Source: Neisseria bergeri (GTDB lineage: Bacteria; Pseudomonadota; Gammaproteobacteria; Burkholderiales; Neisseriaceae). From it: 64,000 nt of DNA. Numbering within the stretch: position 1 is the stretch's first letter; each line of letters begins with the position of its first letter. The position numbers and the translations under genes were made by a program. The stretch is from NCBI GenBank assembly GCA_003044455.1, contig POWY01000005.1:1-64000 (forward strand), read 5' to 3'. The notes beneath the pieces were generated by a model, which was not told the origin of the DNA, ran no database searches, and saw nothing but the letters and a program-made list of their open reading frames with translations. Below are positions 1 to 64,000 of the stretch, in pieces.

Positions 1-72
1 AGACGAAACGGCGATGACGAAGTTTCGTTTGGCGATGTCGATACCTGCACAGTTGTATTGGGTACTCATCAT
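1..72 (-). CDS. IS110-family transposase, N-terminal 24 residues (runs off left edge)
   Basis: Only the first 24 codons are inside the window. They read MMSTQYNCAGIDIAKRNFV and continue to the edge. The GIDIAKRNF stretch matches the first conserved block of the DEDD (RuvC-like) domain of IS110/Piv-type recombinases, where the Asp is catalytic. Two ATGs are adjacent (72 and 69), so the start is ambiguous by one codon. The gene reads left, away from the Mu genes. Its element has landed inside the MuA gene of a Mu-like prophage. The specific IS name cannot be assigned from so little sequence. Confidence 0.75.
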   Translation of the reverse strand, partial: MMSTQYNCAGIDIAKRNFVIAVSS

Positions 73-248
73 AAACCTGCCTTGCATTCGGTTGTATTGT
101 CTGGCAACTGTCCGGTTGTGTCGATGGATTGCCCTGCCCTCCCTGTGCTACGCAACGGTTGTCTGCCTTGGGTGGGCGCGGGTGGCGGCCGGGCGGTTTG
201 TTGCTATGATACGGTGATTCCAATATACAAGAGCAACCGTATTGATAT
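1..248 (-). mobile_element. IS110-family insertion element, left-transcribed 5' end
   Basis: This covers the transposase start plus about 175 bases of non-coding sequence between it and the point where MuA similarity stops, near 245-250. IS110 elements normally have long non-coding flanks and no clear terminal inverted repeats, so the exact boundary cannot be read here. The junction is inferred from the end of MuA-like protein sequence on the minus strand. Confidence 0.5.
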
Positions 249-616
249 TTAATCCCCAATACCGCCGCCACCACCGCACATCGCGCATCCGCCACCGACC
301 GTTGTTTCTCGTTCAACAGCTTTGCCGCTTCAGCCAGTGCTTGAGCCGACATCGCCGTCCCCGGTCTGACTTGGGGCAGCATTTTCGGCATCTTCTCCGC
401 CAGCTCGTCCGACTGCCGTTTCATGATGGCTGCTCGGATTTCGGCAGGGAGGGAAGCGATTAAGTATTTTTTCAGACGGCCTCCACGCGCTTTGCCAGCT
501 TCTTCGATGTACGGCCAGTCCTGCGTTTTGGCACGATATCTAATGCTTTCTAGGTTCTTGGGAAGACAGGGCAAACTTAAATTTTTCAGCTCCTCTAAGG
601 ATATGGTGTTGCTCAT
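249..616 (-). pseudogene. Mu-like phage transposase MuA, truncated N-terminal fragment
   Basis: Reading from the ATG at 616, the protein begins MSNTISLEELKNLSLPCLP and continues with RYRAKTQDWPY..EEAGKARGG. This is the Mu-type winged-helix DNA-binding domain (the MuA N terminus, which binds the enhancer and end sites). About 120 residues remain, ending near VADARCAVVAAVLGIK. Beyond that the frame stays open but reads through the IS110 element, so the catalytic DDE domain is missing. A full MuA is about 650 residues. The gene follows ner directly, the usual Mu early order. It cannot support transposition, though the DNA-binding piece could still be expressed. Confidence 0.75.
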
Positions 617-642
617 TTACTGCTCCTGATATAAACTTTTGT

Positions 643-658
643 TTACTCTTTTGAGTAA
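643..658. promoter_or_regulatory. Short inverted repeat between ner and muA
   Basis: TTACTC-TTTT-GAGTAA is a perfect 6-base inverted repeat in the gap between the ner stop and the muA start. It could be a weak operator or a processing hairpin. The function is inferred from position only. Confidence 0.3.
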
Positions 659-659
659 G

Positions 660-923
660 TTAAACCTGTTTGGGATAACGGCTAGGCCAAATCTCTTGAG
701 GTGGAATGCCGAGAAAGTCTGAAATAATCCGTTCGCCTTTTGGATATTTAAATTGCAACGCGCTTTTTAATGTATTCGCGCTTAACCCGGATTCGATTGA
801 TAGTGCAGTAATTGTTTTCCCGCGTTTACGAACTGCTGCCACAATTTCCGCACGATGCCAATCTTGTTTTTGTCTTTCCGCATCTTCAATTTTTACCATT
901 AATCTTTCTTTTAAGGTTTCCAT
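660..923 (-). CDS. ner: Ner-like phage transcriptional regulator (Nlp/Ner winged helix)
   Basis: This 87-residue basic protein carries the Ner/SfsB (Nlp) helix-turn-helix: DWHRAEIVAAVRKRGKTITA, then LSIESGLSANTLKSAL and IGIPPQEIWPSRY-like ending (FLGIPPQEIWPSRYP). In Mu, Ner represses the early and repressor promoters during lytic growth. The start at 923 (METLKERL) is chosen because AAGGA lies at proper distance upstream; the in-frame ATG at 929 sits directly on that Shine-Dalgarno. It is divergent from the S24 repressor gene and upstream of the MuA fragment, the standard Mu control arrangement. It appears intact, although the downstream early region is broken. Confidence 0.8.
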   Translation of the reverse strand: METLKERLMVKIEDAERQKQDWHRAEIVAAVRKRGKTITALSIESGLSANTLKSALQFKYPKGERIISDFLGIPPQEIWPSRYPKQV

Positions 924-946
924 ACACATTCCTTTTGGGTTTGTTT

Positions 947-966
947 GCTAAGTCATTTGACTTAGC
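947..966. promoter_or_regulatory. 9-bp perfect palindrome upstream of ner
   Basis: GCTAAGTCA-TT-TGACTTAGC lies 24 bases upstream of the ner start. It is a symmetric site in the phage control region and is a candidate Ner or repressor operator. No binding data can be inferred beyond symmetry and position. Confidence 0.5.
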
Positions 967-978
967 GAAACGAATAAT

Positions 979-1105
979 ACTAACCAAAAGGATAGTTGTA
1001 AACCCTTTTGGTTAGTCAATTTACAGACAAATGGCGATTATTTTATAAACTTTTGTTTTTGATTAAGATTATTTCTAACCAAAAGGGAAGGTTTTTTGGT
1101 TAGTC
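979..1105. promoter_or_regulatory. Phage operator cluster: four copies of CTAACCAAAAGG-type box
   Basis: ACTAACCAAAAGG (979-991) and its exact reverse complement CCTTTTGGTTAGT (1004-1016) form a 13-bp inverted repeat. A second pair, CTAACCAAAAGG (1075-1086) and TTTTGGTTAGTC (1094-1105), lies just before the repressor start. This gives four boxes in two head-to-head pairs between divergent ner and repressor genes. The array is the expected operator for the adjacent S24 repressor, which would autoregulate and silence the early promoter. Confidence 0.7.
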
Positions 1106-1125
1106 TTTTTGTTAGAGAGAAACAC

Positions 1126-1839
1126 ATGACTTTTAAAAGCAGACTTCAGCTTTTATGGCCGGATTCGACATTGGAGGATATAGCCTCCAAGATAGATATG
1201 TCCTACATGGGACTGAATAAGGTATTTGCTAAAGATGGTTTGCCAAAAGCTGAAACACTTATAAAAATTCAAGAAGTTACCGGCTGTGATTTAAACTGGT
1301 TACTGACCGGCAAAGGTTTGCCGTTTGCTGACAAATCAAGACCGGAAAACGTTGGAGCCTTCCCGGTATCCAATACCGGCTCAGGCGCGGTGGATACCTT
1401 GGGCAATCCGGTTGATCTGCGTGAGTTTGTCTTTATCCCGCGATACAACGTTGAAGCGGCGGCAGGGCATGGACAAGCAGTGAATGATGAAAAACCATTA
1501 TTCTGCATGGCTTTCCGGAGATACTGGATAGAAAACTACGTTACCCGGCAGACAGACAAGCTTTCTGTAATCGCCGTTAAAGGCGACAGCATGGAAGGCA
1601 TCCTGAACCACGGCGACAACATCCTAATCAACCACGCCGAAACCGAGCCGCGCGACGGCCTGTACGTCCTACGCATAGGAAACGACCTGTTCGTCAAAAA
1701 CATCCAACGCCTGCCTGGACGGCTCTTGGTCAAATCCGCCAATCCCCTCTACGAACCTTTTGAAATCGACCTCACAGCCGACAACACCGATACAGCCATC
1801 ATCGGCCGGGTAGAATGGTTCGGTCGTACCGTAAACTGA
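1126..1839 (+). CDS. Mu-like prophage repressor, HTH plus S24 (LexA/CI-like) domain
   Basis: The protein has 237 residues. The N terminus (MTFKSRLQLLWPDSTLEDIA..MSYMGLNKVF) is a helix-turn-helix followed by the Bet/cro-type VTGCDLNWLLTGKG element seen in many phage repressors. The C terminus is an S24 peptidase fold with the catalytic Ser in KGDSMEG and a downstream Lys in the ..LRIGNDLFVKNI region. The family represses lytic genes and self-cleaves on RecA activation. ATG 1126 is chosen because GAGAGA precedes it; an upstream TTG at 1096 would lie inside the operator boxes. It is divergent from ner, with four palindromic boxes between them. Confidence 0.85.
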   Translation: MTFKSRLQLLWPDSTLEDIASKIDMSYMGLNKVFAKDGLPKAETLIKIQEVTGCDLNWLLTGKGLPFADKSRPENVGAFPVSNTGSGAVDTLGNPVDLREFVFIPRYNVEAAAGHGQAVNDEKPLFCMAFRRYWIENYVTRQTDKLSVIAVKGDSMEGILNHGDNILINHAETEPRDGLYVLRIGNDLFVKNIQRLPGRLLVKSANPLYEPFEIDLTADNTDTAIIGRVEWFGRTVN

Positions 1840-1897
1840 TTTTAAAACCCTCTTAAAATAGTTTTAAAAAATTCCCAATCCCGTCAGCTTTCAACAA

Positions 1898-1923
1898 AAA
1901 ACCGCGCATTCCAGCGCGGTTTT
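1898..1923. terminator. Hairpin after phage repressor
   Basis: AAAACCGCG and CGCGGTTTT form a 9-bp stem with an 8-base loop. A/T runs on both sides make it usable in either direction. It ends the repressor unit. Confidence 0.7.
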
Positions 1924-1952
1924 GTGAAAAAGCTGGCGTAACTTTTCTGGAT

Positions 1953-2001
1953 ACAAAAAAACGCCGAAATCCACGTCTTCCGAAGATTTCAGCGTTTTTT
2001 T
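1953..2001. terminator. Bidirectional hairpin downstream of pyrG
   Basis: AACGC..GAAATC pairs with GATTTC..GCGTT across a 13-base loop, with A6 on the left and T6 on the right. On the minus strand it lies 70 bases past the pyrG stop. Confidence 0.65.
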
Positions 2002-2070
2002 ACTCTATTTGTTCCTTGTGCAAAAACTAACAGTCCCCCACAGGCATTTTGATTATCAAGTAAAGCTTTA

Positions 2071-3735
<1,665 letters not shown>

Positions 3736-3770
3736 TTAACTTGAAGCGCGCGGTTCTGGCAAACGGACGG

Positions 3771-3809
3771 ATGCCGTCTGAACGGTGGACGGCTGTTTTC
3801 AGACGGCAT
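3771..3809 (-). terminator. Uptake-sequence inverted pair ending fadD
   Basis: ATGCCGTCTGAA and its reverse complement TTCAGACGGCAT form the stem with a 15-base loop. It lies 8 bases after the fadD stop on the minus strand. Confidence 0.8.
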
Positions 3810-3816
3810 CTTTTCT

Positions 3817-5526
3817 TTATTTCCCGGTACTTTGGCGCAACTCGCGGCGCAGGATTTTGCCGACGTTGGACTTGGGCAACTCGTCGCGGAATTCGATATT
3901 TTTCGGTACTTTATATGCGGTTAATTCGGTGCGGCAAAAGGCGATAAGTTCTTCTTTGGTCAATGACGGGTCTTTTTTGACGACGAATACTTTGAGTGCC
4001 TCGCCGGTTTTTTCGTCGGGAACGCCGATACAGGCGACTTCCATCACTTTGCCGTGATGCGCGATGACTTCCTCGATTTCGTTCGGATAAACATTGAATC
4101 CGGAAACGACGACGAGGTCTTTTTTGCGATCGACCAGCTTCAACCAGCCTTTTTCGTCCATCACGGCAATATCGCCGGTTTCCAAAAAGCCGCGCGCGTC
4201 TATGGCTTTAGCGGTTTCTTCGGGGCGGTTCCAGTAGCCTTGCATCACTTGAGGGCCTTTTACCCACAATTCGCCCGGCTGCCCGACGGAAACTTCTTTG
4301 CCGTTTGCGTCGCGCAATTCTACTTCGGTGGACGAGACGGGCAAACCGATGCTGCCGCTGTATGATTCGATGTTTAAGGGGTTGCAGCACACGCCAGGGC
4401 TGGCTTCGGTCAAACCGTAGGCTTCGACGATGGGCGTACCGGTGATTTTTTTCCATTTTTCGGCAACGGCTTTTTGGGTCGCCATACCGCCGCCCAAAGT
4501 CAGCCGCAATCCTGAAAAATCGACTTCGGCAAAATCAGGCCGGTTGACCATCGCGTTAAACAGCGTGTTCACGCCGATAAATACGTTAACCTGCTGTTTT
4601 TTCAGTTCGCCGATAAAGCCTTTCATATCGCGCGGGTTGGTAATCAGGATGATTTTCGAGCCGGCATTGGCAAAAATCATCAGATTCACGGTTAAGGCGA
4701 AAATATGGTACAGCGGCAAGGCGGCGATAACGGTTTCTTTGCCCTCTCGCAATTGGTTTTTAATCCATTCTTTTGCCTGAAGCATATTGGCGCAGATGTT
4801 GCCGTGGCTCAACACCGCGCCTTTGGCAACGCCTGTCGTGCCGCCCGTGTATTGCAACAGCGCGGTATCTTCGCGGTTTAATGCGACCGCTTGGAAAACG
4901 TGCTTCGCCCCCTCTTTCAATGCCGTCTGAAAGGAAACGGTTTCCCGAATACGGTATTCGGGCACCATTTTCTTGATTTTCCGGATGACGAAATTCATCA
5001 GCGAACCTTTAAGCAGTCCGAACATTTCGCCGACGGAGGCGACGATGACGTATTTGATCTGCGTGCGCGGCAGCACCAGCTCCAGCGTGTTGGCGAAATT
5101 TTCCAAAACGATGATGGCGGTCGCGCCGCTGTCTTTCAACTGATGCTCCAACTCGCGCGGCGTATAGAGCGGATTGGTGTTCACCGCTACCAAACCTGCC
5201 TGCAAAATACCGAAAAGGGCAATCGGATATTGCAATACGTTCGGCATCATAATGGCAACACGTTCGCCGCGCGGCAGCTTGAGGACGTTTTGCAGATAAG
5301 AGGCGAAATCTGTTGCCAGTTTGCCGGTTTCGGCATAAGTGAGCGTTTTGCCCATATTTTGAAAAGCGGGCAGCCTGGCAAATTTTTCCACGCTTTGGCG
5401 GAATACATCGCTGATGGAATTGTATTGCGTAATGTCGATTTCGGCATTCACGCCCTGTTCATAACTGTCTAACCAGATTTTTTCCATAGGTATCGGTCTT
5501 TCAATAGTTTCATTTTCCAGCGACAT
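3817..5526 (-). CDS. fadD: Long-chain-fatty-acid--CoA ligase
   Basis: The enzyme activates fatty acids to acyl-CoA through an acyl-adenylate, at the inner membrane face. The protein has about 569 residues and AMP-binding motifs: YTGGTTGVAKGAVLSH (P-loop), AYGLTEASPGV, GELWVKGPQVM..Y, TGDIAVMDEKGWLKLVDRKKD, and the C-terminal NVGKILRRELR with the adenylation Lys. Two starts are possible. ATG 5526 has AGGGG well placed upstream. ATG 5487 (MEKIWLDSYE) fits the E. coli FadD N terminus better. The longer form is reported. An Imm26-like gene lies 12 bases upstream on the same strand and might be cotranscribed. Confidence 0.93.
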   Translation of the reverse strand: MSLENETIERPIPMEKIWLDSYEQGVNAEIDITQYNSISDVFRQSVEKFARLPAFQNMGKTLTYAETGKLATDFASYLQNVLKLPRGERVAIMMPNVLQYPIALFGILQAGLVAVNTNPLYTPRELEHQLKDSGATAIIVLENFANTLELVLPRTQIKYVIVASVGEMFGLLKGSLMNFVIRKIKKMVPEYRIRETVSFQTALKEGAKHVFQAVALNREDTALLQYTGGTTGVAKGAVLSHGNICANMLQAKEWIKNQLREGKETVIAALPLYHIFALTVNLMIFANAGSKIILITNPRDMKGFIGELKKQQVNVFIGVNTLFNAMVNRPDFAEVDFSGLRLTLGGGMATQKAVAEKWKKITGTPIVEAYGLTEASPGVCCNPLNIESYSGSIGLPVSSTEVELRDANGKEVSVGQPGELWVKGPQVMQGYWNRPEETAKAIDARGFLETGDIAVMDEKGWLKLVDRKKDLVVVSGFNVYPNEIEEVIAHHGKVMEVACIGVPDEKTGEALKVFVVKKDPSLTKEELIAFCRTELTAYKVPKNIEFRDELPKSNVGKILRRELRQSTGK

Positions 5527-5538
5527 AGACCGTTGCCC

Positions 5539-6027
5539 CTATAAATACTGAGATGGCAAAGGAAATATGCCTTCACTTTCTGGATAATTTTCCACATTAC
5601 TAGACAGCCAGAGTTCAAAGATTTTGTAATCGTCAAAGAAACCATATATATACCCTCGCTTTAGTAAGTCTATATAATCTTTTTGAGAAACTACCAAAGA
5701 ATTTCCGTTTCTTATTACTCTTGATTGTCTAATAAAAAGTTCTTTATTGTATGATAAGAAAATCGCTAAATCTGGATATATTATATTTTCTTTCTCTAAA
5801 TCAACTTGCCCTATCAGTTTCCAAATCTTCTTTCTTATGGCTGTTTCTATACAGGCTTTATAAGTCTTAAACCCAACAGAAAGAAGCTCATCCATATTGG
5901 CTGTCTTTTCCGAGAGATAATCAAAAATACCAAACTCGTATTGCCTCACCCTACATATGTAAGCAAATTTCCCATTTGGGAGCGAGATTTCATAGATTTT
6001 TCCGTATTTTTTTACACTCTTATCCAT
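5539..6027 (-). CDS. Putative immunity protein (Imm26-like)
   Basis: This 162-residue protein is rich in Lys, Ile and Tyr. Its opening, GKIYEISLPNGKFAYICRVRQYEFGIFD, resembles the N terminus of Imm26 immunity proteins of polymorphic-toxin loci, which start with a G-I-Y-x-I-P-L-P-(D/N)-G-x-F-A-Y pattern. It overlaps the 3' end of the toxin-tail gene upstream by 8 bases, typical of toxin-immunity coupling. Base composition is far more AT-rich than flanking fadD and mnmA, pointing to horizontal origin. The family call is from pattern memory; the immunity role is inferred from context. Confidence 0.6.
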   Translation of the reverse strand: MDKSVKKYGKIYEISLPNGKFAYICRVRQYEFGIFDYLSEKTANMDELLSVGFKTYKACIETAIRKKIWKLIGQVDLEKENIIYPDLAIFLSYNKELFIRQSRVIRNGNSLVVSQKDYIDLLKRGYIYGFFDDYKIFELWLSSNVENYPESEGIFPLPSQYL

Positions 6028-6280
6028 ATTGATTATTTTTAATGTGATTTATTTGATAAATTATCATCGAGTAGTCCCGTTTCGATCTCTTCGCTTGTTT
6101 GAGTTTCCCAATTCTCAATATGATGCTTCTGTTTTTTCGGTGATGCCCTCTTTTCCTTTTAGATAAAATTTGACGCACTGACATCTCATCAGCCCCACTC
6201 GTTCTACCAGTGTAGATTTTTCCTGTAGGATTCCCAGTTGCATCGAGTTCTGGTGCTTGATAAACAATATATTTAACCAA
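6020..6280 (-). CDS. Polymorphic toxin C-terminal domain fragment
   Basis: This 86-codon frame contains IYTGRTSGADEMSVRQILSK and KRGHHRKN. This is the YTGR.SG....V..R...HH pattern found at the very C terminus of Rhs, MafB and related secreted toxins. The start ATG is probably not genuine, because the sequence upstream encodes an Rhs-type core end separated by an in-frame TAG (see 6284-6375). The end overlaps the immunity gene by 8 bases. It looks like a silent or decayed toxin tail, kept with its immunity gene. Confidence 0.5.
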   Translation of the reverse strand: MVKYIVYQAPELDATGNPTGKIYTGRTSGADEMSVRQILSKRKRGHHRKNRSIILRIGKLKQAKRSKRDYSMIIYQINHIKNNQYG

Positions 6281-6283
6281 CCC

Positions 6284-6375
6284 CTAGATGTCTAGCTCTC
6301 GAGCCCAAACACGCCGTCCTTCCTCGTCATACGCCTCTATGGGCGTGCCGAGGTAGTCAGAAATGATGGAGTAGC
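6284..6375 (-). pseudogene. Rhs core terminus remnant
   Basis: Just upstream of the toxin tail, the minus strand encodes RYSIISDYLGTPIEAYDE followed by EGRRVWARELDI and a TAG stop. The (H/D)YLGTP..A.DE.G..VWA pattern is the conserved end of the Rhs repeat core. A TGA directly precedes RYSIIS, so only about 29 codons survive. It marks the origin of the neighbouring toxin tail as an Rhs-type cassette. Confidence 0.6.
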
Positions 6376-6399
6376 GTCAAAGTGGAATTGAGCGGAACT

Positions 6400-6429
6400 A
6401 TGCCGCCTGAAAACCGTTTCAGACGGCAT
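6400..6429 (-). terminator. Uptake-sequence hairpin ending mnmA
   Basis: ATGCCGCCTGAAA (one mismatch from the uptake sequence) pairs with TTTCAGACGGCAT across a short loop, 6 bases past the mnmA stop. Confidence 0.75.
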
Positions 6430-6434
6430 TACCT

Positions 6435-7538
6435 TTATCGCGTGATGATGACAGGCTTGTCGGTTGATTGGATGATGCCGCCGCCCAAGCAGATGTCGCC
6501 GTCGTACAGCACGGCGGACTGGCCCGGCGTAACCGCCCATTGAGGTTCGTCAAACACCAGCTCGACCGTTTCATCATCCAAATAGCTCAATTCGCAAGGC
6601 GCGTCCGCCATACGGTAACGCGTTTTGCAAGTATAGCGTCCTGCCTTCGGACGTTCGGGCAGCGTGAAACTCAAATCGTTCATCACAAGGCTGCGGGTAT
6701 AGAGCAGCGGATGGTCGTGTCCTTGCACGACAATCAGTTCGTTTTTCGTCAAATCTTTAGCCGCAACAAACCACGGTTCGCCCGCGCCGCCGATGCCCAA
6801 TCCTTTGCGCTGGCCCAATGTGTAAAACATCAGCCCAACGTGTTCGCCGACGGTTTTCCCTTCGGGCGTAACCATTTTGCCGTTGTCGGTCGGCAGGTAT
6901 TTTTGCAGGAACTCGCGGAACGGACGCTCGCCGATGAAACAGATGCCCGTGCTGTCTTTTTTGGCGGCGGTCGGCAGTTTGAACTCGGCAGCAAGGCGGC
7001 GCACTTCGGGTTTTTCCAAACCGCCCAACGGAAAAATCGCGCGTTCGAGTTGGAAAGGCTTGAGGCGGTAGAGGAAATAGCTTTGGTCTTTGCTTCGATC
7101 CAAACCTTTGAGCAGGTAATGCACGCCGTTGCGGACTTCTTTGCGCGCATAGTGTCCGGTGGCAATGGTATCCGCGCCCTGCCCTACGGCGTAGTCCAAA
7201 AAGCATTTGAATTTGATTTCGGCGTTGCACAACACATCGGGATTCGGCGTGCGCCCCGCACTGTATTCCTTTAGAAAATAAGCAAAAACTTTGTCTTTAT
7301 ATTGCGCGGCGAAATTAACGATATCGATATCGATGCCGACAATATCGGCAACGGCGATGGCATCGAACGAATCCTGTTTGATGCTGCAATATTCGTCGTT
7401 GTCGTCGTCTTCCCAGTTCTGCATAAACACACCGCGCACTTGATAACCCTGCTGCTTGAGCAGGGCGGCGGTTACGGAAGAATCGACACCGCCGGAAAGC
7501 CCGACGATGATATTGGAGGGGTTTGATGTCGTACTCAT
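6435..7538 (-). CDS. mnmA: tRNA 2-thiouridine(34) synthase
   Basis: MnmA thiolates the wobble uridine of tRNA Lys, Glu and Gln using ATP and persulfide sulfur. The start at 7538 ([20 protein letters not shown]) puts the PP-loop SGGVDSS at residues 14-20, as in the family; an in-frame ATG at 7586 adds 16 unconserved residues. Catalytic cysteines are seen in [12 protein letters not shown] and [11 protein letters not shown]. The length of 367 residues is normal. It is monocistronic between two uptake-sequence hairpins. Confidence 0.95.
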
Positions 7539-7607
7539 ACGCAGGATGGCTTGGAAACGGCGGTTTTTAAAGGCGGATTTTAACACATTTTAAAGGCGGG
7601 CATAAAA

Positions 7608-7643
7608 ATGCCGTCTGAAAGCCCGGGCTTTTTCAGACGGCAT
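7608..7643 (-). terminator. Uptake-sequence inverted pair after the PCuAC gene
   Basis: ATGCCGTCTGAAA and TTTCAGACGGCAT flank a GC loop (GCCCGGGC). It lies 20 bases downstream of the copper chaperone stop. Confidence 0.75.
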
Positions 7644-7662
7644 TTCAAATATTTTCAGCAGA

Positions 7663-8136
7663 TTAGTGCTGATGCGCTTCGCCGTGGTGATGACCGTGGT
7701 CCATTGCCGGCATCGGCGCGGTTTTGACTTCCAGTTGGACGGTTTGCGCTTTGGCGTTTTTAAATTTCAGGGTAACGGGAATCTTGTCGCCCTCTTTCAG
7801 TTGTTTTTTCAAACCCATAAACATCACGTGATAGCTGCCGGGTTTGAGTTCGGTAACGGATTTCGCCTCCAAAGGCACGCCGCCTTCGACTTCGCGCATA
7901 CGCATCACGCCGTTGTCGTTGATGTGGGTATGCACTTCGACGCGGTCGGCAACAGGACTGCTTCCGCCGAGCAAAAAGTCTTGTTTGGCTTCGTCGTTGT
8001 GGATTTTCATGAACGCGCCGCCCATTTTCATACCTTCGACGGTGGTGCGCGCCCAGCCGTCCTCGACGTGGACTCCGGCGGCGGAAACCGCGCCTGCAAA
8101 ACCTGCCATCATCACGGCTGCCAATAATTTTTTCAT
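7663..8136 (-). CDS. Periplasmic copper chaperone, PCu(A)C family
   Basis: PCuAC proteins carry Cu(I) in the periplasm and help load cytochrome oxidase CuA or nitrite reductase. The 157-residue precursor has a Sec signal peptide (MKKLLAAVMMAGFAGAVSAA, cleavage after the second AlaSerAla region). The metal motif is present: a His in VEVHTHI, a Met in VMRMREVEGG, and HVMFMGL (the H-x10-M-x21-H-x-M pattern). A His-rich tail (MDHGHHHGEAHQH) may be a second copper site. It resembles the gonococcal copper chaperone called AccA. A Sco protein at 33.6 kb could be its functional partner. Confidence 0.88.
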   Translation of the reverse strand: MKKLLAAVMMAGFAGAVSAAGVHVEDGWARTTVEGMKMGGAFMKIHNDEAKQDFLLGGSSPVADRVEVHTHINDNGVMRMREVEGGVPLEAKSVTELKPGSYHVMFMGLKKQLKEGDKIPVTLKFKNAKAQTVQLEVKTAPMPAMDHGHHHGEAHQH

Positions 8137-8272
8137 CTTTCTACTCCTTAAATGTCAAACGAGGATGCGCTCATCTTACAAACAAATACCGTTCGGAAAT
8201 TTGATATAGATTAAGCGAATAATAAATACTACATACTAATCCTAAAGGATTACAAATCCTGCTGCAAGCGTT

Positions 8273-8656
8273 TTACCCGAACAGGGCAGACAGCCAAACC
8301 GCCGCCAACATCAGCATCGCGAACAATTGTGCGGCAGAACCTGCATCTTTGGCGCGTTTGGCCAGCTCGTGTTTTTCGGTCGAAGTATGATCGACGGCGG
8401 CTTCGACGGCGGTGTTGAACAGTTCGACAATGACCGACACAAAAGACGCGATAATCAACGGCAGGCGGACGGCGGTTTCAGAAACCCAAAAAAATGCCGC
8501 ACACACCAGCAGCGCGTTCAGCCACAAAACCTGACGGAATGCCGCTTCGTAACGGTAGGCGGCGGCGATGCCGTCTATCGAATAGCCGAATGCGTTAATG
8601 ACGCGCCTGATGCCGCCTTTGCCTTTTTTTTCTGCCGCGTAGGAGGAAGGTTCCAT
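8273..8656 (-). CDS. dgkA: Diacylglycerol kinase
   Basis: DgkA recycles diacylglycerol to phosphatidic acid in the inner membrane. The 127-residue protein has the prokaryotic DGK features: an N-terminal amphipathic helix (RRVINAFGYSIDGIAAAYRYEAAFRQ), then three membrane helices, and the signature VELFNTAVEAAVD containing the catalytic Glu. A Correia element ends 26 bases upstream and places a TATATT box facing this gene. Start ATG 8656 has AAAGGAT upstream. Confidence 0.93.
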   Translation of the reverse strand: MEPSSYAAEKKGKGGIRRVINAFGYSIDGIAAAYRYEAAFRQVLWLNALLVCAAFFWVSETAVRLPLIIASFVSVIVELFNTAVEAAVDHTSTEKHELAKRAKDAGSAAQLFAMLMLAAVWLSALFG

Positions 8657-8681
8657 CGGTATCCTTTCAAAATGTCCTCAA

Positions 8682-8836
8682 TATAGTGGATTAACAAAAA
8701 CCAGTACGGCGTTGCCTCGCCTTAGCTCAAAGAGAACGATTCTCTAAGGTGCTGAAGCACCAAGTGAATCGGTTCCGTACTATTTGTACTGTCTGCGGCT
8801 TCGTCGCCTTGTCCTGATTTTTGTTAATCCACTATA
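8682..8836. mobile_element. Correia repeat enclosed element, full length (about 155 bp)
   Basis: Terminal inverted repeats TATAGTGGATTAACAAAAA and TTTTTGTTAATCCACTATA bound the typical core (GCGTTGCCTCGCCTT.., ..GTACTGTCTGCGGCTTCGTCG). It keeps the roughly 50-bp internal segment with CGATTCTCTAAGGTGCTGAA, which in long Correia elements contains an IHF-site region. It lies between gshB and dgkA. The left end, read toward dgkA, gives CCACTATATTG, a usable -10. Confidence 0.95.
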
Positions 8837-8967
8837 TATGCCGTCTGAAAACGGGGCGGCGGGGTGTCCGTACGGCATTAAGCGCATCCCTGCCGGCTGA
8901 GGGAAAACCCTGCCTGCCCGATCAAACCAGGCGGTTGTGAAGCAAAAGCCTTTCAGACGGCATCGGT

Positions 8968-9927
8968 TTAACGTACCGACCACGCGGCAACGGCATTGGC
9001 AAACATTGCCGCCACATCGAAACCTTTTTGTTTCATAATTTCTTGGAATCCGGTCGGGCTGGTCACGTTGACTTCGGTCAGGTTGCTGCCGATAACGTCC
9101 AAACCGGCCAGCAGGATGCCTCGCCGTTTGAGTTCGGGGGCGAGCGTTTCGGCGATTTCGCGGTCGCGTCCGCCCAATTCCTGCGCCACGCCGCGCCCGC
9201 CTGCCGCCAGATTGCCGCGTGTTTCGCCGTTTTGAGGAATACGCGCCAAAGCATAGGGGACGACTTCTCCACCGATAATCAGGATGCGTTTGTCGCCGTG
9301 TACGATTTCGGGAATGTAGCGTTGCGCCATAATGGTGCGGGAATCAAGCCGCATCAGGGTTTCGAGGATGCTGCCAATGTTAGGGTCTTTTTCGGTCAGG
9401 CGGAAGATGCCCATACCGCCCATACCGTCGAGCGGTTTGACGATGATGTCGCCGTGTTCTTTCAAAAATGCGCGGACATCGGCGGAACGGGTCGTTACCA
9501 GCGTGGGCGCGGTAAACCGGCTGAAATTCAAAATCGCCAGTTTTTCATTGAAGTCGCGCATCGCCTGTCCGCTGTTGAACACTTTCGCGCCCTGCTGCTC
9601 CGCCAGCGTCAGTAATTGGGTGGCGTAGAGGTATTGCATATCGAACGGCGGATCGGTACGCATAATCACGGCATCAAATGCTTTCAATGCCGTCTGAACT
9701 TTGTCTGCGGATTTGAACCACGCATGATCATCATCGTTTTTTGCACCCAAAAATTCAAATGCCGATGCCTGCGCCGTTACCAAACCGCCGTTTACAGACA
9801 ATTCCCCGCTCAATGTATGAAACAGCCGCCAGCCGCGTTTTGCCATTTCGCGCATCATCGCGTAGGTGGTGTCTTTATAGGTTTTGAAACTTGCCATCGG
9901 GTCGGCGATAAAGAGGACTTTCATCAT
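8968..9927 (-). CDS. gshB: Glutathione synthetase
   Basis: GshB joins gamma-glutamylcysteine and glycine with ATP. The 319-residue protein has the GSH-synthase N domain (MKVLFIADPMASFKTYKDTT, MRTDPPFDMQYLY) and ATP-grasp domain (VKPLDGMGGMGIFRL, QRYIPEIVHGDKRILIIGG, NLAAGGRG, GLDVIGSNLTEVNVTSPTG). Two adjacent ATGs (9927, 9924) make the start ambiguous by one residue. Downstream (8837-8967) there is only a pair of distant uptake sequences and a Correia element. Confidence 0.96.
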   Translation of the reverse strand: MMKVLFIADPMASFKTYKDTTYAMMREMAKRGWRLFHTLSGELSVNGGLVTAQASAFEFLGAKNDDDHAWFKSADKVQTALKAFDAVIMRTDPPFDMQYLYATQLLTLAEQQGAKVFNSGQAMRDFNEKLAILNFSRFTAPTLVTTRSADVRAFLKEHGDIIVKPLDGMGGMGIFRLTEKDPNIGSILETLMRLDSRTIMAQRYIPEIVHGDKRILIIGGEVVPYALARIPQNGETRGNLAAGGRGVAQELGGRDREIAETLAPELKRRGILLAGLDVIGSNLTEVNVTSPTGFQEIMKQKGFDVAAMFANAVAAWSVR

Positions 9928-9978
9928 ATTTCCTTTCCGGTGTGCCGAATGTGCCGCGTTTCGCGGATAAAGGAGAAA

Positions 9979-10005
9979 TGCCGTCCGAACAATATTCAGA
10001 CGGCA
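9979..10005 (-). terminator. Uptake-sequence hairpin ending glnS
   Basis: TGCCGTCCGAA (one mismatch) and TTCAGACGGCA with a 5-base loop, 12 bases beyond the glnS stop. Confidence 0.75.
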
Positions 10006-10016
10006 AGGATGAGGTT

Positions 10017-11705
10017 TTACTTAGGCTGCCAAGAATCTTTCAGCGTTACCGTGCGGTTAAACACCGGCGTGTCTTTGCTGTGGTCTTTGCGGTCGGTAAC
10101 AAAATAGCCGATGCGCTCGAACTGCCAGCGGCTTTCTGCCGGCAAATCTTTTGCGGCAGGTTCGGCGTAGGCAGTGATTTCCTTGATGGATTCAGGATTA
10201 AGGAAATCGGTAAACGGCAGGTATTCGCCGTCTTCGCCGCGCACGGCATCGGGACGCTCGACGGTAAAGAGGCGGTCGTACAGGCGGACTTTGATTTCGG
10301 CGGCATGTTCGGCGGAAACCCAGTGAATCACGCCTTTGACTTTTCTGCCTTCAGGATTTTTGCCCAAAGTGTCGTGGTCGATGCTGCACTTGAGTTCAAG
10401 CACCTTGCCTGCCGCGTCTTTGACGACTTCATCGCACTTGATGACATAGCCGTGGCGCAAGCGCACTTCGCCGCCCGGAGTCAGGCGTTTGAATCCTTTG
10501 GGCGGATTTTCGGCAAAGTCGTCGGCTTCGATGTAAATGGTTTGTGAAACAGGTACTTCGCGATCGCCCATTTCCTCGTGGTTCGGATGGAACGCGGCAT
10601 GGCGGCTTTGGGTTTTACCGGCTTCAAAGTTGGTCAGGGTAACTTTGAGCGGGTTCAACACCGCCATCAGGCGCGGGGCGGAGTTTTCCAGCTCTTCGCG
10701 AATCGCGCCTTCCAACACGCTCATATCGACGATGTTTTCAGATTTGGAAATACCGGCGCGTTTGGCAAACAGGCGCAGCCCTTCGGGCGTGTAGCCGCGG
10801 CGGCGCATACCGGAAATGGTCGGCATACGCGGATCGTCCCAGCCGGAAACGTGTTTTTCCACAACCAACTGATTCAATTTCCGTTTGGAGGTAATGGTGT
10901 ACAAAAGCTCCAAACGGGAAAACTCGTATTGGCGCGGACGGGTGGCGTGCGGCGCAGGAATGTTGTCCAACACCCAATCGTAAAGCGGGCGGTGGGCTTC
11001 AAATTCGAGCGTACACAAGGAATGCGTGATGCCTTCGATGGCATCGGAAATGCAATGCGTGTAGTCGTACATCGGGTAGATGCACCATTTGTCGCCGGTG
11101 TTGTGGTGATGGGCGCGGCGGATGCGGTAGATGACGGGGTCGCGCATATTGATGTTGCCGGATGCCATGTCGATTTTCAGGCGCAGGGTTTTACTGCCGT
11201 CGGGAAATTCGCCGTTTTTCATGCGTGTGAACAGGTCGAGGTTTTCTTCGATACTGCGGTCGCGATAAGGGCTGTTTTTGCCCGCTTCGGTCAGCGTGCC
11301 GCGGTATTCGCGCATTTCTTCGGGTGTCAAATCATCGACATACGCTTTGCCGTCTTGGATTAAACCGACGGCGTAATCATAGAGCCGGTCGAAATAGTTG
11401 GAAGCGAAACGCGACTCGCCTGCCCAATGGAAGCCCAACCACTCGACGTCTTCTTTAATGGCGTTGACGTATTCGTCGTTTTCTTTTTCGGGGTTGGTGT
11501 CGTCGAAACGCAGATTGCACAAGCCGTCGTAAATATACGCCAAACCAAAGTTCAGGCAGATGGATTTGGCGTGTCCGATGTGCAGGTAGCCGTTGGGTTC
11601 GGGCGGGAAACGGGTTTGGACGGCTGTATGTTTGCCGCTTTTGAGGTCTTCTTCGATGATGGTGCGGATGAAATGGTTGTCCGCGAATTGGTCTTTATTG
11701 AGCAT
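10017..11705 (-). CDS. glnS: Glutaminyl-tRNA synthetase
   Basis: This class I synthetase charges tRNA-Gln. The 562-residue product has [17 protein letters not shown] (HIGH motif), the discriminating DDTNPEKE block, and SKRKLNQLV (KMSKS equivalent) followed by [19 protein letters not shown], then the beta-barrel anticodon-binding domains. The start at 11705 ([10 protein letters not shown]) follows AAAGAA. The frame extends upstream to an ATG whose sequence is just the uptake sequence (MPSEA), so it is rejected. A dedicated GlnRS agrees with a beta/gammaproteobacterial host. Confidence 0.96.
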
Positions 11706-11725
11706 AGTTTTCTTTGAACGGATGG

Positions 11726-11765
11726 CTTCAGACGGCATTGGCATGATTCCGTATGCCGTCTGAAG
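11726..11765 (-). terminator. Uptake-sequence inverted pair between deoR-family gene and glnS
   Basis: CTTCAGACGGCAT and ATGCCGTCTGAAG flank a 14-base loop. It lies upstream of glnS and about 50 bases downstream of the DeoR-family stop, so it ends the latter. Confidence 0.7.
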
Positions 11766-11816
11766 CGGTTTGAGAATGTGTTTATTGTACCCGACTTGCG
11801 CGCTTTGACATAGCGT

Positions 11817-12590
11817 TCAGACGGCATCGGCAATCAGGCATTCCACCCCCGCCTCTTTCAGCATCTTCTGCATCGCGGTATCGGGCAGCCGGTCGGTAAA
11901 TACTTTGTCAAATGCCGTAATGTCGCCGAGCCTGACCAGCGCGTTGCTGCGGAATTTGCTGTGATCCACGCCGAGGAAGCGGACGCGCGCGTTGGCTATC
12001 ATCGCCTGCATGACGCTGACTTCCTTGTAATCGTAATCCAAAAGCGAACCGTCGCTCTCCACGCCGTGCGTACTCATCACGGCATAATCGACTTTGAACT
12101 GGTTGATAAAATCGACGGTTGCCACGCCGGTAATGCCGCCGTCCAAAGGGCGGACGACTCCGGAAGTGATGATGACCGTGTAATCCGTCCGCGCCGAAAC
12201 GATGGAGGCGACGTGGATATTGTTGGTAATAATCCGCAGGCTGCCGCGCCGTCTCACCAGCTCCGATGCCACGGCTTCCATCGTCGTGCCGATACTGACA
12301 AACAGCGATGACTCGTCGGGAATATGTTCCGCAATCAGCCGGGCAATGGCGTTTTTTTCGTTTTGACATTGAATTTGGCGGCTGGCAGGCAGCCCCTCCG
12401 GCAAGTTTCCGCCCGAAGATGCACCGCCGTGATGGCGTTTCAGACTGCCGGCATCCTCCAACTCGCGGATGTCGCGGCGTATCGTCTGCGGGGTAACGTC
12501 CAATGCGGCGGCAAGCTCGTCCACCGACATAAACTGATGCCGGCGGACAAGGCTTAAAACCTCTCCGTGCCTTTGGATTTTCGGTTTCAT
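11817..12590 (-). CDS. DeoR/GlpR-family transcriptional regulator
   Basis: This 257-residue cytosolic repressor has an N-terminal DeoR helix-turn-helix: GEVLSLVRRHQFMSVDELAA then LDVTPQTIRRDIRELEDAG (residues about 9-50). The C-terminal DeoRC sugar-phosphate sensor domain includes FVSIGTTMEAVASEL and the GVVRPLDGGITG and GVDHSKF motifs. It resembles GlpR, but no glycerol or sugar genes are adjacent, so its effector is unknown. It is followed by the LysO-like gene upstream on the same strand (42-base gap). Confidence 0.9.
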   Translation of the reverse strand: MKPKIQRHGEVLSLVRRHQFMSVDELAAALDVTPQTIRRDIRELEDAGSLKRHHGGASSGGNLPEGLPASRQIQCQNEKNAIARLIAEHIPDESSLFVSIGTTMEAVASELVRRRGSLRIITNNIHVASIVSARTDYTVIITSGVVRPLDGGITGVATVDFINQFKVDYAVMSTHGVESDGSLLDYDYKEVSVMQAMIANARVRFLGVDHSKFRSNALVRLGDITAFDKVFTDRLPDTAMQKMLKEAGVECLIADAV

Positions 12591-12632
12591 CGTTTTCTGC
12601 CTCCTTGCATCGGGATGCCGATTTTACCGCGT

Positions 12633-13535
12633 TCAACCCAAAGCGGAAAACGACACCATCAAAAACGGCGCGGCAATGTTGACCACCACGCCGAAGCTAA
12701 CCGCTACCGGCACGACTTCCAAACCGCCCGCACCCTGAATCACGGGCAATGTGAAATCCATACTGGTCGCGCCTCCGATTCCCACCGCCGCATCCGGAAA
12801 ACGCTTCATCAGCAGCGGGATAAATGCCAGCGCGAACAACTCGCGCGCCAAGTCGTTCAACAGCGCGATGCTGCTCCACACCGCGCCGTAAGCCTCGGTC
12901 ATTACCAAACCCGAGAGGGAATACCAGCCGAAGCCGGAAGCCATCGCCAAACCCTTCGCCCACGACACGCCGTCTGTCGAAACGGCAAACAGCAATCCGC
13001 CCGAAAGGGATGAAAGCATAAACCAGACCGAAAGCCGAATGCCTCGCCGGTTAAGCAAAACCTGCCGCAACGGCACGCCGCCGCTTTTGAGCTGCACGCC
13101 GATGAGGAACACCAGCAGCATCAGGCAGTACATACCCGCGTTTTCAGACGGCATCCAAATATCGCGCATCAGTTTTCCGAATGCGAATCCGAGCAGCACG
13201 CATCCGAGCTGCCTCACACTGCCCGACACCCCGACCGAAACGCCCTTCCCTTTCCCCCTTATCCGCCACGGGGACAACTTCCCCGACACTGCCAAGGCAA
13301 GCAGGTTCGCCCCGACCGTACAAACAAACAGCCACAGAACCGTCAACGCCATATCGCCCAACCGCGAACCCAAATCCTCCACGCGCGACAACGATACGCC
13401 GATCAGCAGCAGCACGGCATACACCAAAATCGACAGCACCTTGTCCAAAGCAGGCAGGTAAGGCTTGGGAACACGGATAAAAAATCCGGCAAACATCGGT
13501 ACCAATACCGAAAGCAATGTAATTAAGCTGTTCAT
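12633..13535 (-). CDS. LysO family transporter (DUF340/YbjE-like)
   Basis: This 300-residue membrane protein has about nine hydrophobic segments and LysO signatures (VLSILVYAVLLLIGVSLSR, SGFGWYSLSGLVMTEAYG, GGATSMDFTLPVIQ). E. coli LysO (YbjE) exports lysine and thialysine. Here the N-terminal half begins MNSLITLLSVLVPMFAGFFI. The start codon overlaps the stop of the HicB-like remnant (ATGA), so translation might be coupled. Substrate in this organism is inferred only from family. Confidence 0.8.
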   Translation of the reverse strand: MNSLITLLSVLVPMFAGFFIRVPKPYLPALDKVLSILVYAVLLLIGVSLSRVEDLGSRLGDMALTVLWLFVCTVGANLLALAVSGKLSPWRIRGKGKGVSVGVSGSVRQLGCVLLGFAFGKLMRDIWMPSENAGMYCLMLLVFLIGVQLKSGGVPLRQVLLNRRGIRLSVWFMLSSLSGGLLFAVSTDGVSWAKGLAMASGFGWYSLSGLVMTEAYGAVWSSIALLNDLARELFALAFIPLLMKRFPDAAVGIGGATSMDFTLPVIQGAGGLEVVPVAVSFGVVVNIAAPFLMVSFSALG

Positions 13536-13834
13536 CTACTGCCTCCAATATATCGCGCCCCATCGTCGGAACGAGCCACTTCTTTGACCGACCCGTTTGA
13601 CCGGCGGGCAAAAGGACTGTTCATTTTCATTACGACTCCTTCAAAGGCAGCGCGTCCAAGAGTCCTCCCCTCTTCAAGCGCGAAGGAAAAAGACGCCGGA
13701 CGCAGGTCTTCAAAATAGAAATCCGCAGGCGAAATCAATATACCTTCCGCCATTTCAAGGGCTTCGAGAATATCGCACAAGGCAACCGCAAAACCGCCTT
13801 TTCCTGCGGGCGTAAATTTTGCGGGGCGGTACAT
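13532..13834 (-). pseudogene. HicB-family antitoxin remnant
   Basis: The 100-codon frame begins MYRPAKFTPAGKGGFAVALCDI and contains LEALEMAEGILISPADFYFE, then DLRPASFSFALEEG. These are the HicB N-terminal beta-sheet and the conserved EALEMAEG.LISA.DFYFEDLRP helix. The P-E-A-x-T-Q-G loop normally between them is deleted, and the C-terminal DNA-binding part is replaced by unrelated residues, so it is a broken antitoxin. Upstream (13840-13930) only short HicA-like scraps are visible in shifted frames. It ends overlapping the LysO-like start codon. Confidence 0.55.
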
Positions 13835-14072
13835 TCTTCAACCTTTCTGCAAATCCTTGCGGGCTTGCCCTTGTTTTAAACCGAGCTGCTTTTTGACATC
13901 CTAATATTTACTTTCTTAACCATAGCATAAATTCCTCAGACTTATATATTTTAGTATAAGTATGACTTAAGGGATATGGCGCCGCGTGTTACGATTTGCT
14001 TCTTTTTAATTTTAGGATTTATATAAGTTATGGCTTGCCTGGGCTCGAAGTGATAAAGAGAGTATTTACTTT
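13835..14072. other. AT-rich gap with no intact gene
   Basis: No open frame with a ribosome site is visible. The minus strand has a short phrase (MVKKVNIRMSK, then KKQLGLKQG in another frame) that could be a decayed HicA end preceding the HicB remnant. The base composition shifts here from GC-rich housekeeping to AT-rich cassette DNA. Confidence 0.4.
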
Positions 14073-14396
14073 TCAACTATAAAAATATGAGATAGTTCCA
14101 TGGGAAAACCGTAATTTAAGTTTTAATAAAGCACCTTCTAGGCGATATAAAAATTTTCTATAATTTTCATTTGGTTTATATTTATATATAAGCTGTATTT
14201 CAATAGTCTCATAGCTACTTTCTCCAAAATCTTCAAAAATTTGACCTGATTCAATATATTGAATATATGAATTTATTTTTTCTTGCAACAAAAACAAATG
14301 CTCGTTATCCCATTTTAAATGATCAGAAATAGTTAATATGAGTATTCCGTTTTCAATAGAGGCTGAATCAATTACGTTCTCTTCCAAAATAGACAT
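14073..14396 (-). CDS. DUF6572-like protein, probable immunity gene
   Basis: This 107-residue acidic protein has the DUF6572 pattern: an N-terminal VIDS..ENG.L.LTISDHLKW, then LFLLQEKINSYIQYIESGQI, and a beta-rich tail. Members of this family commonly sit right after toxin C-terminal domains. Here its ATG overlaps the stop of a toxin-tail frame (TAATG), the arrangement of a coupled toxin-immunity pair. The DNA is AT-rich compared with neighbours. The family assignment is good; the immunity function is inferred from position. Confidence 0.65.
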   Translation of the reverse strand: MSILEENVIDSASIENGILILTISDHLKWDNEHLFLLQEKINSYIQYIESGQIFEDFGESSYETIEIQLIYKYKPNENYRKFLYRLEGALLKLKLRFSHGTISYFYS

Positions 14397-14617
14397 TATC
14401 TTTTCCTTTCAGTGGTAACTTTAGTAGGTTTAATTTTGGTCTCCTTTGGATAGCCCGGTTTTCCCTTACCGACCACTGTTGCTCCCGTTCTTTCAATTTC
14501 AGGAAAAGCTTTTTTCTGATTTTTGGTAAATGGCGCAGTTATTGAAGCCTTATATCGGGCGGTAACTTCCAGCACAAAAAAAGCGGAGTAGTTCTTTCTG
14601 TATTTTTTCTTTAATCT
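14396..14617 (-). pseudogene. Polymorphic toxin C-terminal tail, truncated
   Basis: A 73-codon frame without a credible start reads ..YSAFFVLEVTARYKASITA, PFTKNQKKAFPEIERTGATV and VGKGKPGYPKETKIKPTKV before its TAA. The F.KNQ..AFPEIE.TGA.VVGKGK.G.P.GT.I.PT.V pattern is the conserved end of many secreted bacterial nuclease-type toxins. The frame begins after a TGA, with a possible frameshift in an A6 run near 14600, so it is a toxin remnant. Its stop overlaps the DUF6572 start. Confidence 0.6.
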
Positions 14618-14682
14618 TCAGTACATTATCTTCATGTTTCGAGGGTAACATATCTGCTAATCTAGTACAGTCTCAAAATATA

Positions 14683-15144
14683 TTATAGATTCAATTGAAA
14701 AATAACAGATTCAACTGTACCTTTCTTATACCTGATTTCTTTAAAGTTTTTCCCATTGTCAAAACTATAAAAAAGTCTCTCTTCCTCACCAGAATATCCC
14801 ATCTCTAATACTAAACAATCTATTTCACAATTACTCCCTCCACTCATATATGCAGTATCAATAGAAAATATATTACATAATTCCAGAGAATTATATTTAT
14901 CTATATCAAACAGTTGCTCTCCAAAATCCAAACCATTGTTTCCACCTGCATAATACTTCTCTTCAAAGGATGATTTAAAACTGTTAAAAACTGTATTTAA
15001 TGTAAAATACCCATATGGGCATATCTTAGGATATATATTCTCTCCTATTATTATCTGAATTTTTCCATAAATAAAACCATTACATTCAGAGTTTTCTTCC
15101 CATAAAACCCCAAATTTTCTTGTTGAGTCCATAATAATATTCAT
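14683..15144 (-). CDS. Imm42-like immunity protein
   Basis: This 153-residue acidic, AT-rich gene begins MNIIMDSTRKFGVLWEENSE. It contains the F-(G/A)-(I/V)-x-(W/Y)-E opening, plus an Imm42-like middle (IYPKICPYGYFTLNTVFNSF) where ICPYGYFTLN is typical. AAGGAT lies correctly upstream of ATG 15144. The gene starts 8 bases after the stop of the frameshifted toxin tail, so it is the presumed cognate immunity gene. Intact immunity beside an inactive toxin is a common orphan pattern in Neisseria maf and rhs loci. Confidence 0.65.
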   Translation of the reverse strand: MNIIMDSTRKFGVLWEENSECNGFIYGKIQIIIGENIYPKICPYGYFTLNTVFNSFKSSFEEKYYAGGNNGLDFGEQLFDIDKYNSLELCNIFSIDTAYMSGGSNCEIDCLVLEMGYSGEEERLFYSFDNGKNFKEIRYKKGTVESVIFQLNL

Positions 15145-15152
15145 ATAAATCC

Positions 15153-15692
15153 TTATTTTAATAACTTGTTCTTTGATTGATCGGGGTATGCTTTTTTAAT
15201 TCCTGCTTTTTGTTGACTTGTTAAGGACAAGGGATTTTTCTTATCGGATGTAGAACCCACCCAATGCCAAGGTTCATTTTTCCTATCGCCCCCCCATATA
15301 ACGATGAATATGTCCTTTATCATCAATTGCAAATCGCTGTTTACCAATTTGTACTGAGCTTTCAATTAATTGAACTGAATTCTTTGGCTCAATACCAGCA
15401 TCAAACTTAAACCCTAACTGACCAGGAGTATGTTTAGGATTAGATTTATAAGTAGTTTCACTAACTGTTTTATCTGGATTTTTAATTTTTATTGAGATAG
15501 CTTGAGGAACAGGTATAGAAGACTCTACTCCCTGTCCTTTAGACGTACCAAAATCATTCTTTTGATAATTCTTCTGATGATTCTTCGACGCCAACACCGT
15601 ATCCGGAATCCTGTCCCCCTTCGCAACATTGCCGTTTGCAGGGATACGGATATCCCCCGCACCCGCTAATAAGGGATCGCTTATCTCGCCCC
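15153..15692 (-). pseudogene. Polymorphic toxin C-terminal region, out of frame at a G7 tract
   Basis: The minus strand reads ..DPLLAGAGDIRIPANGNVAK, GDRIPDTVLASKNHQKNY and onward to GKQRFAIDDKGHIHRYMGG, then stops (CGATAG). One base shift restores DRKNEPWHWVGSTSDKKNPL and SLTSQQKAGIKKAYPDQSKN to a TAA at 15153. The shift falls exactly in a run of seven G (C7 at 15289-15295 on the plus strand); six G would join the frames. The HIHRYMGGD....WHW.GST...PL shape is that of MafB/CdiA-type toxin tails. No signal peptide or delivery domain is present upstream, so it is a silent cassette or a phase-off allele. Confidence 0.65.
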
Positions 15693-15787
15693 ATCAAAGG
15701 CTCACTGCTTTTCTTAACTACCTTTTTAACAACCGGGCGAAAAAGCTTTTTATGTCATCAGATAAATTAATATAAATTGATATTTCC

Positions 15788-15916
15788 TTACCTGTCGAAC
15801 CCCGCCTTTCGGATGGCGGGATACGGCTTAGTTCGGAAAACCGACGATTGGTGCGGCACGCGGGTTGTTCCCGATGTGCGCCCCGCGTATTGGAACGCAT
15901 CGGCATCAAATGCCAT
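15788..15916 (-). CDS. Small hypothetical protein, 42 residues
   Basis: ATG 15916 is preceded by AGGGGAAT, a good ribosome site. The product reads MAFDADAFQYAGRTSGTTRV, then PHQSSVFRTKPYPAIRKAGF and DR before TAA. It is basic at the C terminus and has no recognisable domain. It sits alone between the toxin cassette and the GntR gene. It may be a real small protein or a chance frame in degraded sequence. Confidence 0.3.
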   Translation of the reverse strand: MAFDADAFQYAGRTSGTTRVPHQSSVFRTKPYPAIRKAGFDR

Positions 15917-16020
15917 ATTCCCCTGCCCTTACGCCTGGCTGCCCGCAACATCTGCACGCCATATCCGATGCCTTGCCCCATTCGGGAAGCCATACCCCGA
16001 TTGCGGCAAAATGCGGGTCG

Positions 16021-16066
16021 ATGCCGTCTGACCACTGCGGGACCGCATTTCGGCTTCAGACGGCAT
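16021..16066. terminator. Widely spaced uptake-sequence pair
   Basis: ATGCCGTCTGA and TCAGACGGCAT are separated by about 24 bases. The stem is good, but no gene ends immediately beside it, so the terminator role is uncertain. Confidence 0.35.
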
Positions 16067-16080
16067 CAGGTTCGCCATTA

Positions 16081-16114
16081 AAAAACCGCCTGAACATCTG
16101 ATTCAGACGGTTTT
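16081..16114 (-). terminator. Hairpin ending the GntR-family gene
   Basis: AAAACCGCCTGAA and TTCAGACGGTTTT form a stem (uptake-like) with a 7-base loop, 16 bases past the stop. Confidence 0.8.
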
Positions 16115-16129
16115 CTCTCCATCAGGCAT

Positions 16130-16846
16130 TCAATCTTCCAAAGTCTTTTCCAAGCGTTCCATACAGTTGCCCAAATGGCGGCGCAGGATTTTGACCACGC
16201 GGTTGCGCCTGCCTGCCAGCAGCAGGTCGAGGATTTCGCGGTGTTCGGAATGCGTGTGCGTATTGATGGCGTGTTTTTCCTCGCGATGCACGCCCGCCAC
16301 GGCGACAATCAGGGATGACCGCGCGCACAGCGTGTTCATAATGTCGAACAGCACATCGTTGCCCACCAGGCGCGCCAGTTCGACGTGGAAGGCATTGGAC
16401 AGGCGGTTCCAGCCGACGCGGTCGCCCCTGCCGGAAGCCTCTTCTTCGCGCCGTATCATCGCATAAAGCGGCTTGAGGCGCGTTTCCAAATCCGGCAGGT
16501 CTGCGAGGATGTTCAAAATCATCGTCTCCATTTCGATGCGCGCATTGAACACATCCTGCATTTCTTTCAAATCGGGAACGTGGACGAACGCGCCCCTGTT
16601 GGGTTGCAAATCGACAATCTTGTCGTGCGCCAAAAGCGACAGCGCGCCGCGGACGGTGTTGCGCGAACACACCATCTGACGGCAAAGTTCGGATTCGGTC
16701 AGCTTTTTGCCGGGCAGCAGCACCTGATCAGTAATGCCGTCCAAAATCAGGGCGTAAACACGGAACAGTTCCGAATCGTGCCGCTCTTCGAGAATCAGGG
16801 AAGACGTGGTCGGCGCATGGATAATGTCGTCGTTTTCAAAGTTCAT
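16130..16846 (-). CDS. GntR-family (FadR/FCD) transcriptional regulator
   Basis: This 238-residue regulator has a GntR winged helix at residues about 25-90 (VYALILDGITDQVLLPGKKL, TESELCRQMVCSRNTVRGAL). The C-terminal all-helical FCD domain carries the metal/ligand His set (FHVELARL, HREEKHAI, HSEHREIL). Such proteins sense small carboxylates in the cytosol. No catabolic gene is adjacent; upstream lies a Correia element whose end provides TATAAA facing this gene about 100 bases ahead, followed by an orphan RNA unit. The ligand is unknown. Start ATG 16846 is preceded by GGAAAAC. Confidence 0.9.
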   Translation of the reverse strand: MNFENDDIIHAPTTSSLILEERHDSELFRVYALILDGITDQVLLPGKKLTESELCRQMVCSRNTVRGALSLLAHDKIVDLQPNRGAFVHVPDLKEMQDVFNARIEMETMILNILADLPDLETRLKPLYAMIRREEEASGRGDRVGWNRLSNAFHVELARLVGNDVLFDIMNTLCARSSLIVAVAGVHREEKHAINTHTHSEHREILDLLLAGRRNRVVKILRRHLGNCMERLEKTLED

Positions 16847-16948
16847 GATGTTTTCCGTATTTTTACGCTTTCAAATTTTTTAAGATGTTTTAAGACGGCT
16901 ATGTTTCAAATCGTGTCGGGGAAATCAAAGTATTACACAAATTTATTT

Positions 16949-17055
16949 TATAGTGGATTAAATTTAAATCAGGACAAGGCGACGAAGCCGCAGACAGTAC
17001 AGATAGTACGGCAAGGCGAGGCAACGCCGTACTGGTTTAAATTTAATCCACTATA
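16949..17055. mobile_element. Correia element, internally deleted (about 107 bp)
   Basis: Ends TATAGTGGATTAAATTTAAA and TTTAAATTTAATCCACTATA bound a core with ACAAGGCGACGAAGCCGCAG and ..GGCAACGCCGTACTGG. It lacks the IHF-containing segment of the longer form. It lies 103 bases upstream of the GntR gene; the left end read leftward is CCACTATAAAAT. Confidence 0.95.
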
Positions 17056-17168
17056 ATTCAATAAATTAATATATGGCTTAAAATAACGGGATACCCGCCT
17101 TCCGTCCTACTGCAGAAGCAGGCGGGCATCATTTTAAAACGCGGCATTTAAAATTTGACCGAAAATTG

Positions 17169-17197
17169 TTGACAATCCGGAATCAAGCCTGCACAAT
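17169..17197 (+). promoter_or_regulatory. Sigma70-type promoter of orphan RNA unit
   Basis: TTGACA (17169-17174), a 17-base spacer and CACAAT (17192-17197) make a strong consensus promoter. The predicted start is near 17204. No plus-strand protein gene follows. Confidence 0.6.
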
Positions 17198-17203
17198 ACC
17201 CCG

Positions 17204-17291
17204 ACAAGTCCAAGTATTATAAAGGCTGAATAAAGAGGAAACAGCAGGCAGATATATTCGGGAGGTGCAGTCCGAATATATCTGCTTTTTT
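17204..17291 (+). ncRNA. Candidate small RNA, about 88 nt
   Basis: A consensus promoter at 17169-17197 is followed, 44 bases after the predicted start, by a perfect 14-bp hairpin (GCAGATATATTCGG / CCGAATATATCTGC, 17248-17285) and T6 (17286-17291), an ideal intrinsic terminator. Between them there is no start codon, though AAAGAGGAAAC resembles a ribosome site. The terminator loop displays GGAGGTGCA. Both flanking protein genes (GntR, OsmC) are on the minus strand, so the unit cannot be a leader for either. I do not recognise it as a named Neisseria RNA. Confidence 0.55.
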
Positions 17292-17365
17292 ATGCACCTC
17301 CGGCTTGCCTGCCGCCCCCCTCCTTCAGACGGCATCGGCCGTTTCCCCATAATGCCGCCCGATGC

Positions 17366-17788
17366 CTATTTCTCCGCCCCGGCAATTTCAAAACTGTGGG
17401 TAATCTTTGCCGCCTTGCCCAGCATAATCGAGGCCGAACAGTATTTTTCGGCAGACATCTGCACGGCGCGCCCGATGGCCTGTTCTTTCAAATCGTGCCC
17501 GATTACCTTGAAATGGATGTGGATTTCAGTAAACACGCGCGGTGCATCGTCCGCCCGTTTCGCCGTTACCGTCGCACGGCAGTCAGTCACTTTCTGACGC
17601 TGTCTTTCGGCAATCATCACCACATCGATGCTCGAACAGCCCGCCACGCCCAACAGCAGCATTTCCAAAGGGCTGGGTCCGCGCCTGACCGCACCTTCCA
17701 CCGCCGAACCCTCCATAACGACGCTGTGCCCGCCTTCAGTCGTACCGACAAAACACATCCCGTCTATCCATTTTGATGTAACCTGCAT
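17366..17788 (-). CDS. OsmC/YhfA-like peroxiredoxin-fold protein
   Basis: This 140-residue protein belongs to the OsmC superfamily, thiol peroxidases that reduce organic hydroperoxides in the cytosol. The two redox cysteines are visible in GVAGCSSIDVV and EKYCSASIML, the family spacing. It also has PSPLEMLLLG. ATG 17788 is chosen because CAGGAA precedes it by the right distance and MQVTSKWIDGMCF matches family starts; the frame upstream is unconserved. Its stop is followed leftward by the small RNA unit on the other strand. Confidence 0.88.
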   Translation of the reverse strand: MQVTSKWIDGMCFVGTTEGGHSVVMEGSAVEGAVRRGPSPLEMLLLGVAGCSSIDVVMIAERQRQKVTDCRATVTAKRADDAPRVFTEIHIHFKVIGHDLKEQAIGRAVQMSAEKYCSASIMLGKAAKITHSFEIAGAEK

Positions 17789-17905
17789 AGTGTCATTCCT
17801 GAAAATAGCGTTAAAACCGCCCTGCATATGGCGTTGTTGCAAACAATTTCAAGCGGCTTATACAGAAATATGGACAAAACGGCAAAAAACCGCCCGAAAA
17901 CCGGT

Positions 17906-18577
17906 TTACAGTTTGGCGGCCTGGCCGTTGATCTGCACCGATTTGAGCTTCAGCGTATAGGTTTTGCCGTCGTCGGTATAGCCGATTTGTGCCGGAATAT
18001 TGTTCAGGGACGGTGCGAAGAAATACGTTACTGTATCGTCGCCGCGCCGCACCTGATATTTGACAACCTCGGTTTCCGCGCCGCCTATGCTGTATTTTCC
18101 CGTACCCGCCTTATTCAAACCGCCGACGGAATAAAGTTTTTTGCCGTTGGTAATTTTCAGCCCCTGAGGGAGTTTCGCGTCGTTTGCCGCCAACTGCCAG
18201 GCAAGCGTGAACAAATCCATAGCCTTGGGGCTTTGCTCGGTTTTGCTCTCGCCCGCTTTGCCGTAAGTTACGCTGCCGTTGCCGAATTTGGCTTCCGCAT
18301 ACAGTTTGCCCCTGCGTATGTCTTTATAGTAGGCGGGGTGCAGGGTATTGCCGGCAACCGTACCGCCGGACTCAAAACGGATGTTGTACAGCGGCACTTT
18401 AATCGTGGAAACAATTTTGTAAGCATTGCCGCTGCGTTCAAATGTCATCGTGGCGGGAATGCCGTAGCTGCCCGAATAATGCAGCACGGCGGATTGGGGC
18501 AGCCCTGCCGCATACGCGCACGGCAGGGCGGCGGACAAAATGGCGGCGGAAAATATATTTTTAAAAGTCTGCATCAT
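17906..18577 (-). CDS. DUF3108 domain exported protein
   Basis: This 223-residue protein has a Sec signal peptide (MMQTFKNIFSAAILSAALPC, AYAAG cleavage). The mature part is the DUF3108 beta-barrel-like domain, with LHYSGSYGIPATMTF, FESGGTVAGNTLHPAYY, DLFTLAWQLAAN and TVTYFFAP..IPAQI motifs. Function of the family is unknown; it is periplasmic or outer-membrane associated. It lies 15 bases downstream of purN on the same strand and is probably cotranscribed with it. Confidence 0.85.
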   Translation of the reverse strand: MMQTFKNIFSAAILSAALPCAYAAGLPQSAVLHYSGSYGIPATMTFERSGNAYKIVSTIKVPLYNIRFESGGTVAGNTLHPAYYKDIRRGKLYAEAKFGNGSVTYGKAGESKTEQSPKAMDLFTLAWQLAANDAKLPQGLKITNGKKLYSVGGLNKAGTGKYSIGGAETEVVKYQVRRGDDTVTYFFAPSLNNIPAQIGYTDDGKTYTLKLKSVQINGQAAKL

Positions 18578-18592
18578 TTGCTCCCGCCCGGT

Positions 18593-19219
18593 TTACGCCG
18601 TCAGGAAACGGGCGGCATCGGCGCTTTCCGAATTTCTGACGCGGTTTCCCTCGATAATCAGGCGGCCGGCGGCAAAATCGGCAACGGCTTTCGGATAGAG
18701 TTTGTGTTCGACAGCCAAAACCCGGGCGGCAACATCGTCTGCCGTATCGCCGTCGAGTATCGGCACAACCCCTTGCGACACAATCGGACCGCAATCCAGT
18801 TCGGCAGTAACGAAATGGATGGTGCAGCCGGCAACGCGGCAACCCGCCTCCAAAGCGCGTTCGTGCGTATGAAGTCCGGTAAACGAGGGAAGGATGGACG
18901 GGTGAATGTTCATCAGCCTGCCTTCGTAATGGGCGCAGAACTCGGGGGTTAGAATCCGCATAAAACCTGCCAAAACCACCAAGTCAGGTTGATATGCGTC
19001 GATTTTTTCCATCATGGCGGTATCGAAGGCAAGCCGGGACGCAAAGTTTTTATGATTCAGGCTGTCGGTCGGAATACCCTGACCGGCCGCCCATTTCAGT
19101 CCTTCCGCCGTTTCGCTGTTGCTTAACACGGCAGCGATATGGACATTTGGAACGGCGGCATTGACGATTGCCTGCATGTTGCTGCCGCGTCCGGAAATCA
19201 GGATGACGATGTTTTTCAT
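18593..19219 (-). CDS. purN: Phosphoribosylglycinamide formyltransferase
   Basis: PurN transfers a formyl group from 10-formyl-THF to GAR in purine synthesis. The 208-residue product starts MKNIVILISGRGSNMQAI. It carries the catalytic Asn-His-Asp set in MNIHPSILPSFTGLHTHERA and VTAELDCGPIV. The start at 19219 fits the family. Upstream in-frame codons read through an uptake-sequence hairpin and are rejected. Spacing to the DUF3108 gene (15 bases) suggests an operon. Confidence 0.95.
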   Translation of the reverse strand: MKNIVILISGRGSNMQAIVNAAVPNVHIAAVLSNSETAEGLKWAAGQGIPTDSLNHKNFASRLAFDTAMMEKIDAYQPDLVVLAGFMRILTPEFCAHYEGRLMNIHPSILPSFTGLHTHERALEAGCRVAGCTIHFVTAELDCGPIVSQGVVPILDGDTADDVAARVLAVEHKLYPKAVADFAAGRLIIEGNRVRNSESADAARFLTA

Positions 19220-19240
19220 AATGGTGCGCTTTTGAAAGGG

Positions 19241-19279
19241 ATGCCGTCTGAACCGCTGTTTGGTGGCTTCAGACGGCAT
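19241..19279 (-). terminator. Uptake-sequence inverted pair after mip
   Basis: ATGCCGTCTGAA and TTCAGACGGCAT with a 15-base loop, between the mip stop and the purN start on the minus strand. Confidence 0.75.
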
Positions 19280-19325
19280 TTGCCGTAAAAATGCCCGAAA
19301 ACCTGTTTCGGGCAAGGGTTCGGAC

Positions 19326-20150
19326 TTAATTTACTTTTTTGATGTCGACTTGTGCCGGCTGTTGGGCAGACGCATTTTCGGGTGCACCAACCTTAACCAG
19401 TTTCACATCAAATACCAAAGTAGAGTTCGGACCGATTTTTTCGCCCGCACCCTGTTCGCGGTAGGCAAGGTTGGACGGGATGTAGAACGTGGCTTCGCCG
19501 CCTTCTTTCAGAAGCTGTACGCCTTCGGTCCAACCCGGAATCACTTGGCTTAATGGGAAGGTGGCCGGGCCGCCGTTGGCTTTGCTGCTGTCGAATACCG
19601 TACCGTCAATCAGGCGGCCTTCGTATTCCACGGTAACAATGTCGTCTTTGGTCGGCTGTTTGCCTTCGCCCTGTTTGGTGATTTTGTATTGCAGTCCGGA
19701 AGCGGTGGTTTTCACACCTTCTTTGCCGGCATTTTCTTTCAGGAAGGCTTCGCCTTTTTCTTTATTGGCCTTCGCGTCCGCCTTGTGTTTTTCTACAGCT
19801 TTTGCCTGTTGTTCCTGAAGGAATTTCATCATGACTTCCTGAGCCTGCTCTTCAGTCATTTTGATTTCTTTGCCGTCATACACTGCCTGCATGGCTTCGG
19901 TAAAGACTTTCAAATCGATTTCCGCGCCCTGTTCCTTCATTTGTTTCAGGGAGCGTCCGATGTCCACGCCCATCGCATAGCTTGCCTGCTGCATCGTGCT
20001 GCCGATTGAAGAGGTGTCGCCCTGCGCGGCAGAAGCGGCGGCAGGTTCGGATGCGGATGCGGATGCGGATGCGGCTTCTTTTTTGCCGCAGGCGGAAAGT
20101 GCCAAAGCGGCGGAAAGGGTCAGTGCGCTGATTTTGAAAATTGTGTTCAT
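19326..20150 (-). CDS. mip: Macrophage infectivity potentiator-type lipoprotein, FKBP peptidyl-prolyl isomerase
   Basis: This 274-residue surface lipoprotein has signal peptide MNTIFKISALTLSAALALSA and lipobox LSAC. After a Ser/Ala-rich linker (SASASASEPAAASA) comes the alpha-helical FKBP-N dimerisation region (GSTMQQASYAMGVDIG.., KMTEEQAQEVMMKFLQEQQ). The C-terminal FKBP domain has VTVEYEGRLIDGTVFDSS, VIPGWTEGVQLLKEGGEAT and YIPSNLAYREQGAG. Start 20150 is the lipoprotein start; the upstream frame is unconserved. Four tandem GGATGC units encode the SASA linker (20049-20072) and could vary in number. Confidence 0.93.
   Translation of the reverse strand: MNTIFKISALTLSAALALSACGKKEAASASASASEPAAASAAQGDTSSIGSTMQQASYAMGVDIGRSLKQMKEQGAEIDLKVFTEAMQAVYDGKEIKMTEEQAQEVMMKFLQEQQAKAVEKHKADAKANKEKGEAFLKENAGKEGVKTTASGLQYKITKQGEGKQPTKDDIVTVEYEGRLIDGTVFDSSKANGGPATFPLSQVIPGWTEGVQLLKEGGEATFYIPSNLAYREQGAGEKIGPNSTLVFDVKLVKVGAPENASAQQPAQVDIKKVN
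20049..20072. repeat. Tandem hexamer (GGATGC)4 inside mip
   Basis: Four exact copies of GGATGC on the plus strand encode alternating Ser-Ala on the minus strand, directly after the lipidated Cys region. As a 6-base unit, changes would keep the frame and alter linker length. Confidence 0.85.
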
Positions 20151-20408
20151 GATGGATCTTCGCTGTCGATAAGGTCGGAAAAACGGGATTATAGCCGAGT
20201 TTGAATGTTTCAACACACAGGATGACACATAAAGCGTCAATCGTGTGTTGCCCTGTTTTGGAAGGGATTGAACCTTCCAAAATAAGGTCTGATTCTACCG
20301 CCCCGAGGGACAGATGTCCAAGTGGCGGGGTTCAACCGATAAGGAAATTTTAATCAAATAGAATCAAGCCTGTTTAAATTTTGTAAATGCGGCATTTCAG
20401 ACGGCATT
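20151..20408. other. Intergenic region upstream of mip
   Basis: It holds the mip 5' region, a copy of an ATGTTTCAACACACA..GACACATAAAGC repeat (20204-20238, second copy at 52104-52136), and a short GC hairpin-like stretch near 20300. A single uptake sequence (20397-20407) ends beside the holC stop. No gene is seen. Confidence 0.5.
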
Positions 20409-20849
20409 TTATGCCTTGCCCTCCATGCCGTGATGTTCGATGGCAAAACCGCTTCGGCGGTAGGCGGTAAAGCGTTCGCGCGCGTCGGCGAGATCTTCCA
20501 AGCTGTTGCCGACGATTTCAAGGATGCGTTCCGTCAATACGGGCGCGGTGTCCCAAAAATCATCCGATAAATTAAGAACCGTCATATCTTCCGCAATTTC
20601 GGGAATGCTGCCGCCTGCCGCCAGCAAAACCGGCGTATCCTCCGGCATCGGACACCCCGCCTCCCAAATTTCGTGCGGAATGAAACTCTCGGCTTCGTAT
20701 TGCCAAAGCATTTTGTCCAATTCCTGAAGCTGCCCGAACGAGTCGGACCACACCAGTATCCTACCCCCGTCTCGGATGGCGCGCGCAATCAACCGACAGG
20801 TAAAAAGGGGGATTTGGTCAACATGGGTATAAAAGGTAACTTTCGGCAT
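20409..20849 (-). CDS. holC: DNA polymerase III chi subunit
   Basis: HolC is the clamp-loader accessory subunit that links polymerase III to SSB. The 146-residue protein starts MPKVTFYTHVD. It has the chi-domain pattern RLIARAIRDGGRILVWSDSF, LWQYEAESFIPHEIWEAGCP and PVLLAA near mid-protein. The start at 20849 follows the family; the frame upstream merely reads uptake sequence. It is separated from pepA by an uptake-sequence hairpin. Confidence 0.9.
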   Translation of the reverse strand: MPKVTFYTHVDQIPLFTCRLIARAIRDGGRILVWSDSFGQLQELDKMLWQYEAESFIPHEIWEAGCPMPEDTPVLLAAGGSIPEIAEDMTVLNLSDDFWDTAPVLTERILEIVGNSLEDLADARERFTAYRRSGFAIEHHGMEGKA

Positions 20850-20873
20850 ATTGTTTGAGCATTTGACAGGATG

Positions 20874-20904
20874 ATGCCGTCTGAAAGGCTTCAGACGGCA
20901 TTTT
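20874..20904 (-). terminator. Uptake-sequence hairpin ending pepA
   Basis: ATGCCGTCTGAAA and CTTCAGACGGCATTTT with a tiny loop, 8 bases past the pepA stop. Confidence 0.8.
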
Positions 20905-20911
20905 GGCAAAA

Positions 20912-24669
<3,758 letters not shown>

Positions 24670-24671
24670 AC

Positions 24672-24705
24672 AAATGCCGTCTGAACCTCTCTTCAGACGG
24701 CATTT
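24672..24705 (+). terminator. Uptake-sequence inverted pair ending lptFG
   Basis: AATGCCGTCTGAA and TTCAGACGGCATT with a short loop, immediately after lptG. Confidence 0.85.
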
Positions 24706-24805
24706 GTTTTCATTGACACATTCCCTCAGACAGATAGCCGTTCCCTATTGCATTACCTGTCATAACAGTTCCATTTTTGTTAAAACTAGTCTATGATAGC
24801 AGTGC

Positions 24806-24841
24806 AAATATTGTTTACAATATTTAACGCAAATCATTTGC
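24806..24841. promoter_or_regulatory. Two palindromes upstream of acnB
   Basis: AAATATTG-TTTA-CAATATTT (24806-24825) and GCAAAT-C-ATTTGC (24829-24841) are both perfect inverted repeats. They lie 37-73 bases before the acnB start, where a regulator would control initiation. The binding protein is unknown; the metabolic gene suggests a carbon or redox regulator. Confidence 0.5.
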
Positions 24842-24878
24842 AACCGGACAAAAGAAAAACAGAAAAAGGAACAAAGAG

Positions 24879-27464
24879 ATGTTAGAAGCCTATCGTAAAG
24901 CCGCCGCCGAGCGCGCCGCCCTCGGCATTCCCGCCCTCCCTTTGAACGCGCAGCAAACCGCCGATTTGGTCGAGCTGCTGAAAAATCCGCCCGCAGGCGA
25001 AGGCGAATCCTTGGTCGAACTGCTTGCCCACCGCGTACCGCCCGGCGTGGACGATGCCGCCAAAGTCAAAGCCTCATTCCTGGCTGCCGTTGCCGAAGGC
25101 AGCGCATCCAGCCCCTTGATTTCCCCCGAATATGCGACCGAACTGTTGGGCACGATGCTCGGCGGTTACAATATTCACGCCTTAATCGAACTCTTGGACG
25201 ACGACAAACTCGCGCCCATTGCCGCCAAAGGCTTGAAACATACGCTTCTGATGTTCGATTCCTTCCACGATGTTCAGGAAAAAGCCGAAAAAGGCAACAA
25301 ATACGCGCAGGAAGTTTTGCAATCTTGGGCAGATGCCGAATGGTTCACTTCTCGCGCCAAAGTTCCCGAAAAAATCACCGTTACCGTCTTTAAAGTCGAC
25401 GGCGAAACCAATACGGACGACCTCTCTCCCGCGCCCGACGCGTGGAGTCGTCCCGATATTCCGCTGCACGCGCTGGCGATGCTGAAAAACCCGCGCGACG
25501 GCATCAACCCCGACAAACCGGGCGAAGTCGGTCCGATTAAACTGTTGGAAGAACTCAAAGCCAAAGGTCATCCTGTTGCCTACGTCGGCGACGTGGTCGG
25601 TACCGGTTCTTCACGCAAATCCGCGACCAACTCCGTCATTTGGCATACAGGCGAAGATATTCCGTTCGTACCGAACAAACGTTTCGGCGGCGTATGCCTG
25701 GGTGGCAAAATTGCGCCGATTTTCTTCAATACTCAAGAAGACTCCGGCGCACTGCCGATTGAAGTCGATGTTTCCGCGCTGAAAATGGGCGATATCGTCG
25801 ATATTCTGCCTTATGAAGGCAAAATCGTGAAAAACGGCGAAACCGTTGCCGAGTTCAGCCTGAAATCGCAAGTATTGCTGGACGAAGTGCAAGCCGGTGG
25901 CCGTATTAACCTGATTATCGGTCGCGGTTTGACTGCCAAAGCGCGCGAAGCCCTGAAACTGCCTGCCTCTACTGCATTCCGTCTGCCTCAAGCACCTGCT
26001 GAAAGCAAAGCCGGTTTCACGTTGGCTCAAAAAATGGTTGGTCGCGCCTGCGGTTTGCCGGAAGGTAAAGGCGTGCGTCCGGGTACTTACTGCGAACCGC
26101 GCATGACGACAGTCGGCTCGCAAGACACTACCGGCCCGATGACCCGCGACGAGTTGAAAGACTTGGCTTGTTTGGGCTTCTCCGCCGATATGGTGATGCA
26201 GTCTTTCTGCCACACCGCCGCCTATCCGAAACCTGTCGATGTGAAAACCCATAAAGAACTGCCCGCCTTTATTTCCACCCGTGGCGGCGTGTCCCTGCGT
26301 CCGGGCGACGGCGTGATTCACTCGTGGCTCAACCGCCTGCTGCTGCCCGATACTGTCGGCACCGGCGGCGACAGCCACACCCGATTCCCCATCGGTATTT
26401 CCTTCCCAGCCGGTTCCGGCTTGGTCGCTTTTGCCGCAGCCACCGGTGTCATGCCGCTCGATATGCCTGAGTCCGTACTGGTACGCTTCAGCGGCAAACT
26501 GCAACCGGGCGTAACCCTGCGCGATTTGGTGAACGCCATTCCGCTTTACGCGATTAAACAAGGCTTGCTGACCGTTGCCAAAGCCGGTAAGAAAAACATC
26601 TTCTCCGGCCGCATCCTCGAAATCGAAGGCCTGCCTGATTTGAAAGTGGAACAAGCCTTTGAATTGACCGACGCATCCGCCGAACGCTCCGCCGCCGGCT
26701 GTACCGTGAAGCTCAACAAAGAGCCAATTATCGAGTACATGAAATCCAACGTCGTGTTGATGAAAAACATGATTGCCAACGGCTATCAAGACCCGCGCAC
26801 TTTGGAACGCCGCATCAAAGCCATGGAAAAATGGCTGGCAAATCCCGAGTTGCTCGAAGCGGATAAAGATGCCGAATACGCTGCCGTGATCGAAATCAAT
26901 ATGGACGACATCAAAGAGCCGATTATCGCCTGCCCGAACGACCCGGATGACGTATGCTTTATGTCCGAACGCTCCGGCACCAAAATCGACGAAGTGTTCA
27001 TCGGTTCGTGCATGACCAATATCGGCCACTTCCGCGCCGCCTCCAAACTTCTGGAAGGCAAGGCAGACACCCCCGTCCGCCTGTGGATTGCGCCGCCGAC
27101 CAAAATGGACGCGAAGCAATTGTCCGACGAAGGACACTACGGCGTACTCGGACGTGCCGGCGCGCGTATGGAAATGCCGGGTTGCTCCTTATGTATGGGT
27201 AATCAGGCGCAAGTACGCGAAGGTGCGACCGTTATGTCCACCTCCACCCGCAACTTCCCGAACCGCTTGGGCAAAAACACCTTTGTTTACCTCGGTTCGG
27301 CGGAATTGGCGGCGATTTGCTCCAAACTGGGTAAAATCCCGACCGTTGAAGAATATCAAGCCAATATCGGCATCATCAACGAACAGGGCGATAAAATCTA
27401 CCGCTATATGAACTTCAACGAAATCGACAGCTACAACGAAGTAGCCGAGACCGTGAATGTTTGA
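24879..27464 (+). CDS. acnB: Aconitate hydratase B (bifunctional with 2-methylisocitrate dehydratase)
   Basis: AcnB interconverts citrate and isocitrate in the TCA cycle with a [4Fe-4S] cluster. The 861-residue protein has the AcnB order: HEAT-like domain (1-160), swivelling domain (about 165-380, with [20 protein letters not shown]), then the three aconitase domains. Cluster cysteines are in [10 protein letters not shown] (about residue 710) and GCSLCMGNQ (about 767-772). AAAAGGAAC lies before ATG 24879. It is monocistronic, with a palindromic regulatory region upstream. Confidence 0.97.
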
Positions 27465-27500
27465 TTCCCGTCATCCGTATGAAGTAAGGGATTGACCGCA

Positions 27501-27529
27501 ATGCCGTCTGAACAACCTTCAGACGGCAT
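27501..27529 (+). terminator. Uptake-sequence inverted pair ending acnB
   Basis: ATGCCGTCTGAA and TTCAGACGGCAT with a 5-base loop, 36 bases past the stop. Confidence 0.85.
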
Positions 27530-27605
27530 TGCAACATTCCGCTAACCCTTCTTTCCGCAAACGCTGCAAATACGGCGTTCACTCCCCCACATAAAGGAAA
27601 CGACA

Positions 27606-28601
27606 GTGAACCTGAAAAACCGCCATTTTCTGAAACTTTTAGACTTCACGCCGGAAGAAATCACCGCCTACCTCGACCTTGCCGCCGAATTGAAAGCCGC
27701 CAAAAAGGCAGGGGGCGAAGTGCAGCGGATGAAAGGGAAAAACATCGCCCTGATTTTTGAAAAAACCTCTACTCGGACACGCTGTGCGTTTGAAGTCGCC
27801 GCACGCGACCAAGGCGCGGGCGCAACCTATCTGGAACCGTCCGCCAGCCAAATCGGGCACAAAGAAAGCATCAAAGACACGGCGCGCGTCTTGGGCAGGA
27901 TGTACGATGCCATCGAATATCGCGGCTTCGGTCAGGAAGTTGTTGAAGAATTGGCGAAATATGCAGGCGTACCCGTATTTAACGGACTGACCAACGAGTT
28001 CCACCCCACACAAATGCTTGCCGATGCACTGACTATGCGCGAACATAGCAGCAAACCTTTGAACCAAACCGCGTTTGCCTACGTCGGCGACGCGCGTTAC
28101 AACATGGGCAATTCCCTGCTGATTTTGGGTGCGAAACTCGGCATGGACGTGCGTATCGGCGCACCGCAAAGCCTGTGGCCGTCTGAAGGCATTATTGCCG
28201 CCGCACACGCCGCCGCCAAAGAAACCGGCGCAAAAATTACCCTGACCGAAAACGCGCATGAAGCCGTCAAAGGTGTCGGTTTCATTCATACTGACGTATG
28301 GGTCAGCATGGGCGAGCCGAAAGAAGTCTGGCAGGAACGCATCGATTTGCTGAAAGATTACCGCGTTACGCCCGAACTGATGGCGGCATCGGGCAATCCG
28401 CAGGTCAAATTCATGCACTGCCTGCCCGCCTTCCACAACCGAGAAACCAAAGTCGGCGAATGGATTTACGAAACCTTCGGGATGAACGGTGTGGAAGTTA
28501 CAGAAGAAGTATTCGAAAGCCCTGCCAGCATCGTGTTCGACCAAGCGGAAAACCGTATGCACACGATTAAAGCGGTAATGGTCGCGGCTCTGGGCGACTG
28601 A
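27606..28601 (+). CDS. argF: Ornithine carbamoyltransferase
   Basis: ArgF makes citrulline from ornithine and carbamoyl phosphate (arginine synthesis). The 331-residue protein uses GTG at 27606, with AAGGAAAC upstream. Motifs: carbamoyl-phosphate loop [14 protein letters not shown] (residues about 52-65), FHPTQMLAD, ornithine site DVWVSMG and catalytic Cys in [12 protein letters not shown] (about 270). It is monocistronic; a variant uptake hairpin and a Correia element follow. Confidence 0.96.
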
Positions 28602-28637
28602 CAGAACTGTACCTGTTTAAATTCATCCGCAACACAG

Positions 28638-28669
28638 ATACCGTCTGAACACGATGTTCAGACGGTATC
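28638..28669 (+). terminator. Variant uptake hairpin ending argF
   Basis: ATACCGTCTGAAC and GTTCAGACGGTAT differ from the uptake sequence by the same compensated base on both arms (GC pair to AT pair), keeping the stem. Confidence 0.8.
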
Positions 28670-28673
28670 CATA

Positions 28674-28780
28674 TATAGTGGATTAAATTTAAACCAGTAC
28701 GGCGTTGCCTCGCCTTGCCGTACTATTTGTACTGTCTGCGGCTTCGTCGCCTTGTCCTGATTTAAATTTAATCCACTATA
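28674..28780. mobile_element. Correia element, internally deleted (about 107 bp)
   Basis: Ends TATAGTGGATTAAATTTAAA and TTTAAATTTAATCCACTATA with the short core. It lies between the convergent argF and ilvC terminators, so it is transcribed at both 3' ends. Confidence 0.95.
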
Positions 28781-28812
28781 AAAAAACTGCCTACACGATG
28801 TGTAGGCAGTCC
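28781..28812 (-). terminator. Intrinsic terminator of ilvC
   Basis: On the minus strand ACTGCCTACA and TGTAGGCAGT form a 10-bp stem followed by T7, 14 bases after the ilvC stop. Confidence 0.9.
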
Positions 28813-28825
28813 CGTTTGAAAACAA

Positions 28826-30206
<1,381 letters not shown>

Positions 30207-30227
30207 AAATCTCTCCTGCCGTTCGTT

Positions 30228-30263
30228 TTTCAGACGGCATTCAAATACCGTGCCGTCTGAAAG
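30228..30263 (-). terminator. Uptake-sequence hairpin after ilvH
   Basis: TTTCAGACGGCA and TGCCGTCTGAAA flank a 12-base loop, 10 bases past the ilvH stop, separating ilvIH from the ABM gene. Confidence 0.7.
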
Positions 30264-30272
30264 GTTACGGCG

Positions 30273-30764
30273 TTAAATTTTCAAAATACGCTCACCGCGA
30301 CCGATGCCGGCCGCGCCTGTGCGTACGGTTTCCAAAATTTGGGCGCGTCCGACCGTTTCCAAAAAGGAATCCAGCTTGTCTGTCGAGCCAGTAATTTCAA
30401 TCGTATAGCTGCGGTCGGTTACGTCGATGATGCTGCCCCGGTAGATTTCAGTCAAGCGTAAAAATTCGTCGCGGTCTTTGCCGGCGGCACGGACTTTTAC
30501 CAACATCAGTTCGCGTTCGACAAAACGACTTTCATTCAAATCGACCACTTTAATCACTTCAATCAATTTGTTGAGTTGCTTGGTGATTTGTTCGATAACC
30601 TGCTCGTCGCCGTGGGTAACGATGGTCATACGGGACAGGGTTTTGTCTTCGGTCGGCGCAACCGCCAAAGAATCGATATTGTAATCGCGTGCAGAGAACA
30701 AACCGACCACGCGGCTCATCGCACCTGATTCGTTTTCGATCAGAACAGATAAGATATGTCGCAT
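30273..30764 (-). CDS. ilvH: Acetolactate synthase small (regulatory) subunit
   Basis: This 163-residue ACT-domain subunit controls acetolactate synthase and confers valine feedback. It starts MRHILSVLIENESGAMSRVV and has two ACT-type segments (NIDSLAVAPTEDKTLSRMTI.., and IYRGSIIDVTDRSYTIEITG). Start 30764 is preceded by AAGGAGAGGC, a near-perfect ribosome site. It lies 10 bases after ilvI, so the two are cotranscribed. Confidence 0.95.
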   Translation of the reverse strand: MRHILSVLIENESGAMSRVVGLFSARDYNIDSLAVAPTEDKTLSRMTIVTHGDEQVIEQITKQLNKLIEVIKVVDLNESRFVERELMLVKVRAAGKDRDEFLRLTEIYRGSIIDVTDRSYTIEITGSTDKLDSFLETVGRAQILETVRTGAAGIGRGERILKI

Positions 30765-30774
30765 TTGCCTCTCC

Positions 30775-32502
30775 TTACGCCTTTCCGTCCGCACGCATAT
30801 GCGGCGGAAGTACCATTTCGTCCAAACCTTTGCCGTTGCCGACCATGGGCATCACATTCTGTTTCTGGTCGGTCAGGAAGTCGATAAACACCAGCCTGTC
30901 TTTTTGGTTCAATGCTTCCAACAACGCACCTTCCACATCAGACTTCTTGTCCACGCGGATACCGATATGGCCGTATGCCTCGGCAAGTTTGACGAAATCG
31001 GGCAAAGAATCGAAATAGGTTTCCGACTCTCGTCCGCCGTAATATATTTCCTGCCACTGGCGTACCATACCGAGATAACCGTTGTTCAGCGTAATGACGT
31101 TAACCGGAATCCGATATTGGAAACAGGTGGACAACTCTTGGATGTTCATCTGGATCGAGCCGTCGCCGGTAATACAGAATACGTCTTGATCCGGGGCAGC
31201 AAGTTTCGCACCAATCGCATAAGGCAGACCTACGCCCATCGTACCCAAACCGCCGGAATTGAGCCATTGGCGCGGACGTTCGAAGGGATAATATTGAGCC
31301 GCAAACATTTGATGCTGCCCTACATCCGATGTGATGATTGCCGAATTGCCGGTAATCTCGGCAAGCTTCTGAATCACATATTGGGGTTTGATAATTTCGC
31401 TGCCGTTGTCAAACCACAAGCAATCTCGGGAACGCCATTCCTCTATGGTTTTCCACCATTTGCCCAAAGCATCTTCAGACGGCATGGACTCTTGTTTTTG
31501 CCACAGCGCAACCATCTCGGACAAAACGTTTTTCACGTCGCCGACAATCGGAATATCCACCTTCACGCGTTTGGCGATGCTGGAAGGGTCGACATCAATA
31601 TGGATAACCTTCTTCGCCTTCTCGAAAAATTTGGACGGTACGGAAACCACACGGTCGTCAAAACGCGCACCTACGGCCAGAACGACATCCGCATTCTGCA
31701 TGGCAAGGTTTGCCTCGTAAGTACCGTGCATACCGAGCATACCGAGGAATTGGCGGTCGCTGGAAGGATAAGCACCCAAGCCCATCAGCGTACCCGTACA
31801 CGGAGCACCCGTCATTCGGACAAATCGGGTCAGCTCTTCAGAAGCATTACCCAACACCACGCCGCCGCCAAAATAGACGACCGGACGTTTGGCAGATGCC
31901 AACATCTGCACGGCCTTTTTAATCTGACCAATATGCCCTTGAACAACCGGTTGATACGAACGGATAAAAATGTCTTCCTGAGGATAGCTGAATTTCGCCA
32001 TCGCCTGCGTAACATCTTTCGGGACATCGACCACCACGGGCCCCGACCGGCCGCTTGCGGCAATTTGGAATGCCTTTTTAATGGTTTCCGCCAACTCATT
32101 GATGTCCGTAACCAGGAAATTGTGTTTGACGCACGGACGGGTAATGCCCACCGTATCAACTTCTTGGAACGCATCCGTACCAATCAGGGAATTGCCTACC
32201 TGTCCGCTGATGACCACCATCGGAATCGAATCCGTATAGGCAGTAGCAATACCGGTCAGCGCATTGGTAACGCCCGGACCGGATGTAACCAATGCCACGC
32301 CCACCTTACCGCTGACGCGCGCATACGCATCTGCCGCGTGTACTGCCGCCTGCTCATGGCGGGTAAGAATGTGTTTGAATTTATTGAGTTGGAACAGGGC
32401 ATCGTAGATTTCGATAACCGCACCACCGGGATAACCGAAAACGTACTCGACGCCTTCGGCTTTGAGACTCTGCACTATGATTTGTGCGCCTGATAACTGC
32501 AT
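30775..32502 (-). CDS. ilvI: Acetolactate synthase large (catalytic) subunit
   Basis: This 575-residue TPP enzyme condenses pyruvate to acetolactate. It has the N-terminal Pyr domain (EGVEYVFGYPGGAVIEIYDA, catalytic Glu near HEQAAVHAADAYAR), a central FAD-type domain, and the C-terminal TPP site GDGSIQMNIQEL...NNGYLGMVRQW. Start ATG 32502 follows AAAGAGGTCG. It is first in an ilvI-ilvH unit; about 400 bases of leader lie upstream. Some would name it ilvB. Confidence 0.95.
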   Translation of the reverse strand: MQLSGAQIIVQSLKAEGVEYVFGYPGGAVIEIYDALFQLNKFKHILTRHEQAAVHAADAYARVSGKVGVALVTSGPGVTNALTGIATAYTDSIPMVVISGQVGNSLIGTDAFQEVDTVGITRPCVKHNFLVTDINELAETIKKAFQIAASGRSGPVVVDVPKDVTQAMAKFSYPQEDIFIRSYQPVVQGHIGQIKKAVQMLASAKRPVVYFGGGVVLGNASEELTRFVRMTGAPCTGTLMGLGAYPSSDRQFLGMLGMHGTYEANLAMQNADVVLAVGARFDDRVVSVPSKFFEKAKKVIHIDVDPSSIAKRVKVDIPIVGDVKNVLSEMVALWQKQESMPSEDALGKWWKTIEEWRSRDCLWFDNGSEIIKPQYVIQKLAEITGNSAIITSDVGQHQMFAAQYYPFERPRQWLNSGGLGTMGVGLPYAIGAKLAAPDQDVFCITGDGSIQMNIQELSTCFQYRIPVNVITLNNGYLGMVRQWQEIYYGGRESETYFDSLPDFVKLAEAYGHIGIRVDKKSDVEGALLEALNQKDRLVFIDFLTDQKQNVMPMVGNGKGLDEMVLPPHMRADGKA

Positions 32503-32919
32503 AACGACCTCTTTTATACGGTTTCAAACCAATAGGGACAAACCGCTTTGCCACAGCACCTGTAATGCAATCCCACCAAGCAGCGATTTAGGGTACGCGC
32601 ATTGGAAGAACACGGCAACAGACGGATTATCCAATCAATTGGAAAGGAACACAGAGTTTGTGAAAAAGAGTAGAAACGATAACGCAAACCGACAGTTCAA
32701 TCAAGAAAAATCTTTCATCTTTTAATATTTTTTGAAGACGGAGAAATTATTGATTGATTTTAAAAGAATAAAATCAGGAGCGCCTTTTTTGAAAGATGAA
32801 AATTGTTGACAGTTTGCATGAGGGCAGATGTGAAAAAACCCTTCTTCGGTATCAAGAATTTTAAAATTTACAGGGTTTCATCCCAATTAAAGACTCGGGA
32901 TATTGATTGAACTTGATTT
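32503..32919 (-). promoter_or_regulatory. Long upstream region of ilvI; possible promoter and leader
   Basis: No protein gene is supported. On the minus strand TTGATT-17-TATCGT (about 32660-32690) is a weak promoter match, implying a leader near 150-180 bases with a TCCAATTGATTGGA palindrome (about 32630-32643). No convincing leader peptide rich in Ile, Val or Leu codons was found, so attenuation is not shown. Farther upstream (32810-32919) nothing is recognised apart from the Correia edge. Confidence 0.35.
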
Positions 32920-33026
32920 TATAGTGGATTAACTTTAAACCAGTACGGCGTTGCCTCGCCTTGCCGTACTATTTGTACTGTCTGCGGCTTCGTCGCCTTG
33001 TCCTGATTTAAATTTAATCCAATATA
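32920..33026. mobile_element. Correia element with a degraded right end
   Basis: The left end is TATAGTGGATTAACTTTAAA. The right end is TTTAAATTTAATCCAATATA, with CACT changed to CAAT. The short core is intact. It lies upstream of ilvI; the left end read toward ilvI is CCACTATAAAATC. Confidence 0.92.
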
Positions 33027-33187
33027 TTTTTGATATATCAAAAATATTCCCAACCATACTTCCTGAAAATAGCTCATTGCACCGGACTGTATTGGGCGGC
33101 ATTGACAGAACCAAGAGGGCTAACAACGACTTAAGATATTGATTGTATTTAGTCTTATCTATTTCAGTAAATAGCAATAGACAAAAA

Positions 33188-33208
33188 AATAACCGCTATA
33201 AAGCGGTT
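33188..33208 (-). terminator. Terminator of tRNA-Leu
   Basis: On the minus strand AACCGCTTTATAGCGGTT is a 7-bp hairpin followed by ATTTTTTT, starting right after the tRNA 3' end. Confidence 0.85.
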
Positions 33209-33209
33209 G

Positions 33210-33294
33210 TGGTGCCCAGGGTCGGACTCGAACCGACACACCTTGCGGCGGGGGATTTTGAGTCCCCTGCGTCTACCAATTTCGCCACCTGGGC
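33210..33294 (-). tRNA. tRNA-Leu (CAA)
   Basis: Read on the minus strand, GCCCAGG pairs with CCTGGGC to form the acceptor. The anticodon stem GGGGA/TCCCC holds loop CTCAAAA, giving anticodon CAA for UUG. A variable arm (GCCGCAAGGTGT) marks it as type II. The T arm contains GTTCGAGTC. CCA is encoded. An intrinsic terminator follows at once. Confidence 0.95.
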
Positions 33295-33570
33295 CAGTGA
33301 AGAAGTCGCCATTATAATGGCTTTTGAGATTCTGTAAACCTTTTTTTGAAATTATTTTATCTGTTTTTATTTTGTTTTTTGATTTTAAATAAAATTTTTA
33401 TTATTTTAATCTTGCTGTGCTTTCCGCTTCAAAGCATTCTGTATGATTCGGCAATTCCTGCCGTACGGACAATGTAAAAAATACTACATTAAATCTGCCA
33501 AACGCGTTAAGATGGAAATATTCAAATTCCGTACAAATCAGGTTTTTCTATTTATTCTTGGGAGATTGTC

Positions 33571-34224
33571 ATGTTTTCTGTACCGCGTTCCTTTTTGCTG
33601 GGCGTTTTCGCACTTGCCTCGCTTGCCGCCTGCAAACCTCAAGACAACAGTGCGGCGCAAGCCGCTTCTTCAAGTGCATCCGCGCCGGCTGCGGAAAATG
33701 CGGCAAAACCGCAAACACGCGGTACGGATATGCGTAAGGAAGACATCGGCGGCGATTTCACGCTGACCGACGGCGAAGGCAAGCCTTTCAGCCTGAGCGA
33801 TTTGAAAGGCAAGGTCGTGATTCTGTCTTTCGGCTATACGCACTGTCCCGATGTCTGCCCCACCGAGCTGCTGACTTATAGCGACACGTTGAAGCAGTTG
33901 GGCGATCGGGCTAAAGATGTGAAAGTGGTGTTCGTCAGCATCGACCCCGAGCGCGATACGCCCGAAATCATCGGCAAATATGCCAAGCAGTTCAATCCGG
34001 ACTTTATCGGTCTGACGGCAACGGGCGGCCAAAGCCTGCCGGTTGTCAAACAGCAATACCGCGTGGTTTCTGCCAAAGTCAATCAAAAAGAAGACGGCGA
34101 AAACTATTTGGTCGACCACTCTTCCGGTGCGTATCTCATCGACAAAAACGGTGAGGTTGCCATTTTCTCGCCTTACGGAAGCGAGCCGGAAACGATTGCC
34201 GCCGATGTGAGAACCCTGCTCTGA
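33571..34224 (+). CDS. SCO1/SenC-family copper lipoprotein
   Basis: This 217-residue thioredoxin-fold protein helps assemble cytochrome oxidase and protects against oxidative stress. The N terminus is a lipoprotein signal with lipobox LASLAAC, then a Ser/Ala linker. The copper motif is YTHCPDVCPTELLT (CxxxC), and the third ligand His is in YLVDHSSGAYLID. ATG 33571 follows GGGAGATTGTC. The 270 bases upstream (33300-33570) are a very AT-rich promoter region without another gene. It pairs functionally with the PCuAC chaperone at 7.7 kb. Confidence 0.92.
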   Translation: MFSVPRSFLLGVFALASLAACKPQDNSAAQAASSSASAPAAENAAKPQTRGTDMRKEDIGGDFTLTDGEGKPFSLSDLKGKVVILSFGYTHCPDVCPTELLTYSDTLKQLGDRAKDVKVVFVSIDPERDTPEIIGKYAKQFNPDFIGLTATGGQSLPVVKQQYRVVSAKVNQKEDGENYLVDHSSGAYLIDKNGEVAIFSPYGSEPETIAADVRTLL

Positions 34225-34233
34225 TAAAACCGT

Positions 34234-34270
34234 ATGCCGTCTGAACCGCCGATGCCTGTTCAGACGGCAT
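34234..34270 (+). terminator. Uptake-sequence inverted pair between sco and hisG
   Basis: ATGCCGTCTGAAC and GTTCAGACGGCAT with an 11-base loop, 9 bases past the sco stop. Confidence 0.8.
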
Positions 34271-34302
34271 TATTGTTTCAACCGACAAAGGACATCCAAA
34301 CC

Positions 34303-34956
34303 ATGCAGGATAATGCTTTGACCATCGCCTTATCCAAAGGGCGCATTTTTGAGGAGACGCTGCCGCTGCTTGCCGCTGCCGGCATTGTTCCGACTGAAGA
34401 GCCCGAAAAATCGCGCAAGCTGATTATCGGGACGAACCATGAAAACATCCGCCTTGTCATTGTCCGCGCAACCGATGTTCCGACTTATGTCCGCTACGGT
34501 GCGGCGGACTTCGGCATTGCGGGCAAAGACGTGCTGATCGAACACGGCGGCACGGGGCTTTACCGGCCTTTGAATTTGGAGATTGCCAAGTGCCGCATGA
34601 TGGTTGCTGTGCGTAAAGGGTTTGATTACGAAGCAGCTTCGCAACCCGGATGCCGTCTGAAGATTGCCACGAAGTATCCCGAAACTGCCGCATCGCATTT
34701 TGCGGGCAAAGGCGTGCACGTGGACATTATCAAACTGTACGGCTCGATGGAACTTGCGCCGCTGGTCGGCTTGAGCGATGCGATTGTGGACTTGGTTTCG
34801 ACGGGCAACACCTTGAAGGCAAACGGCTTGGAGGCAGTCGAACACATCGTCGACATTTCCAGCTACCTGGTGGTCAACAAGGCTGCTTTGAAAACGAAAT
34901 ACGCGCTGCTGGAGCCGATTATTCAGGCGTTCGGCGGCGCAGTGAAGGCGAAGTGA
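34303..34956 (+). CDS. hisG: ATP phosphoribosyltransferase, short form
   Basis: HisG makes phosphoribosyl-ATP, the first step of histidine synthesis. The 217-residue product starts [20 protein letters not shown] and has [20 protein letters not shown], the substrate loop and the PRPP-binding [20 protein letters not shown]. It lacks the C-terminal regulatory ACT domain (long forms are about 300 residues), so activity needs a HisZ partner encoded elsewhere. Start 34303 is chosen because the frame upstream is the uptake hairpin (MPSEPP). Confidence 0.94.
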
Positions 34957-34979
34957 GCATTCATTTGAATAAAGATGCG

Positions 34980-35024
34980 TTTTCAGACGACCCTATCCGT
35001 TCCCGCCGACAGGTCGTCTGAAAA
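34980..35024 (+). terminator. Hairpin of mucosa-type uptake sequences after hisG
   Basis: TTTTCAGACGACC and AGGTCGTCTGAAAA form the stem. This is the AGGTCGTCTGAA dialect rather than ATGCCGTCTGAA, next to the GIY-YIG gene. Confidence 0.75.
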
Positions 35025-35059
35025 TATCATCGGCAGTAAACTGTATAGGAGAAGTTAAA

Positions 35060-35959
35060 ATGGTTGCAAAAATAAAAAAATTCTCAGATTCAACCCTTTC
35101 CGTTTTGAATAACGGCGAGCGTCGATTTTATGTCTATTGTCTGACCGACCTGAAAAAAGACAAAATCCTCTACATCGGCAAAGGCTGCGGTAATCGTATC
35201 TTCGAGCATGAATGGGTTGCTAGTCGTTCACAAGACCCAGTCTCCGGCGAGATTATCGATCGGAAACTCAAAGCCATCTCCAAATGCAAGAAACTCGGTC
35301 GCTATATCATCAGCTATCATCTGACTGAGGTCGAAGCGCTCGCCGCCGAATCTGCCTTAATTCATTTTGTTAAATCTGTCTTGGGTAAAAAACTCAAAAA
35401 TAAAATTGCCGGGCATGGTCCGGGTGGTATTAGCGTAGAAGAACTAGATCGCCGCTTTGGATTCTCTTCTCTCCCACTTGATAAGATTAACCCCGACGGG
35501 CTGATTCTCGCCATCAAAATCCACAATGCTTTCGATTTAGATACTGACGAAGAATTAGACTACCTTTTCGACAACCAAGACGATGCCAACCTCAAATCGC
35601 GTACGTTGGGCAACTGGGTTATCGGTAAAGATGTTGCTTCAAAAGTGAAATACGTTATCGGCGTTCACACCGGTCTGCAAAACGCTGTTGTCAGTGCGTA
35701 CGAAGTGGACGGTTTTGAAACAATGACTGAGGAAACCAAAAACGGCAGAAAACAAACCCGTTACCGTTTCCGTACTACCTCTCGTAGCGAAGAGGTATTA
35801 GCCAAACTCGGTCTGCAACAAAAATGCCTGCCCGAATTGAAGTTTGGTAGTGGGGGAGAAAAAGCGTATATCAGACCCAAAACAGAGACAGAAACTGAAC
35901 AAGAGAATATTCAGACGACCCCCAATCCAAAAATAAAAAAGGAAAAAACCAAATCATGA
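35060..35959 (+). CDS. GIY-YIG domain protein inserted in the his cluster
   Basis: This 299-residue basic protein has an N-terminal GIY-YIG nuclease-like domain: [20 protein letters not shown] with [11 protein letters not shown] (residues about 21-55) and an [14 protein letters not shown] helix with the Glu expected for metal binding. It resembles LEM-3-type GIY-YIG domains. The central part ([24 protein letters not shown]) is unknown. The tail is Lys-rich. The start has AGGAGAAG upstream. Its stop overlaps hisD (ATGA). No histidine role is known. Flanking mucosa-type uptake sequences and lower GC suggest import. Confidence 0.8.
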
Positions 35960-37245
35960 AAAAACTCAACACCCAATCACCCGATTTCCAAGCTAAACTC
36001 AAAGCCCTGCTGGCTTTTGAAACCGCGCAAAACCCCGAAACCGAACGCATCGTTGCCGACATTTGCGCCGATGTGCAAAAGCGCGGCGATGCGGCTTTGA
36101 TTGAATACACCAACAAATTCGACCGGGCAAACGCTCAAAGCATCAATGATTTAATACTCACGCAAGCCGATTTGAAAGCCGCGTTCGAGCGCATTCCGAA
36201 CGACGTTCAGACGGCATTGCGGATTGCCGCCCGCCGTGTCGAAAGCTACCACCAACGCCAAAAAATGGAATCGTGGAGCTACACCGACGAAGACGGCACG
36301 CTGTTGGGGCAACAGATTACCCCGCTTGACCGCGTCGGTATTTACGTCCCCGGCGGCAAGGCGGCATATCCGAGTTCCGTCATCATGAACGCGATGCCCG
36401 CCCACGTCGCAGGCGTGAAAGAAATCATTATGGTTGTCCCCACGCCCAAAGGTGAACGCAACGACATCGTGCTTGCCGCCGCATACGTCGCCGGTGTAAC
36501 CAAAGTCTTCACCGTCGGCGGCGCGCAAGCCATCGCCGCCCTCGCCTACGGCACGGAAACCATCCCCCAAGTCGATAAAATCACCGGCCCGGGCAACGCC
36601 TTCGTCGCCGCCGCCAAACGCCGCGTGTTCGGCGTGGTCGGCATCGACATGGTAGCTGGGCCGTCTGAAATCCTGGTCATCGCCGACGGCATGACACCCG
36701 CCGATTGGGTGGCGATGGATTTGTTCAGCCAGGCCGAACACGACGAAATTGCCCAAGCCATCTTAATCGGCACGTCGCAAACGTATCTCGACGAAATAGA
36801 AGCCGCCATGAACCGCCTGATCGAAACCATGCCGCGCCGCGACATCATCAAAGCCTCGCTCGGCAACAGGGGCGCGATGATACTCGCCAAAGACTTGGAC
36901 GAAGCCTGCGAAATCGCCAACTACATTTCCCCCGAACACTTGGAACTGTCAGTCGAAAACCCGCAGGAATGGGCGAAAAAAATCCGCCACGCCGGCGCGA
37001 TTTTCATGGGACGCTACACTAGCGAAAGCCTCGGCGACTACTGCGCCGGCCCCAACCACGTCCTGCCCACCAGCCGCACCGCACGCTTTTCCTCGCCTTT
37101 AGGGACATATGATTTCCAAAAACGCTCCAGCCTGATTCAGGTTTCGGAACAGGGTGCGCAAAAATTAGGCGAAACCGCCAGCGTGCTGGCACACGGCGAA
37201 AGCCTGACCGCCCACGCCCGCGCAGCAGAGTTCCGTATGAAATAA
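35956..37245 (+). CDS. hisD: Histidinol dehydrogenase
   Basis: HisD oxidises histidinol to histidine in two NAD steps. The 429-residue product has [53 protein letters not shown], the catalytic His pair in [12 protein letters not shown] and [20 protein letters not shown]. The ATG overlaps the stop of the GIY-YIG gene by 4 bases, so translation is coupled to it. hisC follows after 45 bases. Confidence 0.96.
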
Positions 37246-37290
37246 TGCCGAAACGGCGTACAGGCATATTCCAACCATTAAGGAAACACG

Positions 37291-38388
37291 ATGAAATCCG
37301 TCCGACACCTCATCCGCGACGACATACGGGCTATGTCGGCATATCAGATTGCCGACGTTCCGCCCAGTTTTGCCAAACTCGATGCGATGGAAAGCCCCGC
37401 CCATCCTTTCGAGGGGCACGAAGCCCTGATGCGGGAATGGCGGGCGCAACTGGCATCCGCCCCCATCCACCTCTATCCCGACCCCGCAAAGAGCGGTTTG
37501 CAGGAAGCATTGCGTTCGGCGTTCGACATCCCTGACTGCGCCGCCGTCGCCTTAGGCAACGGTTCGGACGAGCTGATACAGTTCATCACCATGCTGACCG
37601 CCAAACCGGGCGCGGCAATGTTGGCAGCCGAACCCGGTTTCGTCATGTACCGCCACAATGCCGCCCTTTACGGTATGGATTATGTCGGCATTCCATTGAA
37701 CGGAGATTTCACCCTCAACCTGCCCGCCGTCCTCGAAGCCGTCAGGAAGCACCGCCCTGCCCTGACCTTTATCGCCTACCCGAACAACCCGACCGGCGTA
37801 TGTTTCGCGCGTGCCGAAATCGAAGCCGTCATCGAGGCCTCAGACGGCATCGTCGTGGTCGACGAAGCCTACGGCGCATTCAACGGCGACAGCTTCCTGC
37901 CTCAGGCAGGCAGGATTCCCAACCTGATAGTCTTACGCACCCTCAGCAAAATCGGTTTTGCCGGACTGCGTATCGGTTATGCGGCAAGCTGTCCCGAAGT
38001 CATCGGCGAATTGCAAAAAATCCTGCCGCCCTACAATATGAACCAACTGAGCCTGACCACCGCCAAACTCGCCCTGCAACACTACGGCATCATCTCTGCC
38101 AACATCGACAGCCTGAAAAACGAACGCGAACGGATGTTCGCCGAATTGGGCAAAATATGCCGTCTGAACGCCTTTCCAAGTCAGGCAAACTTCATTACCA
38201 TACGCGTACCCGATGCCGATTTGTTGTTTGACACGTTCAAACAAAACCGCATCCTGGTCAAAAAACTGCACGGCGCACACCCGCTTTTGGAACACTGCCT
38301 GCGTATTACCGTAGGCAGCCCCGCACAAAACGATGCCGTTCTCGACATCATCCGCCAACTTTACTGCCAACCAACGGATTTCCTATGA
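37291..38388 (+). CDS. hisC: Histidinol-phosphate aminotransferase
   Basis: This class II PLP aminotransferase has 365 residues. It carries [32 protein letters not shown] (Asp and Tyr for PLP) and the Schiff-base Lys in [24 protein letters not shown] lies before ATG 37291. The stop overlaps the hisB start by 4 bases (ATGA). Confidence 0.95.
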
Positions 38389-39302
38389 ATTTGACTAAAA
38401 CACAACGCCACCTGAACAACTTCCTGACCCTCGCCCAAGAAGCAGGTTCGCTGTCCAAGCTCGCCAAACTCTGCGGCTACCGCACCCCCGTCTCACTTTA
38501 CAAACTCAAACAACGCCTTGAAAAGCAGGCAGAAGACCCCGACGCGCGCGGCATCCGTCCCAGCCTGATGGCAAAACTCGAAAAACACACCGGCAAACCC
38601 AAAGGCTGGCTCGACAGAAAACACCGCGAACGCACTGTCCCCGAAACCGCCGCAGAAAACACCGGAACTGCCGAAACCCAAATTGCCGAAACCGCATCCG
38701 CTGCCGGCTGCCGCAGCGTTACCGTCAACCGCCATACCTGCGAAACCCAAATTACCGTCTCCATCAACCTCGACGGCAGCGGCAAAAGCAGGCTGGATAC
38801 CGGCGTTCCCTTCCTCGAACACATGATCGACCAAATCGCCCGCCACGGCATGATCGACATCGACATCAGCTGCAAAGGCGACCTGCACATCGATGACCAC
38901 CACACCGTCGAAGACATCGGCATCACACTCGGACAGGCAATCCGGCAGGCACTCGGAGACAAAAAAGGCATCCGCCGCTACGGACACGCCTACGTCCCGC
39001 TCGACGAAGCCCTCAGCCGCGTCGTCATCGACCTTTCCGGCCGCCCCGGACTCGTGTACAACATCGAATTTACCCGCGCCCTGATTGGACGTTTCGATGT
39101 CGATTTGTTTGAAGAATTTTTCCACGGCATCGTCAACCACAGTATGATGACCCTGCACATCGACAACCTCAGCGGCAAAAACGCCCACCATCAGGCGGAA
39201 ACCGTATTCAAAGCCTTCGGGCGCGCCCTGCGTATGGCAGTCGAACACGACCCGCGCATGGCAGGGCAAACCCCCTCGACCAAAGGCACGCTGACCGCAT
39301 AA
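38385..39302 (+). CDS. hisB: Imidazoleglycerol-phosphate dehydratase with N-terminal helix-turn-helix extension
   Basis: The C-terminal 190 residues are a complete IGPD domain: [53 protein letters not shown] and [16 protein letters not shown] (metal His pairs). Before it is a 110-residue extension ([40 protein letters not shown], ..[14 protein letters not shown]). The extension looks like a small phage-type DNA-binding helix-turn-helix plus a Thr/Glu/Ala linker. Ordinary IGPD is near 195 residues. The 38385 ATG overlaps hisC, which supports the long form. Confidence 0.92.
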
Positions 39303-39313
39303 CACCCAAAAAC

Positions 39314-39349
39314 AGGCCGTCTGAAGCGCAGGAAGCCTTCAGACGGCAT
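39314..39349 (+). terminator. Mixed-dialect uptake hairpin ending the his cluster
   Basis: AGGCCGTCTGAAG (AG dialect) pairs with CTTCAGACGGCAT (AT dialect), 11 bases past hisB. Confidence 0.8.
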
Positions 39350-39378
39350 CAAAGCACCCGCAACAAAGGAGAAACACT

Positions 39379-40248
39379 ATGTCCGCAGAAACATACACAC
39401 AAATCGGCTGGATAGGCTTAGGGCAAATGGGCCTGCCTATGGTAACGCGGCTCTTGGACGGCGGCATCGGAGTCGGCGTATACAACCGCTCGCCCGGCAA
39501 AGCCGCCACCTTAGTTGAAAAAGGCGCAAAAGTTTACGGCAGCACCGCCGAACTCGTCCGCGACTATCCCGTCATTTTCCTGATGGTTTCCGACTATGCC
39601 GCCGTGTGCGACATCCTGAACGGAGTCCGCGACGGATTGTCCGGCAAAATCATCATCAATATGAGCACCATCTCCCCGACCGAAAACCTCGCCGTCAAAG
39701 CACTTGTCGAAGCCGCAGGCGGACAGTTTGCCGAAGCCCCAGTTTCCGGTTCGGTCATGCCCGCCACCAACGGCACGCTGCTGATTCTCTTCGGCGGCAG
39801 CGAAGCCATTTTAAACCCGCTGCAAAAAATATTTTCCCTCGTCGGCAAAAAAACCTTCCACTTCGGCGAAGTGGGCAAAGGCTCGGGCGCGAAACTCGTC
39901 TTGAACTCGCTCTTGGGCATTTTCGGCGAAGCGTACAGCGAAGCGATGCTGATGGCGAGGCAGTTCGGCATCGATACCGACGACATCGTCGAAGCCATCG
40001 GCAGCTCGGCAATGGACTCGCCCATGTTCCAAACCAAAAAATCCCTGTGGGCAAACCGCGAATTTCCGCCTGCCTTCGCCCTCAAACACGCCTCCAAAGA
40101 CCTCAACCTCGCCGTCAAAGAGCTTGAACAGGCAGGCAACACCCTGCCCGCCGTCGAAACCGTTGCTGCCAGCTACCGCAAAGCAGTCGAAGCCGGCTAC
40201 GGCGAACAGGACGTTTCCGGCGTTTACCTGAAATTGGCAGAACGCTGA
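39379..40248 (+). CDS. Beta-hydroxyacid dehydrogenase (3-hydroxyisobutyrate dehydrogenase-like)
   Basis: This 289-residue NAD(P)-dependent enzyme has the Rossmann motif IGWIGLGQMGLPMVTRLL, the NMSTISPTENLAVK and EAPVSGSVMPATNGTLLILF substrate blocks, the catalytic Lys in GKGSGAKLVLNSLLGI and the C-terminal LKHASKDLNLAVKE helix. The family reduces glyoxylate/succinic semialdehyde or oxidises hydroxyisobutyrate; which applies here is unknown. AAAGGAG precedes the start. Confidence 0.9.
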   Translation: MSAETYTQIGWIGLGQMGLPMVTRLLDGGIGVGVYNRSPGKAATLVEKGAKVYGSTAELVRDYPVIFLMVSDYAAVCDILNGVRDGLSGKIIINMSTISPTENLAVKALVEAAGGQFAEAPVSGSVMPATNGTLLILFGGSEAILNPLQKIFSLVGKKTFHFGEVGKGSGAKLVLNSLLGIFGEAYSEAMLMARQFGIDTDDIVEAIGSSAMDSPMFQTKKSLWANREFPPAFALKHASKDLNLAVKELEQAGNTLPAVETVAASYRKAVEAGYGEQDVSGVYLKLAER

Positions 40249-40266
40249 TTGCCTTTTCCAAACACA

Positions 40267-40303
40267 ATGCCGTCTGAAGCCCAAAAGCGTTTCAGACGGC
40301 ATT
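40267..40303 (+). terminator. Uptake-sequence inverted pair after the dehydrogenase
   Basis: ATGCCGTCTGAA and TTCAGACGGCAT with a 12-base loop, followed by T5. Confidence 0.85.
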
Positions 40304-40343
40304 TTTATTGCCCCACGCTTGAAATCAGTCCCGATTATGACTA

Positions 40344-40498
40344 TATAGTGGATTAACAAAAATCAGGACAAGGCGACGAAGCCGCAGACAGTACAAATAG
40401 TACGGAACCGATTCACTTGGTGCTTCAGCACCTTAGAGAATCGTTCTCTTTGAGCTAAGACGAGGCAACGCCGTACTGGTTTTTGTTAATCCACTATA
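40344..40498. mobile_element. Correia element, full length (about 155 bp), 35 bases upstream of marR-family gene
   Basis: Ends TATAGTGGATTAACAAAAA and TTTTTGTTAATCCACTATA; internal segment CACTTGGTGCTTCAGCACCT is retained. It is the same long type as 8682-8836, in opposite orientation. The right junction reads CACTATAATCC, giving an exact TATAAT at 40495-40500 pointing to the MarR gene. Confidence 0.95.
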
Positions 40499-40500
40499 AT
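40495..40500 (+). promoter_or_regulatory. Correia-junction -10 box (TATAAT) for the MarR unit
   Basis: The last bases of the Correia element plus AT of the flank make a consensus -10 box, 33 bases before the MarR ATG. No clear TTGACA is seen at -35, so the promoter would rely on the Correia sequence upstream. Confidence 0.5.
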
Positions 40501-40532
40501 CCGCACAAATTTAGTCAATATCGAGACCAATT

Positions 40533-40964
40533 ATGAACCGACTCGACCAACTTGGAACCCGTATCAACCTGATTTGCAATGTCTTCGACAAATGGATCGG
40601 GCAGCAGGATTTGAATTACAACCTCTTTGCCGTACTTTATACCTTGGCAACCGAAGGCAGCCGCACGCAAAAGCATATCGGTGAAGAGTGGAGTCTGCCC
40701 AAACAGACCGTTTCAGGCGTATGCAAAACCCTTGCCGGACAAGGGTTGATCGAATGGCAGGAAGGCGAACAGGACCGGCGCGAACGGTTGCTGTCGCTGA
40801 CCGAAAAAGGCAAAGCCCATGCCGCACCTTTAACAGAAAGTGCGCAAAAATTCAGCGACAAAGTATTTGCCACATTCGGCGACAAGCACACAACCCGGCT
40901 GTTTGCCGATTTGGATGCACTGGCGGAAGTGATGGAAAGAACAATCTCGGAAAATAAAAAATAG
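40533..40964 (+). CDS. MarR-family transcriptional regulator
   Basis: This 143-residue dimeric winged-helix regulator has the MarR fold: NYNLFAVLYTLATEGSRTQK, HIGEEWSLPKQTVSGVCKTL (recognition helix), and the wing GEQDRRERLLSLTEKGKAHA with DRR-R. Its neighbour 10 bases downstream is an ABC membrane domain protein, likely its target and cotranscribed. Expression may start from the Correia junction. Confidence 0.92.
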   Translation: MNRLDQLGTRINLICNVFDKWIGQQDLNYNLFAVLYTLATEGSRTQKHIGEEWSLPKQTVSGVCKTLAGQGLIEWQEGEQDRRERLLSLTEKGKAHAAPLTESAQKFSDKVFATFGDKHTTRLFADLDALAEVMERTISENKK

Positions 40965-40974
40965 GGGGACAAAT

Positions 40975-41841
40975 ATGTGGAAAATGTTGAAACACATAGC
41001 CAAAACCCACCGCAAGCGTCTGCTCGGCACGTTTTCTCTGGTCGGACTGGAAAACCTTTTGATGCTGGTGTATCCGGTGTTTGGCGGCTGGGCGATCAAT
41101 GCCGTAATTGCGGGGAAGGTGTGGCAGGCGTTGCTGTACGCTTTGGTTGTATTTTTGATGTGGCTGGTCGGTGCGGCGCGGCGGATTGCCGATACGCGCA
41201 CGTTTACGCGGATTTATACCGAAATCGCCGTGCCGGTCGTGTTGGAACAGCGGCAGCGGCAAGTCCCGCATTCGACGGTAACTGCGCAGGTTGCCCTGTC
41301 GCGTGAGTTTGTCAGCTTTTTTGAAGAACACCTGCCGATTGCCGCAACATCCGTCGTATCCATATTCGGCGCGTGCATCATGCTGCTGGTGCTGGAATTT
41401 TGGGTCGGTGTGTCAGCGGTGGGCATACTTGCGTTGTTTTTATGGCTTTTGCCACGTTTTGCCACCATTAGCGAAAACCTGTATTTCCGCCTGAACAACA
41501 GCTTGGAACGCGACAACCACTTTATCCGAAAAGGCGACGAGCGGCAGCTGTACCGCCATTACGGACTGGTTGCGCGCCTGCGTGTGCTGATTTCCAACCG
41601 CGAAGCCTTCGGCTATCTCTGCGTCGGCGCGGCGATGGGTATTTTATTCAGCTTTGCTTTTGTGATGATGACGCTCAAAGGCTACGGCAGCGCGGGGCAT
41701 ATTTATTCGGTCGGCACTTATCTGTGGATGTTTGCCATGAGTTTGGACGACGTGCCGCGATTGGTCGAACAATATTCCAATTTGAAAGACATCGGACAAC
41801 GGATAGAGTGGTCGGAACGGAACATCAAAGCCGGAACTTGA
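40975..41841 (+). CDS. ABC transporter six-TM domain protein lacking an ATPase
   Basis: This 288-residue membrane protein has the exporter-type transmembrane domain: helices at LLGTFSLVGLENLLMLVYPV, VWQALLYALVVFLMWLVGAA, SVVSIFGACIMLLVLEFWVG, ALFLWLLPRF, and two near the C terminus (CVGAAMGILFSFAFVMM, YLWMFAMSLDDVPRLVEQY). The coupling-type sequence (ADTRTFTRIYTEIAVPVVLE) resembles MsbA/CydCD-like exporters. No Walker motifs exist in it or in any adjacent gene. It sits 10 bases after the MarR regulator. Partner ATPase and substrate are unknown. Confidence 0.82.
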   Translation: MWKMLKHIAKTHRKRLLGTFSLVGLENLLMLVYPVFGGWAINAVIAGKVWQALLYALVVFLMWLVGAARRIADTRTFTRIYTEIAVPVVLEQRQRQVPHSTVTAQVALSREFVSFFEEHLPIAATSVVSIFGACIMLLVLEFWVGVSAVGILALFLWLLPRFATISENLYFRLNNSLERDNHFIRKGDERQLYRHYGLVARLRVLISNREAFGYLCVGAAMGILFSFAFVMMTLKGYGSAGHIYSVGTYLWMFAMSLDDVPRLVEQYSNLKDIGQRIEWSERNIKAGT

Positions 41842-41844
41842 AAA

Positions 41845-41873
41845 ATGCCGTCTGAACACGCTTCAGACGGCAT
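41845..41873. terminator. Convergent uptake-sequence hairpin (ABC-TMD / sohB)
   Basis: ATGCCGTCTGAA and TTCAGACGGCAT with a 5-base loop between the two convergent stops; it can serve both. Confidence 0.85.
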
Positions 41874-41891
41874 TTCCATCCGTTCGGCAAA

Positions 41892-42944
41892 CTACATCAC
41901 ATCCGCCCGCCGGTTGACAAGTTTGGCAAACAACTTTTCAACAGAAGCTTCCGCCTGCAAACCGATGCGCTGGATCAGGCTTTGCTTCTCCTGATATTTC
42001 ACTTCTATAATCTGCTTGTTATCAACCTCTTTCAACAGCAAATCATCACTAGTCGAAATACTGTCAACCAGATTCAGCTCCAACGCCTGCCGACCGAACC
42101 AATGCTCGCCCGTTGCCACTTTCTCAATATCCACTTGAGGGCGGTTCTCGCTGACAAACTGCTTGAACAACTGATGCGTTTCCTCCAGTTCCTGCCGGAA
42201 TTTCTGTTTGCCCTTTTCCGTATTTTCACCCATAAAGGTAACCGTACGCTTAAACTCACCTGCCGTCATCACATCCACATCGATATCATGTTTTTTCAAC
42301 AGGCGGTGGATATTCGGCACTTCCGCTACCACACCCACCGAACCGACAATCGCAAACGGAGCGGAAACAATTTTATCCGCCACACACGCCATCATATAGC
42401 CGCCGCTTGCCGCGACCTTATCGACGGCGACGGTCAGCGGAATATTGCGTTCGCGCAAACGCCTAAGCTGCGAAGCCGCCAAACCGTAACCGTGAACGAC
42501 ACCGCCCGGACTTTCCAATCTGAGCAGAACCTCATCTTCAGGCTTGGCAATCGAAAGCACCGCCGTAATCTCATGACGCAAGGATTCTACGGCGTGTGCA
42601 TACAAATCGCCGTCAAAATCCAACACAAAAAGGCGGGATTTTTGCGTTTCGGCAGATTTCTCCCCACCCTCCTTCAAACGCTTTTTCTCTGCTTTGGCTT
42701 CCGCCTTTTCCTTTTTCTTTTCTTCTTTTTCCTGATGTTTTGCCTCTTCCCCGCTTAAAAAGAATGCTTCAAACGATTGCCGCTGTTTTTTATAATTTTC
42801 CGAAAAATCCGTCAGTACGACACTGCCGCTTTCCGACTGTTTCTTACTCTGTACGATAGCCAACACAATCAGCGCAATTGCGCCGAACACGGTAAGCAGT
42901 TCGAGCAGGAAAATACCGTAATTCAGTAAAATTTCTTTCCACAT
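41892..42944 (-). CDS. sohB: Inner-membrane S49 peptidase SohB
   Basis: SohB is a membrane-anchored serine protease of the SppA family, active in the periplasm or membrane. The product has an N-terminal membrane helix (ILLNYGIFLLELLTVFGAIA), a Lys/Glu-rich coiled region (HQEKEEKKKEKAEAKAEKKR), and the S49 domain with the catalytic Ser/Lys dyad (KVAASGGYMMACVADKIV, APFAIVGSVGVVAEVPN). ATG 42944 (MWKEILL) follows GAGGAA and resembles the E. coli start; ATG 42992 would add 16 residues. Confidence 0.88.
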   Translation of the reverse strand: MWKEILLNYGIFLLELLTVFGAIALIVLAIVQSKKQSESGSVVLTDFSENYKKQRQSFEAFFLSGEEAKHQEKEEKKKEKAEAKAEKKRLKEGGEKSAETQKSRLFVLDFDGDLYAHAVESLRHEITAVLSIAKPEDEVLLRLESPGGVVHGYGLAASQLRRLRERNIPLTVAVDKVAASGGYMMACVADKIVSAPFAIVGSVGVVAEVPNIHRLLKKHDIDVDVMTAGEFKRTVTFMGENTEKGKQKFRQELEETHQLFKQFVSENRPQVDIEKVATGEHWFGRQALELNLVDSISTSDDLLLKEVDNKQIIEVKYQEKQSLIQRIGLQAEASVEKLFAKLVNRRADVM

Positions 42945-43014
42945 TGATTGGATTTCCTCTTGTTCAGGCATGAACATATCAATATTGTCCATCCCCGTCC
43001 GACAGATAAAAAAA

Positions 43015-43033
43015 TAACCGCTTGGAGCGGTAT
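43015..43033 (-). terminator. Terminator of the tRNA-Leu(UAA) unit
   Basis: On the minus strand ACCGCTCCAAGCGGTTATTTTTTTAT is a 6-bp hairpin with a T-rich tail, 15 bases after the tRNA end. Confidence 0.8.
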
Positions 43034-43047
43034 TGTTATTTTCAGCT

Positions 43048-43137
43048 TGGTGCCCGGAGCCGGAATCGAACCGGCACGGGATGTTTAGTCCCGACGGATT
43101 TTAAGTCCGTTGTGTCTACCTATTTCACCACCCGGGC
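43048..43137 (-). tRNA. tRNA-Leu (UAA)
   Basis: The acceptor GCCCGGG pairs with CCCGGGC-type partner near the 3' end (CCGGGCACCA). The anticodon loop CTTAAAA in stem ACGGA/TCCGT gives UAA. A long variable arm (CGGGACTAAACATCCCG) makes it type II. The T arm has GTTCGATTC. CCA is encoded. It is the last gene of the tRNA block. Confidence 0.95.
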
Positions 43138-43149
43138 ATTTGTGAAAGG

Positions 43150-43227
43150 TGGAGGCGGGGGCGCGGATTTTAACCGGCCTGTATGAAGATTGCACTCCTC
43201 ATAGCATAAACACTCTGCCACCCCGCC
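43150..43227 (-). tRNA. Degenerate tRNA-Cys-like gene (78 nt), anticodon-loop GCA
   Basis: The minus strand has a perfect acceptor (GGCGGGG / CCCCGCC) with discriminator T and encoded CCA, as in the tRNA-Cys next door (GGCGAGA..CTCGCCTCCA). The D arm resembles Cys (GCAGAGTGTTTATGC). The middle forms a long stem (TATGAGG / CTTCATA) with loop AGTGCAAT holding GCA. The T loop is TTAAAAT instead of TTCGATT and its stem pairs poorly. It is a decayed duplicate or an unusual tRNA; normal decoding is doubtful. Confidence 0.5.
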
Positions 43228-43237
43228 GTAATATATA

Positions 43238-43311
43238 TGGAGGCGAGAGTCGGAATCGAACCGGCGTAGACGGATTTGCAATCCGCTGCATAACCACTTT
43301 GCTATCTCGCC
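43238..43311 (-). tRNA. tRNA-Cys (GCA)
   Basis: The 74-nt gene has acceptor GGCGAGA / TCTCGCC, anticodon stem CGGAT/ATCCG with loop TTGCAAA region giving GCA, T arm GTTCGATTC and CCA. It lies 10 bases from the degenerate Cys-like gene. Confidence 0.95.
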
Positions 43312-43334
43312 TAAAACTGGCTTATCTAAAAACT

Positions 43335-43410
43335 TGGAGCGGGAAACGAGTCTCGAACTCGCGACCTCAACCTTGGCAAGGTTGCGCTCTACCAACTGAG
43401 CTATTCCCGC
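43335..43410 (-). tRNA. tRNA-Gly (GCC), copy 1
   Basis: A 76-nt gene: acceptor GCGGGAA / TTCCCGC, anticodon loop TTGCCAA (GCC), T arm GTTCGAGAC, encoded CCA. It is identical to three more copies at 43432, 43531 and 43632. Confidence 0.96.
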
Positions 43411-43431
43411 GCGTTCAAACATATCGGCTTT

Positions 43432-43507
43432 TGGAGCGGGAAACGAGTCTCGAACTCGCGACCTCAACCTTGGCAAGGTTGCGCTCTACCAACTGAGCTA
43501 TTCCCGC
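43432..43507 (-). tRNA. tRNA-Gly (GCC), copy 2
   Basis: Same 76-nt sequence as copy 1, after a 21-base spacer. Confidence 0.96.
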
Positions 43508-43530
43508 GTTGATACGTTTGAAATAAAACT

Positions 43531-43606
43531 TGGAGCGGGAAACGAGTCTCGAACTCGCGACCTCAACCTTGGCAAGGTTGCGCTCTACCAACTGAGCTAT
43601 TCCCGC
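43531..43606 (-). tRNA. tRNA-Gly (GCC), copy 3
   Basis: Same 76-nt sequence as copy 1, after a 23-base spacer. Confidence 0.96.
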
Positions 43607-43631
43607 AATGATTACGGAAGAATGAAATTTT

Positions 43632-43707
43632 TGGAGCGGGAAACGAGTCTCGAACTCGCGACCTCAACCTTGGCAAGGTTGCGCTCTACCAACTGAGCTA
43701 TTCCCGC
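43632..43707 (-). tRNA. tRNA-Gly (GCC), copy 4 (first transcribed)
   Basis: Same 76-nt sequence as copy 1. It is the promoter-proximal copy on the minus strand; pgsA ends 80 bases upstream of it. Confidence 0.96.
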
Positions 43708-43787
43708 CCGATTTCACTCTCCGATATCGAAGAAGACGCAATTATTATGGATTCTGTTTTTACCGTCAAGCTATTTTTATGTTTTTT

Positions 43788-44351
43788 TCAGGCAATTTCT
43801 TTCCATGCCATTTTCAGATAATACAGCATCGACCAAACCGTCAGCAAAGATGCGATAAACATCAATACGTTGCCGATAACAACAAGATTAAATCCGTAAA
43901 AATCGGGAAAATTCAGCAGCAAAAAGAAAATCGCCAGCATTTGCGCGGCGGTTTTGAACTTGCCGATGGTGGCGACGGCAACGCTGCTCCTTTTTCCCAT
44001 TTGCGCCATCCATTCGCGCAATGCGGAAATGGTAATTTCCCTGCCGATAATGATCATCGCGAACAAGACATAGGTCCGATCGAGTTTGACCAGCAAAAGC
44101 AGCGATACGGCAACCATCAGCTTGTCGGCGACGGGGTCGAGGAATGCGCCGAAATCGGAAGTCTGTTTCCACAACCTTGCCAAAAATCCGTCAAACCAGT
44201 CGGTCAAGGCGGCAACGGCAAAAATGACGGCGGCGGCAAGATTGATCGTTTCCTCTTCAAACCATGAAAAAGGCAGGTAGAACAGGGAAATCAAGACGGG
44301 AATAAGCAAGACCCTCAACCATGTGAGGAAGATGGGGATGTTCCAAGGCAT
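43788..44351 (-). CDS. pgsA: CDP-diacylglycerol--glycerol-3-phosphate 3-phosphatidyltransferase
   Basis: PgsA makes phosphatidylglycerol phosphate in the inner membrane. The 187-residue protein has the CDP-alcohol phosphotransferase signature DWFDGFLARLWKQTSDFGAF then LDPVADK (DG-x2-AR-x8-G-x3-D-x3-D) and five or six membrane helices. MPWNIPIFLTWLRVLLIP is the usual start; the frame upstream is discarded. The tRNA block lies downstream on the same strand and may share its transcript. Confidence 0.93.
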   Translation of the reverse strand: MPWNIPIFLTWLRVLLIPVLISLFYLPFSWFEEETINLAAAVIFAVAALTDWFDGFLARLWKQTSDFGAFLDPVADKLMVAVSLLLLVKLDRTYVLFAMIIIGREITISALREWMAQMGKRSSVAVATIGKFKTAAQMLAIFFLLLNFPDFYGFNLVVIGNVLMFIASLLTVWSMLYYLKMAWKEIA

Positions 44352-44456
44352 CGGTTTTCTCTGTGCGGACTGTAAAATTATGATTATAACGGTTATCCTC
44401 ATAACCCAAAACGTAAAATTTCCGCATAGTCATTCCCCCGCCCCGCCAATCTGTTT

Positions 44457-44927
44457 TCACATTCTTTTCAAACGCAGGAAAATGGCGGGCAATAAAAGCA
44501 AAATACCCAGTTTCAGGCTGAAAACGGCAGGTTGCGCCAACACTTCGACAAGGCGGTCTTCCGTGCGGGAAAAATCTTTATTGCTATAGACACTGCCACT
44601 GTTGCGGTATTCCAACAGAACGCCGTTTAAAAAACCTTTTCCGACGGTGTCGCTTAAAACAATCTTAACCTGCCGCGCCCTGATGGCTCTGCCGATATTG
44701 CCGCTTGTGCACAAACTGTCGAACCCGTAGCAGGAAAGCCGGTACTGCCGCCCGTCCGCCTCCAGTTTGATTGCCCGTCCGCTGCGGTTGGGTGCGGTAA
44801 CGGTCAAATCCGCATATTCGAATATTTTTTCTTGTTCGTGAAATGCCGTCCGGTAAGGTGCAATAAAAACGGCAGACAACAGCAGGCAGCTTATGGCGGC
44901 AAACAATGCCAAGCGGTGATATTTCAT
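44457..44927 (-). CDS. Hypothetical membrane protein, two TM segments
   Basis: This 156-residue protein begins MKYHRLALFAAISCLLLSAV (membrane segment) and ends with FSLKLGILLLLPAIFLRLKR (second segment). A periplasmic part of about 100 residues between them has two Cys (SCYGFDSLCTSG) that could form a disulfide. AGGGAAC precedes ATG 44927. I do not recognise a family. It lies between an AhpD-like gene and pgsA on the same strand. Confidence 0.7.
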   Translation of the reverse strand: MKYHRLALFAAISCLLLSAVFIAPYRTAFHEQEKIFEYADLTVTAPNRSGRAIKLEADGRQYRLSCYGFDSLCTSGNIGRAIRARQVKIVLSDTVGKGFLNGVLLEYRNSGSVYSNKDFSRTEDRLVEVLAQPAVFSLKLGILLLLPAIFLRLKRM

Positions 44928-45010
44928 ACTTGTTCCCTGTTTCTCAAATGCCGTCTGAAAAAACGGCTGCATATGTTGTCTGCAAAATATCGGGAAGCAT
45001 ATCAGACAAA

Positions 45011-45039
45011 ATGCCGTCTGAAATATTTTCAGACGGCAT
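45011..45039 (-). terminator. Uptake-sequence inverted pair after the AhpD-like gene
   Basis: ATGCCGTCTGAAA and TTTCAGACGGCAT with a 3-base loop, 17 bases past the stop. Confidence 0.85.
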
Positions 45040-45055
45040 TTCAATCCGATTCGGA

Positions 45056-45391
45056 TTATTTTTGCGTTTCAACCGCTTCCAGTGCGCGCAGGGCGTAAGT
45101 GTAGGCAGCACCGGCATTCAGGGCGATGGCGGTTGCCAATGCGCCTGCGATTTCGCTGTCGGTCGCACCGGCTTTGGCGGCGGCGGCGGCATGAACGCTG
45201 ATGCAGCTTTCGCAACGCGTGGTAATGGCAACGGCGATGGCAATCAGCTCGCGCGTTTTGGCATCGAGTGCTTCGGCAGCGGCGGCCTGTTCCAGTGCGC
45301 CGTAGGCTTGCAGCATTTTCGGATGGGATTTGCCCAGCTCGCCGAATGATTTTTTAACCAGTGCGGTATGTTCTTTCCAATCTTTAAACAT
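45056..45391 (-). CDS. Carboxymuconolactone decarboxylase / AhpD-like protein
   Basis: This 111-residue all-helical protein has the AhpD core motif ELIAIAVAITTRCESCISVH (E-x11-CxxC-xxxH), typical of alkylhydroperoxidase-type thiol reductants. The start MFKDWKEHTALVKKSFGELG is preceded by AAAGGAAAAG. Function is probably peroxide or thiol defence in the cytosol. It is divergent from the AraC regulator, which could control it. Confidence 0.9.
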   Translation of the reverse strand: MFKDWKEHTALVKKSFGELGKSHPKMLQAYGALEQAAAAEALDAKTRELIAIAVAITTRCESCISVHAAAAAKAGATDSEIAGALATAIALNAGAAYTYALRALEAVETQK

Positions 45392-45519
45392 TTTCTTTTC
45401 CTTTCTCTTGCGTTTAACCCTGATACGCGCTTGCGTATCTGTTTTTGATGTGCGTATTATTGCAATTATTCAGTTGTGTTTCTCGTTTAATCATCTCATT
45501 TTATGGTTCAAAAAGATTT

Positions 45520-46425
45520 ATGGACATTCTGGACAAACTGGTCGATCTCGCCCAATTGACGGGCAGTGTGGATGTGCAGTGCCTTTTGGGCGGACAATGG
45601 TCGGTACGGCATGAAACCTTGCAACGCGAAGGACTGGTGCATATTGTTACGGCGGGCAGCGGCTACATCTGCATAGACGGCGAAACTTCCCCGCATCCGG
45701 TCGGCACGGGCGATATTGTATTTTTCCCGCGCGGCTTGGGACACCTGTTGAGCCACGACGGAAAATACGGAGAAAGTTTACAACCGGATATACGACAAAA
45801 CGGCGCATTCACGGTCAAACAGTGCGGCAACGGACAGGATATGAGCCTGTTTTGCGCCCGTTTCCGCTACGACACCCACGCCGATTTGATGAACGGGCTG
45901 CCGGAAACCGTTTTTCTGAACATTGCCCATCCGAGTTTGCAGTATGTGGTTTCAATGCTGCAACTGGAAAGCGAAAAACCTTTGACGGGGACGGTTTCCG
46001 TGGTCAACGCATTGTCGTCCGTCCTACTGGTACTTATCCTGCGCGCCTATCTCGAACAGGATAATGATGTCGAACTCTCGGGCGTGTTGAAAGGTTGGCA
46101 GGACAAACGTTTGGGACATTTGATCCAAAAGGTGATAGACAAACCGGAAGACGAATGGAATATTGACAAAATGGTGGCGGCCGCCAATATGTCGCGTGCG
46201 CAACTGATGCGCCGTTTCAAAAGCCAGGTCGGACTCAGCCCGCACGCCTTTGTGAACCATATCCGCCTGCAAAAAGGCGCATTGCTGCTGAAGAAAACCC
46301 CGGATTCGGTTTTGTCGGTCGCGCTGTCGGTGGGTTTCCAGTCGGAAACGCATTTCGGCAAGGCGTTCAAACGGCAATACCTTGTTTCGCCGGGGCAATA
46401 CCGCAAAGAAGGCGGGCAAAAATAA
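45520..46425 (+). CDS. AraC-family regulator with N-terminal cupin
   Basis: This 301-residue activator has an N-terminal cupin-type sensor (QWSVRHETLQREGLVHIVTA, GTGDIVFFPRGLGHLLSH) and two C-terminal helix-turn-helices (NIDKMVAAANMSRAQLMRRF, ALSVGFQSETHFGKAFKRQY). MDILDKLVDLAQLTGSVDVQ closely resembles MtrA, the activator of the gonococcal mtrCDE efflux operon, as I recall it; this is from memory only. The start at 45520 fits that family. It is divergent from the AhpD-like gene. Confidence 0.88.
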   Translation: MDILDKLVDLAQLTGSVDVQCLLGGQWSVRHETLQREGLVHIVTAGSGYICIDGETSPHPVGTGDIVFFPRGLGHLLSHDGKYGESLQPDIRQNGAFTVKQCGNGQDMSLFCARFRYDTHADLMNGLPETVFLNIAHPSLQYVVSMLQLESEKPLTGTVSVVNALSSVLLVLILRAYLEQDNDVELSGVLKGWQDKRLGHLIQKVIDKPEDEWNIDKMVAAANMSRAQLMRRFKSQVGLSPHAFVNHIRLQKGALLLKKTPDSVLSVALSVGFQSETHFGKAFKRQYLVSPGQYRKEGGQK

Positions 46426-46444
46426 ATCGGGGACTCAAACGCAA

Positions 46445-46474
46445 ATGCCGTCTGAAAAGGCTTTCAGACGGCAT
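46445..46474. terminator. Convergent uptake-sequence hairpin
   Basis: ATGCCGTCTGAAA and TTTCAGACGGCAT with a 4-base loop between the AraC gene and the convergent lipoprotein gene. Confidence 0.85.
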
Positions 46475-46486
46475 TTGCGTACCGCG

Positions 46487-46975
46487 TCATTTCAAGGGCT
46501 GCATCTCCATCACTTCCATCAAAAAGTTGGTAAATGCGGGATTATCGGGTTTGGCATCCATATTTTTCCAACGCTGCTGCCAGCCGCGCAGGGCATTTTG
46601 GATATACAGTTTGGACTGTTCGGTATTGATTTCTCCGCGCTGGCTGTCCACCGCCGAACGCAGGTAGATTTCATACATACTGTCATCGACGGCATTGCGC
46701 CCGACCAGACGTTTTCTAAAGTTGTTCAGATATTGCGCCGCCTGAACCTTGGTCATTTTGCCGATGTTCACCTGATAACCCAGGCGCGTCGCCTCGTCGC
46801 GGATTTTGGAAACGTCCGTCCAATGCGAAGGGGCGAGACGGAAACCTTTTGCAGACGCTTCCGCCGGAACGGTATTAATCGGTCTGACGGGGATTTCGGT
46901 CAGGGTGGGCACATAAACAGTTCCGCAGCCGGACAGGGCGGCCGCGATGGGGATAAGGGCAAGATATTTTTTCAT
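46487..46975 (-). CDS. Predicted lipoprotein of unknown function
   Basis: This 162-residue precursor begins MKKYLALIPIAAALSGCGTV with lipobox LSGC. The mature part (YVPTLTEIPVRPINTVP..) has conserved-looking SHWTDVSKIRDEATRLGYQV and YLNNFRKRLVGRNAVDDSMY, with no known catalytic motif. ATG 46975 is used; an ATG at 46984 adds three residues. It probably anchors in a periplasm-facing membrane leaflet or at the outer membrane. Confidence 0.75.
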   Translation of the reverse strand: MKKYLALIPIAAALSGCGTVYVPTLTEIPVRPINTVPAEASAKGFRLAPSHWTDVSKIRDEATRLGYQVNIGKMTKVQAAQYLNNFRKRLVGRNAVDDSMYEIYLRSAVDSQRGEINTEQSKLYIQNALRGWQQRWKNMDAKPDNPAFTNFLMEVMEMQPLK

Positions 46976-47121
46976 ACCCGCCATTATAAGCAGGTTTGCC
47001 CTGAAAAAACAAATTGTTCCGAAAAAACGCGGGTTCGTCGGGATTGCGCGCGCCCGAATCCGCCGCCGCAAACCCTGCCGCAAGGTTTACAATTTGACCT
47101 TTTTATCGCGACAAATATTAT

Positions 47122-48024
47122 ATGGATACCGCAAAAAAAGACGTTTTGGGTTCCGGCTGGATGCTGGTGGCGGCGGCCTGCTTCACCATTATGAATGTAT
47201 TGATTAAAGGGGCATCGGCAAAATTTGCCCTCGGCAGCGGCGAATTGGTCTTTTGGCGTATGCTGTTTTCAACCGTTGCGCTCGGTTGTGCCGCCGTATT
47301 GCGGCGCGACACCTTCCGCACGCCCCATTGGAAAAACCACCTGAACCGCAGTATGGTCGGATCGGGGGCGATGCTGCTGCTGTTTTACGCGGTAACGCAC
47401 CTGCCTTTGGCAACCGGCGTTACCCTGAGTTACACCTCGTCGATTTTTTTGGCGGTATTTTCCTTCCTGATTTTGAAAGAACGGATTTCCGTTTACACGC
47501 AGGCGGTGCTGCTCCTTGGTTTTGCCGGCGTGGTATTGCTGCTTAATCCATCGTTCCGCAGCGGTCAGGAACTGGCGGCACTCGCCGGTCTTGCAGGCGG
47601 CGCGATGTCCGGCTGGGCGTATCTAAAAGTGCGCGAATTGTCCCTGGCGGGAGAACCCGGCTGGCGCATTGTATTTTACCTTTCCGCGACAGGTGTGGCG
47701 ATGTCGTCGGTTTGGGCGACGCTGACCGGCTGGCATATGCTGTCTTGGCAGTCGGCGGTTTATCTGTCGGGCATCGGCGTGTCCGCGCTGATTGCCCAAC
47801 TGTCGATGACGCGCGCCTACAAAGTCGGCGACAAATTCACGGTTGCCTCGCTCTCCTATATGACCGTCGTCTTTTCCGCCCTGTCTGCCGCATTTTTTCT
47901 GGGCGAACAGCTTTTCTGGCAGGAAATACTCGGTATGTGCATCATCATCCTCAGCGGCATTTTGAGCAGCATCCGCCCCATTGCCTTCAAACAGCGGCTG
48001 CAATCCCTGTTCCGCCAAAGATAA
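47122..48024 (+). CDS. EamA/DMT-family transporter
   Basis: This 300-residue protein has ten hydrophobic segments in two EamA repeats (about residues 10-145 and 155-290), for example MLVAAACFTIMNVLIKGASA, YAVTHLPLATGVTLSYTSSI and LSYMTVVFSALSAAFFLGEQ. The family exports metabolites; substrate unknown. It is divergent from the lipoprotein gene and converges on potD. Confidence 0.88.
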   Translation: MDTAKKDVLGSGWMLVAAACFTIMNVLIKGASAKFALGSGELVFWRMLFSTVALGCAAVLRRDTFRTPHWKNHLNRSMVGSGAMLLLFYAVTHLPLATGVTLSYTSSIFLAVFSFLILKERISVYTQAVLLLGFAGVVLLLNPSFRSGQELAALAGLAGGAMSGWAYLKVRELSLAGEPGWRIVFYLSATGVAMSSVWATLTGWHMLSWQSAVYLSGIGVSALIAQLSMTRAYKVGDKFTVASLSYMTVVFSALSAAFFLGEQLFWQEILGMCIIILSGILSSIRPIAFKQRLQSLFRQR

Positions 48025-48027
48025 AAA

Positions 48028-48056
48028 ATGCCGTCCGAACATCCTTCAGACGGCAT
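48028..48056. terminator. Convergent uptake-sequence hairpin
   Basis: ATGCCGTCCGAA (one mismatch) and TTCAGACGGCAT with a short loop between the DMT gene and potD. Confidence 0.8.
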
Positions 48057-48064
48057 ATCGGGCT

Positions 48065-49195
48065 TTATTTCCCCGCCTTCACGTCCTGCCACTGGCGCAC
48101 CATAAACTTCAATGCCGCCGGCCGGATGGGAACCATAATAAAGCTGTTTTTCAAATCTTCCCCACTCGGGAAAATCGTATTGTCGTTTTTAAATTCGTCC
48201 TCCATCAAATCGTGCGCCGGCTTGCTCGAAGGCGCATAAGTAACGAAATTGCCGTTTTTCGCCGACACTTCCGGATCGAGGAAGTCGTTGATATATTTGT
48301 GCGCGTTGGCGACATTTTTCGCATCTTTCGGAATCACGAAAGAATCCACCCAAATCCCTACGCCTTCTTTCGGCATCATCACGCGGATTTTTTCCTTGCC
48401 GCCCGCTTCTTCGGCACGGCGTTTGGCGATGTTCAAATCGCCGCCGAAACCGATTGTTACGCAGGTATCGCCGCGCGCCAAATCATCGATAAAGCCGGAC
48501 GAAGTAAAGCGTTTGATATTGGGGCGGTTTTTCTTGAGTAGGGCGGTTGCCTCCCTGATGTCTTCCGTATTGCTGCTGTTCGGGTTTTTACCCAAATAGT
48601 TCAACACCATAGGATAGATTTCCGCCGCGCTGTCCAAATAGCTGATGCCGCATTGCTTGAGTTTGGACGTGTATTCGGGGTCGAACACCAAATCCCACTG
48701 GTTGTCCGGCAGCTTGTCCGTACCCAAAGCCTTTTTCACGCGTTCGGTATTGATGGCGAAGGTATTTGTCCCCCAATAAAACGGCACGGCGTATTCGTGG
48801 CCGGGATCGACCCCGTCCATCAGCCTCATCATTTCGGGGTTGAGGTGTTTATAATTGGGAATCAGCGACTTATCGATTTTCTGATACGCACCTGCCTTAA
48901 TCTGCCTGCCCACAAACGCATTGGACGGCGCAACAATGTCGTAACCGGATTTTCCGGTCAGCACCTTGCTTTCCAGCGTTTCATCGCTGTCGTACACATC
49001 ATAAGTAACCTTGATGCCGTTTTTCTTTTCAAAATCGGCAACGGTTTCCGGATCGACGTATTCCGACCAGTTGTAAATTTTCAATACGTTTTGGTTTTCC
49101 GCCGGTGCCGGTTTTTCGGCAGGCGGTTTGTCCGAACCGCCGCACGCTGCAAGCAGCAAAGCAGTCAGGACGGCGAGTGGCAGATGTTTGGTCAT
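48065..49195 (-). CDS. potD: Spermidine/putrescine-binding lipoprotein PotD
   Basis: This substrate-binding component of a polyamine ABC importer has 376 residues. It starts MTKHLPLAVLTALLLAACGG (lipobox LAAC), with a Pro/Glu linker. The polyamine-binding fold follows: LKIYNWSEYVDPETVADFEK, YDIVAPSNAFVGRQIKAGAY, VPFYWGTNTFAIN, and GFGGDLNIAKRRAEEAGGKE. No permease or ATPase gene is adjacent, so partners are elsewhere. It is divergent from alaS. Confidence 0.93.
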   Translation of the reverse strand: MTKHLPLAVLTALLLAACGGSDKPPAEKPAPAENQNVLKIYNWSEYVDPETVADFEKKNGIKVTYDVYDSDETLESKVLTGKSGYDIVAPSNAFVGRQIKAGAYQKIDKSLIPNYKHLNPEMMRLMDGVDPGHEYAVPFYWGTNTFAINTERVKKALGTDKLPDNQWDLVFDPEYTSKLKQCGISYLDSAAEIYPMVLNYLGKNPNSSNTEDIREATALLKKNRPNIKRFTSSGFIDDLARGDTCVTIGFGGDLNIAKRRAEEAGGKEKIRVMMPKEGVGIWVDSFVIPKDAKNVANAHKYINDFLDPEVSAKNGNFVTYAPSSKPAHDLMEDEFKNDNTIFPSGEDLKNSFIMVPIRPAALKFMVRQWQDVKAGK

Positions 49196-49399
49196 TATCA
49201 TTCCTTGCATATCGGGTTGGAGAAAGCGGCCATTATAGCCGATATTGGCAACAGGGCTTCAGACGGCATTCAAAATCCCGCCACACTCTTCCGAAAACCG
49301 CCGCTTCCATAGCTAGAAACAGGGATTTGCGGTAAGATACCGCCGTTCGTTTTCCCTGCTTTTACCATGACAAGACATTTGAGAGACATTGAAAAAATT

Positions 49400-52024
<2,625 letters not shown>

Positions 52025-52040
52025 TCCCTCTGCCGCAAGC

Positions 52041-52080
52041 AAAATGCCGTCTGAACGCCCAAGCCTTCAGACGGCATTTT
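52041..52080 (+). terminator. Uptake-sequence inverted pair ending alaS
   Basis: AAAATGCCGTCTGAA and TTCAGACGGCATTTT with a 10-base loop. Confidence 0.9.
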
Positions 52081-52139
52081 TCCGCACGCAGCCATACCGA
52101 CATATGTTTCAACACACAAGACGGCACATAAAGCATCGC

Positions 52140-52941
52140 CCTATGAATCGTCATTCCCACGAAAGCAAAAATCCTGCCTGTCGGATTTCGGTTTTTTCGG
52201 ACGTTTCGGGAAACTTATAAATCGTCATTCCCGCGCAGGTGGGAATCCAGAACGCGGGACGGTGGCAATATTCAAAGGTTGTCTGAAAATTCAGAGGTTC
52301 TAGATTCCCGCTTTCGCGGGAATGACGGCGGAGAAGTTTCTGCTTTTCCGATAAATGACCGCAACCTAAAACCCATCTTTCCCACGAAAACAGAAAAACA
52401 AAAACCTAAAATCCCGTCATTCCCGCGCAGGCGGGAATCTAGGACGTTCGGTTTCGGTTATGTCGGAATTTCGGGAAACTGATGAATCGTCATCCCCGCG
52501 CAGGCGGGAATCTAGGATGCGGGGCGGCGGCAATATTCAAAGACCGTCTGAAAATTAAGAGGTTCTAGATTCCCGCTTTCGCGGGAATGACGGCGGAGAA
52601 ATTTCTGTTTTTCTAATAACTTACCGTAACTTAAAATCCCGTCATTCCCGCATAGGCGGGAATCCAGAACGCGGGACGGCGGCAATATTCAAAGGTTGTC
52701 TGAAAATTCAGAGGTTCTAGATTCCCGCTTTCGCAGGAATGACGGCGGAGAAATTTCTGTTTTTCTGATAACTTACCGTAACTTAAAATCCCGTCATTCC
52801 CGCGCAGGCGGGAATCTAGGGCGTTCGGTTCGGTTTTTTTGGCTAGTGCTGCAACATTAAATTTCTAGATTCCCACTTTCGTGGGAATGGCGGGATGCAG
52901 GTTTCCCTACGGACGCGTTCAGATTCCCACTTTCGCACAAA
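52140..52941. repeat. dRS3/RS (NIME) repeat array 1
   Basis: At least ten 20-bp dRS3 units (ATTCCC-N8-GGGAAT, two with one mismatch) occur at 52227, 52304, 52419, 52492, 52569, 52644, 52721, 52796, 52870 and a broken one at 52923. They alternate with longer RS segments, including GCGGCAATATTCAAAGGTTG, TCTGAAAATTCAGAGGTTCT and AATTTCTGTTTTTCTAATAA. There is no gene. Such arrays are hot spots for recombination and dRS3-specific phage integration in Neisseria. Confidence 0.92.
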
Positions 52942-53047
52942 TATAGTGGATTAACAAAAATCAGGACAAGGCGACGAAGCCGCAGACAGTACAAATAGTA
53001 CGGCAAGGCAAGGCAACGCCGTACTGGTTTAAATTTAATCCACTATA
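52942..53047. mobile_element. Correia element between NIME array and type IIL gene
   Basis: Hybrid ends: TATAGTGGATTAACAAAAA on the left and TTTAAATTTAATCCACTATA on the right, with the short core. It begins directly beside a broken dRS3 unit. The right junction CACTATAACA gives a TATAAC box pointing to the restriction gene 93 bases away. Confidence 0.93.
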
Positions 53048-53139
53048 ACAGCGCAAATAGGGCAAAGATAAGGATATAGGGGTTTTTTCTTTGAATTTAC
53101 TATACAATTCACCCGTCCCCGTTATAGAAACCCAAGCCG

Positions 53140-55980
53140 ATGAAAACCCTGCTCCAACTCCAAACCGCCGCACAAAACTTCGCCGCCTACTACAAAGACC
53201 AAACCGACGAACGCCGCGAGAAAGACACCTTCTGGAACGAATTTTTCGCCATTTTCGGCATCGACCGCAAAAACGTCGCCCACTTCGAATACCCCGTCAA
53301 AGACCCTGCCGACAACACCCAATTCGTCGATATATTTTGGGAGGGCATCTTCCTTGCCGAACACAAATCCGCCAACAAAAACCTAACCAAGGCCAAAGAG
53401 CAGGCGGAGCGTTATTTGCAGGAAATCGGGCGCACCAAGCCCTCCGCGCTGCCCGAATATTACGCCGTCAGCGATTTTGCCCATTTCCACCTTTACCGCC
53501 GCGTACCTGAAGAAGGCGCGGAAAACCAATGGCAGTTCCCTTTGGAAGAATTGCCCGAATACATCACGCGCGGCGTTTTCGACTTCATGTTCGGCATCGA
53601 AGCCAAAGTCCGCCAAATTCAAGAAGAAGCCAACATTCAAGCGGCGGCGGCCATCGGCAGGCTGCACGACGCGCTCAAAGAAGAAGGCATTTACGAAGAA
53701 CACGAGCTGCGCCTCTTCATCACGCGCCTGCTTTTCCTCTTTTTTGCCGACGACAGCGCCGTTTTCCAGCGCAACTATCTCTTTCAAGACTTTTTAGAAA
53801 GCTGCAAAGAAGCCGATACGCTAGGCGACAAGCTCAACCAACTCTTTGAATTTCTCAACACACCCGACCAAAAGCGCAGCAAGACCCAAAGCGAAAAATT
53901 TAAAGGTTTCGAATACGTCAACGGCGGCCTGTTCAAAGAACGCCTGCGCACCTTCGACTTCACCGCCAAGCAGCACCGCGCCTTAATCGACTGCGGCAAT
54001 TTCGACTGGCGCAACATCAGCCCCGAAATCTTCGGCACGCTCTTCCAATCCGTCATGGACGCGCAAGAGCGGCGCGAAGCGGGCGCACACTACACCGAAG
54101 CCGCCAACATCGACAAAGTCATCAACGGCCTCTTTTTAGAAAACCTGCGCGCCGAATTTGAAGCCGTCAAAGCCCTCAAACGCGACAAAGCCAAAAAGCT
54201 CGCCGCCTTCTACCAAAAAATCCAAAACCTGCAATTCCTCGACCCTGCCTGCGGCTGCGGCAACTTCCTTATCGTCGCCTACGACCGCATCCGCGCCCTT
54301 GAAGACGACATCATCGCCGAAGCCCTCAAAGACAAAGCAGGCAGCCTGTTCGACAGCCCGTCCGTCCAATGCCGTCTGAAACAGTTTCACGGCATCGAAA
54401 TAGACGAATTTGCCGTCCTCATCGCCCGTACCGCCATGTGGCTCAAAAACCACCAATGCAACATCCGCACACAAATCCGCTTCGAGGGCGAAGTCGCCTG
54501 CCATACGCTGCCGCTCGAAGACGCCGCCGAAATCATCTACGCCAACAGCCTCCGCACACCTTGGCAGGCGGCGGACTACATCTTCGGCAATCCGCCCTTT
54601 ATCGGCTCGACCTACCAAACCAAAGAACAGAAAAACGACCTCGAAAGCATCTGCGGCCATATCAAAGGCTACGGTCTGATGGATTACGTCTGCAACTGGT
54701 ATGTCAAAGCCGCCGGCATCATGGCGCAGCATCCCCAAGTTCAGACGGCATTTGTTTCCACCAATTCCATCTGCCAAGGCCAGCAGGTCGAAATCCTTTG
54801 GGGCAGCCTTTTGAAGCAAGGCATCGAAATCCACTTTGCCCACCGCACCTTCCAATGGACGAGCCAAGCCGCAGGCAAAGCCGCCGTCCACTGCATCATC
54901 GTCGGCTTCCGCCAAAAGCCGCAAATGCCGTCTGAAAAAACCCTCTACGACTATCCCGATATCAAAGGCGAACCCCAAAAACACGCCGCGGCCAACATCA
55001 ATCCGTATCTGATTGACGCGCCCGATTTGATTATCGCCAAGCGCAGAACCCAAATCAGCGGGGAAATTGAAATGCTTTATGGTAATAAGCCAACCGACGG
55101 CGGCAACCTTATCCTCTCAACCGCCGAAAAAGACGCCCTGATTGCCGCCGAACCCTTGGCGGAACAATACACCCGCCCCTTTGTCGGCGCAGAGGAATTT
55201 ATCAACGGCAAAACCCGTTGGTGCCTGTGGTTTCACGGCGTATCCGATGTCAAACGCAACCACGACCTGAAACAAATGCCCCAAGTTCAAGCCCGTATTC
55301 AGGCGGTCAAAGCCATGCGCGAAGCCAGCAGCAAAGCCGCCACGCAAAAAAAAGCAGCGACCCCGTGGCTCTTCGACGAAATCCGTCAACCTTCAGAGGG
55401 CAATTATCTAATTATTCCACGCGTCTCATCCGAAAGCCGCCGTTTCATCCCCATCGGTTATCTGTCGTTTGAAACAGTTGTCAGCAATCTGGCATTTATC
55501 CTTCCAAACGCCACCCTCTACCACTTCGGCATCCTCAGCTCCACCATGCACAACGCCTTTATGCGTACCGTTGCCGGCCGTCTGGAAAGCCGTTACCGCT
55601 ATTCCAATACCGTCGTGTACAACAACTTCCCCTTCCCCGAAAGCTGCCGGATGCCGTCTGAAAACGACCGCCCCGACCCGCTCCGCGCCGCCGTCGAAAC
55701 CGCCGCCCAAGCCGTCCTCGACGCGCGCGGACAATACTGCCGAGAAGCGCGGGAAGCCGGTTTGCCCGAGCCGACCCTCGCCGAACTCTATGCGCCCGAC
55801 GCAGGCTATACCGCCCTAGACAAAGCCCACGCCGCCCTCGACAAAGCCGTCGATAAAGCCTACGGCTACAAAACAGGCAAAAACACCGACGACGAAGCCG
55901 AACGCACCGCCTTCCTGTTCGAGCTGTACCGCAAGGCGATAGAAAGCGAAAACACCAAGCCACCTAAAAAACCTAAATAA
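53140..55980 (+). CDS. MmeI-like type IIL restriction-modification enzyme (single chain)
   Basis: One 946-residue protein combines cleavage, methylation and specificity. The N-terminal PD-ExK nuclease is DNTQFVDIFWEGIFLAEHKS (Asp and E-x-K at about residues 68-83). After a helical spacer comes the gamma-type N6-adenine methyltransferase: motif I FLDPACGCGNFLIVAYDR (about 368), motif IV IFGNPPFIGSTY (about 485). The C-terminal target-recognition region includes PRVSSESRRFIPIGYLS. This is the MmeI/NmeAIII class, which needs no separate methylase. Internal uptake sequences encode MPSE and VQTA. Repeats flank both sides. Confidence 0.9.
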   Translation: MKTLLQLQTAAQNFAAYYKDQTDERREKDTFWNEFFAIFGIDRKNVAHFEYPVKDPADNTQFVDIFWEGIFLAEHKSANKNLTKAKEQAERYLQEIGRTKPSALPEYYAVSDFAHFHLYRRVPEEGAENQWQFPLEELPEYITRGVFDFMFGIEAKVRQIQEEANIQAAAAIGRLHDALKEEGIYEEHELRLFITRLLFLFFADDSAVFQRNYLFQDFLESCKEADTLGDKLNQLFEFLNTPDQKRSKTQSEKFKGFEYVNGGLFKERLRTFDFTAKQHRALIDCGNFDWRNISPEIFGTLFQSVMDAQERREAGAHYTEAANIDKVINGLFLENLRAEFEAVKALKRDKAKKLAAFYQKIQNLQFLDPACGCGNFLIVAYDRIRALEDDIIAEALKDKAGSLFDSPSVQCRLKQFHGIEIDEFAVLIARTAMWLKNHQCNIRTQIRFEGEVACHTLPLEDAAEIIYANSLRTPWQAADYIFGNPPFIGSTYQTKEQKNDLESICGHIKGYGLMDYVCNWYVKAAGIMAQHPQVQTAFVSTNSICQGQQVEILWGSLLKQGIEIHFAHRTFQWTSQAAGKAAVHCIIVGFRQKPQMPSEKTLYDYPDIKGEPQKHAAANINPYLIDAPDLIIAKRRTQISGEIEMLYGNKPTDGGNLILSTAEKDALIAAEPLAEQYTRPFVGAEEFINGKTRWCLWFHGVSDVKRNHDLKQMPQVQARIQAVKAMREASSKAATQKKAATPWLFDEIRQPSEGNYLIIPRVSSESRRFIPIGYLSFETVVSNLAFILPNATLYHFGILSSTMHNAFMRTVAGRLESRYRYSNTVVYNNFPFPESCRMPSENDRPDPLRAAVETAAQAVLDARGQYCREAREAGLPEPTLAELYAPDAGYTALDKAHAALDKAVDKAYGYKTGKNTDDEAERTAFLFELYRKAIESENTKPPKKPK

Positions 55981-56097
55981 AGGCAAACCCTGCTTGGTTT
56001 ACAGCAGCGTAAGGCGGGCTTCAGCCCGCCGTTTTTCTTCATTTTCGGTTGTCGATTGGCAGGCTGAAGCCCACCAACTCCCACCATCTTCACCCTA

Positions 56098-56965
56098 AAA
56101 TCCCGTCATTCCCGCGCAGGCGGGAATCCAGAACGCGGGGCGGCGGCAATATTCAAAGGTTGTCTGAAAATTCAGAGGTTCTAGATTCCCACTTTCGTGG
56201 GAATGACGGCGGAGCGGTTTCTGCTTTTCCGATAAATGACCGCAACCTAAAACCCATCCTCCCGCAAAAACAGAAAAACAAAAACCTAAAATCCCGTCAT
56301 CCCCACGAAAGCAAAAATCCTGCCTGTCGGATTTCGGTTTTTCGGACGTTTCGGGAAACTGATGAATCGTCATTCCCGCGCAGGCGGGAATCCAGACCTT
56401 AGAACAACAGCAATATCCAAAGGTTGTCTGAAAATTCAGAGGTTCTAGATTCCCACTTTCGCGGGAATAACGGCGGAGGTTGCTGTTGTTTCGGATAAAT
56501 TCCTGCGGTTTCGGGTGTCTAGATTCCCGCTTTCGTGGGAATGACGGCGGAGAAATTTCTGTTTTTCTAATAACTTACCGTAACTTAAAATCCCGTCATT
56601 CCCGCACTGGCGGGAATCCAGGGCGTTCGGTTTCGGTTATGTCGGCATTTCGGGAAACTGATGAATCGTCATTTCCGCGCAGGCGGGAATCCAGGGCGTT
56701 CGGTTTCGGTTATGTCGGAATTTCGGGAAACTGATGAATCGTCATCCCCGCGCAGGCGGGAATCCAGAAACGCGGGACGGCGGCAATATTCAAAGGTTGT
56801 CTGAAAATTCAGAGGTTCTAGATTCCCACTTTCGTGGGAATGACGGGATATAGGTTTCCCTACGGACGTGTTCAGATTCCCGCCTTCGCGGGAATGACGG
56901 CGGAGCAGTTTCTGTCTTTCCGATAACTTACCGTAACTTAAAATTCCGTCATTACCGCAAAAGCA
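56098..56965. repeat. dRS3/RS (NIME) repeat array 2
   Basis: About twelve dRS3-type units lie downstream of the restriction gene, from CATTCCCGCGCAGGCGGGAAT near 56107 to ATTCCCGCCTTCGCGGGAAT near 56876. They share RS spacers with array 1 (GGCGGCAATATTCAAAGGTT, TCTGAAAATTCAGAGGTTCT, ACTTACCGTAACTTAAAAT). No gene is present in 55981-57118; the first 100 bases are the gene's 3' flank with a GGCTTCAGCCCGCC-type repeat. Confidence 0.9.
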
Positions 56966-57069
56966 GTTGCTACGGTTACTGATTCGTTCCCCCTCATCCG
57001 AATTACGCCGCACACCGCAAAAAACGCGCGCCCAATACAGTTACATAGTTGCTACGTTTACCGTCAAAA

Positions 57070-57102
57070 ATGCCGTCTGAAACCCCGGGCTTCAGACGGC
57101 AT
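57070..57102 (-). terminator. Uptake-sequence inverted pair ending gpmA
   Basis: ATGCCGTCTGAA and TTCAGACGGCAT with a GC loop; 17 bases past the gpmA stop on the minus strand. Confidence 0.8.
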
Positions 57103-57118
57103 TTTTTATTTCACACCC

Positions 57119-57802
57119 TTACAGGTAGAATTTTTCGATGACTTTCAGGTTGTCATCCAATTTGTACACCAGCGGCTGACCGGTCGGGATTTCCAAGCCC
57201 ATAATGTCTTCGTCGGAAATGCCCTCGATGTGTTTTGCCAGCGCGCGCAGGGAGTTGCCGTGCGCCGCTACCAAGACGCGTTTGCCGCTCAAAATCGCGG
57301 GGGCGATTTGGTCTTCCCAAAACGGCAATACGCGCTCCAGCGTTACTTTCAGGTTTTCGCCGTCGGGGATAACATCGGCAGGCAGATGGGCATAGCGGCG
57401 GTCTTTGTGGGCGGAAAACGCGTCGTCTTTGTCCAAAAGCGGCGGCAGGGTGTCGTAGCTGCGCCGCCAGATGCGGACTTGCTCGTCGCCGTATTGTTCG
57501 GCGGTTTGTTTTTTGTCCAGACCTTGCAGTCGGCCGTAGTGGCGTTCGTTCAGCCGCCACGTTTTGATTTGCGGTATGAACAGTTGGTCGGATTCTTCCA
57601 AAACGATGTTGCAGGTCTTAATCGCGCGGGTCAGGACGGATGTGAAGGCGATGTCGAACTCATAGCCGTTTTCTTTCAGTTTCTTACCGGCGGCGGCGGC
57701 CTCGGCAAGCCCCTGCTCGCTCAGCTTCACGTCGCGCCAGCCTGTAAACAGGTTTTTCGCGTTCCATTCGCTTTGCCCGTGGCGGATAAATACCAGTTCC
57801 AT
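57119..57802 (-). CDS. gpmA: 2,3-bisphosphoglycerate-dependent phosphoglycerate mutase
   Basis: This glycolytic mutase interconverts 3- and 2-phosphoglycerate. The 227-residue product has the phosphohistidine motif [12 protein letters not shown] (His at about 8), [20 protein letters not shown], and the second His in [23 protein letters not shown] 57802 is preceded by GGAGAC. It is divergent from parC. Confidence 0.96.
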
Positions 57803-57948
57803 ATCGTCTCCAAAGTGTGAAAGTGGGAAAACGGTATTTATAACATATTTTCACATTCCCGTATTTGATTCAGATTCAGACACGCGCCCACTATGGTTTG
57901 CCGTTTTGATTTACAATAATGCCCTTTGTTTTACATTCCGCATACACA

Positions 57949-60252
57949 ATGAACACGCAAGCGCACGCTTCCCATACCGATTCCAACACGCTGATGCTCG
58001 GCCGATACGCCGAACGCGCCTATCTCGAATACGCCATGAGCGTGGTCAAAGGCCGCGCGCTGCCTGAAGTTTCAGACGGCCAGAAGCCCGTGCAGCGGCG
58101 CATTTTGTTTGCCATGCGCGATATGGGTTTGACGGCGGGGGCAAAGCCGGTGAAGTCGGCGCGCGTGGTCGGCGAGATTTTGGGTAAATACCACCCGCAC
58201 GGCGACAGTTCCGCCTATGAGGCGATGGTGCGCATGGCGCAGGATTTTACCTTGCGCTACCCCTTAATCGACGGCATCGGCAACTTCGGCTCGCGCGATG
58301 GCGACGGGGCAGCGGCGATGCGTTACACCGAAGCGCGCCTCACGCCGATTGCGGAATTGCTGTTGTCCGAAATCAATCAGGGGACGGTGGATTTTGTGCC
58401 GAACTACGACGGCGCGTTTGACGAACCGTTGCACCTGCCTGCCCGCCTGCCTATGGTGCTGCTCAACGGTGCGTCAGGCATCGCGGTAGGCATGGCGACC
58501 GAAATTCCGTCGCACAATTTGAACGAAGTTACGCAGGCGGCGATTGCACTGTTGAAGAAACCGACGTTGGAAACCGCCGACCTGATGCAATATATTCCCG
58601 CACCCGATTTTGCCGGCGGCGGTCAAATCATCACGTCGGCGGACGAATTGCGCCGTATTTACGAAACCGGCAAAGGCAGCGTGCGCGTGCGTGCACGTTA
58701 TGAAATCGAGAAGCTGGCGCGCGGACAATGGCGCGTGATTGTGACCGAGCTGCCGCCGAACGCCAATTCCGCCAAAATCCTTGCCGAAATCGAAGAACAA
58801 ACCAACCCGAAACCGAAAGCGGGCAAAAAGCAGCTCAACCAAGACCAGCTCAACACCAAAAAGCTGATGCTGGATTTAATCGACCGCGTGCGCGACGAGT
58901 CCGACGGCGAACATCCCGTGCGTCTGGTGTTCGAACCGAAATCCAGCCGCATCGATACGGATACCTTCATCAATACGCTGATGGCGCAAACTTCGCTGGA
59001 AGGCAATGTGTCCATGAACTTGGTGATGATGGGGCTGGACAACCGCCCCACGCAGAAAAACCTGAAAACGATTTTGCAGGAATGGCTGGATTTCCGCGTC
59101 GTGACCGTAACACGCCGTCTGAAATTCCGTTTGAACCAAGTGGAAAAACGGCTGCACATCCTTGAAGGCCGTCTGAAAGTCTTTCTGCACATTGATGAAG
59201 TGATTAAAGTCATCCGCGAATCGGACGACCCGAAAGCCGATTTGATGGCGGCGTTCGGGCTGACCGAAATCCAAGCCGAAGACATTTTGGAAATCCGCCT
59301 GCGTCAGCTGGCGCGTTTGGAAGGTTTCAAACTCGAAAAAGAATTGAACGAATTGCGCGAAGAACAAGGTCGTCTGAATATTCTTTTGGGCGACGAAAAC
59401 GAAAAACGCAAGCTGATTGTCAAAGAGATGCAGGCGGACATGAAGCAGTTTGGCGATGCGCGCCGCACGCTGGTGGAAGAGGCCGGACGCGCCGTGCTGA
59501 CACAAACCACTGCCGACGAACCCATCACGCTGATTCTGTCGGAAAAAGGCTGGATACGCAGCCGTGCCGGACACAATCTCGATTTGAGCCAAACCACGTT
59601 CAAAGAAGGCGACCGCCTCAAACAAACCCTTGAAGGCCGTACCGTTTTACCCGTCGTCATTCTCGACTCATTGGGTAGAACCTACACACTCGATGCCGCC
59701 GAAATCCCCGGCGGACGCGGCGACGGCGTGCCGGTTTCATCCTTAATCGAGCTGCAAAACGGTGCGAAACCCGTTGCGATGCTGACAGGATTGCCGGAAC
59801 AACATTATTTATTATCAAGCAGCGGCGGCTACGGCTTCATCGCCAAACTGGGCGATATGGTCGGGCGCGTGAAAGCGGGCAAAGTGGTGATGACCGCAGA
59901 CAGCGGCGAAACCGTCCTGCCGCCCGTTGCCGTCTATGCCTCCTCGTTCATCAACCCCGACTGCAAAATCATTGCCGCCACCAGTCAAAACCGCGCCCTC
60001 GCCTTCCCCATCGGCGAATTGAAAATTATGGCGAAAGGCAAAGGGCTGCAAATCATCGGATTGAACGCCGGCGAATCGATGACGCATACCGCCGTTTCTT
60101 CCGAGCCGGAAATCCTGATTGAAAGCGAAGGCAGGCGCGGCGCGGCGCACAAAGACCGCCTCCCCGTCTCCCTGCTTGAGGCAAAACGCGGCAAAAAAGG
60201 CAAACTATTACCTATATCGGGCAGCCTGAAACAGCTTTCTTCCCCCAAATAA
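57949..60252 (+). CDS. parC: DNA topoisomerase IV subunit A
   Basis: ParC is the breaking/rejoining subunit of topoisomerase IV, which decatenates chromosomes. The 767-residue protein starts [20 protein letters not shown]. It has the WHD with [20 protein letters not shown], the active Tyr in AMRYTEARL, and C-terminal beta-pinwheel. Numbering from this start gives Asp86, Ser87, Ser88 and Glu91, the unmutated quinolone-resistance region. ATG 57949 fits the family; the upstream ATG 57919 is not conserved. Confidence 0.96.
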
Positions 60253-60271
60253 ACCCGGTTCCGCACATATT

Positions 60272-61864
60272 ATGGTGATTTCCAACCCCCGCGAACTTGA
60301 AAAACTCAAAGACCGGATTCCCAATCTGATCAACATCATCCGCGTCGCCATCGTTTTCCCGCTGATGATTATGCACATCCTCGGACTGGAAACCGGCAGC
60401 CGTGCGAACCTGCACGCTTCGTGGACGGCGTGGGCGTTTTATGTTTGGCTCGCCATTGCCTGCTGGCTGATTTTCTTTTCCATCATCCATCCGTATTGGC
60501 AATGGCAGTCGCTGAAAATGCCGCGTTTCAGCGCGGTGGCGGACATCACGATGATCGGCGTGCTGACCTACCTGTTCGGCGGCATCGATTCCGGCTTCGG
60601 CATCCTGATCCTGCCCTTCGTCGTCTGCTCCTGCCTGCTCAGCTACGGGCGTTACCCCCTGCTCTATTCCAGTTACGCCGCCATCCTGCTGATATTCAAC
60701 GCCATTGCCGACGGCAATATCGGCAAATACCCGCTCATATCGGATACCCGTACCGCCTCGGCAACCTTCATCCTCGTCGCCGCCTCCTATCTTTCCGCCA
60801 TCTTCACCTCACTGTCGGTCAAATACATCGACAGCGCCGGCCAACTGGCCCGCGACAACCACCTCGCCTACCGGCGCATCAAAGGCTTGAGCCAAACCGT
60901 ACTCGAACGCGTTCAGGAAGCCGTCGTCGTCATCAATACCGAAGGGCTGGCGGTGCTGTTCAACCGGAAGGCGAAAGACCTTTTCCCCGCACTCGAAATC
61001 GGACGGCGTGCCGGCCTGTCCGATTCTGCCGCCGAACTGTGGAATCAAGCCTCTCCGCACAATTTCGAATACGTCCTCGGCACACCCGGCCTGAACGCCG
61101 GCATCCGCGCCGTTCCGGTCAACAAAGGGCCGGACAAGCTGCTCATCCTCTACATCCGCCCGCAAAGCGAAATTCAGGCAGAAGCTCTGTCCGTCAAACT
61201 TGCCGCACTCGGACAACTGACCGCCAACCTCGCCCACGAAATCCGCAACCCCATGTCCGCCATTCGCCATGCAAACGACCTGTTGCGCGAAAATGCAGAG
61301 GAAGAAGAAACCGACCCGTTCAAGGTCAAACTTTGCGAAATCATCGACGGCAACGTCCGCCGTATCGACAAAATGCTCGAAGACATCTCCTCGCTCAACA
61401 AACGCAACAAAACCGAACGCGAAGCCATCGACCTGATGCAGTTTTGGATAGGCTTCAAACAGGAATTCCTGCTCAACAATCCCGATGCCGTCGGCTGCAT
61501 CCGCTTGGATATGCAGGGCAATCACCTGACTGCCTATTTCGATTCCGCCCACTTGAGACAAATTATGTGGAACCTGTGCAACAACGCATGGCGGCACAGC
61601 AGCAAACGTAACGGCTCGATTGCCGTCGTCGCTCGGCCTGCACAAAAAAACACCATCAGCATCCTGTTTGCCGACGACGGCGGCGGCGTTCCGCCCGAAG
61701 TGCAGGAACACTTGTTCGAACCCTTTTACACCACGGCGAAAAACGGCACCGGTCTCGGGCTGTATGTCGCCCGCGAACTGGCACACGCCAACTTCGGCGA
61801 TTTGACCTACCTGCCCGAAACCAAATGTTTCGAACTCACATTACCGGAAAAAAGCAATGACTGA
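60272..61864 (+). CDS. PilS-like sensor histidine kinase
   Basis: This 530-residue membrane kinase has six N-terminal membrane helices (NLINIIRVAIVFPLMIMHIL to ATFILVAASYLSAIFTSLSV), a PAS-like segment (VLERVQEAVVVINTEGLAVL), HisKA with the phospho-His in LTANLAHEIRNPMSAIRHAN, and HATPase_c with NLCNNAWRH and DDGGGVPPEVQEHLFEPFYT. The architecture and H box match PilS/NtrB. Its stop overlaps the response regulator start by 8 bases. It follows parC by 19 bases. The signal is unknown. Confidence 0.9.
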   Translation: MVISNPRELEKLKDRIPNLINIIRVAIVFPLMIMHILGLETGSRANLHASWTAWAFYVWLAIACWLIFFSIIHPYWQWQSLKMPRFSAVADITMIGVLTYLFGGIDSGFGILILPFVVCSCLLSYGRYPLLYSSYAAILLIFNAIADGNIGKYPLISDTRTASATFILVAASYLSAIFTSLSVKYIDSAGQLARDNHLAYRRIKGLSQTVLERVQEAVVVINTEGLAVLFNRKAKDLFPALEIGRRAGLSDSAAELWNQASPHNFEYVLGTPGLNAGIRAVPVNKGPDKLLILYIRPQSEIQAEALSVKLAALGQLTANLAHEIRNPMSAIRHANDLLRENAEEEETDPFKVKLCEIIDGNVRRIDKMLEDISSLNKRNKTEREAIDLMQFWIGFKQEFLLNNPDAVGCIRLDMQGNHLTAYFDSAHLRQIMWNLCNNAWRHSSKRNGSIAVVARPAQKNTISILFADDGGGVPPEVQEHLFEPFYTTAKNGTGLGLYVARELAHANFGDLTYLPETKCFELTLPEKSND

Positions 61865-63374
61865 ACTGCAACATCCCGTCCTCGTCGTTGATGACGAAAC
61901 CGATATTCTCGACCTGATGGAAATGACCCTGATGAAAATGGGGCTGCGCGTCCATACCGCGTCAGGCGTTGCCGAAGCCAAAAACAAGCTCGACAGCCAA
62001 CGCTATTCGCTCGTCCTGACCGATATGCGTATGCCGGACGGCTCCGGGCTGGAAGTCGTCCAACACATCAACAGCCGCCTGCTCGATACGCCGATTGCCG
62101 TCATTACCGCCTTCGGCAATGCCGATCAGGCACAGGAAGCGTTGCGTTGCGGCGCGTTCGACTACATCCAAAAACCCATCACCCTCGCCCGGCTGCGTTC
62201 CCTCGTCAAATCGGCAATTTCCGTTTCCGAAAACCAAAACAAGATTCCCGAGCCGCCCGTTCAGACGGCATCCCCCGTTTCTTCCCCCATGCCGTCTGAA
62301 GCCCCGAAACCTGCAAACGCGATACCGACGGCACCGCCCGTTTCCGCCGCCCTTCCCTATGCGGAATCCGATATGCCCCGCCTGCTCGGCAGCTCTCCGC
62401 AGATGGTCGAAGTCCGCCACCTCATCCGCCGCCTCGCGCCCGGCAAAGTACCCGTCTATATTTCCGGCGAATCCGGCACGGGTAAGGAACAGGCGGCGCG
62501 CACCATACACGAACTGTCCGACCGCGCGGGCAAACCCTTTGTCGCCGTCAACTGCGGTGCGATTCCCGAAAACCTCATGGAAAGCGAATTTTTCGGCTAC
62601 CGCAAAGGCAGCTTTACCGGTGCCGACAAAGACCACGACGGCTTCTTCCGCCACGCCGACGGCGGCACTTTGTTTTTGGACGAAGTCGCCGACCTGCCCC
62701 TTTCCATGCAGGTCAAACTCCTGCGCGCGATTCAAGAAAAAGCCGTGCGCCGCATCGGTGATACGGCCGAGCAGCCCGTCGATGTCCGCATCGTCTGCGC
62801 CACCCACAAAAACCTCGAAGCCCTTGTCGGAAGCGGCGCATTCCGCCAAGACCTGTATTACCGCCTCAACGTCGTCAGCCTCAATATGCCCTCCCTGCGT
62901 GAAATGCGCGAAGACTTGAAGCTGCTCATCCCCTACCTCCTGTACAAACACAGCCACAACAACCGGCCTTACACGCTTTCCCCCGCCGCGCAACAGATGC
63001 TCCTGAATTACAGTTATCCGGGCAATTTCCGCGAACTCGAAAACATCCTCGAACGCGCCGTCGCCCTGTGCGTCGGGCATACCGTGCAAATCGACGATTT
63101 GCAGATTCAAGACGTACGCCGCAAACCCGTTCAGTCCGAAACCGCCGAACCCGTTGCCGATACCTTGCCGTCTGAAACAGCCGCAGCACCGTCCCGCCTC
63201 CTGCCGTTCGACCCCGATACCATGCAGATACAGGACTATCTCGACCAAATCGAACGCGACATCATCGAACAAACCCTCAAACAAACCGAAGGCAACCGCA
63301 CGCAGGCTGCCAAACGCTTGGGCATCAGCTTCCGTTCGATGCGCTACCGTATGGAACGCCTCAACATAGACTGA
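61857..63374 (+). CDS. PilR-like sigma54-dependent response regulator
   Basis: This 505-residue NtrC-type regulator has a receiver (VLVVDDETDILDLMEM, phospho-Asp in LVLTDMRMPDGSG, Lys in DYIQKPIT), a Pro/Ala linker (about 135-170), the AAA+ domain with Walker A ISGESGTGKEQAART, the sigma54-contact loop KGSFTGA, Walker B GGTLFLDEVADLP and arginine fingers (FRQDLYYRLNVV), and a Fis-type helix-turn-helix (QTEGNRTQAAKRLGISFRSM). It is closest to PilR by pattern. It is coupled to the sensor gene. The linker contains an inverted pair of uptake sequences. Confidence 0.92.
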   Translation: MTELQHPVLVVDDETDILDLMEMTLMKMGLRVHTASGVAEAKNKLDSQRYSLVLTDMRMPDGSGLEVVQHINSRLLDTPIAVITAFGNADQAQEALRCGAFDYIQKPITLARLRSLVKSAISVSENQNKIPEPPVQTASPVSSPMPSEAPKPANAIPTAPPVSAALPYAESDMPRLLGSSPQMVEVRHLIRRLAPGKVPVYISGESGTGKEQAARTIHELSDRAGKPFVAVNCGAIPENLMESEFFGYRKGSFTGADKDHDGFFRHADGGTLFLDEVADLPLSMQVKLLRAIQEKAVRRIGDTAEQPVDVRIVCATHKNLEALVGSGAFRQDLYYRLNVVSLNMPSLREMREDLKLLIPYLLYKHSHNNRPYTLSPAAQQMLLNYSYPGNFRELENILERAVALCVGHTVQIDDLQIQDVRRKPVQSETAEPVADTLPSETAAAPSRLLPFDPDTMQIQDYLDQIERDIIEQTLKQTEGNRTQAAKRLGISFRSMRYRMERLNID

Positions 63375-63478
63375 CGGCAAGACGGCATCCGCACCATACC
63401 CGCCCACCCGAAAAAAATGCCGTCTGAAACGGCACGGGAAAGCGGGTTCGCCCCACGCCCGAACGGACACAAAACACT

Positions 63479-64000
63479 ATGACCGACATCCTTATTGACG
63501 ACACCGCCACCGAAGCCGTCCGCGCCCTGATACGGGCATTCCCCCTCGCGCCCGTTTCCCGGCCGCCCGAACAAGGCAGCTACCTCCTTGCCGAACACGA
63601 TACCGTCAGCCTCAGGCTTGTCGGGGAAAAAAGCAGCGTCATCGTCGACTTTGCCTCCGGTGCGGCACAATACCGGCGCACAAAAGGCGGAGGCGAACTC
63701 ATCGCCAAAGCCGTCAACCACACCGCGCACCCCACCGTTTGGGACGCGACCGCCGGATTGGGGCGCGACAGCTTCGTCCTCGCCTCGCTCGGGCTGTCCG
63801 TTACCGCCTTCGAGCAACATCCCGCCGTCGCCTGCCTGCTTTCAGACGGCATCCGCCGAGCCCTCCTCAATCCCGAAACGCAAGACACCGCCGCGCGCAT
63901 CAACCTCCATTTCGGCAACGCCGCCGAACAAATGCCCGCACTTGTTCAAACACAAGGCAAACCCGACATCGTCTATCTCGACCCCATGTATCCCGAACGC
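63479..64000 (+). CDS. rsmJ: 16S rRNA m2G1516 methyltransferase RsmJ, 5' part (runs off right edge)
   Basis: The first 174 codons are visible: MTDILIDDTATEAVRALIRA, then LRLVGEKSSVIVDFASGAAQ, YRRTKGGGELIAKAVN, the SAM-binding DATAGLGRDSFVLASLGLSV, and DIVYLDPMYPER with the catalytic DPMYP. This order is that of RsmJ (YhiQ), about 250 residues. The frame is open at the window end. ATG 63479 lies after the pilR-like gene with a 104-base gap that holds a single uptake sequence and no clear hairpin. Confidence 0.88.
   Translation, partial: MTDILIDDTATEAVRALIRAFPLAPVSRPPEQGSYLLAEHDTVSLRLVGEKSSVIVDFASGAAQYRRTKGGGELIAKAVNHTAHPTVWDATAGLGRDSFVLASLGLSVTAFEQHPAVACLLSDGIRRALLNPETQDTAARINLHFGNAAEQMPALVQTQGKPDIVYLDPMYPER

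Follow-up and report, generated by a model that had tools for sequence, protein, structure and literature searches.

A conserved tRNA-Cys-like RNA gene in the tRNA cluster of Neisseria and other Neisseriaceae, a candidate for a task outside ordinary decoding

The stretch of DNA analyzed here, called the window, comprises 64,000 nucleotides from Neisseria bergeri. On its minus strand lies a cluster of tRNA genes in the order four tRNA-Gly(GCC), tRNA-Cys(GCA), a tRNA-Cys-like element of 78 nt with an encoded CCA, and tRNA-Leu(UAA). The initial annotation had placed the element at 43150-43227, and these coordinates proved to be exact, the 5' end being at 43227 and the 3' end at 43150 on this strand. 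The features of the locus, beginning at the head of the cluster, are:

43741..43769, minus strand: promoter-like site TTGACG-17-AATAAT upstream of the first tRNA-Gly gene (consensus match only; 1 found, 0.8 expected)
43335..43707, minus strand: four tRNA-Gly(GCC) genes, head of the cluster (ARAGORN and Rfam tRNA model)
43238..43311, minus strand: ordinary tRNA-Cys(GCA), the presumed parent gene (ARAGORN and Rfam tRNA model)
43150..43227, minus strand: tRNA-Cys-like RNA gene, 78 nt, CCA encoded (BLAST and covariance model)
43048..43137, minus strand: tRNA-Leu(UAA), downstream neighbour of the element (ARAGORN and Rfam tRNA model)
43017..43031, minus strand: terminator-like hairpin and T run after tRNA-Leu (consensus match only; 2 found, one per strand, 1.2 expected)

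The positions of the promoter-like and terminator-like sites fit a single operon, the numbers of such matches in the window being near chance. Neither ARAGORN nor the Rfam tRNA model (RF00005, gathering threshold) calls the element, whereas the seven other tRNA genes of the window are called. The Rfam model did not match it even at E<=10 when an isolated stretch of 98 bases was searched, and ARAGORN called none of the 57 copies present in the 55 loci which we fetched (40 from the genus and 15 from other genera). Both detectors miss the element because it breaks their tRNA model. In all 55 loci the ordinary tRNA-Cys gene lies on one side of the element, and in 54 of them tRNA-Leu(UAA) lies on the other; in the exception, L031, ARAGORN calls no tRNA-Leu within the stretch fetched.

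Some details of the neighbouring genes should be recorded. The ordinary tRNA-Cys gene of the window has a C.A mismatch in its T stem (GCCGG vs CCGAC), and the same mismatch is found in six of the eight ordinary tRNA-Cys copies printed from Neisseriaceae. In one genome (G023, L026:1589-1663) ARAGORN calls the ordinary tRNA-Cys as 75 nt and not 74 nt. In loci L007-L011 the spacer between the element and tRNA-Leu contains an inverted repeat, GGCTGC...GCAGCC, possibly an attenuator or a processing hairpin.

The structure of the element was derived from 33 distinct 78-nt forms, 27 from the genus and 6 from other genera, and positions are numbered by tRNA convention through our own alignment to ordinary tRNA-Cys. 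The parts of the window copy, from 5' to 3', are:

43221..43227, minus strand: acceptor 5' strand GGCGGGG, pairing with 43154-43160; the 7 pairs are standard in 33/33 forms, with one compensatory change from G-C to A-U
43204..43218, minus strand: D arm with A14, G15 and G18 kept and G19 replaced by U; U19 in 33/33 78-nt forms
43182..43203, minus strand: remodelled anticodon arm with an 8-bp stem; changes on both sides in 8/8 pairs
43190..43195, minus strand: 6-nt loop NUGCAA with the anticodon GCA at 43191-43193; GUGCAA in 30, AUGCAA in 2 and CUGCAA in 1 of 33
43161..43178, minus strand: T arm with a variable bulge of one nucleotide at 43163 in the 3' strand and A in place of C56; pair 52:64 is C-G in 31 and U-A in 2
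43150..43160, minus strand: acceptor 3' strand CCCCGCC, discriminator U73 and CCA; U73 in 33/33

The intact acceptor and CCA seen at the outset are thus borne out, the 7-bp acceptor, U73 and the encoded CCA all being present. The anticodon stem had been described as a helix of 7 bp carrying a loop of 8 bases. An extended helix around GCA is indeed found, but its size has to be revised: the innermost pair (alignment columns 32:39) is standard in all 33 forms (G-C 27, A-U 4, U-G 2), so the loop has six nucleotides, and a stem of 8 bp with a 6-nt loop is favoured. U33, GCA and A37 are invariant in the loop in 33/33, while the outermost pair, 26:44, is non-standard in 13/33. The anticodon stem of 5 bp and the 7-nt loop of a canonical tRNA (RF00005) are not found in the 78-nt form.

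The structure named above pairs in 97.9% of the cells of the comparison of 33 forms, and changes on both sides are seen in 10 pairs and 41 cells; neither count was reached in any of 500 shuffles, and slid registers came out lower on every measure, but these measures are inflated by the relatedness of the rows, unlike the number of further pair types, which shows no excess (17 vs 17.0 in shuffles). Folding of single sequences gave a mixture of cloverleaf and alternative folds, the energy of the window element having a z of -2.20 with 6 of 200 shuffles as low.

In the T stem the bulged register pairs in 33/33 forms; without the bulge, standard pairs at the two positions at issue are formed in 0 and 1 of 33. 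The absence of TTC from the T arm, also remarked upon initially, holds for the window, where the loop is TTAAAAT, but not as a general trait, since TTCAAAT occurs in 10 of the 33 distinct forms. The contacts U8:A14, G18:U55 and U54:A58 are kept in 33/33. The elbow pair G19:C56 is lost; position 56, opposite the constant U19, is A in 18, C in 10, U in 4 and G in 1. A compensatory U19:A56 would fit the species of the window, but as position 56 varies among the 78-nt forms it is only a hint. We also considered the 6/6 split between acceptor and T stem drawn by RNAalifold, in which column 68, pairing with 7 in 33/33, pairs instead with 49 (possible in 32/33). The 7/5 split was kept because compensation at column 68 is confined to the 7:68 pair, where two forms of the 75-nt type described below have A-U in place of G-C.

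A degenerate gene, as the element was first called, should have relaxed constraint, and this was not seen. Over the 40 loci of the genus the element has a mean pairwise identity of 93.1%, compared to 93.6% in ordinary tRNA-Cys and 94.4% in tRNA-Leu, and the two spacers flanking the element are at 47.5% and 45.2%, compared to 45.9% for shuffled spacers. On this comparison of sequences the constraint on the element is what an RNA constrained like working tRNAs would show. Absence of expression together with random substitutions across strains had been named as the outcome that would refute an unusual tRNA or tRNA-like RNA. The substitutions are not random: most of them fall in the anticodon stem and are compensated on the other strand, the 41 cells changed on both sides comparing with a mean of 8.8 in shuffles. 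Conservation of the altered arms across Neisseria, which had been proposed as a check, is observed, and the reading as a degenerate copy is unsupported, because the substitutions are largely compensatory and the conservation equals that of the neighbouring tRNAs.

A BLAST search (83-nt query, E<=1e-20) found the element in 40 of 46 Neisseria genomes, that of the window included. Such presence between tRNA-Cys and tRNA-Leu(UAA) is not due to chance. These 40 genomes hold 42 copies, all exactly 78 nt long and representing 27 distinct sequences. Tandem pairs of the element with small differences between the copies occur in G005 and G025 (L007 1398-1578; L010 1504-1686). In three genomes of the genus (G015, G042, G043) the ordinary tRNA-Cys is kept and the element is absent; the remaining three (G030, G032, G033) are 68-85% complete, and neither the element nor tRNA-Cys was matched in them.

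The covariance-model scan suggested by the initial annotation was carried out with a model, R1, which gives the element at least 78.6 bits and ordinary tRNA-Cys at most 57.8 bits among 83 Neisseriaceae genomes. It found the element in 63 of the 83, in 9 of 12 genera. The other 20 comprise 9 genomes with ordinary tRNA-Cys only and 11 with no match at all; these 11, four of which are at least 93% complete, carry no information on absence. The 9 genomes which keep tRNA-Cys, of the kind represented by G015, G042 and G043, show that the element is dispensable in some lineages. Four of these nine were printed; there tRNA-Cys and tRNA-Leu are direct neighbours, and no remnant of the element is recognisable by eye. 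An exact-pattern scan of genome contigs gave 30 stretches, all from Neisseria, Snodgrassella, Conchiformibius, Bergeriella or other Neisseriaceae, and this is a lower bound because the pattern is exact and many R1 carriers are missing from the list.

R1 run over 399 genomes of the order (E<=1e-11, Infernal's stricter filters) matched nine Neisseriaceae genomes and five others, and on reading four of these five matches look like ordinary tRNA-Cys of 74 nt. A second model, R2, run over 369 genomes of the class, gave one match per genome and cannot tell the element from ordinary tRNA-Cys, so it is uninformative on the class. The fifth match of R1 outside the family lies in an unrelated member of the Burkholderiales (G087, L081:756-828): a lone second tRNA-Cys-like gene of 73 nt, called by ARAGORN, whose D loop is shortened and whose variable loop has 3 nt, in a genome with an ordinary tRNA-Cys elsewhere. 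None of the three other genomes of its family gave this gene; one has an ordinary copy, and in the other two nothing was matched. Inspection of the neighbouring open reading frames by eye alone did not help to interpret it.

A second form of the element, 75 nt long, is found in three genera, g5, g6 and g10, the last taken as Snodgrassella. It is present in 17 genomes, of which 9 were read, giving 8 distinct sequences. Its anticodon arm has standard size in 8/8, with the 26:44 position, five pairs and the 7-nt loop GUGCAAA; in the 78-nt form the stem is longer by two pairs, and the loop, which lacks position 38, is shorter by one base. The 75-nt form also has the other oddities of the element: G19 is lost, the variable loop has 3 nt, and one nucleotide bulges out of the 3' strand of the T stem. 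The changes in the elbow and the T stem are thus common to both. Position 19 is A in six and U in two of the 75-nt sequences, giving A19:U56 in 6/8 and U19:A56 in 2/8, and the seventh acceptor pair is changed in a compensatory manner (G-C 6, A-U 2).

A tree of cysteinyl-tRNA synthetase (CysRS) from 40 genomes, with a midpoint root for drawing only, groups g5 with g10 (96/93) and places g6 apart on a long branch. G043, from which the element is absent, is sister to G017, where it is present (100/98), and the absences require at least 3 changes on well-supported branches. The tree, which is of one gene, is partly unresolved and has one g3 genome inside the genus of the window, fits an old presence followed by repeated loss. 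As to the origin of the element, we infer that the tRNA-Cys gene was duplicated in tandem in an ancestor shared by much or all of the Neisseriaceae.

Bacterial CysRS uses U73, G2:C71, C3:G70 and the GCA anticodon, and in E. coli also G15:G48, according to the passages on cysteine identity in PMC9976931. The first four are found in all 33 distinct 78-nt forms and G15:G48 in 32/33. Exactly one match to CysRS (E<=1e-20) was found in each of 80 of the 83 genomes and none in the other three, all of which are at most 81% complete; there is thus no sign of a dedicated second CysRS*. Since the identity elements are kept and there is a single CysRS, charging by the common CysRS is the natural expectation, and the element is probably able to carry cysteine.

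On balance we think it probable that the element is a paralogue of tRNA-Cys which selection has maintained as a tRNA-like RNA of non-standard type, charged by CysRS and most likely working outside ordinary decoding. The observations which form the basis of this proposal are the conservation, the synteny, the covariation, the retained identity nucleotides and the single CysRS. The T-stem bulge, the loss of the elbow pair and the 6-nt loop on an extended helix argue for a place outside decoding; the 75-nt form, with its ordinary 7-nt loop, may still decode. Of the two readings offered at the start, a decayed copy or an unusual tRNA or RNA used outside translation, it is the second which is favoured here.

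The course of events which we propose is as follows. The tRNA-Cys gene would have been duplicated in tandem and the copy then kept by selection. The element would be transcribed within the Gly-Cys-Leu cluster, processed as its neighbours are, and charged with cysteine by the only CysRS of the cell. EF-Tu contacts the T stem of a tRNA, which is the site of the bulge. With this bulge and without G19:C56 the element would be poorly suited to EF-Tu and the ribosome. In the 78-nt form the 6-nt loop on a helix longer by two pairs would add to this and misplace the anticodon. As to its task, the element might provide a protected pool of Cys-tRNA donating cysteine to a non-ribosomal reaction, or alternatively act as a sensor or titrator of CysRS and the cysteine supply. 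A bolder version, in which Neisseria, Snodgrassella and their relatives share a dedicated non-decoding Cys-tRNA, charged by CysRS and shaped to escape EF-Tu and the ribosome while feeding or sensing cysteine for a process still to be described, is put forward tentatively and given less than an even chance.

Possible partners were searched for in 21 genomes, 13 carriers and 8 non-carriers. The FemAB-type transferase is the partner of the staphylococcal tRNA-Gly, and relatives of it (Fem/MurM, PF02388) were found in none of the 21, with the control positive in 3 of 14. T-box leaders were likewise found in none, with the control positive in 5 of 14, and neither a FemAB-type partner nor T-box regulation was retained. 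Cyclodipeptide synthases gave 0/21, the control being silent. For a ligase of the PEARL type (Lant_dehydr_N, PF04738) a weak fragment of 28.4 bits was found in one genome, the control again being silent; this fragment (G055:C1:1373250-1373399) resembles the N-terminal domain of lantibiotic dehydratase.

The alternative ranked second after a non-decoding Cys-tRNA is that the element is a minor isoacceptor of tRNA-Cys which is charged, bound by EF-Tu and reads UGC and UGU, perhaps slowly, with frame slippage or in special conditions. The unvarying U33, GCA and A37 and the standard size of the anticodon arm in the 75-nt form would suit such a role, and tRNAs with an extended anticodon stem (tRNA-Pyl, mt-tRNA-Ser) do translate according to the part of PMC7609411 which treats them. 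However, an ordinary tRNA-Cys(GCA) adjoins the element in all the fetched loci, so there is no decoding gap to fill. The 78-nt form, being without position 38 and having two extra stem pairs, should displace the anticodon, and G32 is found in 30/33 forms where the printed copies of ordinary tRNA-Cys have U or C. We regard this alternative as rather unlikely.

In third place comes an uncharged structural or regulatory RNA, with tRNA-like ends which serve merely for maturation and stability. It could act as a decoy, with CysRS, an anticodon nuclease or a tRNA-modifying enzyme as its target, or it could direct the processing of the tRNA operon precursor. The location inside a tRNA cluster in every fetched locus would agree with this, and tRNAOther of Bacillus cereus is a precedent for a tRNA-like RNA outside translation, as far as PMC3399842 describes it. 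A decoy or a spacer need not, however, keep U73, G2:C71 and C3:G70, which are invariant, and a processing signal would be expected wherever the cluster occurs, whereas the four printed non-carriers, out of nine, have the Cys-Leu cluster but not the element. This makes the explanation quite improbable. A decaying pseudogene or a curiosity of assembly is scarcely credible, as it would suit a gene uncalled by the tRNA finders used and cleanly absent in some lineages, but not compensatory pairs, a constraint equal to that of functional tRNAs between unconstrained spacers, or carriage by independent assemblies across nine genera.

What has been found is a conserved RNA gene, missed by both tRNA detectors used, in a genus with human pathogens and in bee gut symbionts. 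We know of no other cysteine tRNA reserved for a different task; the element would be the first if it is charged but takes no part in translation, and it would then point to an undescribed process which uses or senses cysteine. If it does translate, the ribosome can make use of an anticodon arm built from an 8-bp stem and a 6-nt loop. The survey of odd tRNAs, selC* among them, by Mukai et al. in 2017 may mention minor bulged species of tRNA-Cys. In the open-access papers searched by titles, abstracts and passages, no description of the element was found.

Several known RNAs resemble the element in part. Like the selC* tRNA-Cys, as portrayed in the relevant passages of PMC7609411, it has GCA, U73, an extended anticodon stem and a bulged T stem. 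The selC* tRNA has an 8/4 acceptor branch, the bulge A51a, a longer variable arm and its own CysRS*, whereas the element has a variable loop of 3 nt and bulges in the 3' strand of the T stem, and there is one CysRS. An 8/4 branch of the selC* or allo-tRNA type was considered and rejected, there being no eighth pair (8:67 is U-C in 33/33). An allo-tRNA is likewise rejected; the 8/4 or 9/3 branch is absent and U73 is found instead of serine identity, which in bacteria includes G73 according to the same part of PMC9976931. Further non-canonical tRNAs described in PMC7609411 combine an extended anticodon stem with a variable region of 3 nt, as the element does, but have 6-bp stems and other identities, while the 78-nt element has seven pairs plus 26:44 and a 6-nt loop. 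The tRNAOther of B. cereus is also a tRNA-like RNA proposed to act outside translation, but it has a Trp anticodon, is poorly charged in vitro (with lysine), occurs in some Bacilli and was tested as a T-box regulator, as related in PMC3399842; T-box leaders were found in none of the 21 genomes searched here. The element is thus a tRNA-derived tRNA-like RNA whose combination of features matches no family tested.

The closest working model is the non-proteinogenic tRNA-Gly of staphylococci, used in cell-wall synthesis (pentaglycine) in S. aureus. Like the element it belongs to a set of isoacceptor genes, has a low score and is altered in its D and T loops; as the element might be, it is charged efficiently by the normal synthetase and not efficiently recognised by EF-Tu (PMC8007984, in the parts dealing with this tRNA). 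The element differs in being a cysteine tRNA, in the extension of the anticodon helix and in the T-stem bulge, the last two having no mention for tRNA-Gly in those parts of PMC8007984, and in the lack of a relative of the FemAB-type transferase in the 21 genomes searched.
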